Virus record (IMG/VR): IMGVR_UViG_3300006789_000086
Coordinates: 1-33,139 of that record
Origin: a virus
Strand: one strand, 5' to 3'
DNA: 33,139 nt
In this document: piece after piece, positions 1 through 33,139 of the stretch
How positions within the stretch are numbered: position 1 is the stretch's first letter
Layout of the letters: each line of letters starts with the position of its first letter
Translations under genes and position numbers: made by a program
The notes under the pieces: generated by a model
What the model was told of the DNA's origin: nothing
The model's database searches: none
What the model saw: the letters and a program-made list of their open reading frames with translations, nothing else

Positions 1-3000
1 GGCGACTACGTCAAGCGCCACGGCCCGGCCGACGTGGAGACCAGGGCCGACCTCAACGTGCCGACCTCGGAGCTGGACGACCTCAAGAAGCTCTTGAGCA
101 CGGACGACCTCACCACGCTCCGTGGCCGTCGTCGCCTCTTCGACGAGACCCGCCTGCCCCAGGATCTCGGCCCCGACTTCGCCCGCCTCCGGGAGCTTCG
201 TCGGCGTCGTCAGCTGCCGGCCGACCACCGCCTGCACGAGCCCGGCCCGGTCGTGCCCCAGCGCCGCGTCGAAGTGACCGACTCGGGTGCGCCCCGCACC
301 GGCGCCGACCTCCGCTTGTTCATGGAGGACAACGGCGTCATCCTCACCGAGGACGAGATGAGCGAGTGGGCCACCGAGTACTCGAGAGGCCGCTTGCTCG
401 TGCGCGAGCTACAGCGAGCCCTTGGGCGTGCCCGGGCAGCTGGCACCGCGCTCGACTTCGACCCGCAGCTCTTGTCCGAGATCGACAACCACGTCGCCAC
501 CTCCGGCAAGATCATCGAGGACATGGTCATGGGTGAGCTGCCCCCCAGCGTCACCCAGCTCTGGGATGATGTGCGCCGCATCCAGACGCAGCAGTTCGAG
601 GAGGCCCGCAGAGCTGGCGTCTGGATCCCGGGCAGTCCGGTCGGGTACCTGCCTCGCTACTTCAACAAGAATGGCCGAGCCAAGATCGCCAGCATCATCG
701 GCGACATCGAGCAGACCGACGGCCGCCTCCTTGTACGTCTCGGCATCAAGCAGGCGCAGCGTTTCGGGCGCTCGCTCGACTCCTTCTCGTTGGACGACCT
801 GAACGACATCCATGCAGAGGTCAGGGCGCTGACCGCAGAGGAGGGGGCGGACAAGGTGTGGGCCAGCTACATGGCTCGCATCGAGCACGAGATGAAGCGG
901 GCCGGCGTCCCGATCGCCGGTGGTGCAGGGCGACGGGGTGCCTACGACAGCAAGCGCCTCGTCGACGATCCGTTCCTCTCGTTGCTCCAGCGTCTCGGTG
1001 CCTCCAACCAGAACAAGACGCTCGAGCAGTATTGGGACAACATGCTCGCCGCCAGCGACACGGCCCCGGGCGAGTCCATGATGCTGGGCGGCAAGGTGGT
1101 CGGCGTCATCGACAACACAGGGAAGACGCGCAACGTCAAGAGTGCCCGCGCCTTCCCCGCGAGAACCACCTTGCGCAAGCCGTCGCAGAACCTCGAAGTG
1201 GTCGACCTGACCAATGAGGCTGCTGACCTGGAGTACACCCCGCAGTCCATCGTCATTGAGACGGCCAAGGGGGAGCGCCATGTGGTGCCCACCGCCATGC
1301 TTGATGAGACCGGCTTCGGGCTCCTTGATCTGGGCGCGGCCGACGAGCTGGAAGCCCTGGGCTACACCCCGACGCTCGGCCAGAACTTCGCCAAGGCCAG
1401 CCTGCGCTCCGACCTGCACGAGAGCATCTTCCAGGGCGTCCTCCAAGGGGGACAGGCCGAAGGGCTGCTCGGCCGGCACGTGGTCTTCGGGGCACAGAAC
1501 CTGATGGCGTCGGCGATCAAGGCCTCGGCCAAGGTCCACGAGGTCACTGCGCCCGCGCTCCGCACCTTCGACTCGGTCAACTACCTGATCAAGACGTTCC
1601 AGACGATCTTCCGGTTGCCTTTCCACATCGCCAACCTGACCAGCGGTGTGTTCCAGACGATGCTGGCCGGGGCCTCACCGAAGAACGTCGCTGCCGCCTA
1701 CGTCGACACCATGCGCCTGATGGGCGGCAACCAGCAGCGCCTCGCTCAAGCGGCCGGCGCGTTGGGCGACATGCTCGGCACCGACGAGACGGTGAGCAAC
1801 GGGGTCCTCTCCCTGCTCAAGGGCAACCGCACCGAGATCCAGCGCCTTGCTCGGATGCAAGGCAACGGCGACCTCGCCAAGCACCTCGATGCGCTACAGG
1901 ATGCCGGAATCGATGAGATCGAGTCGCTCGTCATCAAGCACGCTGACGGCACCGAGACGGACCTCGTGGAGTTCTTGCAGCTTGCGGGCGAGATGGAGTT
2001 GTATGGCACCTTCGCTAGTTCCCTGACCCGTGGCTCGCGGACGGTCGGCGAGAACCTCGTGCGCATCAAGATGGACGCGCTCGAGCCCACCTTGGGTGGG
2101 CGAATCAAGGGGCTCCCCGGTCGCACCCTCGAACGGATGCGCAACGTCAGCGAGACCTCGGAGGTCTTCAACCGGACAGCGACAGCCCTTGCGCTGGTGA
2201 GAGAGGGCCACCCGATGCGTCGTGCCATCGAGATCGCCAAGGAGGCGCACGTCCCCTACGAGAAACTCACGCCGTTCGAGCGCAACTACATGAAGCGCCT
2301 CTCGGTGTACTACGCCTTCCCTCGCCACTACATGCCGTGGGCCTGGGCACGCTTCGCCGAGGACCCCAAGAAGCTCTCGGTTCTGGCTCACACCATGCGC
2401 GACCAGAAGCTCTTGGCCTCGCAAGAGGGTCGCCCCACCTTGGTTCTAGGCGACATGCGCCTCGACGTGGGGCGTTTGAACGCCAACATGGAAGCGGCCG
2501 GGATGCTCGCCGCCTTCGCTGACCGCATCGTGATGCCTGCCGCCGAGATCATGCCCGGCATCGACTCGGTCGATCCGCGTGACCTCATCAAGGCGCAGAG
2601 TGACGCCGGCCTCACCTCGGTGGGTGGCGTGGCCAGCATGCTAGGCTGGAAGAACATGGTGCCACAGGGCGAGCGCACCCAGGGAGGGGCACCTGACCTG
2701 TGGGGCGACGCGGTCAACATAATCTGGCCAATCAAGATCGCTGCCCAGATCGCGGGCAAGGTGCCGTCGAAGGAGGAGGGCTCCCCCTACGTCGACTACA
2801 CCCCGCTCGAGTCGTGGCTCACGGACAGCAACTTCGGCCTTGGCCTGCGCAAGGTGAAGCCCCAGCACGAGCTTCAGCAGGCGATCATGGCCTACCGCAA
2901 AGAGGTCCGGAAGCTCCAGCTCCGAGCCGCAGCCACCGAGGACGAGGGCAAGCGTGAGCGACTCCTCGACCACGTCCGTACGCTGACCACCAGTCTGGGT

Positions 3001-3036
3001 CAGATCCAAGCCGACTCCCAACAGAAGACCGACTAG
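1..3036 (+). CDS. Giant virion-associated (large polyvalent-type) protein, 5' partial
   Basis: The frame is open from the first base with no ribosome site before the first internal GTG (34), so the gene starts upstream and only about 1011 C-terminal residues are visible. A block near residues 755-785 (LTPFERNYMKRL, then YYAFPRHYMP) matches a pattern I know from the C-terminal region of large phage 'polyvalent' or internal virion proteins, where a conserved TPFER segment precedes an aromatic FxFxRxxxP stretch. Residues about 533-555 hold a semi-hydrophobic FRLPFHIANLTSG segment of the type preceding that block. The C-terminus (about 965-1005) is charged and coiled-coil-like. No lysozyme, protease or nuclease motif is recognisable. 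It precedes the lysis candidates by 4 bases. The likely role is an ejected or internal virion protein; this is inferred from size, position and the TPFER block. Confidence 0.75.
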   Translation, partial: GDYVKRHGPADVETRADLNVPTSELDDLKKLLSTDDLTTLRGRRRLFDETRLPQDLGPDFARLRELRRRRQLPADHRLHEPGPVVPQRRVEVTDSGAPRTGADLRLFMEDNGVILTEDEMSEWATEYSRGRLLVRELQRALGRARAAGTALDFDPQLLSEIDNHVATSGKIIEDMVMGELPPSVTQLWDDVRRIQTQQFEEARRAGVWIPGSPVGYLPRYFNKNGRAKIASIIGDIEQTDGRLLVRLGIKQAQRFGRSLDSFSLDDLNDIHAEVRALTAEEGADKVWASYMARIEHEMKRAGVPIAGGAGRRGAYDSKRLVDDPFLSLLQRLGASNQNKTLEQYWDNMLAASDTAPGESMMLGGKVVGVIDNTGKTRNVKSARAFPARTTLRKPSQNLEVVDLTNEAADLEYTPQSIVIETAKGERHVVPTAMLDETGFGLLDLGAADELEALGYTPTLGQNFAKASLRSDLHESIFQGVLQGGQAEGLLGRHVVFGAQNLMASAIKASAKVHEVTAPALRTFDSVNYLIKTFQTIFRLPFHIANLTSGVFQTMLAGASPKNVAAAYVDTMRLMGGNQQRLAQAAGALGDMLGTDETVSNGVLSLLKGNRTEIQRLARMQGNGDLAKHLDALQDAGIDEIESLVIKHADGTETDLVEFLQLAGEMELYGTFASSLTRGSRTVGENLVRIKMDALEPTLGGRIKGLPGRTLERMRNVSETSEVFNRTATALALVREGHPMRRAIEIAKEAHVPYEKLTPFERNYMKRLSVYYAFPRHYMPWAWARFAEDPKKLSVLAHTMRDQKLLASQEGRPTLVLGDMRLDVGRLNANMEAAGMLAAFADRIVMPAAEIMPGIDSVDPRDLIKAQSDAGLTSVGGVASMLGWKNMVPQGERTQGGAPDLWGDAVNIIWPIKIAAQIAGKVPSKEEGSPYVDYTPLESWLTDSNFGLGLRKVKPQHELQQAIMAYRKEVRKLQLRAAATEDEGKRERLLDHVRTLTTSLGQIQADSQQKTD

Positions 3037-3040
3037 TACC

Positions 3041-3385
3041 ATGCCTAAGTCCGACACGCCTCCCTCTTCTGCTCCCGTCGTGCGCGAGATGCGCCGCGAG
3101 TTCGGGGTAGGGATCACTGTCAATGTGGCCCTCGTCCTCGCGCTCATCACCTTCATCTACAAGGCGGGCAAGTGGGTCGAGCGGATCGACAACAGCATCA
3201 TTGGCACGAACACCCGCGTCGAAGCCCTGGAGGAGAGCCTCAACGGCTTCGTCGGGGATCGGTGGCGGCGGAGCGACACCTTGATGTACCATGTCCTTGC
3301 CCAAACGGCCGTAGACGCCTGGGCCGAACGCAACGAGTTGACTCCTTTCGTCCTACCTCCTCCCTACACACCTCAAGAGCAATGA
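3041..3385 (+). CDS. Small single-span membrane protein (holin or inner spanin candidate)
   Basis: 114 residues. A charged N-terminal arm of about 25 residues is followed by one hydrophobic span (about 27-42, VNVALVLALITFIYKAG) and then a heptad-like segment (WVERIDNSIIG to EALEESLNGF) predicted to form a coiled coil. The N-in/C-out single span fits either a small phage holin-type protein or an inner-membrane spanin, and the sequence does not separate them. It starts 4 bases after the giant virion protein. Its stop overlaps the ATG of the lipoprotein-like gene (ATGA), which is how two-component spanin genes are often arranged. No endolysin is encoded beside it. The gene is well supported by spacing and overlap; the function is inferred. 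Confidence 0.8.
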   Translation: MPKSDTPPSSAPVVREMRREFGVGITVNVALVLALITFIYKAGKWVERIDNSIIGTNTRVEALEESLNGFVGDRWRRSDTLMYHVLAQTAVDAWAERNELTPFVLPPPYTPQEQ

Positions 3386-3801
3386 GACACCTGATCCTTG
3401 TCGTACTCCTTGCGGCGCTCTCCTCCTCCTGCGTCGCTACCCGTGGTGACCTCACCGACATGTCCGCCGGCTTCGCTGACGCCTTCGCCAAGTTCGAGCA
3501 GCGGGCGGACGATGCGCCCACCCAGGCTGACATCGGCTTGGCTCGGGCCGAGCTGCTCGCGGAACTCAAGGGCACCGTGGACAAGACGGTGGACGCCATC
3601 GACGGGCGCATCGCCGATGTGGTAGCTACCGTGGACACCGTCAGCGAGAAGGTCGGCGAGGGCCCCATGGGGTGGCTCGAGCTGCTCTTGGGAGCAGCCG
3701 GCACGACGGTCGCCGGCGTCGGCGGGCTACACGTCCACCGGAACAGCACCCGCCGCCGCGACCTCGAAGTCCAAGAGCTGCGCAAGGCAGCTGGCCAATG
3801 A
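3382..3801 (+). CDS. Lipoprotein-like membrane protein, lysis/spanin candidate
   Basis: 139 residues from the ATG that overlaps the previous stop. The N-terminus MRHLILVVLLAALSSSC is a short signal sequence ending in a lipobox-like cysteine (C17; Ser at -3 is not the classical residue). Residues 20-95 are acidic, amphipathic and repeat-like (DLTDMSAGFADAFAKF, then TVDKTVDAIDGRIADVV), suggesting a long helical stalk. A second hydrophobic span lies near 101-120 (WLELLLGAAGTTVAGVGGL), followed by a basic tail (RNSTRRRDLE). A lipid-anchored protein with a C-terminal span beside a single-span protein suggests an envelope-disruption pair, but a classical outer spanin lacks the second span. Its stop overlaps the next ATG. 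Starts further upstream in this frame would run through the membrane gene and are unlikely. Confidence 0.75.
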   Translation: MRHLILVVLLAALSSSCVATRGDLTDMSAGFADAFAKFEQRADDAPTQADIGLARAELLAELKGTVDKTVDAIDGRIADVVATVDTVSEKVGEGPMGWLELLLGAAGTTVAGVGGLHVHRNSTRRRDLEVQELRKAAGQ

Positions 3802-4310
3802 TCGTCCTGGGTGTCGATCCCGGGTACAAGAACCTGGGCCTCTCTGTCCTGCGCATCGATGAGGAAGACTCGTCGAAGGTCGAGCTGCTGTGGTCGAAGA
3901 ACATGGCCGTTGGTCGAGCGACTGCACCGATGGCCTTCGCCAAGTTCCTCGTGCCTCGACTCGAGGCGCTGCACAGCGAGTACGGGCCCATCGAGGGCGT
4001 GGCCTGCGAGACCCCGCCCATCCTGCCCGGCAACATCAAGACCACTGCCTTCCTCTGGGCCGTGACTTCGATCATCGTGGGCTGGGCGCAGCAAAAGGAC
4101 ATGGCCATGCGACACGCCTCGCCGATCTCCCTCAAGCGAGGGGTCTGTCGTACCCTGGACATGCCCTGGGACAAGAGCTTCATCCCACGCAAGTCGCATG
4201 TGAAGAAGGCGGTCGAGGCGCTGCTCGGGACAACCAGCTCGACGTCGCACGAGAATGATGCCACCTTCATCGGGCTGCTCTTGTTCTCCAAGGCGGTGCC
4301 GGCGGCATGA
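3798..4310 (+). CDS. RuvC-like Holliday junction resolvase
   Basis: 170 residues, close to cellular RuvC length. The N-terminus MIVLGVDPGYKNLG carries the first catalytic Asp (D7) in the RNase-H-fold signature. E71 in ACETPP is the second acidic residue, and H151/D154 in SHENDATF match the C-terminal HxxD pair of RuvC. It would cleave four-way and branched DNA in the cytoplasm, clearing recombination or replication intermediates before packaging. The start is the ATG overlapping the lipoprotein stop; the longer upstream frame is Arg/Pro-rich and lacks family similarity. Its stop overlaps the next ATG. It sits among plus-strand late genes rather than in the minus-strand replication block, consistent with a packaging-linked role. 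Confidence 0.85.
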   Translation: MIVLGVDPGYKNLGLSVLRIDEEDSSKVELLWSKNMAVGRATAPMAFAKFLVPRLEALHSEYGPIEGVACETPPILPGNIKTTAFLWAVTSIIVGWAQQKDMAMRHASPISLKRGVCRTLDMPWDKSFIPRKSHVKKAVEALLGTTSSTSHENDATFIGLLLFSKAVPAA

Positions 4311-4729
4311 AGAAGCTCCACGTTGCGTCCAGGGTATCTCGGCTTGCCTACACCGGATGTGTGTTGGCAGACTTCGAGGTGAGGGCACTCAAACTAGATG
4401 AGCTGTTCTGCCCTGTGCGCCACGTGCAGACCTTCGTTGCGGGGGTACAGCGGTCCATCGACGAGAGCGGGCTACGGCATCCCGTGATCGTCGTGCGCAT
4501 TCCGCGTGAAGATCTGATCGCGCAGCACGAGCAATGGGGGACCACTGGGCGGTCTATCCCTGACCGTCCCTGGCTCAACGTGGTGTGCGGCGGCACGAAC
4601 CGGGTCGAGGCAGCACGTGGTCTGGGCTTCACGCACATCGACTGTCTCCTGGTGCCTGACTTCGACCTAGCCATGCGCATCCAGGAGCGACAACGGAGAA
4701 GCTATGTCCCAGCCCCAGCGCAAAAGTAA
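4307..4729 (+). CDS. ParB/Srx-fold domain protein
   Basis: 140 residues. Residues 26-60 set out beta-helix segments with SGLRHPVIVVRI, and residues about 92-112 read VVCGGTNRVEAARGLGFTHI. This matches the ParB-like nuclease/Srx signature, in which a G-G/N-x-R core is followed by an A-x-x-LG turn and a beta strand. In that superfamily the pocket binds nucleotide (CTP or ATP) or acts as a nuclease. This protein lacks the HTH of partition ParB, so chromosome or plasmid partition is unlikely. The ATG overlaps the RuvC stop, and the 3' end overlaps the next gene by 26 bases, so the three genes are probably cotranslated. Work on late DNA processing is an inference from context. Confidence 0.65.
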   Translation: MKKLHVASRVSRLAYTGCVLADFEVRALKLDELFCPVRHVQTFVAGVQRSIDESGLRHPVIVVRIPREDLIAQHEQWGTTGRSIPDRPWLNVVCGGTNRVEAARGLGFTHIDCLLVPDFDLAMRIQERQRRSYVPAPAQK

Positions 4730-5147
4730 GCCCACTGCCCCGAAGCTCGAGCGGTTGTCCTCACCTGAAGACATGGCGGTCGAGCGCTTCGGTAAGGTCG
4801 AAGGGCTGGCGATCATCCGGCTGAACACCCTCAAGCTGGCTGAACACTATGCCGAGCGGTACCAGCTGGACATGGCCGATCCAGAGGTCGCGGTGATCGC
4901 CTCCGCCCTGGCGTTTACACGCCACAAGCAGCTCATTCTCTTGTCCGAGGTCGAGGAAGACTTGTTCCGGCGGTCCCTTGGTTCTGCTGACGCGCAGGAC
5001 TACGGCCGGACGCTGTTCAAGGTGACCCAGGCCGGGACGCACAGGGAAATCCATCGAGAGATCGATCGCCTGCACTCCCGGGCCAGGGCCTACAGCAAGG
5101 AGCTACGCTACCTCGCTGACGACGCTAGTCGCGGGTCGGGCGACTAG
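4704..5147 (+). CDS. Helical protein of unknown function
   Basis: 147 residues, mostly helical and charged, with no recognised family. The start is the ATG at 4704, preceded by a GGAGA ribosome site about 5 bases upstream inside the end of the ParB-like gene. Segments such as EVEEDLFRRSLGSADAQDYGRTLFKVTQ and the Arg-rich HREIDRLHSRARAYSKELRYL could bind nucleic acid, but no helix-turn-helix can be assigned with confidence. It is the last plus-strand gene of this block and overlaps the convergent minus-strand gene tail-to-tail by 23 bases. A dispersed GTTTACACGCY site lies inside it (4913-4923). Confidence 0.75.
   Translation: MSQPQRKSKPTAPKLERLSSPEDMAVERFGKVEGLAIIRLNTLKLAEHYAERYQLDMADPEVAVIASALAFTRHKQLILLSEVEEDLFRRSLGSADAQDYGRTLFKVTQAGTHREIHREIDRLHSRARAYSKELRYLADDASRGSGD
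4913..4923 (+). repeat. Dispersed motif GTTTACACGCY, site 1
   Basis: GTTTACACGCC inside the helical unknown gene, read there as Phe-Thr-Arg. First of five copies found by eye between 4.9 and 12.6 kb. Confidence 0.75.
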
Positions 5148-5409
5148 ACTCGGTGTCGCACACGATCTGTGCGTTCACGGCGTAGCCGGCGATGTCCTGG
5201 AGGGTGTCCACCGACGGGTGGCCCTCCTGACTCCGGCTGATCTTCTGCAGGATGTTGAACATGCAGACGTCGAGGGGGTCCAAGGGCTTGCCTCCGTCCC
5301 GGTTGGCGAGGTAGGCATTCCAGAGGCGGGCGGTACGAGTGTGGTTGACGAAGGGGTGGCCGTACTCCTCGCCTCGCTCGTCGACGATCGACTGGATCTG
5401 GCCGCTCAT
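5125..5409 (-). CDS. DUF6378-like small phage protein
   Basis: 94 residues. The pattern RGEEYGHPFVNHTRTARLWNAYL followed by DVCMFNILQKISR and a C-terminal DTLQDIAGYAVNAQ resembles a small helical family common in phages (DUF6378-type), in which an ERGxxYGxP segment precedes two helices. The mix of His, Asp and Glu is reminiscent of MazG-like all-alpha NTP pyrophosphatases, but I cannot confirm metal-binding positions. The ATG overlaps the stop of the small gene upstream (ATGA). It is the promoter-distal end of the minus-strand block and converges on the plus-strand genes. Confidence 0.7.
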   Translation of the reverse strand: MSGQIQSIVDERGEEYGHPFVNHTRTARLWNAYLANRDGGKPLDPLDVCMFNILQKISRSQEGHPSVDTLQDIAGYAVNAQIVCDTESSRPTRD

Positions 5410-5564
5410 TGGTCTACCTCGCTGCCCTGCTCTTCCTGTCGGCGCTCATCCATGATGTGGGTGATGAGGCGGATCAACGAGAGCAGCGACACGTCAGGCA
5501 TTGCCTGGAGCTGCGTGACGAGCATCTTGGCAGAGGGCGACGGCTCAACGGGAGGGTTGCTCAC
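5406..5564 (-). CDS. Small unknown protein with a near-perfect Shine-Dalgarno
   Basis: 52 residues from a GTG start (VSNPPVEPSPSAKMLVTQ...), rich in Leu, Ile and Arg, with a helical core (VSLLSLIRLITHIMDERR) and an acidic tail. Support is translational rather than homology-based. AAGGAGGTG, an almost ideal ribosome-binding site, lies about 6-7 bases upstream of the GTG, and the stop overlaps the next ATG. The 5' end overlaps the 3' end of the Cas4-like gene in another frame. The function is unknown; it could be a small adaptor or inhibitor translated at high level. Confidence 0.7.
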   Translation of the reverse strand: MSNPPVEPSPSAKMLVTQLQAMPDVSLLSLIRLITHIMDERRQEEQGSEVDQ

Positions 5565-6441
5565 GGCACACCTCCTTGAACGCGCAGTAGCCTTTGCCGC
5601 TGCCTCGGCCGCAGAAGAAGTTGGCAGCGTCGTCGTGCCGCATGAGGAACTCCTCTCCTGGGTCCTCCTGGTTGGCTGCTGCCTCGAAGGCAGCGATCAG
5701 GCGGGCCTTCTCGGCCTCGAGTACGTCGGCCGTGACGAGGCGGGGCTTCAGGGGTTGGGTCAGGCTGTCCCGGTTGATGCCGGCCATGATCGCGCCGCTG
5801 CCCAGGCAGTCCACCCCGGGCGAGTCAGCGTAGACCGTGAGCTGGCTGATGTAGCCGAACCCATCGGGGTCGTGGTCGAACAGGGCCTTGCCGTGCTTTT
5901 TGAACCCGAACCCACCCATGCTCTTGAAGTCAACGAGCTGCTTGGGGTGCGCCTCGATGACGTCAGCTGCGAGGTAGTCCGCTGCCACTTCGCTGTCGGT
6001 GACCTTGAGCAGGGTGTCGACGGTGCCCTTCTGGTTGTACTTCATGGCGTCCTTGGGCCACCAGTCGGGCAGGGTGACCGGCAGCTCGTAGAACCCGACG
6101 AACCCGGGCGGCATGGCTGACTGGAGGGCAGCGTAGGAGAGCTGATGCAGCACGTGGCCGATAGCGAACGTGGTCCCGATGTTGTCGGGCATGTCGCCAG
6201 ACGGCTGTCCTTGGTGGGCGTAGAAGGTTTGCCGAGCGCAGGCCAGGAAGGCCGACGGCCGGATCACCTTGGCCTCGTTGCGCTGGGACATCGCGTCGAA
6301 GATCAGGCCGGGGATCTCGACGAGGGCGAGGTTCAGGGCAGCGGTGTCCATGTTCTTGATGGACAGCCCGTGGGTGTGAAGAGCCTGAACGAACTTGGCC
6401 CAGGTGGGGTAGGGCTTCGCCGGCTTGGGGAGGAAGGTCAT
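5545..6441 (-). CDS. Cas4/AddB-like PD-(D/E)XK nuclease with Fe-S cysteines
   Basis: 298 residues. The nuclease core shows G-T-V-D at D142, the VDFKS motif at D171/K173, and a QLTVY (Q200...Y204) helix, as in RecB-family PD-(D/E)XK exonucleases. One cysteine before the core (C68 in LACARQTFY) and three after it (C277, C286, C292 in FFCGRGSGKGYCAFKEVC) reproduce the 1+3 arrangement that holds a 4Fe-4S cluster in Cas4, AddB and Dna2. The expected activity is single-strand DNA exonuclease. In phages such proteins act in recombination or replication end processing. It is downstream of the polymerase and the candidate ssDNA-binding protein, separated from them by a terminator-like hairpin. No Cas1/Cas2 or CRISPR array is present, so an adaptation role is not supported. 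Confidence 0.85.
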   Translation of the reverse strand: MTFLPKPAKPYPTWAKFVQALHTHGLSIKNMDTAALNLALVEIPGLIFDAMSQRNEAKVIRPSAFLACARQTFYAHQGQPSGDMPDNIGTTFAIGHVLHQLSYAALQSAMPPGFVGFYELPVTLPDWWPKDAMKYNQKGTVDTLLKVTDSEVAADYLAADVIEAHPKQLVDFKSMGGFGFKKHGKALFDHDPDGFGYISQLTVYADSPGVDCLGSGAIMAGINRDSLTQPLKPRLVTADVLEAEKARLIAAFEAAANQEDPGEEFLMRHDDAANFFCGRGSGKGYCAFKEVCREQPSR

Positions 6442-6471
6442 AGGGGTATCTCTGTGGTCAGGTGTGGCAAC

Positions 6472-6507
6472 AAAAGCAAGGTGCCCCTCCGCAGAGAGAC
6501 ACCTTGC
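6472..6507 (-). terminator. Rho-independent terminator-like hairpin
   Basis: An 8-bp perfect stem (6476-6483 with 6500-6507, GCAAGGTG/CACCTTGC) carries a small inner CTC/GAG pairing. On the minus strand it is followed by TTTTGTTG. It lies in the 91-base gap between the candidate ssDNA-binding gene and the Cas4-like gene, so it would end or attenuate transcripts before the nuclease. The U-tract is short. Confidence 0.6.
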
Positions 6508-6532
6508 CCACGGTAGTCCGCTCGCTCCTGCC

Positions 6533-6943
6533 CTAGCGGGGCGGGGTGAAGCGGAACTCGTCCCAGTCGCCGAAGTCGCCCGTCTCGTGGAAGACGGACA
6601 CGTCGACGATCTCGCCGATCAGGTCACGGGGGGCCTTGGTGACGGCCACCTCCTTGTCGGGCCAGACCGCCTTCATCAGCTTCATGTAGGTCGAACGGGG
6701 GCCGTTGACCTCCTTGAAGTTGACGTACTTGGCGAGGTCGCCGTCGTAGGCGTCGCAGTCGAAGGTCACCAGGAGCCGGGCCTTGGTGCCCTTCTCCTTG
6801 GCCTGCTCGTGCGGCTCGAAGGCGCGCACGTCGACGATGGTGCAGCCGGGGTAGGAACCCTCCGGCGTGCGGGGTTTCTTTCCCTCGAACTCGTCCTCGG
6901 TGAGGGTGGTGTTCAGCAGGGCATCGGGGTCGAAGTCACTCAT
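6533..6943 (-). CDS. Beta-rich protein, candidate ssDNA-binding protein
   Basis: 136 residues. After an acidic N-terminus (residues 1-20) comes PEGSYPGCTIVDVRAFEP and then a run of alternating hydrophobic strands (KARLLVTFDCDAYDG, IVDVSVFHETG), with an aromatic/basic middle (YMKLMKAVWPDKEVAV). The PEGxYxxxIxDV opening recalls small phage proteins of recombination modules (DUF669-like), some of which act as ssDNA-binding proteins. I cannot show an OB fold from sequence alone. Its position directly after the polymerase and its coupled neighbour supports a replication accessory role. The function is an inference. Confidence 0.75.
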   Translation of the reverse strand: MSDFDPDALLNTTLTEDEFEGKKPRTPEGSYPGCTIVDVRAFEPHEQAKEKGTKARLLVTFDCDAYDGDLAKYVNFKEVNGPRSTYMKLMKAVWPDKEVAVTKAPRDLIGEIVDVSVFHETGDFGDWDEFRFTPPR

Positions 6944-6945
6944 GG

Positions 6946-7158
6946 TTAGTCGTCGGCTCTTGGGCCGCTCTCCGCTTGCTTGAGAATGTCTAGGAGGGAA
7001 AAACCGCTGTCGCCGGCAAGGGGTTTAGCCCTCAACAGCTTCTCTACGGCACCAGCCAGGGCCTCCCTTTCCCTGGGTGTTCTTTCGTCCATCTCCGTCA
7101 GGAGCTTGCGCACCTGTCTGTCGATGATGGTCTGGATCGTTTGATCGTCGTCGTTCAT
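6946..7158 (-). CDS. Small helical protein coupled to DNA polymerase
   Basis: 70 residues from the ATG that overlaps the polymerase stop (ATGA). An upstream start four codons earlier would lie inside the polymerase and is less likely. The sequence is charged and helical (IIDRQVRKLLTEMDERTPREREALAGAVEKLLRAK), probably coiled-coil, with no known motif. The tight coupling suggests it is made in proportion to the polymerase, and it could be an accessory or processivity factor. No family was recognised. Confidence 0.75.
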   Translation of the reverse strand: MNDDDQTIQTIIDRQVRKLLTEMDERTPREREALAGAVEKLLRAKPLAGDSGFSLLDILKQAESGPRADD

Positions 7159-8846
7159 GCGTCGCCCCATGTGGGGCCAGTCGTCGCTTCGGCGGTAAAG
7201 CGTACCGCACCAAGGGCCTCGGGGAAAGCGCTGTTCGCTGCTTCCTCCATAACCTCTTGGACCGCCTGGGCTTTGGTTGCTGACACTCCTCCGGTCAGCA
7301 CCTCGTCGTGGACCGAGAGCAAGGGCTCGTGGCCTGCCCCCTCAACCGCGACCAGCGCCTTGCGCATGATCTCGGCAGCGGTCCCTTGGACCCGCATACT
7401 GATCCCCGGCCGGGTGTCGTCGTTGCCTCCGAAGACTCGGGTGCGCCCACCTTCGTTGCGGACAATGAAGTACGCTGCCGCCTCCTGCCAGACCCCGCCC
7501 ATCCACTCGTTGAGGTGATGTAGGTTGGTCAGGTAGTCGTCGAGGAACCGCTGTGCCTTGGCCTTGTGGACCTTCAGCTCGATGGCCAGTCGCTTGGCTC
7601 CCATCCCGTTGAGGATGCCGAAGTTGACCGCCTTGGCCCCGAACCGCTCTTCGTCGGTGATCTGGTCAGGGCGTTTAGACAGCATGACAGCCGCCACCTC
7701 GCGGTGCGGGCACCGACCAGCGGCGAAGGCTTCGAGGAGAACGGGCTCGTTGGCCAGGGCCGCAGCCACCCGTAGCTCCACTTGGCTGTAGTCACAGGCG
7801 ATGATGCCGGTGTTGTCCGGCGAGGTCATGCACTGCCTGATCGCCTTGCCCACAGGCCCCCGCTTCGGGATCTGCTGAAGGTTCGGGTCAGCGCAGGAGA
7901 AGCGCCCGGTGACGGTCATGGTGCTCCGCGTCTCGGGGTACAGGATGCCGTCTCTGGCCTTCGCCGCCAGCGGCAGCGTGAACGACGACCGCAGCTTCAG
8001 GGTCTTGCGGTGCTCGACGATCGTTGCCACCAAGGCATCGCCGCCCTCGATGAGGCGGTTCATGGTAAGCGCGTTGGTGCTCGGCCGCTTGGTCTTCTTG
8101 GTTCGGGGTAGGGTTCTCCCGTTGGCCATGAGCCACTCGCCCACCTTCATCGGCGAGCGTACGGTGTCGGCATCGATGCCGGCTGCAGCCAGCTCGTCCT
8201 CCAGGGCAAGGATGCTGGCATCCACCTCGGCCTCGACCGCCGCCAGCCGCTCGGGGATCAGGCGCAGCCCACGGTTCTCCATGCGCAAGAGGGCTTGCTC
8301 GGTGCGCCAATCCTCGTCGCGCTGCTTGGCCCCGAACTTCTGGGCCATCAGGCTCGACACGAGCAAGTCGTTGGCGAGGTACTCACAGAGATCCTGCTCG
8401 GGTACCTCTGCAATCCTGCCCTGCTTCAGCAGTGCCGGCGTCGGGATGTTGGGCCACCCGTAGACTGCAGCCACGTGGTCCATCGACTTGCGGCCAGCGG
8501 TGTTCTTGTAGTAGAGAGGCAGCAGCGTGTCCCACCAGGGCTCGACCGGGATCAGGTCGAGGGCATGGAAGTCGAACCGCAGGTTGTGGCCGACGAAGCG
8601 AAGGCGTGTAAACACCTCCTCGAGTCCCCACTCCTCGTACTCGTCCCGGGACACGATGAAGCAGTGCTGCCCACCCAAGGGCATCAGGCCGATCCACCAT
8701 GCGTAGTGCTTGGCGTCGGGACCCCGGACCTCGAGCCCGTTGGTCTCGGTGTCCATGACCCATTGGGTTTCCGTACCGGCCCGGTCGATCACCTGCTTTA
8801 GCCGAGTCTCGTTGAGCCTGTGCCAGATGACTTCAGGGTTGCTCAC
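7155..8846 (-). CDS. Family A DNA polymerase with 3'-5' exonuclease
   Basis: 563 residues from a GTG start that overlaps the previous gene by 14 bases. Proofreading motifs are complete: ExoI D32/E34 (MDTETNG), ExoII N88/D92 (GHNLRFD), ExoIII Y156/D160 (YLAND). Polymerase motif A has D352 (CDYSQVELR), motif B spans R401 to G414 (RFGAKAVNFGILNG), and motif C has H513-D514-E515. There is no 5'-3' exonuclease domain, as is usual in phages. The position equivalent to E. coli Pol I 762 is Phe (F409). The position equivalent to Tyr766 is Asn (N413), which is unusual. It is the replicative polymerase candidate, encoded downstream of primase and helicase on the same strand. Confidence 0.97.
   Translation of the reverse strand: MSNPEVIWHRLNETRLKQVIDRAGTETQWVMDTETNGLEVRGPDAKHYAWWIGLMPLGGQHCFIVSRDEYEEWGLEEVFTRLRFVGHNLRFDFHALDLIPVEPWWDTLLPLYYKNTAGRKSMDHVAAVYGWPNIPTPALLKQGRIAEVPEQDLCEYLANDLLVSSLMAQKFGAKQRDEDWRTEQALLRMENRGLRLIPERLAAVEAEVDASILALEDELAAAGIDADTVRSPMKVGEWLMANGRTLPRTKKTKRPSTNALTMNRLIEGGDALVATIVEHRKTLKLRSSFTLPLAAKARDGILYPETRSTMTVTGRFSCADPNLQQIPKRGPVGKAIRQCMTSPDNTGIIACDYSQVELRVAAALANEPVLLEAFAAGRCPHREVAAVMLSKRPDQITDEERFGAKAVNFGILNGMGAKRLAIELKVHKAKAQRFLDDYLTNLHHLNEWMGGVWQEAAAYFIVRNEGGRTRVFGGNDDTRPGISMRVQGTAAEIMRKALVAVEGAGHEPLLSVHDEVLTGGVSATKAQAVQEVMEEAANSAFPEALGAVRFTAEATTGPTWGDA
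7673..7680 (+). repeat. Related motif GTTTAGAC, copy 1
   Basis: GTTTAGAC inside the polymerase gene. It differs from the GTTTACAC core by one base. Confidence 0.5.
8603..8613 (-). repeat. Dispersed motif GTTTACACGCY, site 2
   Basis: GTTTACACGCC on the minus strand inside the polymerase exonuclease domain, read as Phe-Thr-Arg. Confidence 0.75.
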
Positions 8847-9234
8847 CTTCCACCTCTCTTTCCCAGTGTGCGATCAGCTTGTCCAGCTGGAAGAGCCAGC
8901 TCGGCTGCTCACGGACGCTGTTGAGTTCCCGGATGTCCACCAAGACTTGAAGGTAGTGTTGGGAAAGGGTGTAGGGATCGCCGTACACTCCAGGCGAATG
9001 GTGCGCGCTGACCGGGCAGTCCAGTGCCCACTCTTCGTTGCTCTCCCCGTCGTCGCTCGGGCCGTAGACATCCGTACGGGTGTACGTGATCTTCAAGGGC
9101 TGGATCTCATCGAACTCACTGAAGCACGTCCAGCACATGCCGGCGTTGTAGTCCTCGTCGCAATGCTTACGGGGCGGATTGTCCGGCGGGTCGGGGGCCT
9201 TCCAGGCGTCGTAGCCAACGGGTAGGTCATTCAT
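8833..9234 (-). CDS. Unknown protein with Cys cluster
   Basis: 133 residues from the ATG overlapping the previous stop. An in-frame upstream start would run through the neighbour and is not favoured. The N-terminal third has HCDEDYNAGMCWTC, a possible metal-binding set, but no partner Cys pair further along except one Cys (ALDCPVS). The C-terminus is helical (HYLQVLVDIRELNSVREQPSWLFQLDKLIAHW). No family was recognised. It is translated just before the polymerase, overlapping its start. Confidence 0.7.
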   Translation of the reverse strand: MNDLPVGYDAWKAPDPPDNPPRKHCDEDYNAGMCWTCFSEFDEIQPLKITYTRTDVYGPSDDGESNEEWALDCPVSAHHSPGVYGDPYTLSQHYLQVLVDIRELNSVREQPSWLFQLDKLIAHWEREVEGEQP

Positions 9235-9599
9235 AGTGTTACCTCGGCGTTGGCGTACATGTTGTCCATGGGGTCCTGCGTGCCGTGGCACGCCTCGTTG
9301 GCGCACTCCAGCAGGAGGGACGGCTCGAACACTTCGACTAGGAAGGAGAGGGTTGCCTCCGGTCCCAACCTGCGGGCGGCGCTCTTCAGGTCGGCGGCGA
9401 TCGCCGTCGGCTCGACGGCGGCGGGGATCAATTGTGCTTCAACCTGCTGTCGCCGGAGGTCGAGGTCGTGGGCGGCGGTGGCCAGGGCATGTAGCAAGAC
9501 GGGTTGGTCCACGCCGAAAGCCGCATCGGCAAGGGCCTGGAGTGACTCGACGGCAAGGGAGAGGAGGCGGGCGTGGTGGCGGATCTGGTTGGGCTTCAT
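9231..9599 (-). CDS. Alpha-helical protein of unknown function
   Basis: 122 residues from ATG 9599 (MKPNQIRHHARLLSLAVESL), with AGGA about 9 bases upstream. It is almost entirely helical and Ala/Leu-rich, with a GPEATLSFLVEVFEPSLLLECANEA segment near the C-terminus. The end reads AEVTL, as does the end of the gene two positions upstream (9884-10408), hinting at a repeated coupling sequence. The stop overlaps the next ATG. No family was recognised. Confidence 0.7.
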   Translation of the reverse strand: MKPNQIRHHARLLSLAVESLQALADAAFGVDQPVLLHALATAAHDLDLRRQQVEAQLIPAAVEPTAIAADLKSAARRLGPEATLSFLVEVFEPSLLLECANEACHGTQDPMDNMYANAEVTL

Positions 9600-9633
9600 G
9601 GCTGGGGTCCTACGGGTGAGGGTGGCGGGTGTT

Positions 9634-9882
9634 TCAGATGCTCCAGAACGTGGTCTCACCGATCGAGTGGACCCCGGGCATAGCGGTTAGGAAGGCATGG
9701 GCCATGTCTTCGGTAGCCTCGGGGGACCAACGAGACCAAAGCTCCAGAGTAGTGGGGCGGAGGAGGTAGGGCGAGCTCCCGGTGGGGTCGGGGGTTTCGA
9801 GGAAGTAGGTGATCCAGCCACGGGTGACGATGGGCTGGGTACGGTCGGGATGGTAGAGGGTGGTTTGGATGGCGGAGGTCAT
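9634..9882 (-). CDS. Small unknown protein
   Basis: 82 residues. It is aromatic-rich with a mixed beta pattern (RGWITYFLETPDPTG, LELWSRWSPEATEDMAHAFL), and ends in GETTFWSI. The ATG begins just before the stop of the upstream gene is cleared (1-base separation), so it is probably translationally coupled. A 34-base gap separates it from the next gene. No domain was recognised. Confidence 0.65.
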   Translation of the reverse strand: MTSAIQTTLYHPDRTQPIVTRGWITYFLETPDPTGSSPYLLRPTTLELWSRWSPEATEDMAHAFLTAMPGVHSIGETTFWSI

Positions 9883-9883
9883 G

Positions 9884-10408
9884 CTACAGGGTTACTTCAG
9901 CGTGAATGACAGGCGCGATGCGCCCATCGGGAAGGGAAAGGCCATGCTCGAGGAAAGCGTTTACACGCCCCCCGTTGGCCTGCGGGTCGCCCGGCTCGAA
10001 CGCCTGGGCCATGATCCACTCGTGTCCCTTGCAGGCAAGGAACTCGGGGATCGGGTAGTCATGGGAGTTGAGCAGCTGCCACCCTACATCGACCCACTTG
10101 ACCTCCAGGCGGACAGGCGCCCAAGGGGTGCCTCGCAGCCAATGGTCTTCGAGGCGACGCCAAGCTCCAGGGCGTACCGGCTTGTCGTTGAGCAAACTCA
10201 AAGGCCCCGGGTCGAGGCGCAAGGTGTAGCCTCGCCGCCTGTGTAGACAGGCCAGGAACGGCGCCTGTCTCGACAGCGCTCGTTGGGGCAGCGCGGTGAC
10301 AGGAGCCTCGCCCCAGTTGGGCACGGGGCGAGCAGTGTTCGCCTTGCGCAGCGCCTTCGCTTGAAGCATGTTTACACGCTCCGTGAGTTGTCGTAGGTAG
10401 TGGCTCAT
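9884..10408 (-). CDS. Basic unknown protein following the helicase
   Basis: 174 residues. The N-terminal 60 residues are basic and helical (YLRQLTERVNMLQAKALRKANTA), and the rest is mixed (PGAWRRLEDHWLRGTPWAPVRLEVKWVDVGW). The ATG overlaps the helicase stop, so the two are coupled. Two GTTTACACGCY sites (9959, 10370) lie inside it. It contains no P-loop and no known nuclease motif. A helicase partner or loader is possible only by position. Confidence 0.65.
   Translation of the reverse strand: MSHYLRQLTERVNMLQAKALRKANTARPVPNWGEAPVTALPQRALSRQAPFLACLHRRRGYTLRLDPGPLSLLNDKPVRPGAWRRLEDHWLRGTPWAPVRLEVKWVDVGWQLLNSHDYPIPEFLACKGHEWIMAQAFEPGDPQANGGRVNAFLEHGLSLPDGRIAPVIHAEVTL
9959..9969 (+). repeat. Dispersed motif GTTTACACGCY, site 3
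   Basis: GTTTACACGCC on the plus strand, inside a minus-strand gene that reads it as Arg-Val-Asn. Confidence 0.75.
10370..10380 (+). repeat. Dispersed motif GTTTACACGCY, site 4
   Basis: GTTTACACGCT on the plus strand near the start of the gene after the helicase, read on the coding strand as Arg-Val-Asn. Confidence 0.75.
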
Positions 10409-11523
10409 ATCGGGAGTCGGGCTCGGAGGGTTCGGGGTACGTGGAGCCGACGCCTTGCCCGAGTCAACATGACATAGAGCAGGCGGACAGTTTGCGGCTC
10501 GCGTCGTTCAAACCGCTCGAGTGCCACCCGTGACCAAGGGAGCAGGTAGACGTCATCGGCCTCCGCTCCCTTGGCAGCGTGCCCCGTGGACAGGACTAGC
10601 TCCTCGTCGGCTCGGCCTACCTTGGGCACGATGCCTGTGCCCCGCAGGCCCCAACCACGGAAGGCCTTGGCCACCGAATGCCGAGAGTAGCCGAGCACGA
10701 GGCCACGGCGGGGCGGGCTGTCGGGTCGCCACGTGAGCAGCTGGGTGCTGTGGTCGGCCCGGAACGTCGCCGCCGGCCGGTCGTAGTAGGACCGCAGCGC
10801 AGCCGCAGCCACCGACGCCACGTTGTCGCCGACACGCCAGCCCTTGTTGAGCACCTCGGTCTCGTCGGCGCGTTGCCAGACAGGCGGCAGCTGTGCCCCC
10901 TTCATCCCCTTGCTCTCGCCGAAGATAGCCTGTCCCGGGTCGCCGAAGGTCCAGACGTTGCCGTCTGCCTTCACCAGTGCAAGGGCCGCACGAAGCTCGG
11001 TCCAGCTCATGTCCTGGGCCTCGTCGATCATCAGGCAGTCGTACTTCTCGGCCTCGGGTACCGGGGCACCGTCCTCCAGCCAGCGAGCCAGCGGGAGCAG
11101 GTACTTGATCGGCCCCTTGGGCAGCTCGCTGTCGAGGTCGAAGGGCGGGTCACCATCGCGCCAGTCGTGCAGCGCCTTGGCCATGAAGTCGAGTTGGTCT
11201 CGAGCCCGACGGCTGGGTGCGTCCAGGAGGTACTGATCGAGGGCCGTGTCGAACAGGTGGTGGATCTTCCGGGCAGTGTACGCTCGGTTCGAGTAGGCCA
11301 CCCCTGCCTTCGCCCCCTTCAGGTAGTCACGGACGTACGGCCACGTCAGCGAGTACACTGTCCCTGATGGCACGTCAGGTGCCCGTTGCTGTAGGACAGC
11401 CGCCGCATCATTGGTGTAAGTGACGACTGCCCCGTTCTCTGTGGTCCAGGCCGAAGCCTCTGCAACGATCCGCCGGGTCTTGCCTGTGCCCGGCGGTCCA
11501 TCAATCGCTACTACCCTCGGCAT
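10405..11523 (-). CDS. Compact SF1 (UvrD/RecD-like) DNA helicase
   Basis: 372 residues, about half the length of cellular UvrD. Motif I is GPPGTGKT (residues 9-16), motif II IDEAQD (166-171), motif III FGDPGQAIFG (193-202), motif V STGHAAKGAEADDVYLL (about 316-333) and motif VI RLLYVMLTRARRRLHV near 345-360. The accessory 1B/2B domains must be minimal. It would use ATP to unwind or translocate on DNA. It overlaps the 3' end of the PrimPol gene by 23 bases and couples to the next gene. No hexameric helicase was found in the window, so this may serve at the fork. Confidence 0.9.
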   Translation of the reverse strand: MPRVVAIDGPPGTGKTRRIVAEASAWTTENGAVVTYTNDAAAVLQQRAPDVPSGTVYSLTWPYVRDYLKGAKAGVAYSNRAYTARKIHHLFDTALDQYLLDAPSRRARDQLDFMAKALHDWRDGDPPFDLDSELPKGPIKYLLPLARWLEDGAPVPEAEKYDCLMIDEAQDMSWTELRAALALVKADGNVWTFGDPGQAIFGESKGMKGAQLPPVWQRADETEVLNKGWRVGDNVASVAAAALRSYYDRPAATFRADHSTQLLTWRPDSPPRRGLVLGYSRHSVAKAFRGWGLRGTGIVPKVGRADEELVLSTGHAAKGAEADDVYLLPWSRVALERFERREPQTVRLLYVMLTRARRRLHVPRTLRARLPI

Positions 11524-13093
11524 CCTTGTCCTCCTTGGCCTTCAACCTAACGTAGGTCTCGTACTGTGCCCCGATGAACTCTTGTGCTTCGTCAGGGAGC
11601 AGGGCCAACGAGCACACCATGACCTTCGCCTTGCTCTGCATGCCAACCAGGGTCTTGGTGCCGAGGAACTGACGGCACATCTTCTTGGTCTTGCTGATGT
11701 CGCCCAGCTGGGTCATCAGGATCTCTTGCAGGTAGGGCGACAGCACCAGCGAGGCCAAGCTCTCCTCTCCCTTGGGCCACACCACGAAGGGCACGGCCAT
11801 GCCGCTCGGTCGCTTCGCAGTCCAGGCTTCGAGGAAGGTCAGGTCGGCCGCAGCTGTCCTCGCCCACTCCTCGATGATGGTCCAGAAGCGCTCCTCCAGC
11901 GGGATGCCTAGGATGTCGACGCCCTTCTCTGCGTGCAGCATGAAGTCAAGCGCCCTTGCCCACCCAGGCTGGATGAACAAGGGGCTTCGGGCGACGGTGT
12001 CCAAGGGGGAGCCGGCCAGCGTGGCCAGGGCGGGCAGCAGGTTGCGCAAGTCGGCCAGAGCTGTCACCTTCTTGGCCTCGTTCCTGCGCTTCGCTGACCC
12101 GCCGAAGCCTACCAGTGTCTCCTTGAGCTTCCCTTGGCTGTCGAACACCTCGACCATCCAGGGCACGGCACCGAAGACGCCTTCGCACTCGGCCTTGACG
12201 TCAGTGACCGTAGGGTGTTTCTCCCTAGCTTGGTACTTCTCGCCGTTCTTGCTGCCGACTGACCAGCCGGAAGCGATAGCCGTGCGGAACTCCTTCTCGC
12301 TGAACTCGCCGAGCCGTGGCTTCAGGTGCTCCCACAGCCCAGGCATCAGCTCTTGATCTACCTGGGTGCCTGGATGCAGCCGGCCGAGCACTTGCCCCAC
12401 CTTGGCCACGAAGTTGTTGCGTCCCCCTTCGGGGATCGCCTCGGCCAGATGCTCAAGCAGACCAATGAAGTGGATCGCCTCGGTTGGCTTGCCCTTCTTG
12501 GTCTGGCGTGTCTTGCCCTGGTCCTTCCTGGCTACCAGCCGAGCGATCAGGACGTCCGGCGGGAAGGCGAGGCTCGAGGGCGTGTAAACGTCCCCCATCA
12601 CCGTCCGGTACTTGCCGGGCTTCTTCTGCTTGTTGGTGGCCAGGGAGTCGGGCAGCATGATGAGCCGCCGTGCCTTCGATGAGACCCGTACCTCGCCGGC
12701 CACCCCGTTGCCGAAGTCCACCGTTGCAGGCAGGCGCTCTGCCATCAGCTCGGGGGGCAGGCGGAACCATAGGTGGTAGCCACCCGACGGCGTTTCAACG
12801 AGGCCCATCGTGGGGGGCGGTGCCTCGCCAGAGGCCAGCCGAAGCCAAAGGTCGTCGAACGACATCCCGTAGGTGTCGAGGTCAAGGATCAGCAGGGGGA
12901 CCGGGTCACTCGATTGCGGACACAGTACCGCCCCGGTCCCCTTGGACTGGAGAAGGTGGGCATGGGCCAGCTCGTGGTCCTCATCGTCGATGAAGACATC
13001 GAACTCCTTGCCCCCTAGCTTGACGGGGTACTTGCGGCGTCCGGTGGTCGGGAAGACCCAGTAACCCTGCTCACTAAGAGCAAGGTGTGTCAT
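11501..13093 (-). CDS. PrimPol-type (AEP) primase
   Basis: 530 residues. Residues 1-190 fit the bifunctional primase-polymerase N-terminal domain: YWVFPTTGRRKYP opening, metal-binding DLD (D71, D73), SGGYHLWF (H107), and GEVRV (E134) before MLPDS. Residues about 215-285 (EGGRNNFVAKVGQVLGRLHPG, then EKEFRTAIASGW) resemble the PriCT-type primase C-terminal helix bundle. Residues 290-530 have no Walker A, so the usual fused helicase is absent, and I do not recognise this part. It would synthesise primers for the family A polymerase. The ATG overlaps the RHH gene stop (TGATG), suggesting the two are expressed together. Confidence 0.88.
   Translation of the reverse strand: MTHLALSEQGYWVFPTTGRRKYPVKLGGKEFDVFIDDEDHELAHAHLLQSKGTGAVLCPQSSDPVPLLILDLDTYGMSFDDLWLRLASGEAPPPTMGLVETPSGGYHLWFRLPPELMAERLPATVDFGNGVAGEVRVSSKARRLIMLPDSLATNKQKKPGKYRTVMGDVYTPSSLAFPPDVLIARLVARKDQGKTRQTKKGKPTEAIHFIGLLEHLAEAIPEGGRNNFVAKVGQVLGRLHPGTQVDQELMPGLWEHLKPRLGEFSEKEFRTAIASGWSVGSKNGEKYQAREKHPTVTDVKAECEGVFGAVPWMVEVFDSQGKLKETLVGFGGSAKRRNEAKKVTALADLRNLLPALATLAGSPLDTVARSPLFIQPGWARALDFMLHAEKGVDILGIPLEERFWTIIEEWARTAAADLTFLEAWTAKRPSGMAVPFVVWPKGEESLASLVLSPYLQEILMTQLGDISKTKKMCRQFLGTKTLVGMQSKAKVMVCSLALLPDEAQEFIGAQYETYVRLKAKEDKDAEGSSD
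12579..12589 (-). repeat. Dispersed motif GTTTACACGCY, site 5
   Basis: GTTTACACGCC on the minus strand inside the PrimPol gene, read as Val-Tyr-Thr-Pro, a third reading frame relative to sites 1-4. Confidence 0.75.
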
Positions 13094-13317
13094 CAGGCGT
13101 CGTCTTCAGGCTTGCGGAGGTTGGTGGTGGGGGACAGGCGGACTTCCCGCTGCTCAAGCTCGTCACAGTAGCAGCGGGCGGCGGAGCGCATGAAGCCAGA
13201 GAGTGACCTACCCGTCTGGTGGGCCAGCAGCTTGATGCGGTGGTATTCCTCGGGGGTCACGTTGACTTGCATACGGTGGCCACGGAGGTACTCGAACTCG
13301 GTGTGTTGGTTGGACAT
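13093..13317 (-). CDS. Ribbon-helix-helix DNA-binding protein
   Basis: 74 residues from ATG 13317 (MSNQHTEFEYLRG). A longer frame upstream would run into the palindrome and looks non-coding. Residues about 16-50 (HRMQVNVTPEEYHRIKLLAH, then GRSLSGFMRSAARCYCDEL) give the strand-helix-helix pattern of Arc/MetJ/CopG proteins: alternating MQVNV strand, TPEEY cap, and a G-R-S-L-S turn before helix 2. Such proteins dimerise and bind inverted repeats as regulators. The gene begins 23 bases from a 224-bp concentric palindrome, the obvious candidate operator, and its stop overlaps the PrimPol start. It may control the replication genes or mark an origin. Confidence 0.8.
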   Translation of the reverse strand: MSNQHTEFEYLRGHRMQVNVTPEEYHRIKLLAHQTGRSLSGFMRSAARCYCDELEQREVRLSPTTNLRKPEDDA

Positions 13318-13340
13318 GGGCAGACTGGCGGGTCGGATCG

Positions 13341-13564
13341 TAATAACGACCTTTCGAGCTATTGAATCGCCATAAATCCCCGCGCCGAAGGAACTTACGA
13401 CCGAAACGGGCAAAAACACGTTTGGCGCCCGTGCATTCTACACGGCAGGCCACCGCCGGTCCCGCGTCGGACGCGGCGGCGGAACGAAATCCGCCCGTTT
13501 CGGTCGTAAGTGCCGGAGCCACCGCCGCTTAGCGTCCGTTCAATAGCTCGAAAGGTCGTTATTA
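13341..13564. repeat. Concentric palindrome, 224 bp (26-bp outer and 19-bp inner arms)
   Basis: The outer arms 13341-13366 and 13539-13564 are perfect inverted copies, beginning TAATAACGACCTTTCG on the left. The inner arms 13393-13411 and 13493-13511 (starting ACTTACGACCGAAACGGG) are also perfect, and both pairs share the same centre near 13452. The core holds shorter palindromes such as CCGCGTcggACGCGG. The arms are AT-richer than the surrounding genes. It fills most of the 263-base gap between the RHH gene and the accessory genes. An operator, replication origin or mobile-element remnant are all possible. No target-site duplication flanks it (ATCG versus GCGG). Confidence 0.9.
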
Positions 13565-13580
13565 GCGGCGGCTCTTCAGT

Positions 13581-13796
13581 CTACTCACCCAGCGTGAGTC
13601 GGGTGTTCTCCTTGCCTTGGCGGTCGTCGTTCTCACTCACAAGCAAGAACATGTTAGAGGCGTTGAAACGCTTCCTGTCGAGGGCGTCGGGCGGCGCGAT
13701 GCACGGCCCCAACTGACCGGCGAACTCCTTGAGCACCGCCTTGTCGGCGAACGGTACCAAGAGGAAGCAGCGCTTGTCCTCGGGAGGCTTACTCAT
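13581..13796 (-). CDS. Small unknown protein
   Basis: 71 residues. The pattern CFLLVPFADKAVLKEFAGQLGP, then NASNMFLLVSENDDRQG, suggests a small alpha/beta protein. It ends just before the concentric palindrome (17 bases) and its 5' end overlaps the neighbour upstream by 8 bases. It is the last of the small accessory genes before the RHH/primase operon. No family was recognised. Confidence 0.65.
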   Translation of the reverse strand: MSKPPEDKRCFLLVPFADKAVLKEFAGQLGPCIAPPDALDRKRFNASNMFLLVSENDDRQGKENTRLTLGE

Positions 13797-14064
13797 GGCT
13801 GTCCTCCAGCGCGGGGGCCTCGACGATCTTCTCGACGACCTTGGGTTCGGGGAAGTCAGCAGCGGTCACCTGGATCAGCTCGGTGCCCAGCCGGATCGCC
13901 TCCTCGTTGCACAGGGTCAGGGTGAAGTTGGCACCCCCCATCTGGATGGTAAGGTCGAGGCGGTCGCCGGCCCAGCGGCTCTTGGTCACGCGGATCGAGT
14001 CGGAGGAGGCTTGGCTGATGGAGACCTCGCCGGTAGCACGGAAGCGGTCGGTGTCGTAGTTCAT
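13789..14064 (-). CDS. Small beta-rich unknown protein
   Basis: 91 residues with alternating strands (TGEVSISQASSDSIRVTKSRW, then LDLTIQMGGANFTLTLCNEEAIRLG), ending in an acidic, Pro/Val-rich tail. The layout of strands followed by one helix is typical of small single-domain phage proteins, and I cannot place it further. The ATG overlaps the previous stop (ATGA) and the 3' end overlaps the next gene. Confidence 0.65.
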   Translation of the reverse strand: MNYDTDRFRATGEVSISQASSDSIRVTKSRWAGDRLDLTIQMGGANFTLTLCNEEAIRLGTELIQVTAADFPEPKVVEKIVEAPALEDSHE

Positions 14065-14249
14065 TCGGAGTGGTGTGGGTTGGCGCGTTTACGCGCAGAC
14101 TCTTCTTCTTGCAGACGTGCAGCCTTGGCCTCGTGGCCAGCACAGGCTTCGTAGCGCTCTCCCTCGTAGTGAAAGAAGAGCGTGCTCCATTGCCGGCAGC
14201 GTTTGAACGAACACTGGCTCGGCATCATCTTGTCACGCGGCGTGAACAC
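14061..14249 (-). CDS. Small zinc-finger-like protein
   Basis: 62 residues from a GTG start overlapping the previous stop by one base. C13 and C18 (SQCSFKRCRQ) are followed by an aromatic strand stretch (WSTLFFHYEGERYEAC) and then C-A-G-H, giving a C-x4-C ... C-x2-H set that looks like a treble-clef or short zinc finger. The C-terminal half is a charged helix (AKAARLQEEESARKRA). It could bind nucleic acid or protein. The function is unknown. Confidence 0.65.
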   Translation of the reverse strand: MFTPRDKMMPSQCSFKRCRQWSTLFFHYEGERYEACAGHEAKAARLQEEESARKRANPHHSE

Positions 14250-14668
14250 TAGAGACCCAGGGCCTTCGCCAGCACCTTGGCCTCTTGCGGTGGCAGCGTC
14301 GGGATCCTCCAGGCCAGCCGGACCTTCAGCTCTTGCCTCAAGAACGGGTCCTCGGCCATGGCCACGAGCACCGTGAGGCTGATGTTCGAGCCCGCATCTT
14401 GCGCTCGGTTGTAGTCACCGCTCTCGTCGTAGTCGCCGACGATCTTGATGGGGTCGCCGGCCCATCGTCCTACTACCTCGCCCGGGGGACCGTGGTAATC
14501 GCCGCCCACGCCCTCGCTGGCGCTGGACTGCCGCAGCAGAAGGGTCAGCGCAGTCATGGCACCGTGGCTGGACGTCCCTAGCTCGAGCAGCTTGGCCCCG
14601 TCGCCGAAGTCGTGGGGGTGAATGTACTCGTTCTTAGCCTCGTTGAAGATCAGGAAATACTGTCCCAT
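14249..14668 (-). CDS. Conserved hypothetical protein (MGQYF family)
   Basis: 139 residues from the ATG in the TGATG overlap; a GTG one codon upstream is possible. The opening GQYFLIFNEAKNEYIHPHDF, then GDGAKLLELG, and the middle GRWAGDPIKIVGDYDES match a family I recognise as an uncharacterised protein scattered through bacteria, including actinobacteria, and their phages. Members share an N-terminal YxHPHxFGDGxKLxE block and a WAGDxIxIxGDYD block. No catalytic role is known to me. It is coupled on both sides. Confidence 0.7.
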   Translation of the reverse strand: MGQYFLIFNEAKNEYIHPHDFGDGAKLLELGTSSHGAMTALTLLLRQSSASEGVGGDYHGPPGEVVGRWAGDPIKIVGDYDESGDYNRAQDAGSNISLTVLVAMAEDPFLRQELKVRLAWRIPTLPPQEAKVLAKALGL

Positions 14669-14967
14669 CACTTGAACCTCGCTTCGGGGAGGATGACCAC
14701 AGGACCCACGATCGGGTTGGTCTGACTGCCCAGCAGGTAGGTGCCGATGGGGTTCTTCTCGAGCCCGTGGATCAGCCCCTCCTCGTTGACCACGGCGAAG
14801 TACACAGGGCAGCTGTTGCGGTTGACCTGATGCAGACCCAGGGGGATCAGGGCGATCATGCCTTCGACTACCTCTTGTAGCTGCTTCAGGCTGAAGGTGC
14901 CGTCAGCCTCGGCTGGCTTCGGCATAGGGGTCACCGTGCCGTCGGTGTTCAGGATGTAAGAGTCCAT
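14668..14967 (-). CDS. DUF3846-like protein
   Basis: 99 residues. The arrangement of a short strand (YILNTDGTVTPM), a helix (SLKQLQEVVEGMIALIPLG), YFAVVNEEGLIHGLEKNPIGTYLL and a final IVGPVVILP matches DUF3846, a small family on plasmids and phages. The conserved N-E-E-G, N-x-x-x-T and G-P-V-V positions are present. The function is unknown. There is no Shine-Dalgarno upstream; the leader is C/A-rich (CAACCGCAACCACAATG), like that of the beta-helix gene at 18642. Confidence 0.75.
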   Translation of the reverse strand: MDSYILNTDGTVTPMPKPAEADGTFSLKQLQEVVEGMIALIPLGLHQVNRNSCPVYFAVVNEEGLIHGLEKNPIGTYLLGSQTNPIVGPVVILPEARFK

Positions 14968-14984
14968 TGTGGTTGCGGTTGGAT

Positions 14985-14992
14985 GTCTAAAC
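14985..14992 (-). repeat. Related motif GTTTAGAC, copy 2
   Basis: It covers the stop codon of the SANDT-family gene; followed by ATCC. Confidence 0.5.
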
Positions 14993-15277
14993 GAACTGCC
15001 CCACCACGACGAAGTAGCAGGGGTGATCTTCGGGGAGCTTGTCCTTCAGGTGGTCGCACACGATCGCGTTGACCTCGTGAGCACCAGCTTTGCACTCATA
15101 GCCATTGACGGCGATGTCATACAAGCCGTTGGTGTCGTAGGAAGCGCGGAACCTCCGTCCTTCCAGCTCGGAGCAGGGCCAGCGTCCGTCGCTTGGCCCA
15201 TAGCCAGCCGCCCAGTTGGCGGTATCGTTGGCGCTAAGCCAGAGGGTCAGGGAGTCACCGTTGTCAATGAGTCTCAT
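14987..15277 (-). CDS. Conserved hypothetical protein (SANDT family)
   Basis: 96 residues. LWLSANDTANWAAGYG, WPCSELEGRRFRASYDTNGL and a C-terminal NAIVCDHLKDKLP form a pattern I recognise from an uncharacterised family widespread in bacterial accessory DNA, in which an SAxDTxxWA opening is followed by a WPCSxLxG motif. The function is unknown. A GTTTAGAC site covers the stop codon (14985-14992). Confidence 0.7.
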   Translation of the reverse strand: MRLIDNGDSLTLWLSANDTANWAAGYGPSDGRWPCSELEGRRFRASYDTNGLYDIAVNGYECKAGAHEVNAIVCDHLKDKLPEDHPCYFVVVGQFV

Positions 15278-15310
15278 TGGGTCTCCTCCTGGGAGCAGCG
15301 GGTCGGTTGG

Positions 15311-15790
15311 TCACTCATCAACGAACGCCCCCGTCCTCTCGCGGAGGGACACCCAGCAGCCATGGCCGCAGACAACATGGTCAATGAGGGGGATGCCTAG
15401 CAGTCTACCGGCCTTGTGCATCCGGCGGGTCATCTCGATGTCTTCGGGCGAAGGCTCGGCATCGCCGCTCGGGTGGTTATGTGCCAACACGATCGCCGCA
15501 CACCCATCGGTCGAGAGCGCCCGTTTGAACACCTCGCGGGGATGCACGACGGAAGACCCCACCGTGCCCAGGGAAACCACTGCCTCATCGAGGAGGCGAT
15601 GCTTCGTGTCAAGGAGAAGCACCGTGACCTGCTCTTGCGCCAACCCACGGTGATGCGCCTCCATGTAGCGGTACACCTTCTCGGCGCTCGGGATCGGGAG
15701 CTTCGTCCTGCCTTGGCCGAGCTTCCGGCACACCTCGTAGGCGGCGGGCAGCGACTCGCGGCAGAGCTGCTCGAAGTCTCGGAGCTCCAT
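15311..15790 (-). CDS. RadC-like JAB/MPN domain protein
   Basis: 159 residues from ATG 15790, chosen because AAGGTG lies 5 bases upstream and because earlier starts overlap the zinc-ribbon gene. The JAMM core is clear: HNHPSGD (H104, H106, D110 from this start), with VTVLLLDTKHRLL before it and AGRLLGIPLIDHVV after it. In RadC-family proteins this fold is a putative metallohydrolase of uncertain role, often carried on plasmids, phages and anti-restriction islands. The N-terminal helix-hairpin-helix of long RadC is missing. It sits with a DUF3846-like gene and a SprT-like protease, an accessory neighbourhood. Confidence 0.85.
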   Translation of the reverse strand: MELRDFEQLCRESLPAAYEVCRKLGQGRTKLPIPSAEKVYRYMEAHHRGLAQEQVTVLLLDTKHRLLDEAVVSLGTVGSSVVHPREVFKRALSTDGCAAIVLAHNHPSGDAEPSPEDIEMTRRMHKAGRLLGIPLIDHVVCGHGCWVSLRERTGAFVDE

Positions 15791-15830
15791 GGGGTCACCT
15801 TGCCCTTGTCCTTCTCCACGGTCGAGTCGA

Positions 15831-15962
15831 TCAGGCGTAGTCATTGTCATCGTTGGTGTTGTGCCCAAGTAGAGCAGTGAAGTCGAACCCACACACCGGA
15901 CACTCGGCCGGCGGCTCGGGTTCGCACAGGTTTCCGTTGCCACACTGGCACAGCCAAGGCAT
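15831..15962 (-). CDS. Tiny zinc-ribbon protein
   Basis: 43 residues (MPWLCQCGNGNLCEPEPP...). The cysteines form C-Q-C-G near residues 5-7 and CPVCGFDF near residues 21-28, a rubredoxin-knuckle zinc ribbon with one extra Cys. The ATG overlaps the stop of the next gene upstream (TGATG), and the stop lies 40 bases before the RadC-like start. Overlap and motif together make a real gene likely. Such mini-ribbons commonly bind RNA polymerase, nucleic acid or other proteins; the actual partner is unknown. Confidence 0.65.
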   Translation of the reverse strand: MPWLCQCGNGNLCEPEPPAECPVCGFDFTALLGHNTNDDNDYA

Positions 15963-16288
15963 CAGCAGCCCATCCTGCGCTCGGCTTCAGCCTCGGCGCG
16001 GTCATAGGCCTCTTGCTCGTAGGTGTCCCGGATGTACTCTTGGTCTTCGTTGTTCAAGCACCACCAGCGGACCTCCTTGACGACGCGCTTGCCTTCGCAG
16101 GTATAGCATCGGACGTCGTAGGTGCCGCCCATGTACTCCTCGCGGAAGTCATCGCCCAGCTCGTGCATCTCTGCCTCGGTGATCCCGCCGGCGTCGATGC
16201 TCGGGTTGACATGTACCCCGTTGCCCTCGCAGCGGGGACACACGCGCCACTTCGCAGGGAAGGAGCGCTCGCCAATGGTCATCTTCAT
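15962..16288 (-). CDS. DnaJ-type CxxCxGxG zinc-binding protein
   Basis: 108 residues. CPRCEGNGVHVNPSIDAGGI and CYTCEGKRVV are two CxxCxGx half-sites, as in the DnaJ zinc centre and the small phage proteins built on it. Between them is a charged helix (DDFREEYMGG), and the C-terminal third is a coiled-coil-like helix (EAYDRAEAEAERR). The conserved HVNPSID segment links it to a common phage and actinobacterial family. It probably mediates protein contacts, but the partner is unknown. It is coupled to the tiny zinc ribbon. Confidence 0.8.
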   Translation of the reverse strand: MKMTIGERSFPAKWRVCPRCEGNGVHVNPSIDAGGITEAEMHELGDDFREEYMGGTYDVRCYTCEGKRVVKEVRWWCLNNEDQEYIRDTYEQEAYDRAEAEAERRMGC

Positions 16289-16494
16289 CAGTCGGTCCTC
16301 CCGGTGTGCTCACGAAGCAGCGCCTTGAACAGGTCGGGGTTGGTACTCTCGACGAAGTACAGCAGGCCACGCAGGACGGCCGGCTCGAGGGCGATCTTGT
16401 CGGTGCCTTGGGCCCGCAGGTCCAGCACGTAGGCGTACCCATCGTAGGTGATGTACACCCCGTCGCCGATGTAGTCTTCTGGGGCTTTGTCCAT
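16288..16494 (-). CDS. Small conserved phage protein (YIGDGVY family)
   Basis: 68 residues from ATG 16494, which overlaps the SprT stop (TGATG). A longer frame upstream lies inside the protease. YIGDGVYITYDGYAYVLDLR followed by DKIALEPAVLRGLLYF matches a very small family I recognise from phages and bacterial accessory regions, with an invariant GDGVYxxxDG and LEPxVL. The function is unknown. Confidence 0.7.
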   Translation of the reverse strand: MDKAPEDYIGDGVYITYDGYAYVLDLRAQGTDKIALEPAVLRGLLYFVESTNPDLFKALLREHTGRTD

Positions 16495-17066
16495 CAGGAT
16501 TCCTCCATTCGTTCGTTGTTGCAGGGACAGATCGGCGGGCCGTAGAGGCCCAGCCACTTGCTCGTAGTTCGGGCGGTGTACCCACATTGGGGACACTTCA
16601 CCTTCAGCATCCGTGACCCGACGCTGCCCCGTGGCTGCACCGTCACGCCTGGGTGATCGTACTCGCCGAGCCGTTTAGACATCGTTGTCAGCACCTTGTT
16701 CAGGTCTTCGCCGACAGGGGTGGATGTCATTGGGGGCTCGAAGCCCAGCTCAAGTGCCACCGTGCGGAACTTCCCACGGTGCCCCTCCTTGTTCCCCACG
16801 CTCACATGCACCAGCTCATGCAGAAGCGTACTCAACACCTCGATCGGGTTGGTAAGCACAGGGCTGATGTAAACGTGTGCTCGCTTCTTGTCTCCGCTGG
16901 AAGCCTTGTCCCAGCATTGGCCGATGGCGGTGGCCTTCTTCCCGCGCTTCCCCTTCGGGAACCCCACAGACACCAAGGGTTCCTCGAACGGAGAAGCGTC
17001 TGCGCAGCCCACCACCCGCTTCGAGAGCAGGTAGGTGGCCTTGCGCAGCCACTCCTCGCGTCGCAT
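16494..17066 (-). CDS. SprT-like zinc metallopeptidase
   Basis: 190 residues. The catalytic HELVH (H83, E84, H87) is followed by H96 in the KEGHRGKF segment, the HExxH-plus-His arrangement of SprT/Spartan proteases. C158 and C161 (CPQCGY) and C180/C182 (CPC) form a C-terminal zinc ribbon of the SprT type. Spartan relatives cut proteins crosslinked to DNA, and bacterial SprT roles are less clear. A phage copy next to small regulators could remove host proteins from DNA or counter a defence protein. The start ATG at 17066 is the only good one. Confidence 0.85.
   Translation of the reverse strand: MRREEWLRKATYLLSKRVVGCADASPFEEPLVSVGFPKGKRGKKATAIGQCWDKASSGDKKRAHVYISPVLTNPIEVLSTLLHELVHVSVGNKEGHRGKFRTVALELGFEPPMTSTPVGEDLNKVLTTMSKRLGEYDHPGVTVQPRGSVGSRMLKVKCPQCGYTARTTSKWLGLYGPPICPCNNERMEES
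16673..16680 (+). repeat. Related motif GTTTAGAC, copy 3
   Basis: Inside the SprT-like gene; followed by ATCG, nearly as in copy 2. Confidence 0.5.
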
Positions 17067-17069
17067 GAC

Positions 17070-17330
17070 CTAGGCCTTGACCAGTTCGTCGAAGGCCGAG
17101 CGGCGCGGCACCACCTTGGACTTGAAGACGTTGCTCCAGCCGAGGAAGTAGTCGGGACGGGTGTCCATCAGCCGGCACAGCTTCTCGAGCAGGCGCGGGC
17201 TGGGGGCACTGCGCCCGGTCTCGAGGTTGGTGATGGTCGTGCCGGTGACGTCACAGGCAGCGCCGACAGCGGCTTGGGTCATGCCCAGCTTGGTGCGGCG
17301 TTCCTGCAGCCGCTCGGAGAAGACACTCAT
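17070..17330 (-). CDS. XRE-family HTH transcriptional regulator
   Basis: 86 residues from ATG 17330 (MSVFSERLQERRTKLGMTQA). A clear Cro/C1 helix-turn-helix runs from residue 5 to 60: ERRTKLGMTQAAVGAACDVT, then GTTITNLETGR and PSPRLLEKLCRLMD. A short tail (FKSKVVPRRSAFDELVKA) follows. A TTAGGTACT leader lies just upstream. It is the best repressor candidate in the early block and could be the reader of one of the dispersed motifs; that link is inference. The gene ends 3 bases before the SprT start. Confidence 0.88.
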   Translation of the reverse strand: MSVFSERLQERRTKLGMTQAAVGAACDVTGTTITNLETGRSAPSPRLLEKLCRLMDTRPDYFLGWSNVFKSKVVPRRSAFDELVKA

Positions 17331-17361
17331 GGGAGTACCTAAGGGTAGGGAGTTGGGTTGG

Positions 17362-17387
17362 TGCGTGGGATTGAAGCCGCCCACGCA
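17362..17387 (-). other. Stem-loop after the beta-helix gene
   Basis: An 8-bp perfect stem (17362-17369 with 17380-17387, TGCGTGGG/CCCACGCA) with a 10-base loop lies 7 bases past the stop of the beta-helix gene and about 30 bases before the XRE start. There is no T-tract on the minus strand, so it is not a canonical terminator. It could stabilise or attenuate the transcript. Confidence 0.45.
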
Positions 17388-17394
17388 ACGGCTG

Positions 17395-18642
17395 TTAGTG
17401 AGTGATCTTGGTAATCGGAGGGACACCGGGCTGGTGGTCATAGCGGACGAGGTCAGGGTCAAGCGGTCCGCTTGGGATGTGGACCGTATGCACACCGCTG
17501 ATGAGTAGCGGTGTGCGCCCTTCCGGGATGGCTTCTCGCCGGATCAGCAGCTCGCCGAGGATCAGCCGGCTGACCCCGTGGGACAACCCATCCCATGGGT
17601 TGCCGCTGCCTTCCGTTTGCCAGCACCGTACGCCCTCCTTGTTCGCTGCGTTGACCGAGCTACCGTGGGCTTCTTGCCACACAGCGACGACGCCGCAGTG
17701 GGGGCCGACCGAGGCGTGGTCCCTGATCTCCACCTTGGTCCCGGTATGACCACCGATGGTGATGTCGCTTCCGCCAGAGGGCGCCTGACCTTGCAGTAAC
17801 CCCTCGTGCCCGCAGTACCGAGCAAGGCTTTTGCGCAGCAGGATGACGCCTTGGGACGCCTTGCCGGCAATGGCTCCGATGGTAGCCGACGGGTGTCGGT
17901 TCTGGTGCGTGAACAACGTGCGCCCGCACCCAACCCGAAGCCCAGGGCCGCGAAGCGTCTCCCAGTTCACCAAGGAGGCGATGTCGACATGCCGCATGTT
18001 CATCGTGTACATCCCATGCTCCTTGCATGGTCCCACGGTGAGGTACCCAGTCGCCGTGAACTTCGTCCCGATGAGGACCATACCCCACATCATCCCGAAG
18101 CCATCGTAGCCGTCGTAGGGCGAGCGGATCTCGACGTTGTGCGTCTTCAGGTGGACCATCGAGCACTCGTCGATACAGCGCACAGGCGACTTGTCGTGCT
18201 TGTGCATCGGCTGGACCGCCAACGAGTCGAGGATGACCTCGCCGACCGCCGTTGGGTGTAGCTCGAGCCCGTGCAAACGGGTCAAAGAATCCCCCCCGAT
18301 CACGAACAGCCGTTGCCCATGCTCCAGGTGGATGTCTTTGCCCACTCGCAGCGCAGGGATCTTGGTGTCACCCAACACAACGACTTCCTCGTGGCCGTCA
18401 GCCAACAGCACGTTGAGCTGCTTGGCCAACTCGTAGCTAGACATCCCGTCGGGGACGGTCAGCTGGGCAGCGCCGGGGCCCGGCACCGTCTGTTCGGGTG
18501 CTTCATCGAGCATCTGCTGGACGACACCCTCGATGAGCTCGCTGCCCTCTTGGGTGAGCAGCGCAGCCTTGTTCGCGGCGAGTCGTGCGTTGCCAAGCAG
18601 CTGCTTGGCTTCGAGGAAGGCACCTAGGTATTCTGTCTTCAT
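17395..18642 (-). CDS. Beta-helix-like protein in the early region
   Basis: 415 residues. Residues 5-50 form a coiled-coil-like helix (AFLEAKQLLGNARLAANKAA). From about residue 80 the sequence becomes short strands with turns (VVVLGDTKIPALRVGKDIHL, GQRLFVIGG, GVILLRKSL, DITIGGHTG), the rhythm of a right-handed parallel beta-helix, with several His/Cys (CGHEG, GPHCGVV). No pectate-lyase or glycosidase active site is obvious. Beta-helix proteins in phages are usually tail spikes or depolymerases, yet this gene is on the early strand among regulators. The leader is C/A-rich without a Shine-Dalgarno. The alternative is an unknown enzyme. Confidence 0.6.
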   Translation of the reverse strand: MKTEYLGAFLEAKQLLGNARLAANKAALLTQEGSELIEGVVQQMLDEAPEQTVPGPGAAQLTVPDGMSSYELAKQLNVLLADGHEEVVVLGDTKIPALRVGKDIHLEHGQRLFVIGGDSLTRLHGLELHPTAVGEVILDSLAVQPMHKHDKSPVRCIDECSMVHLKTHNVEIRSPYDGYDGFGMMWGMVLIGTKFTATGYLTVGPCKEHGMYTMNMRHVDIASLVNWETLRGPGLRVGCGRTLFTHQNRHPSATIGAIAGKASQGVILLRKSLARYCGHEGLLQGQAPSGGSDITIGGHTGTKVEIRDHASVGPHCGVVAVWQEAHGSSVNAANKEGVRCWQTEGSGNPWDGLSHGVSRLILGELLIRREAIPEGRTPLLISGVHTVHIPSGPLDPDLVRYDHQPGVPPITKITH

Positions 18643-18669
18643 TGTGGTTGGTGGGTTGGTTGGGGGAAA

Positions 18670-18750
18670 GTGTGCCCCTGCGGCCGCTCCAACCCGACTC
18701 CTCGACCGAAGGATCTAGAAGAACAGAGCGACCAGAGTGCAGGGGCACAC
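18670..18750. repeat. 12-bp inverted repeat around the beta-helix leader
   Basis: GTGTGCCCCTGC (18670-18681) and its perfect complement GCAGGGGCACAC (18739-18750) enclose 57 bases. On the minus strand the second arm is followed by TTTCCCCC. It could be a terminator with a large loop for transcription entering from 19 kb, or an operator for the beta-helix gene. Confidence 0.55.
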
Positions 18751-18760
18751 AGAGAGGATC

Positions 18761-18979
18761 CTACATCTCGACGCACTCGGCGTCGATGAGTGGGCTGGCC
18801 TGCGGGCAACCCAGTGAAAGGGTCGCCGCTGCCTCACCTAGCTTGTAGGACAGCTGCCCTGATGGGCCGCTCAAACCAGACGAGACAACGACTTGAGCCT
18901 TTATACGCTTCCAAGAACGGTCGGCTTTCAAAGCTGCTTCTTCGCCCGGGCGACAGAGAACAGCGTTTCGGCGGATCAC
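18761..18979 (-). CDS. Weak open frame, possible small protein
   Basis: 72 codons from a GTG start with no ribosome site. The second half (GQLSYKLGEAAATLSLGCPQ) has GC-rich third positions like a gene, while the first half does not. There is no homology I can name and no coupling to a neighbour. It is listed only because it occupies an otherwise empty stretch. Confidence 0.2.
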   Translation of the reverse strand: MIRRNAVLCRPGEEAALKADRSWKRIKAQVVVSSGLSGPSGQLSYKLGEAAATLSLGCPQASPLIDAECVEM

Positions 18980-19063
18980 GTGTGCAGCGTAGGGCGTTCA
19001 GGGTCCTCACTCTGACTAGCCCAGCTCCGTTGGGGTACACATCAGGTGTCCCCTTGGCTTTGC

Positions 19064-19071
19064 GTTTAGAC
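19064..19071 (+). repeat. Related motif GTTTAGAC, copy 4
   Basis: In the gene-poor stretch before the stem-loop array, the only copy outside a gene. Confidence 0.5.
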
Positions 19072-19123
19072 CTCGTCGTATCGACGCGACGTAGTCATTC
19101 CCGCTTGGCCCATTTATCCTGTC

Positions 19124-19225
19124 CCACCGCACCCATTTCTAGGTGCGGTGGAACAACGCTCGTGGCTTACAAACTTCGGTACACCCGCCACGACGGGCCG
19201 AGGGCGCTACCATGCGCCGCCCTCG
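19124..19225 (-). ncRNA. Candidate structured RNA: three tandem stem-loops
   Basis: Three perfect stems follow one another within about 100 bases: 10 bp at 19124-19133/19142-19151 (8-base loop), 7 bp at 19160-19166/19187-19193 and 8 bp at 19199-19206/19218-19225. None has a T-tract on either strand. A 24-codon open frame (19139-19213, minus; MVAPSARR...) preceded by GAGGG spans the array, so an attenuator with a leader peptide is one reading. Strand is uncertain; minus is chosen because all neighbours run that way. Confidence 0.4.
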
Positions 19226-19239
19226 TAGTAGTACCTAAC

Positions 19240-19533
19240 TCACTCGTAGTAGGGCCGCTCCTCGGGCCAACCCTTGGCCGGGTGGTCCTCAAGGCACATG
19301 GTGTAGCGTCCCTCGCTCATCACGCTGCTGATGTTGTCGTTGCGCTTGGCGTTCTCTTCGGCACACCACAGCTCGAGGCCTTCGCCCACCTTCTGGGCCA
19401 GCCCTTCCGTGGCACACTCGATGCTGTGGATCGGCTGGCCGAAGGTGTACCACCAACCGCCCTCTTCGGGTCCGCCGTAGCCCTTGTCAATCAGGTACAC
19501 ATTGGCGAACCTCTTCTCGTCGGTGCCGCTCAT
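19240..19533 (-). CDS. Small conserved phage protein (GGPEEGGW)
   Basis: 97 residues from the ATG overlapping the previous stop. VYLIDKGYGGPEEGGWWYTF followed by charged helical segments is a pattern I recognise from uncharacterised phage proteins (a GGPEEGGWW core). A Trp/Cys-containing middle (LELWCAEENAKRND) and a Pro-rich end (EDHPAKGWPEERPYYE) complete it. The function is unknown. The stem-loop array begins just past its stop. Confidence 0.7.
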   Translation of the reverse strand: MSGTDEKRFANVYLIDKGYGGPEEGGWWYTFGQPIHSIECATEGLAQKVGEGLELWCAEENAKRNDNISSVMSEGRYTMCLEDHPAKGWPEERPYYE

Positions 19534-19772
19534 CGCTTGAACACCGGGAAACCCTTGGCGCAGGCAAGGCACTTGCCGACCCAGTAGTAGTCGCCGCACC
19601 CGTTGTCCTGCCGCTTGAGCACGACTTCCTTGCTCCGGCAGTGGGGACAGACATTCTTGGGCGTCTGCGACGGCTCGTTGACTCCGTCCTCCTCGGCGAA
19701 GGCCTCACTCAACACCTTCCACATCGCCCAGGTCCCGATGAGCGACCCAACGATGATGCAGACGGCGCTCAC
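19530..19772 (-). CDS. Membrane-anchored zinc ribbon
   Basis: 80 residues. One N-terminal hydrophobic span (about 3-20, AVCIIVGSLIGTWAMW) is followed by an acidic linker and a ribbon CPHCRSKEVVLKRQ ... GKCLACAKGF with the C-x2-C/C-x2-C spacing of a zinc ribbon. It would sit in the inner membrane with the ribbon in the cytoplasm. Superinfection or host-takeover roles are guesses. It is coupled at both ends by ATGA-type overlaps. Confidence 0.7.
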   Translation of the reverse strand: MSAVCIIVGSLIGTWAMWKVLSEAFAEEDGVNEPSQTPKNVCPHCRSKEVVLKRQDNGCGDYYWVGKCLACAKGFPVFKR

Positions 19773-19963
19773 GACAGCACCGCCTTGGCCTGCTTCACAG
19801 CGTGACCCAAGAGCGCCCTCTTGCTCTTGCTCATCACAGCGTAGTTGAGCACGTCAACCGCCTCGTCGATGGCTTGGGTGTAGGCAACGAGGCCCTCTTC
19901 CTCGGCATCGTGCAGTCGGTCCAGGGCCGCGTCGGCCCGCTTGTCGCCTTGATCTCGGCTCAT
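19769..19963 (-). CDS. Small helical protein
   Basis: 64 residues, almost wholly helical (ALDRLHDAEEEGLVAYTQAI, SKSKRALLGHAVKQAKAVL), acidic at the N-terminus and basic at the C-terminus. The leader TTAGGTACTACC stands directly before the ATG, the same word as found before the XRE gene. It is the first gene after the terminator at 20041-20092, so it may have its own promoter. No family was recognised. Confidence 0.65.
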   Translation of the reverse strand: MSRDQGDKRADAALDRLHDAEEEGLVAYTQAIDEAVDVLNYAVMSKSKRALLGHAVKQAKAVLS

Positions 19964-20040
19964 GGTAGTACCTAATCCTGCCCGTCAACGGGCTCTGGTC
20001 TATCTCGGCTTCGTTGCTCCACCCAGGGCATGCCCAACGG

Positions 20041-20092
20041 AAAAGGGCGCTGCCCCACCCGACCCCCAGGGGGATCAGGCGAGACAGCGCCC
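20041..20092 (-). terminator. Rho-independent terminator after the first early gene
   Basis: An 8-bp stem (GGGCGCTG at 20045-20052 with CAGCGCCC at 20085-20092) is followed on the minus strand by TTTT. The loop holds a C5-A-G5 palindrome (20063-20073). It lies 19 bases after the stop of the gene at 20111 and separates it from the rest of the early block. Confidence 0.65.
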
Positions 20093-20110
20093 CAACGGAA
20101 GCAGCTTGGC

Positions 20111-20479
20111 CTACTTGGTCACCGCCATGGCCTCGGCGAACGCGCCCCGGATCAGCTCCAGCTCGTGCTCGTCGCGGGTCACGCTCTTGCCCTTCGTGGC
20201 GAAGGCATCCAGGCTGTTGCCCACGTCGATCGCCTTGCGGATATCGTCCGCGCAGTCGAGGATGGTGAGCCACTGCGCCGGGTAGAGCGTGGTGGGGTAG
20301 CGGCCCATCCCGTAGATCGAGAGGCCACCCGACTTGGACGGCTTGAGGGTCAGGGTGGAACCCGACGACTCGAGCCGGGCCTTGAGCCGGGCGTTCTCGG
20401 CCAAGATCTCGGCGATCTGGGCTTGGGACAGGTCGGTCTGCGAAGCGGCCTCCGCCGCCTTGGTGTCGTTGTTACCCAT
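20111..20479 (-). CDS. Conserved phage protein (GRYPTTLY family), first early gene
   Basis: 122 residues from ATG 20479. An ATG six codons upstream lies inside the promoter's -10 box and is not used on this reading. The N-terminal 45 residues form a coiled-coil-like helix (AQIAEILAENARLKARLE). The core SGGLSIYGMGRYPTTLYPAQWLTIL, then ADDIRKAI, matches an uncharacterised family common on phages and plasmids (GGxSVYGLxRFPxTLYxxQW). AGGAG 7-8 bases upstream sets the start. Its own promoter and terminator make it an independent unit, probably immediate-early. Confidence 0.8.
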   Translation of the reverse strand: MGNNDTKAAEAASQTDLSQAQIAEILAENARLKARLESSGSTLTLKPSKSGGLSIYGMGRYPTTLYPAQWLTILDCADDIRKAIDVGNSLDAFATKGKSVTRDEHELELIRGAFAEAMAVTK

Positions 20480-20495
20480 TTGGGAACTCCTAAGC

Positions 20496-20524
20496 ATGGT
20501 AGCGTTGGCTTGCCCAGCTCACAA
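20496..20524 (-). promoter_or_regulatory. Leftward promoter for the early block
   Basis: On the minus strand, TTGTGA (20519-20524) and TACCAT (20496-20501) are separated by 17 bases, 4/6 matches each to sigma-70 boxes. Transcription would begin near 20489, leaving a 10-base leader that contains the AGGAG site and ends at ATG 20479. This agreement is the main support. Confidence 0.5.
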
Positions 20525-20678
20525 TGAGCCGGGCGGATCCTGGCTTGCGCCGGGAAGGGTTGCCCGTTGGGAGCACCTACTAGGCAAGAGCAGCAGCCCT
20601 TGCGCTTCGATGCCCCAACGACCCGACGACGACCCCCGGCCCGGCCCATCGGCCATGGCCCGGAAGCGGTCGAGTCGC

Positions 20679-20814
20679 ATCGGACGCCACCATGAGCCAC
20701 CGGCCGTTCAAACGTGACATCGGACCGGCGAAATCGTCGTAAGTACCGCGCCCACAAGAACTTACGAACTCGCGGTCACGATCGCCGCGTCGGTGGCTCA
20801 TGGAAGCGTCCGAT
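20679..20814. repeat. Second concentric palindrome, 136 bp
   Basis: The outer arms 20679-20702 and 20791-20814 are inverted copies with one 2-base mismatch (9 bp ATCGGACGC plus 13 bp CCATGAGCCACCG). Inside, CGTGAC/GTCACG (20713-20718, 20775-20780) shares the same centre near 20746. TCGTAAGT/ACTTACGA (20737-20744, 20760-20767) is slightly off centre. The ACTTACGA word is the one in the inner arms of the palindrome at 13.4 kb, suggesting one protein recognises both. Confidence 0.85.
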
Positions 20815-20816
20815 CC

Positions 20817-20882
20817 GTCCCTCCCGGGGCCCATGAGCCGGGTTACCTCCCGGCCTTACCTTACGAGGGCCCCGGGAGGGAC
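20817..20882. repeat. 16-bp perfect inverted repeat with nested hairpin
   Basis: GTCCCTCCCGGGGCCC (20817-20832) pairs perfectly with 20867-20882. The 34-base loop carries GCCGGG/CCCGGC (20837-20842, 20849-20854) and a CTTACGA word near 20861-20867. It is very GC-rich and would form a stable hairpin in RNA or extruded DNA. It abuts the concentric palindrome by 2 bases. Confidence 0.8.
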
Positions 20883-21072
20883 GGCGCGTTGGTGGGGCCA
20901 TGGCGCCCGCCCCGGGCCGCCCCGCGCATCGAGGGTCCCGTCGGGGCCCGGCCACCGGGGCGATCTCGTTCCCCCGCCTAACCCCCTGCGCTTGCGCCGG
21001 TTAGGTCACTCCTGATGAGATTCACTAGAGATGAGTGTCACACCAAGTCGATCTATGGCTCAATAGAGGACC

Positions 21073-21094
21073 GCCGGGGCAATCCCGCCCCGGC
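21073..21094. other. Stem-loop before the late operon
   Basis: GCCGGGGC (21073-21080) and GCCCCGGC (21087-21094) form an 8-bp stem with a 6-base loop, 18 bases before the first late start codon. There is no T-tract. It would lie in the leader of the late transcript. Confidence 0.5.
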
Positions 21095-21112
21095 CAAACC
21101 CGACACTTGACC

Positions 21113-21934
21113 ATGACTCACAACGACTTCACCCGCGCTCTTGACTCCTCCCCGTTCGACGACCTCTACGGCCTTGCCCTGGCGGTCGCCAACCTCTACC
21201 GCACTGGCCGGGACTACGGCGGCTCGCCCCTTCCTCAATGGATGGATGCCGACGTGGCCACGGAAGCCGTGGACGTGGCTGTCCTTCGCCTCCTGGCCGA
21301 TGTCGACGCCGACGACCTCGACCGGCTGGCCGACGAGCCAGAGGTCCGGCAGCGCCTCGTCGGCACCGGGAAGGCAATCCTGCGCACGTGGGCGATCCAC
21401 CCAACCCTGGCCATGGGCGGCGGCTCGCGGGCCGTCACGACCGGCCACGAGGACGCCACGTTCCACGAGGGACTGACCGCCACCGACGCGCTCGCGGCGC
21501 TCCGGGAGGTCCAGGAGGAAGCCCGCGCGGTGTTGGCCGAGCTGCCCGAGCAGCACGCCTTCACGCTCGATGCCATGGCCGGTCGGATCCCCCGCCCCGC
21601 CGTGGCCGAGCCGACGTGGCGCAAGCGGTGCGAGCGAGCCCGCCAAGCCCTGGCCGAAGTCCTCAAGGTCCGGGCCGAGCTGCGCGACCCTGGCACTCTG
21701 CCGACGCGCGCGCCGTCGCCCGCGCTCCCCTGGCGGCAGGCTGCAGCCATGGTGGTCGGGGCGACCGGACGCGCGGCGCTCCCGGCGCTCCAGGTCGAGC
21801 CGCCCGTGGCTCCCGAGCCGACGCCGGAACGGTGGCCAGTGCTGACCGTCCCGCCGCTGGACGATGCCGCCCGGCTCCGGGTCGCGCAGTCGCGCCGGCT
21901 CCGGTCGAGCGGCGGCCCGGGGTTCGTCGCCTGA
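21113..21934 (+). CDS. Divergent ECF-sigma-like protein heading the late operon
   Basis: 273 residues from ATG 21113; the start is uncertain because no Shine-Dalgarno is present, and a GTG at 21035 would read through a hairpin. Residues about 47-95 (VATEAVDVAVLRLLAD, then EVRQRLVGTGKAILRTW) have the layout of sigma region 2. Residues about 122-185 (ALREVQEEARAVLAELPEQH, then TWRKRCERARQALAEVL) resemble region 4, with the LPxxxR-type opening and the terminal RxxRARxxL, but a shortened helix-turn-helix. A Pro-rich tail of 75 residues is extra. The alternative is a terminase small subunit, given that terminase follows. GC content here is well above the flanks. Confidence 0.5.
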   Translation: MTHNDFTRALDSSPFDDLYGLALAVANLYRTGRDYGGSPLPQWMDADVATEAVDVAVLRLLADVDADDLDRLADEPEVRQRLVGTGKAILRTWAIHPTLAMGGGSRAVTTGHEDATFHEGLTATDALAALREVQEEARAVLAELPEQHAFTLDAMAGRIPRPAVAEPTWRKRCERARQALAEVLKVRAELRDPGTLPTRAPSPALPWRQAAAMVVGATGRAALPALQVEPPVAPEPTPERWPVLTVPPLDDAARLRVAQSRRLRSSGGPGFVA

Positions 21935-21940
21935 ACCCGA

Positions 21941-21975
21941 CCGGGGGGCGGTCGCCGGCAACGGCCACCCCCCGG
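21941..21975 (+). other. GC-rich stem-loop after the sigma-like gene
   Basis: CCGGGGGG (21941-21948) pairs with CCCCCCGG (21968-21975), with further imperfect pairing inside. It lies 6 bases past the stop and precedes a promoter-like pair, so it may end or stabilise the first late transcript. There is no T-tract. Confidence 0.4.
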
Positions 21976-22071
21976 GGCCTTCCCCCTCGCGGGTGTCCCC
22001 CCGCCCCCTAGCCACCGGCCGCGCCGCCGCCCGCCCATATCGATACGCCGCAGAGACATCACCTTGCGCCC

Positions 22072-22100
22072 TTGCCCTCGAGCCCCCGGCGTCCTACGGT
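22072..22100 (+). promoter_or_regulatory. Late promoter with leaderless start
   Basis: TTGCCC (22072-22077), a 17-base spacer and TACGGT (22095-22100) stand 6 bases before ATG 22107. Initiation 7 bases after the -10 box would begin at the ATG itself, giving a leaderless message. No Shine-Dalgarno is present, which agrees. Confidence 0.4.
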
Positions 22101-22106
22101 ACACCC

Positions 22107-22391
22107 ATGACCCCTGACCGCACCCCCGCCGCCGCCGAGGACGCCCTCCCCGTGGCCAAGACCAAGTACGACACGAAGGAGAGCGCGAAGACGGTTGATG
22201 CCTTCCAACTAGGCACCGACCCGGCCCCCCAGTGGTTCCTCGACCTCGGCGGTGCCCTCGTCATTGACAATGCCGCCTGGGTGGTCCAAATCGGCGGCCT
22301 CACCGCCGTCCCCGGCAGCTGGATCGTGAACCACCCCACCATCGGCCCGCGCATCTACACTGACGCCGAGTTCAAGGCACTCTTTCAGTGA
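22107..22391 (+). CDS. Small conserved phage protein (PGxWIV family)
   Basis: 94 residues. KTVDAFQLGTDPAPQWFLDL, then AWVVQIGGLTAVPGSWIVNH and a closing YTDAEFKALF, match a pattern I recognise from small phage proteins in which a strand pair is followed by GDWIV and a final xxDxFxxxY helix. The function is unknown. The stop overlaps the GTG of terminase (GTGA), so it is coupled to packaging genes. It is too unlike HTH-type small terminases to claim that role. Confidence 0.7.
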   Translation: MTPDRTPAAAEDALPVAKTKYDTKESAKTVDAFQLGTDPAPQWFLDLGGALVIDNAAWVVQIGGLTAVPGSWIVNHPTIGPRIYTDAEFKALFQ

Positions 22392-24037
22392 CCCCGCGCC
22401 TGACCCACACCCACACGCCGGCCGCGATCCGAGAAGCCACCCTGCGCATCTTCAACGACCCGATCGCGCTAGCAGAAGCCCTCGGCTACAACGGAACACC
22501 GACGATCGCACCTGACCCCAAGTCAGGGGAGCCAACGGTACTCCAGCGCAAGGTCTTCGGGGCGTTCCACCGCCGGATGCTCGACCACGCCCACTCGGGC
22601 CCACGCACAAGCACTGTCGTACCTAGGGGGCATGCCAAGAGCACAGTGCTCACGGTCTGCGACACGATCCACCACCTCTTGCGCCACCCCCACTCGCGCA
22701 ACCTCATTGCGTGCGCCACCCTCGACCTCGCCCGTAAGCTAGTAGGTGAGATCAGAGATAGGCTGAACGGCGACCTCGAGCTGCTCCCTGGCCTCTTCCT
22801 GCCCGTCCGCGACGCCTTCCCGTGGCTCGCGGTGCGCGGCGACCTCCGCAAGCAGGGCCCGGCCGACCAGTTCAATATCGTCGGCCGCGAGGGCAAGGGC
22901 CGCGAGCCGTCGGTCTTCGCTGCCTCGGTCGAATCCAACCTCGCCGGCAACCACCCGACCAGGGCGGTGGTCGACGACCCGTCCAACGAGCAGAACAGCC
23001 GGACCTACGCCCGCCGCCGCAAGGTCATCGAGTTCATTGAGACACTTGAGCCGCTGATGTTCGCGCCCGACTCGCCGATCTACCACATCGGGACGCCGTG
23101 GGCCTTCCAGGACGTCACCGCGTACCTCGAGCGCCGCGAGGACTGGACGCAGTTCCGGTTCGGCGTCTGGGACGGATACAATCCCGAGACATTGAAACAG
23201 GACGGTAAAGGGCCCGGCCCCGACGGCGCATGGCCGGTCTGCCCGTCGTTCCTCACGGCCGAGGAGATCGTCGACAAGCAGAAGAACCTCGCCAAGACCT
23301 TCTTCGCCGCCCAGTACCTCTGCCAGCCGGTCCCGTCGGACGAGGCCCTCTTCGACCCTGCGCTCGTCGCCGCCGCAACGGACGAAGACCTGACCCTCGA
23401 CGCCCTTCCCCCGGCGCCCAAGGTGCTGCTCTACGACCCGGTCGCCCGCATGGACGACAACACGCGCGGCGACCTCAACGGCATCATCGTGGCCAAGGTC
23501 ATCCCGGCCCACGCGCTCGGCCTCGTTGGCTTCGAGCCGGACAGGAACATCTTTGTCCCGGTCGAGGCACTTGAGCTGGCCGGCGGCGCCGACAGCGCCG
23601 TCAGCTGGCTCGAAGAGGTCGGCGTCCCCAACCACAAGGAGGAGCTGCAGGCGCTCTGGGTCGAGGATGTCGCCGCCCAATCGCTGTTCAAGCCGTGGCT
23701 CGAGGAGCGCGGCAAGCTCGACGGCGTCGCCATCCGGGGCCAGAAGATCGGCAACGCGGCCCTTGCCTTTCGGCTCATGGGGTTGCAGACCGCGATGCGG
23801 AAGGGGTACCTTAGGTTGCCGCCCGAGTTCCCCGGCCGCGACCTCTTGGTCCAGCGCCTCATTGAGTATCCGCTCTCGGATTCGGACGATCTGATCTCTG
23901 CCCTCGCGCTGTTGAGCACCCAAGCCGACCGGCGCGGCACGCCTCCGGGGCTCACGCCGCTCGACGAGCGGAACACCCCAACGACCCTCTGGACACCCCA
24001 GATGAACGGAGCATCCAACGATGGCTGGCCAAGCTAG
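22388..24037 (+). CDS. Terminase large subunit
   Basis: 549 residues from a GTG overlapping the previous stop. The ATPase has a deviant Walker A VVPRGHAKST (residues about 77-86) and a Walker B-like RAVVDDP near 194-200. The nuclease part shows LLYDPVARMDDN (about 350-360), WVEDVAAQSLFKPW (about 423-436) and SDSDDLISALA near 497-507, the acidic positions of an RNase-H-fold packaging nuclease. It cuts concatemeric DNA and drives it into the prohead through the portal. The 3' end overlaps the portal start by 17 bases. Confidence 0.93.
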   Translation: MTPRLTHTHTPAAIREATLRIFNDPIALAEALGYNGTPTIAPDPKSGEPTVLQRKVFGAFHRRMLDHAHSGPRTSTVVPRGHAKSTVLTVCDTIHHLLRHPHSRNLIACATLDLARKLVGEIRDRLNGDLELLPGLFLPVRDAFPWLAVRGDLRKQGPADQFNIVGREGKGREPSVFAASVESNLAGNHPTRAVVDDPSNEQNSRTYARRRKVIEFIETLEPLMFAPDSPIYHIGTPWAFQDVTAYLERREDWTQFRFGVWDGYNPETLKQDGKGPGPDGAWPVCPSFLTAEEIVDKQKNLAKTFFAAQYLCQPVPSDEALFDPALVAAATDEDLTLDALPPAPKVLLYDPVARMDDNTRGDLNGIIVAKVIPAHALGLVGFEPDRNIFVPVEALELAGGADSAVSWLEEVGVPNHKEELQALWVEDVAAQSLFKPWLEERGKLDGVAIRGQKIGNAALAFRLMGLQTAMRKGYLRLPPEFPGRDLLVQRLIEYPLSDSDDLISALALLSTQADRRGTPPGLTPLDERNTPTTLWTPQMNGASNDGWPS

Positions 24038-26027
24038 GCTCAACGAAGACGCCCAGGCGCACCTCAAGTCCCTCTTCGAGACGGCCCGCGAGGCCCTGTC
24101 CGCGCCACTCAAGGAGAATCAGAAGCTCATCTCGGACATCTACACCGGGCGTGACCCGGCGTCGTTGGCCCAGATATTCATCGGAGAGCAGGGCATCCCG
24201 GTCGCCGATCTCGTCGAGGCCGAGAAGACCGCGTCGTGGCGACCGCCGCAGACCACCGCGAACCTCTTCTTGTCGCGGGTCCGGCAGCTGGTGAGCAACC
24301 TCACCCCGGGTGTCCCGTCCTTCCGGTCGAAGGCCCGCGTCTCCGGCGCCGCCCGCCTCTCCGACGACCAGAACAAGATCATGCGGATCCTCACGGACCG
24401 TGGTGATCTCCGCGCCGCCGCTCGCCGCGCCGCCTTCCTCGGGCTGCTCTCGCCCTACTTCGGGGTCAAGATATGCCTGGACGGAAAGCCAAAGGCCGGC
24501 GAGGAGCATCCCCTGGACCAAGTCCAGTTCAAGGCGTTGGAGCCGGGCGTCTGCGGCTACGAGCCCTTCCTCCGTCGCTTCGTGTGGCACGCCTACACGA
24601 TGCAGTACGGCGACCTCCCCGCCACCTGGATCCCGGCCGAGTGGAAGGAAGCCACGGGCGAGGAGCCCAAGCCCTACGACCTCGTCCGCGTCACCGAGCT
24701 GTACCACGAGGGCATCAACACGGGCTCGACGGAGTCCGGTTGCCCCATGTCGGTGTTCGTTGAGCGCAACGCGCCCGAAGAGCCGGACGCGGTCCAGCTC
24801 GATCCGAGCGGCACCCTGCCCCAGCAGGACCACCTCGGCGTCTACGCGACGACCGAGATGCTGCCCGCCTGCCCCATCATCCTGAACAACTTCCTCGACG
24901 CGGCTCCCGACGAGGACATCCCGGCGGCGGAAGTGCTCTCGTGGATCCCGTTGATGAGGATGATCGTCCAGACCCTCGTGCAGATCGAGCGCGAGATCCG
25001 GACGTCGAACAACACCATCCTCTACGACAAGACCGCCATCAAGAAGGAGGTCATCGACTTCCTCCAGGGCGCGGTGCCCGGCGCTCGTGTCTTCGTCCCG
25101 GTCGATGCCGACGACAACAGTCGTGGTGTGAACGCCACCATGCGGCCGGTCGAGCAGAACAGCGAGCTGGACAAGTACCTCGCCGCACTCTCGGCCTACC
25201 TCCGTCTCTTCGACGACGTGACCGGCGTGTCGCCCAGCGATCGGGGCCAGCCGGCCGGCGGTCGCCGTTCCGCGCACGAGGCCGCTGCCATCACCGAGGC
25301 CGCTGCCCGGCGGACCCAGGACCGGCTCGAGGTCATGGCCGGCATGTGGACCAAGATCGCCCAGGTGCTCTTCGCCTACCAGCGCAATATCTTCGGTGCG
25401 ACGGTCGAGGTCCCGCTGCAGAACGGCATGGTCGAGACCCTCGCGGTGCCCAACCCGAAGACCGCCAAGTTCGCCTTCGATGTGGACCCCGTTGAGCTGG
25501 GCCACCTGTCCAATAGCGGCGACCTGAACGCCCAGATGCAGTGGCTCACCGTGCTCACTCGGTCGCAGCAGGCCTTCGCCACGGGGATGCCCCGCATGAT
25601 CCGCGAGGCCTTGCGCAGGCTGGGCATGACGATGGGCATCGAGGATGTCGAGCTGTACCTGGGTGCTCCGACCATCGAGGTCGGCCCCGAGGAGCGTTTC
25701 ATCGAGCACCTCCAGACCCAGAAGCCGATCGTGGTGCTCGCTGATGACCAGCACGACATGTTCATGGCCTACTACACCCGGATGCAACAGGCCACCATCA
25801 CCCGCCAAGGCGATGAGCAGCAGATCCTTGAGCTGCAACAGGCCATCGACCTGCACCGTTCCTACGCGGCCCAGAGCGCCAGCGTCATCAACCCCGGTCA
25901 GCTCGGCGATATCGTCCCGGGCGTCGGTGCCGGCGCAGGGGAGGTCGACAACAACCTCGCTGCTGCCTTCGCCACGGGCGGCGCCCCGTCGGCCGTGCCG
26001 CAGCAGGACATCGGCGCCGGCTTCTAG
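24021..26027 (+). CDS. Portal protein
   Basis: 668 residues, long as in podovirus-type portals. It has an N-terminal helical region (HLKSLFETAREALSAPLKEN), a central region with SRVRQLVSNLTPGVPSFRSK and AAFLGLLSPYFGVKI, and a C-terminal helical barrel rich in Gln (DEQQILELQQAIDLHRSYAA). ATG 24021 has GGAG about 10 bases upstream inside terminase. Position directly after terminase and before zinc ribbon, scaffold and capsid supports the call. It forms the dodecameric ring at the capsid vertex. Confidence 0.9.
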   Translation: MAGQARLNEDAQAHLKSLFETAREALSAPLKENQKLISDIYTGRDPASLAQIFIGEQGIPVADLVEAEKTASWRPPQTTANLFLSRVRQLVSNLTPGVPSFRSKARVSGAARLSDDQNKIMRILTDRGDLRAAARRAAFLGLLSPYFGVKICLDGKPKAGEEHPLDQVQFKALEPGVCGYEPFLRRFVWHAYTMQYGDLPATWIPAEWKEATGEEPKPYDLVRVTELYHEGINTGSTESGCPMSVFVERNAPEEPDAVQLDPSGTLPQQDHLGVYATTEMLPACPIILNNFLDAAPDEDIPAAEVLSWIPLMRMIVQTLVQIEREIRTSNNTILYDKTAIKKEVIDFLQGAVPGARVFVPVDADDNSRGVNATMRPVEQNSELDKYLAALSAYLRLFDDVTGVSPSDRGQPAGGRRSAHEAAAITEAAARRTQDRLEVMAGMWTKIAQVLFAYQRNIFGATVEVPLQNGMVETLAVPNPKTAKFAFDVDPVELGHLSNSGDLNAQMQWLTVLTRSQQAFATGMPRMIREALRRLGMTMGIEDVELYLGAPTIEVGPEERFIEHLQTQKPIVVLADDQHDMFMAYYTRMQQATITRQGDEQQILELQQAIDLHRSYAAQSASVINPGQLGDIVPGVGAGAGEVDNNLAAAFATGGAPSAVPQQDIGAGF

Positions 26028-26040
26028 TCAGGTACCCCGC

Positions 26041-26430
26041 ATGATCTACCCCTTCAAGTGTCGCCAGTGCGCCCACCCCTTCGATGTGAGTCGCTCGATG
26101 AGCGTCGATGGACCCGAGCCCTGTCCTCTGTGCAAGCGGCCCTGCGAGCAGGACTACTCCCGCAAGACGGTGAACAGTCACGTCTCCACCGAGGGCGACT
26201 GGACCGGCGGCAAGGCGATCCTGCAGCTGCCCAAGGACCACCCTGACTACATGGTCACCAACCGGAACGACATGGCCGACGCCTACAAGCGCAATGGTCT
26301 CTGCATGGATACGGGCAAGTTAGTGTCCAAGGAGGCCCAGGTCAAGGCCACCATCCCGCGTGGGACGGCCCAAGAAGCCGCCCTGTCCAACCCTGATCTC
26401 GCCGTCGGCGGAGTCAGGGAAGAGTCTTGA
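26041..26430 (+). CDS. FmdB-type zinc-ribbon protein
   Basis: 129 residues from ATG 26041. YPFKCRQCAHPFDVSRSMSV ... PCPLCKRPC carries C7/C10 and C28/C31, the FmdB-like zinc ribbon found as a small gene in many phage head modules. The rest is hydrophilic (QLPKDHPDYMVTNRND, SKEAQVKATIPRGTAQE). The head-assembly role of these ribbons is not established. It lies 13 bases after the portal stop. Confidence 0.8.
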   Translation: MIYPFKCRQCAHPFDVSRSMSVDGPEPCPLCKRPCEQDYSRKTVNSHVSTEGDWTGGKAILQLPKDHPDYMVTNRNDMADAYKRNGLCMDTGKLVSKEAQVKATIPRGTAQEAALSNPDLAVGGVREES

Positions 26431-26455
26431 TTTTCCCACCCGTATCCCCTACCGT
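26427..26455 (+). promoter_or_regulatory. Promoter for scaffold and capsid genes
   Basis: TTGATT (26427-26432), a 17-base spacer and TACCGT (26450-26455) lie in the 69-base gap before the scaffold gene, the only sizeable gap in the head operon. The transcript would start near 26462, inside a small hairpin (26459-26474, CCCTGG/CCAGGG), and carry the GAGGT ribosome site. Extra capsid expression is the likely purpose. Confidence 0.45.
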
Positions 26456-26499
26456 GAACCCTGGAACTCCAGGGGTCGCCCGAGCCAATCGAGGTAACC

Positions 26500-27210
26500 G
26501 TGGCTGAAGAGAAACCCAACGAGTCCGACGTCAACGAGCAGAAGCCTGCGGGTAGCTCGTCCAATGAGGAGGCGTCCGACCAGACGTTGAACCTCGCCGA
26601 CGAAGCCAGCAATGCGGCGGCAAACAAGCCGCGCTCGAAGGACACCAGTTCTTTGGACGACCTGAACCTCGACGACGACGCCCGCAAGGCGATCGAGTCG
26701 TACGTCAGCAAGTCCGTCAACGACGCAGTCGCTAAGCACGACCGCCGCACCAAGCGCAAGGCCGAAGAGGCGGGGCACATGACCCGCAACGAGGTCGAGA
26801 CGCTGCTGGCCGAGAAGGATGCGGAATCCACCCGCCGAATCGAGGCTCGAGAGCGGTTCCTGTCGGTGCTCGGAGAGGACGGGATCACCCCGGGCTCCGA
26901 CTCCTACAAGAAGGTCGAGCAGGCGTACCGCGATGGGATCGACGACGGGGCCTTCACCCCGCAGATCCTCCTCACCGAGGCGGGTGTTCGCACCCTGGTC
27001 GCTGTCGCTGGTGTCTCGTCGAAGACGGCCGAGCGAGGAGAGCGAGGCGCCGGGCCCCAGAGTGGGCTCGCCGGCAACCTCCCCGAGGGTTCGCGCATCA
27101 CGCAGGGCGGCGACGTCCAGCTGAACGCCGACAACCCTGACGACCCCAACAAGGGGATGCGACAGCGAATGAACGAGGCGATGGCCGACGCACTCCGCAA
27201 GCAATCCTGA
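26500..27210 (+). CDS. Scaffolding protein
   Basis: 236 residues from GTG 26500 with GAGGT 6 bases upstream. It is very acidic and low-complexity for the first 60 residues (EEKPNESDVNEQKPAGSSSN), with a coiled-coil centre (KHDRRTKRKAEEAGHMTRNEVETLLAEKD region) and a polar C-terminus ending in RQRMNEAMADALRKQ. This composition and the place immediately before the major capsid gene are typical of phage scaffolds, which template prohead assembly and then leave. Confidence 0.85.
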   Translation: MAEEKPNESDVNEQKPAGSSSNEEASDQTLNLADEASNAAANKPRSKDTSSLDDLNLDDDARKAIESYVSKSVNDAVAKHDRRTKRKAEEAGHMTRNEVETLLAEKDAESTRRIEARERFLSVLGEDGITPGSDSYKKVEQAYRDGIDDGAFTPQILLTEAGVRTLVAVAGVSSKTAERGERGAGPQSGLAGNLPEGSRITQGGDVQLNADNPDDPNKGMRQRMNEAMADALRKQS

Positions 27211-27224
27211 CCCCAGCCTGACTC

Positions 27225-28370
27225 ATGGCAACTCCCGCATACAACCAGACTCTCGACACCCTCGTCTCGACCGCGCTCGAGACGTACACCCGCAACCCGG
27301 CCAACGCCCTCACCAACTGTGGTGAGAAGTTCCTGCAGACCGCCGCCCGCATGGGCCGGCTGTTCGTGGTGAACGACGCCGAGACGCTCCGTCACCCGCT
27401 GCTCATCGGCCACGGTGAGAACTCCTCGCTCTACACCCCGGACACTCTGTCCGGCACGCCCGACGGCGAGAACAACCTGTCGGCGAGCGCGAAGGAGATC
27501 CTGACCATGGCGATGTTCCACCTCGTCGCCGGCACGCGGAACATCAACTTCCCGCAGAGCCAGCCGCCCGGCAACCTCATCGACTACGTCTCCAGCGTCG
27601 TCGATGCGAACATGATGAAGGTCTTCAACGAGGAAGAGATCCTGTTCGTGCAGGGCGACGCGCCGGGTTCGTCCGGCACGCTCGCGCTCAACGCGCCGAT
27701 GACGACCGACACCGACTACAACGCCGGCTACCCGATGTCGTTGATGTCGCTGCTGTACTCCAGCTCGACGCCCGCCGCCGTGGCGGACGGCGACACCACC
27801 AACGAGTCCTTCGCCAACGTGAAGGTCGACGACGTGCCGAAGTGGCAACCGAAGCACACCGCTGCGACGGATACCGACCACTCGACGATGATCTCTGACC
27901 TCCAGAACATCATCAACGACTCGAGCTACAGCGGCGTCGAGCGCCCGACCCACGTGTACATGGTCCAGGAATCCTTCGAGAAGTTCCTGGCCCTGCACCG
28001 CACGCTCGGCGCCCTGCCGGACCCGGTCCAGGCCAACCTCGGCAAGGAAGGCTCGATGCCCTTCGGCGGGGTCACCGTCGACTGGTCGCGCTACCTGACC
28101 CGCAACGTGCTCTGGGATATCACCGATCCGGAAGGCGGCACCGCCTCCTACCCGATCGTCGGTGTCAACTGGAACTCGCTCCGCCTGAACACCGTCCGCG
28201 CTGGCTCGCCCAGCCAGGACAACCTCGGCTTCATCCGCCAGATCGGTGCCATCCAGACGCACCCGCTGCTGACGAACCTGTTCAAGCGCATCGAGTGGAA
28301 GCGCCAGTGGTCGGTTGACGCCGGTCGCCGCTCCTTCTTCTCGCTCTACGGCAACACCACCATCGCCTAG
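27225..28370 (+). CDS. Major capsid protein
   Basis: 381 residues, beginning ATPAYNQTLDTLVSTALETY. The N-terminal arm is helical. The centre (ILFVQGDAPGSSGTLALNAP, HSTMISDLQNIINDSS, RPTHVYMVQESFEKFLAL) and the C-terminus (KRIEWKRQWSVDAGRRSFFS) follow the HK97-fold capsid pattern I know from podovirus-type heads, ending in a strand-rich domain. It is directly preceded by the scaffold and followed by the adaptor. There is no strong ribosome site before ATG 27225, so translation may be coupled to the scaffold stop 14 bases away. Confidence 0.88.
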   Translation: MATPAYNQTLDTLVSTALETYTRNPANALTNCGEKFLQTAARMGRLFVVNDAETLRHPLLIGHGENSSLYTPDTLSGTPDGENNLSASAKEILTMAMFHLVAGTRNINFPQSQPPGNLIDYVSSVVDANMMKVFNEEEILFVQGDAPGSSGTLALNAPMTTDTDYNAGYPMSLMSLLYSSSTPAAVADGDTTNESFANVKVDDVPKWQPKHTAATDTDHSTMISDLQNIINDSSYSGVERPTHVYMVQESFEKFLALHRTLGALPDPVQANLGKEGSMPFGGVTVDWSRYLTRNVLWDITDPEGGTASYPIVGVNWNSLRLNTVRAGSPSQDNLGFIRQIGAIQTHPLLTNLFKRIEWKRQWSVDAGRRSFFSLYGNTTIA

Positions 28371-28378
28371 AGCACCTG

Positions 28379-29218
28379 ATGGCCACCCTGGCTGAACTGC
28401 GGACCCGCCTCAAGTCCCGTCTGGGGCTTGGGGTGGTCTCCGCTGTCGAGCAGGCACGCCTCAACGAGGCTGTCAACTCCGGCATCTCGCGGGCTCTCTC
28501 CGATGGGGCTCCTGGTTTGGCTACGGAGGTTTTCACTGGGGCCACCTATGGCTCCTTGGCCCTCACCTCGGCGGACCTGACCGCCGGCTCGAGTCTGGTT
28601 GCCGTCGTTGACGACACCATGCTCGCTGACCACGTCTTCCCCGGCGACATCTTGGTCTTCACCGTCGGCGGTGTCACGACGAAGTACCTGATCCGGGAAG
28701 TCCCGTCAGAGGTCAGCCTTGATCTGGGCGTCGAGGTCCCGACCACCGCCTCGGCGGACTCGGCCTCGATCATCCGGCGCTCCTTGGTGCTGCCCTCCTC
28801 GGGTCAGGTGATCCGCGTCGGCCGCATCAGCGGCTCCTCGGTGCGCTGGCTGGAGCACGCGGGCTCGGCCGTCAAGGCCAACCCCTTCGGCACGGGCAAG
28901 GGCGCCGCCTTCGAGCAACGCTTCTCGGAGGGGCACACCAAGAGCCACGCGCTGGTCTGGCCCGCACCTGACGACACCACCGAGCTGTACCTCGTTGAGC
29001 AGTCCGAGTACAAGGTCCAGATGGACGAGGACACCGACACCCTCTCCTTCCCGGAGGAGGCGGTCGATGGGATCCTCGAGCGATCGAGGCAGGCGTACCT
29101 GACCTGGATCGGTAGCGCCGATGGTGTCCAGCTGGGCGCTGCGGCCCAGGCCTCCCGTGATGTCGCCGATTCGATCCACAACAGCGGCAACGCACACCAG
29201 CTCCACCAGAGGTACTAG
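28379..29218 (+). CDS. Head-tail adaptor (connector) protein
   Basis: 279 residues. The helical N-terminus (LAELRTRLKSRLGLGVVSAV, QARLNEAVNSGISRAL) and C-terminal helical pair (EEAVDGILERSRQAYLTWIG, ASRDVADSIHNSG) flank a beta-rich insertion (FPGDILVFTVGGVTTKYLIR), the plan of phage adaptor proteins that sit under the portal. It starts 8 bases after the capsid stop. The inserted beta domain is larger than in minimal adaptors. Confidence 0.7.
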   Translation: MATLAELRTRLKSRLGLGVVSAVEQARLNEAVNSGISRALSDGAPGLATEVFTGATYGSLALTSADLTAGSSLVAVVDDTMLADHVFPGDILVFTVGGVTTKYLIREVPSEVSLDLGVEVPTTASADSASIIRRSLVLPSSGQVIRVGRISGSSVRWLEHAGSAVKANPFGTGKGAAFEQRFSEGHTKSHALVWPAPDDTTELYLVEQSEYKVQMDEDTDTLSFPEEAVDGILERSRQAYLTWIGSADGVQLGAAAQASRDVADSIHNSGNAHQLHQRY

Positions 29219-29220
29219 CC

Positions 29221-29982
29221 ATGGCCGGCGACTATTCAGGTCCCTGTTGCTGTGGGTCAGTGACCCGCATGAAGGGCGGAATCCACCCCGACACGATCAA
29301 GTCGGCCACGGTGGACCTGCACATCGAGGACTACACGACCAAGACGTTCATCAACGCCATCCTGGTCAACAAGCCCATCCACATCATCAGTGCGACGGCA
29401 GCGTACGTGGCCATCAGCCACGACACCACGGCGGGCAACGAGCACAAGCAGGTCAAGACGCGGAGCCCCTCGACTACTGCCATTGAGTGGGCGATGACCC
29501 CAGCGTCCTTCTCGCTGTTCACGCTCCCCGCCTTCGTCACCGACGACTTGGACATGGGCGGCTGGGATCCCGAGCAGGGTGGCGACTACATCGACGGGCG
29601 CGACTACATCGTGTCAGGCGCAGTGAACCCCTACACACCTCACTGGCGTATGCCCGAGGATCTGTGGGGCTACTTCTGTGACGGCGCGTTGTTCGTCGAG
29701 ATGAACGCGGCGTACCAGTTCACCTGCCTGCGGGTCACTGTCAACTACGTTGACCGAGCGCAGTTCTCGCCTGCCTACCCTGACCCTGTGGGGGTCATGC
29801 AGCACTACTGGAAGTGCGCTCACGGCGACAAGGTCGAGTTCCTGGAGGGTTTCTACGGCGGCTCATCGTTCGACGTGGACTCCAGTGCGGTCGTCTCGGT
29901 AGGCTCCTCGCTGCCGGGCTCGAGTCGCCAGACCAACCCGGGCTCCTGGATCACCACGGCGCACTCCGCCCACACTTGGTAG
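29221..29982 (+). CDS. Structural protein of the neck/tail region, unknown
   Basis: 253 residues, mostly beta-strand with many aromatic residues (FVTDDLDMGGWDPEQGGDYI, EDLWGYFCDGALFVEM). The N-terminus has a striking PCCCG cysteine run at residues 8-12. Position between the adaptor and the giant tail protein suggests a nozzle, tube or neck component. No family was recognised. It begins 2 bases after the adaptor stop. Confidence 0.7.
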   Translation: MAGDYSGPCCCGSVTRMKGGIHPDTIKSATVDLHIEDYTTKTFINAILVNKPIHIISATAAYVAISHDTTAGNEHKQVKTRSPSTTAIEWAMTPASFSLFTLPAFVTDDLDMGGWDPEQGGDYIDGRDYIVSGAVNPYTPHWRMPEDLWGYFCDGALFVEMNAAYQFTCLRVTVNYVDRAQFSPAYPDPVGVMQHYWKCAHGDKVEFLEGFYGGSSFDVDSSAVVSVGSSLPGSSRQTNPGSWITTAHSAHTW

Positions 29983-29984
29983 CC

Positions 29985-32900
29985 ATGCAGCCGAAGCGCA
30001 TCGACCAGCTCCCCCTCGATCGGCGGGTCGGCCACCTCGGCCCGACCGGGGGCCAGCTCCCTGCCCTCTTCGAGCGCCGGGACGTAGAGCCCGGCGCGTT
30101 GACGCTGACTCGTCGGACGGGCACCCAACGCTCGACGTCCGATCTGCCCAACCTCCTGGGCGCCGGCTACGACGGTGAGCTGGGCGAGTGCGCCGTCGAC
30201 CGCGACTTCGACAGCGAGATCGGCTCCGAGTGGACGATCTTCGGTACCTTCTACGCCCCCGATTCGACGCTCTCGTCGGACAGCTACTCGAGGGTGTTCT
30301 CGCTGAACGGGACGGAGCTGTACGTCAAGCACCTGTACGCGACGAACCAGATCCGGCTCCAGGTCTACGACGATGCCGGCTCGCTCCTCACACAGACGGG
30401 TACGGTGTCCCTCTCATTGACCCGCACCCTGCGCTTCATGGTGGCCCGGGAGGCCGCTGGCAACGTCGCACTGAACGGCTGGGCCGTCCCGGCCTCCGGG
30501 GGCACCGCCGTCGTCGGGGCCGACGTCACGGCGGCTCACACCTTCGATGACACCCTCAATGAGTTGGTGCTGTTCGGCGAGGTCCATTCGTCGTTGGCCG
30601 GGCACTACAAAGGTGTCCTCCTGACCAACTTCTTGCTCTACGACGCGGACGTCTTCACCACCGCTGTCTACGACGCCTTCGCTGCCGACCTGACCCCAGA
30701 GACCTCCATCACCCTGCCGGGTGCCTCGGACCTCCTGTGGCAGGGCAAGTTCAGCGAGGGAGGCACTGCCCTGACCTACACCAACGACGGCGCCGAAGAG
30801 GTCAACGCCTACCTCGTTCCGTCGAAGCCCCTGGCCTACGATCCAGCGGGCAACGGGGCGCCCACCGAGATCCACTTCGGAGGCAAGGGCGTCCTTGAGG
30901 TCCCGTTTTACCTGGACTTCGATGAGTACTACTGGACCGCGACCTACGCCTCGGCCCGCCTCGAGTGGTGCTTCCAGCTAGAGATCACGACGCCGGAGAT
31001 CCTGGCAGCCTGCACCATCTACGAGGTACAGGATCTCTTGCGTCTCCGCATCGTCGAGAGCGGTGGGTCCTACTACCTCAAGGCGGAGTTCCATAACGCT
31101 ACCGTCAGTGTCACGCATACGACCGCGCTGGCCGGAGGCACAGCCTACGATGTCTTCGCCGCTCGAGACACCACTACGGTCTACCTCAAGCAGGATGCGG
31201 CAGAGCTGAACGCCACCGCCACCAACCCCATCATCTTCAACTACGACAAGACCCTCGGGTTTGTCATTGGGGACACGGCGGACTTCGAGAACAGTGAGCC
31301 CTACTCCGGGCGGCTCGGGCGCTTCGCGCTGCACAACTCCTCCACCCGTGCGTTCGGCGACCGGACCGACGCCGTCATCTACTACGACGTCGACTCCATC
31401 TACGGCGACGAGGTTCTCGACCGAGGGCCCCGCAGCCTCAATGGGTACCTGGGTGTCCGCTCCTCGGCCAAGGCGCCCTACTACGCCGAGGGCGCGTTCC
31501 CGGGCGGCGCCTACGTCGCAGCGGCTGGAGGCTACCTGATCTCTGCGCCTTCGCCCAGCTACGGCTACGAAGGCACCCTCGAGAAGCCCCTGCTCAAGGA
31601 CGCTGTCGTCCAGCGCGAGGGCCAGCGGGCCTTCGTTGTGAGCAACGGGGTTGCCTACCTCGTCGATGACGTTGATGAGACCTTCCGGCCGCTGGGCATT
31701 CCCCGCCCCTCAACCAAGGTGTCGTGTACTCCGCAGGGTATCGGTGCGATCGACGGGTTCGTGCGGTACGCCTACCGCTACACGACGCAGGACGGCACCG
31801 TCGGACCCGTCTTCCAGCTCGACCCGTGCGATGCCACGGGCGGGGTCAACGTCCTGCTGGGAGCCGAGACCTTCAGTCTCCCTTTGGACCCCGCCTTCGG
31901 CATTGCCTACGGCGAGTGCGAAGTGGGCACCGTTGCCGCCGACGGGGTCGAGTGCCTCATTGCGCATGATGACGACAACACAGGGGACGCCGACCCCTCG
32001 CTGCTCCATATCGAGAAGAAGAACCCTGGTCTGACGCTGGAGACCGCCTTCCGCTTGCCTGCGCTGGCGGCGGTCACGGAGGAGTCGGTCATCTCGCAGG
32101 GCGTCTATGCGCCGTTCGGTCCGACGTACTGGTTCGCCGACCACACCCCCTACAACTTCCCTTGGATTGGTGGGCAAGGTGCGGAGAGCACCTTCCAGCT
32201 CACCTTCCGGTACTTCTACGATGCTGCGGACTCCAACACCGAGTACCAGATCCTCTTCGGCATCGGTGCGCGGAACCAGCACAAGGACGGTTCACCCAAA
32301 TGGCGGCTGAACCACCTGCTCATCAGCATCCAACCGCCCGAAAACGTATCGAACGACCACAGCCTTGTCATCACCCGTGACGACGCCTACAGCGGATCCG
32401 GACACTACAACGACGCGCTGAAGCATTGGTCGAAGGACTACGACTTCGTCAGCGGGAATGACTACACGATCTTCGTCAGCCGTGGCGGCGCCAACTACGG
32501 CAGCGCCCCTGGTGCAGACCTTCTCGTCGCCATCTACGACCACACTGCCGAGTCGTGGAACGAGTGGCCTCATAGTGCCACCGCGACACAGCTCGTGAAC
32601 ACCGACTTCTGGGGCGCGAACTACACAGGCAAGGCCCGCGACGAGGTGGTCTGGGGTGGCATGCGGCGCGAGGGCAGCTCCATCTCGACGAAGACGCGGA
32701 AGCGTTCGGCGGCGGGCAGCTCTACCTTCAACTTTGACTTCATCACGCCCCTGTTCAACGGAACAACGTCTGACGGCTCGCCGGGTACGGTGCTGTATCA
32801 CGGTCGGATGTGGCGCAAGGAGCAACCCTTCACCTTGCTCGCGGAGAAGGCCCTTGATCGGTACGGCGCTCGGCAGGGTCCGCTGTCTGACGCGCTTGAA

Positions 32901-33139
32901 GTCGATGTCGCCTTCTGCTCTGACTCGTCGAAGCCCACGCTGGACGGCGGTTGGGACTTCCCCAACGACATGCGTGTCAAGTTCGCCACGCCCCACGCGC
33001 TGGAGGCCCGAGTCTTCCTGGGCTCCTCGGTGGACAAGACAGTCTTCTTGGCCTACGGCGCCGACAACACCATCACTGCGGGCTCCCCCGACACCCACGC
33101 CGTCACCTCCACCGATCAGATCCCCCTCTGGGCGGCGTA
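29985..33139 (+). CDS. Giant LamG-like tail/virion protein, 3' partial
   Basis: The frame from ATG 29985, 2 bases after the previous stop, stays open to the end of the window: at least 1051 residues. Residues about 60-200 (VDRDFDSEIGSEWTIFGTFY, then YSRVFSLNGTELYVKHLY, LTRTLRFMVAREAAGNVALN) have the strand order of a LamG/concanavalin-type jelly roll. A second similar set spans about 290-480 (FYLDFDEYYWTATYASARLE, then TLGFVIGDTADFENSEPYSG). The rest is beta-rich and Gly/Tyr-rich. Such proteins are tail-tube, appendage or receptor/glycan-binding virion parts. No enzyme motif was noticed. Confidence 0.8.
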   Translation, partial: MQPKRIDQLPLDRRVGHLGPTGGQLPALFERRDVEPGALTLTRRTGTQRSTSDLPNLLGAGYDGELGECAVDRDFDSEIGSEWTIFGTFYAPDSTLSSDSYSRVFSLNGTELYVKHLYATNQIRLQVYDDAGSLLTQTGTVSLSLTRTLRFMVAREAAGNVALNGWAVPASGGTAVVGADVTAAHTFDDTLNELVLFGEVHSSLAGHYKGVLLTNFLLYDADVFTTAVYDAFAADLTPETSITLPGASDLLWQGKFSEGGTALTYTNDGAEEVNAYLVPSKPLAYDPAGNGAPTEIHFGGKGVLEVPFYLDFDEYYWTATYASARLEWCFQLEITTPEILAACTIYEVQDLLRLRIVESGGSYYLKAEFHNATVSVTHTTALAGGTAYDVFAARDTTTVYLKQDAAELNATATNPIIFNYDKTLGFVIGDTADFENSEPYSGRLGRFALHNSSTRAFGDRTDAVIYYDVDSIYGDEVLDRGPRSLNGYLGVRSSAKAPYYAEGAFPGGAYVAAAGGYLISAPSPSYGYEGTLEKPLLKDAVVQREGQRAFVVSNGVAYLVDDVDETFRPLGIPRPSTKVSCTPQGIGAIDGFVRYAYRYTTQDGTVGPVFQLDPCDATGGVNVLLGAETFSLPLDPAFGIAYGECEVGTVAADGVECLIAHDDDNTGDADPSLLHIEKKNPGLTLETAFRLPALAAVTEESVISQGVYAPFGPTYWFADHTPYNFPWIGGQGAESTFQLTFRYFYDAADSNTEYQILFGIGARNQHKDGSPKWRLNHLLISIQPPENVSNDHSLVITRDDAYSGSGHYNDALKHWSKDYDFVSGNDYTIFVSRGGANYGSAPGADLLVAIYDHTAESWNEWPHSATATQLVNTDFWGANYTGKARDEVVWGGMRREGSSISTKTRKRSAAGSSTFNFDFITPLFNGTTSDGSPGTVLYHGRMWRKEQPFTLLAEKALDRYGARQGPLSDALEVDVAFCSDSSKPTLDGGWDFPNDMRVKFATPHALEARVFLGSSVDKTVFLAYGADNTITAGSPDTHAVTSTDQIPLWAA

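Follow-up and report, generated by a model that had tools for sequence, protein, structure and literature searches.

The DNA of a marine phage carries a short repeated word that is real and under selection, and comparison of sequences makes it probable that this word marks dispersed, stoperator-like sites bound by a SprT-like protein which the phage itself encodes and which would also regulate its own gene. We further consider it likely that SprT-family metalloproteases form a widespread, unrecognised class of sequence-specific phage regulators that read GTTTANAC in phages of Actinobacteria and Proteobacteria. The whole stretch analysed, hereafter the window, comprises positions 1–33,139 of an IMG/VR record. 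A second contig, G001 (IMGVR_UViG_3300025133_000252, 41,265 b), is 99.9–100% identical to the window across all of their overlap and fills the part absent from it, giving a circular map of roughly 41.7 kb. Relatives, at about 50–70% protein identity, were gathered with DNA polymerase, PrimPol, helicase and terminase as queries. A search of bacterial genomes found no prophage relative, searches of isolate phages by primase or capsid found no related phage, and the window gave no matches in Rfam or tRNA searches.

An earlier note on this DNA had listed five copies of an 11-mer, GTTTACACGCY, and all five lie where it placed them (sites 1 and 3–6 in Table 1), with none for the reversed-pattern control. 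In translation the copies give FTR and RVN twice each and VYT once, spread over three frame/strand registers, and 3,000 synonymous-codon shuffles gave a mean of 0.12 copies and a maximum of 2, as against the 5 observed. The actual unit is shorter and broader than the 11-mer: GTTTA[C/G]AC, preceded by C and followed by GC. Four further sites in the window have the form GTTTAGAC, for a full set of nine matching yCGTTTA[C/G]AC(gc) (shuffle mean 1.46, maximum 4 in 2,000). Only 12 GTTTA 5-mers occur in the window, 9 of which are full motifs, as are 10 of 13 in its lineage. The motif had been taken for asymmetric; it is a palindrome at all positions except one (T/S at 3/6). Its restriction to the early region, also claimed, largely held, in that the overlapping 41 kb contig has 9 of its 10 sites within 37% of its length (p = 0.0009).

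Table 1. Motif sites and candidate reader genes in the window.
Feature	Position	Strand	Sequence or context
Site 1	4913..4923	+	gGCGTTTACACGCCa, within gene 4704-5147
Site 2	7673..7680	+	CGTTTAGACa, within DNA polymerase gene; not covered by the 11-mer of the earlier note
Site 3	8603..8613	-	GTTTACACGCC, within DNA polymerase gene
Site 4	9959..9969	+	CGTTTACACGCC, within gene 9884-10408
Site 5	10370..10380	+	GTTTACACGCT, within gene 9884-10408
Site 6	12579..12589	-	CGTTTACACGCC, within PrimPol-like gene
Site 7	14985..14992	-	CGTTTAGACa, junction of genes 14668-14967 and 14987-15277
Site 8	16673..16680	+	CGTTTAGACa, within SprT-like gene
Site 9	19064..19071	+	CGTTTAGACc
RHH (NikA-like) gene	13093..13317	-	candidate binder of the earlier note
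SprT-like zinc metalloprotease with C-terminal zinc ribbon (phrog_6361)	16494..17066	-	proposed reader of the sites
GSRMLK codons (residues 150-155)	16602..16619	-	signature tracking the motif across phages
XRE/HTH_3 gene	17070..17336	-	directly upstream of SprT gene; candidate binder of the earlier note

In most relatives, unprompted 8-mer counts rank GTTTAGAC, GTTTACAC or GTTTAAAC at or near the top. The core across relatives is GTTTANAC, with yCGTTTA[CG]ACgc as the form in the window's clade and YGTTTANAC as that in a sister clade. Single-base changes of the motif mostly reduce the counts to background, so the word is sharply defined. A second enriched word, GTTTAA (G011 and G013), was set aside, its conservation not being clearly above controls, and expectation-maximisation motif finding ended up on codon periodicity. 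Synonymous conservation, assessed among the relatives rather than on the window itself, is well above that of control 8-mers: pairs about 80% identical keep 9/11, 8/10 and 6/8 sites, compared with fractions of 0.2–0.3 for the controls, and the G015/G016 pair (73% identity) keeps seven of nine compared with 0.08. Turnover is seen at greater distance, where most relatives at about 70% identity keep none of the four alignable sites of the window's lineage. Protein conservation, which the earlier note had argued was not the cause, indeed fails to explain the sites, as does codon conservation. The sites ignore frame and gene direction and use rare codons. Across four genomes 27 sites share the orientation of their gene and 21 oppose it, indicating no preference, and the sites hold 3 of all 10 TTA codons of G013 and 3 of all 20 TTT codons of G001.

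The presence of the motif is associated with that of a gene for a SprT-like protein. The protein of the window matches phrog_6361 over its full length (residues 1–189, E = 1.2e-37) and PF10263 at 21.5 bits only, under the 25.6 cut-off; its HExxH residues H83, E84 and H87 are invariant in our alignment. In an AlphaFold model (pLDDT 80), the zinc-ribbon part consists of a strand at 153–157, a strand at 164–168 and a helix; a Foldseek search gave no significant match, and none to a DNA-binding zinc ribbon. All seven near-complete records with at least 10 sites (G001, G011, G013, G015, G019, G020, G025) encode the SprT-like gene, as do none of the six records with 0–3 sites (G018, G023, G027, G028, G029, G048; Fisher p = 0.0006, phylogeny not corrected). 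When all open reading frames were profiled, SprT was the top family and the only well-conserved gene present in 7/7 motif-rich and 0/5 motif-poor genomes. Two of the genomes, G018 and L162, are nested in motif-bearing clades, which implies joint loss of SprT and motif more than once.

The two binders proposed earlier fare poorly. The XRE gene is absent from every motif-bearing relative and present in the window's lineage only; HTH_3 was found in 1 of 12 genomes, and the XRE-SprT gene pair is restricted to that lineage. The RHH gene also scores by BLAST in the open-reading-frame profile, yet it is syntenic in all genomes compared, including G018, which has no motif. The DNA-contact strand of its product differs in the window. 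Another candidate, a sigma-like 'DNA binding protein' encoded upstream of SprT in actinophages, was rejected: it occurs also in the motif-less Dismas and Armstrong, and is absent from the window family.

Outside this family, SprT-like relatives were found in 163 phage records, from which nine unrelated phages were first chosen. Matches to GTTTANAC versus the reversed pattern, with palindromes counted on both strands, are 18:0 in Percival, 26:2 in YesChef, 70:2 in Venkman, 42:0 in Intolerant, 21:5 in Alexa and 14:2 in Mica; Dismas and Armstrong have none, and CN1 has 2:2. De novo ranking of words puts the motif first or second in all of the first six. Observed versus expected counts of GTTTACAC are 14 vs 0.3 in Percival, 26 vs 0.9 in YesChef and 40 vs 1.8 in Intolerant, and those of GTTTAAAC, a fully palindromic word seen in several phages, are 34 vs 2.1 in Venkman and 15 vs 0.3 in G059. 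The same word is found in SprT-encoding Arthrobacter, Microbacterium, Streptomyces, Methylophilales, Burkholderia and Acinetobacter phages. Six SprT-less controls gave 2 vs 5 (Jasmine), 0 (Zuko), 0 (Soos), 7 vs 19 (MD-2021a), 5 vs 2 (ctEqG8) and 10 vs 2 (VEN). VEN is a mild exception, its 8 sites (10 strand matches) vs 2 being spread across all variants.

The motif is associated not only with the gene but also with a signature in the protein. In an alignment of 43 SprT proteins, most motif-bearing phages show KKQ[GST]TR[ML]xK and then a CxxC zinc ribbon; the form in most of the window family is GSR[ML]LK, and the general form is [GST][ST]R[ML]xK. Dismas, Armstrong, CN1, G061 and L220 have neither signature nor motif, and G058, with an R-to-Y variant (QKTYMLK), has CTTTACAG 15 times vs 0.6 expected. 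Presence or absence of the motif was then predicted from the signature alone for ten more phages, several of them close kin of those used to find the rule, and recorded before counting. All ten predictions agree, with the expected sixth base, three of them weakly by count. SuMoo, Zeta1847, VroomVroom and Cen1621 have 16, 23, 18 and 28 sites vs 0 for controls; the weak cases ep3, KA2-1 and Persinger have 4, 7 and 4 palindromes; and Eden, PSA20 and BAjuniper, predicted to lack the motif, have 0 sites.

All 12 annotated phages have a site at the start of SprT, versus about 0.5 expected. The distance of this site upstream of the start is 16 bp in Mica, 17 in Alexa, 18 in Persinger and Cen1621, about 19 in KA2-1 and ep3, 35 in VroomVroom, 37 in YesChef, 50 in SuMoo and 72 in Intolerant; in Percival and Venkman the site is just within the annotated start. 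Gene junctions are touched by 21 of the 36 sites of Venkman (8% of its sequence is junction; nearly all sites are in the early half) and by 8 of the 13 of YesChef (12%), with fewer in Percival (2/6). The strand bias of the sites differs in sense between actinophages. Together, the SprT-start and junction sites have the look of an autoregulating transcription regulator with stoperator-like sites. The protein joins an N-terminal zincin (HExxH) domain to a C-terminal zinc ribbon, the strand [GST][ST]R[ML]xK of which may read the pseudo-palindrome GTTTANAC, and would dock at about 10–40 marked places per genome, densest among the early genes in the window's family and including its own gene start in many phages. 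Most likely it acts as an autoregulated transcription regulator by which early transcription would be blocked or tuned, through repression or as a roadblock, and its protease may serve in self-release or in the removal of other DNA-bound proteins.

Alternatively, SprT could be the immunity repressor of a lysogenic programme and the sites its true stoperators, a possibility that we doubt on balance. The dispersed sites and the autoregulatory site are as this reading would have them, and the AZ phage YesChef and the EH phage Percival both encode serine integrases and have the SprT gene in common (PMC8758107). However, Pfam and PHROG scans find no integrase in the window's family, site orientation is not fixed, and Venkman, without an annotated integrase, is among the phages with most sites.

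The window's family is odd for operators: its SprT start has no site, the closest one in the window falling 393 bp into the gene, and 8 of 10 sites fall in coding sequence. For this reason a main rival is that SprT reads the sites without regulating transcription. They would then be places where a DNA-activated protease docks or is activated to clear phage DNA, early genes first, of host or defence proteins or of crosslinked ones. The HExxH motif is intact in all copies looked at, and sharply defined sites of free orientation within coding DNA would suit docking, as would the precedent of eukaryotic SPRTN, a DNA-dependent protease resolving DNA-protein crosslinks (PMC5127644). We nevertheless hold docking without regulation to be rather unlikely, as the junction sites of Venkman and YesChef and the SprT-start sites appear regulatory.

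It is improbable that the sites are read by a host factor or by a phage protein other than SprT, with SprT just linked to that reader. Phylogenetic profiles give association, not binding, and because the phages were picked for SprT, the comparison rules out any other shared reader of phage origin but is in itself no proof of SprT. But SprT is the only protein common to the nine unrelated motif-bearing genomes compared, among them G058 (the DNA polymerase is shared by 5/9), the motif follows the residues of its zinc ribbon, and occurrence of one word in phages of both Actinobacteria and Proteobacteria disfavours a host factor. Host range likewise weighs against Chi-like recombination or priming sites, offered as alternatives in the earlier note, and against nick sites of the kind known from T5 and phiKMV-like phages. 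Such elements would be exact, dispersed through coding DNA and spaced about 1 per 2–4 kb, as here; but a Chi word is specific to the RecBCD or AddAB of its host, whereas the same word here spans Arthrobacter, Streptomyces, Acinetobacter, Burkholderia and Methylophilales phages, is used on both strands, is biased to early genes and tracks SprT rather than a recombination gene, and we judge these explanations very improbable. Chance, or codon or composition bias, for which the just mildly enriched two-mismatch family in the window might speak, is refuted by the codon-shuffle nulls, the conservation and the reversed-pattern controls.

Returning to the regulator reading, the nearest kind by behaviour is the cluster A stoperator, from which the present sites differ in symmetry, orientation and, probably, reader (PMC6550527, PMC9283540). 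The cluster A stoperators of L5 and Bxb1 are 13–14 bp long, lack dyad symmetry, are oriented with transcription and are read by the immunity repressor Rep (PMC6550527, PMC9283540), and the bound protein stops transcription elongation. Their 20–30 sites through one genome, many outside promoters, are roughly matched here (9–10 in the window lineage, 7–40 in other phages), and in both systems sites and reader vary together between relatives. The likeness to stoperators that the earlier note had drawn thus stands for number, dispersal, early-gene bias and, in two of three annotated phages, clustering at gene junctions; it does not extend to symmetry, orientation or the binders proposed. Here the core is an 8-bp pseudo-palindrome with C..G flanks, its orientation to transcription is not fixed, and the candidate reader is a zinc-ribbon SprT-like protein.

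With SprT/Spartan proteins (SPRTN, Wss1) the candidate reader shares the HExxH zincin and a zinc-binding C-terminal part, the eukaryotic members being DNA-linked proteases (PMC5127644). None of the papers found describes a sequence-specific site set for SPRTN or Wss1. In ImmR/ImmA of ICEBs1 and in DdrO/IrrE, a DNA-binding regulator and an HExxH protease work as a pair; in the present case a single polypeptide would combine the protease with the part that reads DNA. In the 163 phage records the protein mostly bears no annotation beyond 'SprT-like protease', and a known role for it was not found; the cluster AZ paper lists this protease among shared genes, its main text containing neither 'motif' nor 'repeat' (PMC8758107). 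Literature searches, their coverage omitting many subscription journals, found, among the hits listed, no GTTTACAC or GTTTAGAC phage motif and no SprT repressor, nor any account of the site set or of a phage SprT protein that reads DNA.

If SprT proteins do read GTTTANAC, what is now annotated 'SprT-like protease' would turn into a regulatory system whose sites are known and which can be tested, cheaply, in the AZ and Microbacterium phages already available in culture. Actinophages with an integrase, for example those of cluster AZ, would gain a candidate repressor. The system would also be a clear example of co-variation between reader and site, and of a protease that carries, in one fused protein, its own reader of DNA addresses. 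It would serve in the control of early transcription, or in clearing proteins off phage DNA, in many lineages.

The dispersed GTTTA[C/G]AC-core motif takes a variant form in one phage that carries the SprT-like zinc protein, its proposed reader. There (record G058; L242, L243), CTTTACAG replaces GTTTACAC, with 15 copies against 0.6 expected, and the SprT zinc-ribbon signature that tracks the motif across phages, [GST][ST]R[ML]xK, shows an R-to-Y change.

Sites are also strongly strand-biased in the phage records W10, W12 and W13 and in contig G019, the strand ratios being 3:13 in SuMoo, 15:3 in VroomVroom, 24:4 in Cen1621 and 13:2 in G019. The favoured strand is not constant, its sense varying from phage to phage. 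A further word, GTTTAA, ranks first or second among 6-mers by enrichment in the coding DNA of two whole contigs, G011 and G013 (53 against 14 and 30 against 6.7, respectively), where its conservation is not clear. GTTTAAAC, by contrast, is scarce there, with 1 copy against 15 expected, summed over five clade-A contigs.

The phage of the window is uncultivated, and no close isolate relative was found. Its record overlaps contig 3300025133_000252, and the two represent different cuts of a single circular map of ~41.7 kb. Inspected by eye, one protein of a conserved gene trio looks ParB-like; Pfam returned no match for it. In Dismas, a SprT phage without the motif, the SprT gene is followed by a gene annotated as a ParB-like nuclease.

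Two window features, with coordinates and strand
Feature	Position	Strand	Description
Conserved gene trio	3792-5147	plus	RuvC-like resolvase, putative ParB-like protein, unknown 147-aa protein
Nested inverted-repeat region	13318-13570	minus	non-coding; upstream of RHH gene

Most relatives encode a second small HExxH protein (HEWGH; 6721-7056 in contig G006), absent from the window, whose gene overlaps or follows the 3' end of the NikA-like RHH gene; homologues lie upstream of the primase gene. On the 5' side of the window's RHH gene, the nested inverted repeats are perfect (26 bp and 19 bp), the right arm of the outer one spanning the bases immediately ahead of the RHH start, and RNA folding of the region gives -134 kcal/mol (z = -6.7). 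Shorter inverted-repeat arms likewise occur upstream of RHH in relatives G012, G011 and G005. The region is possibly an origin, a regulator or a structured leader.
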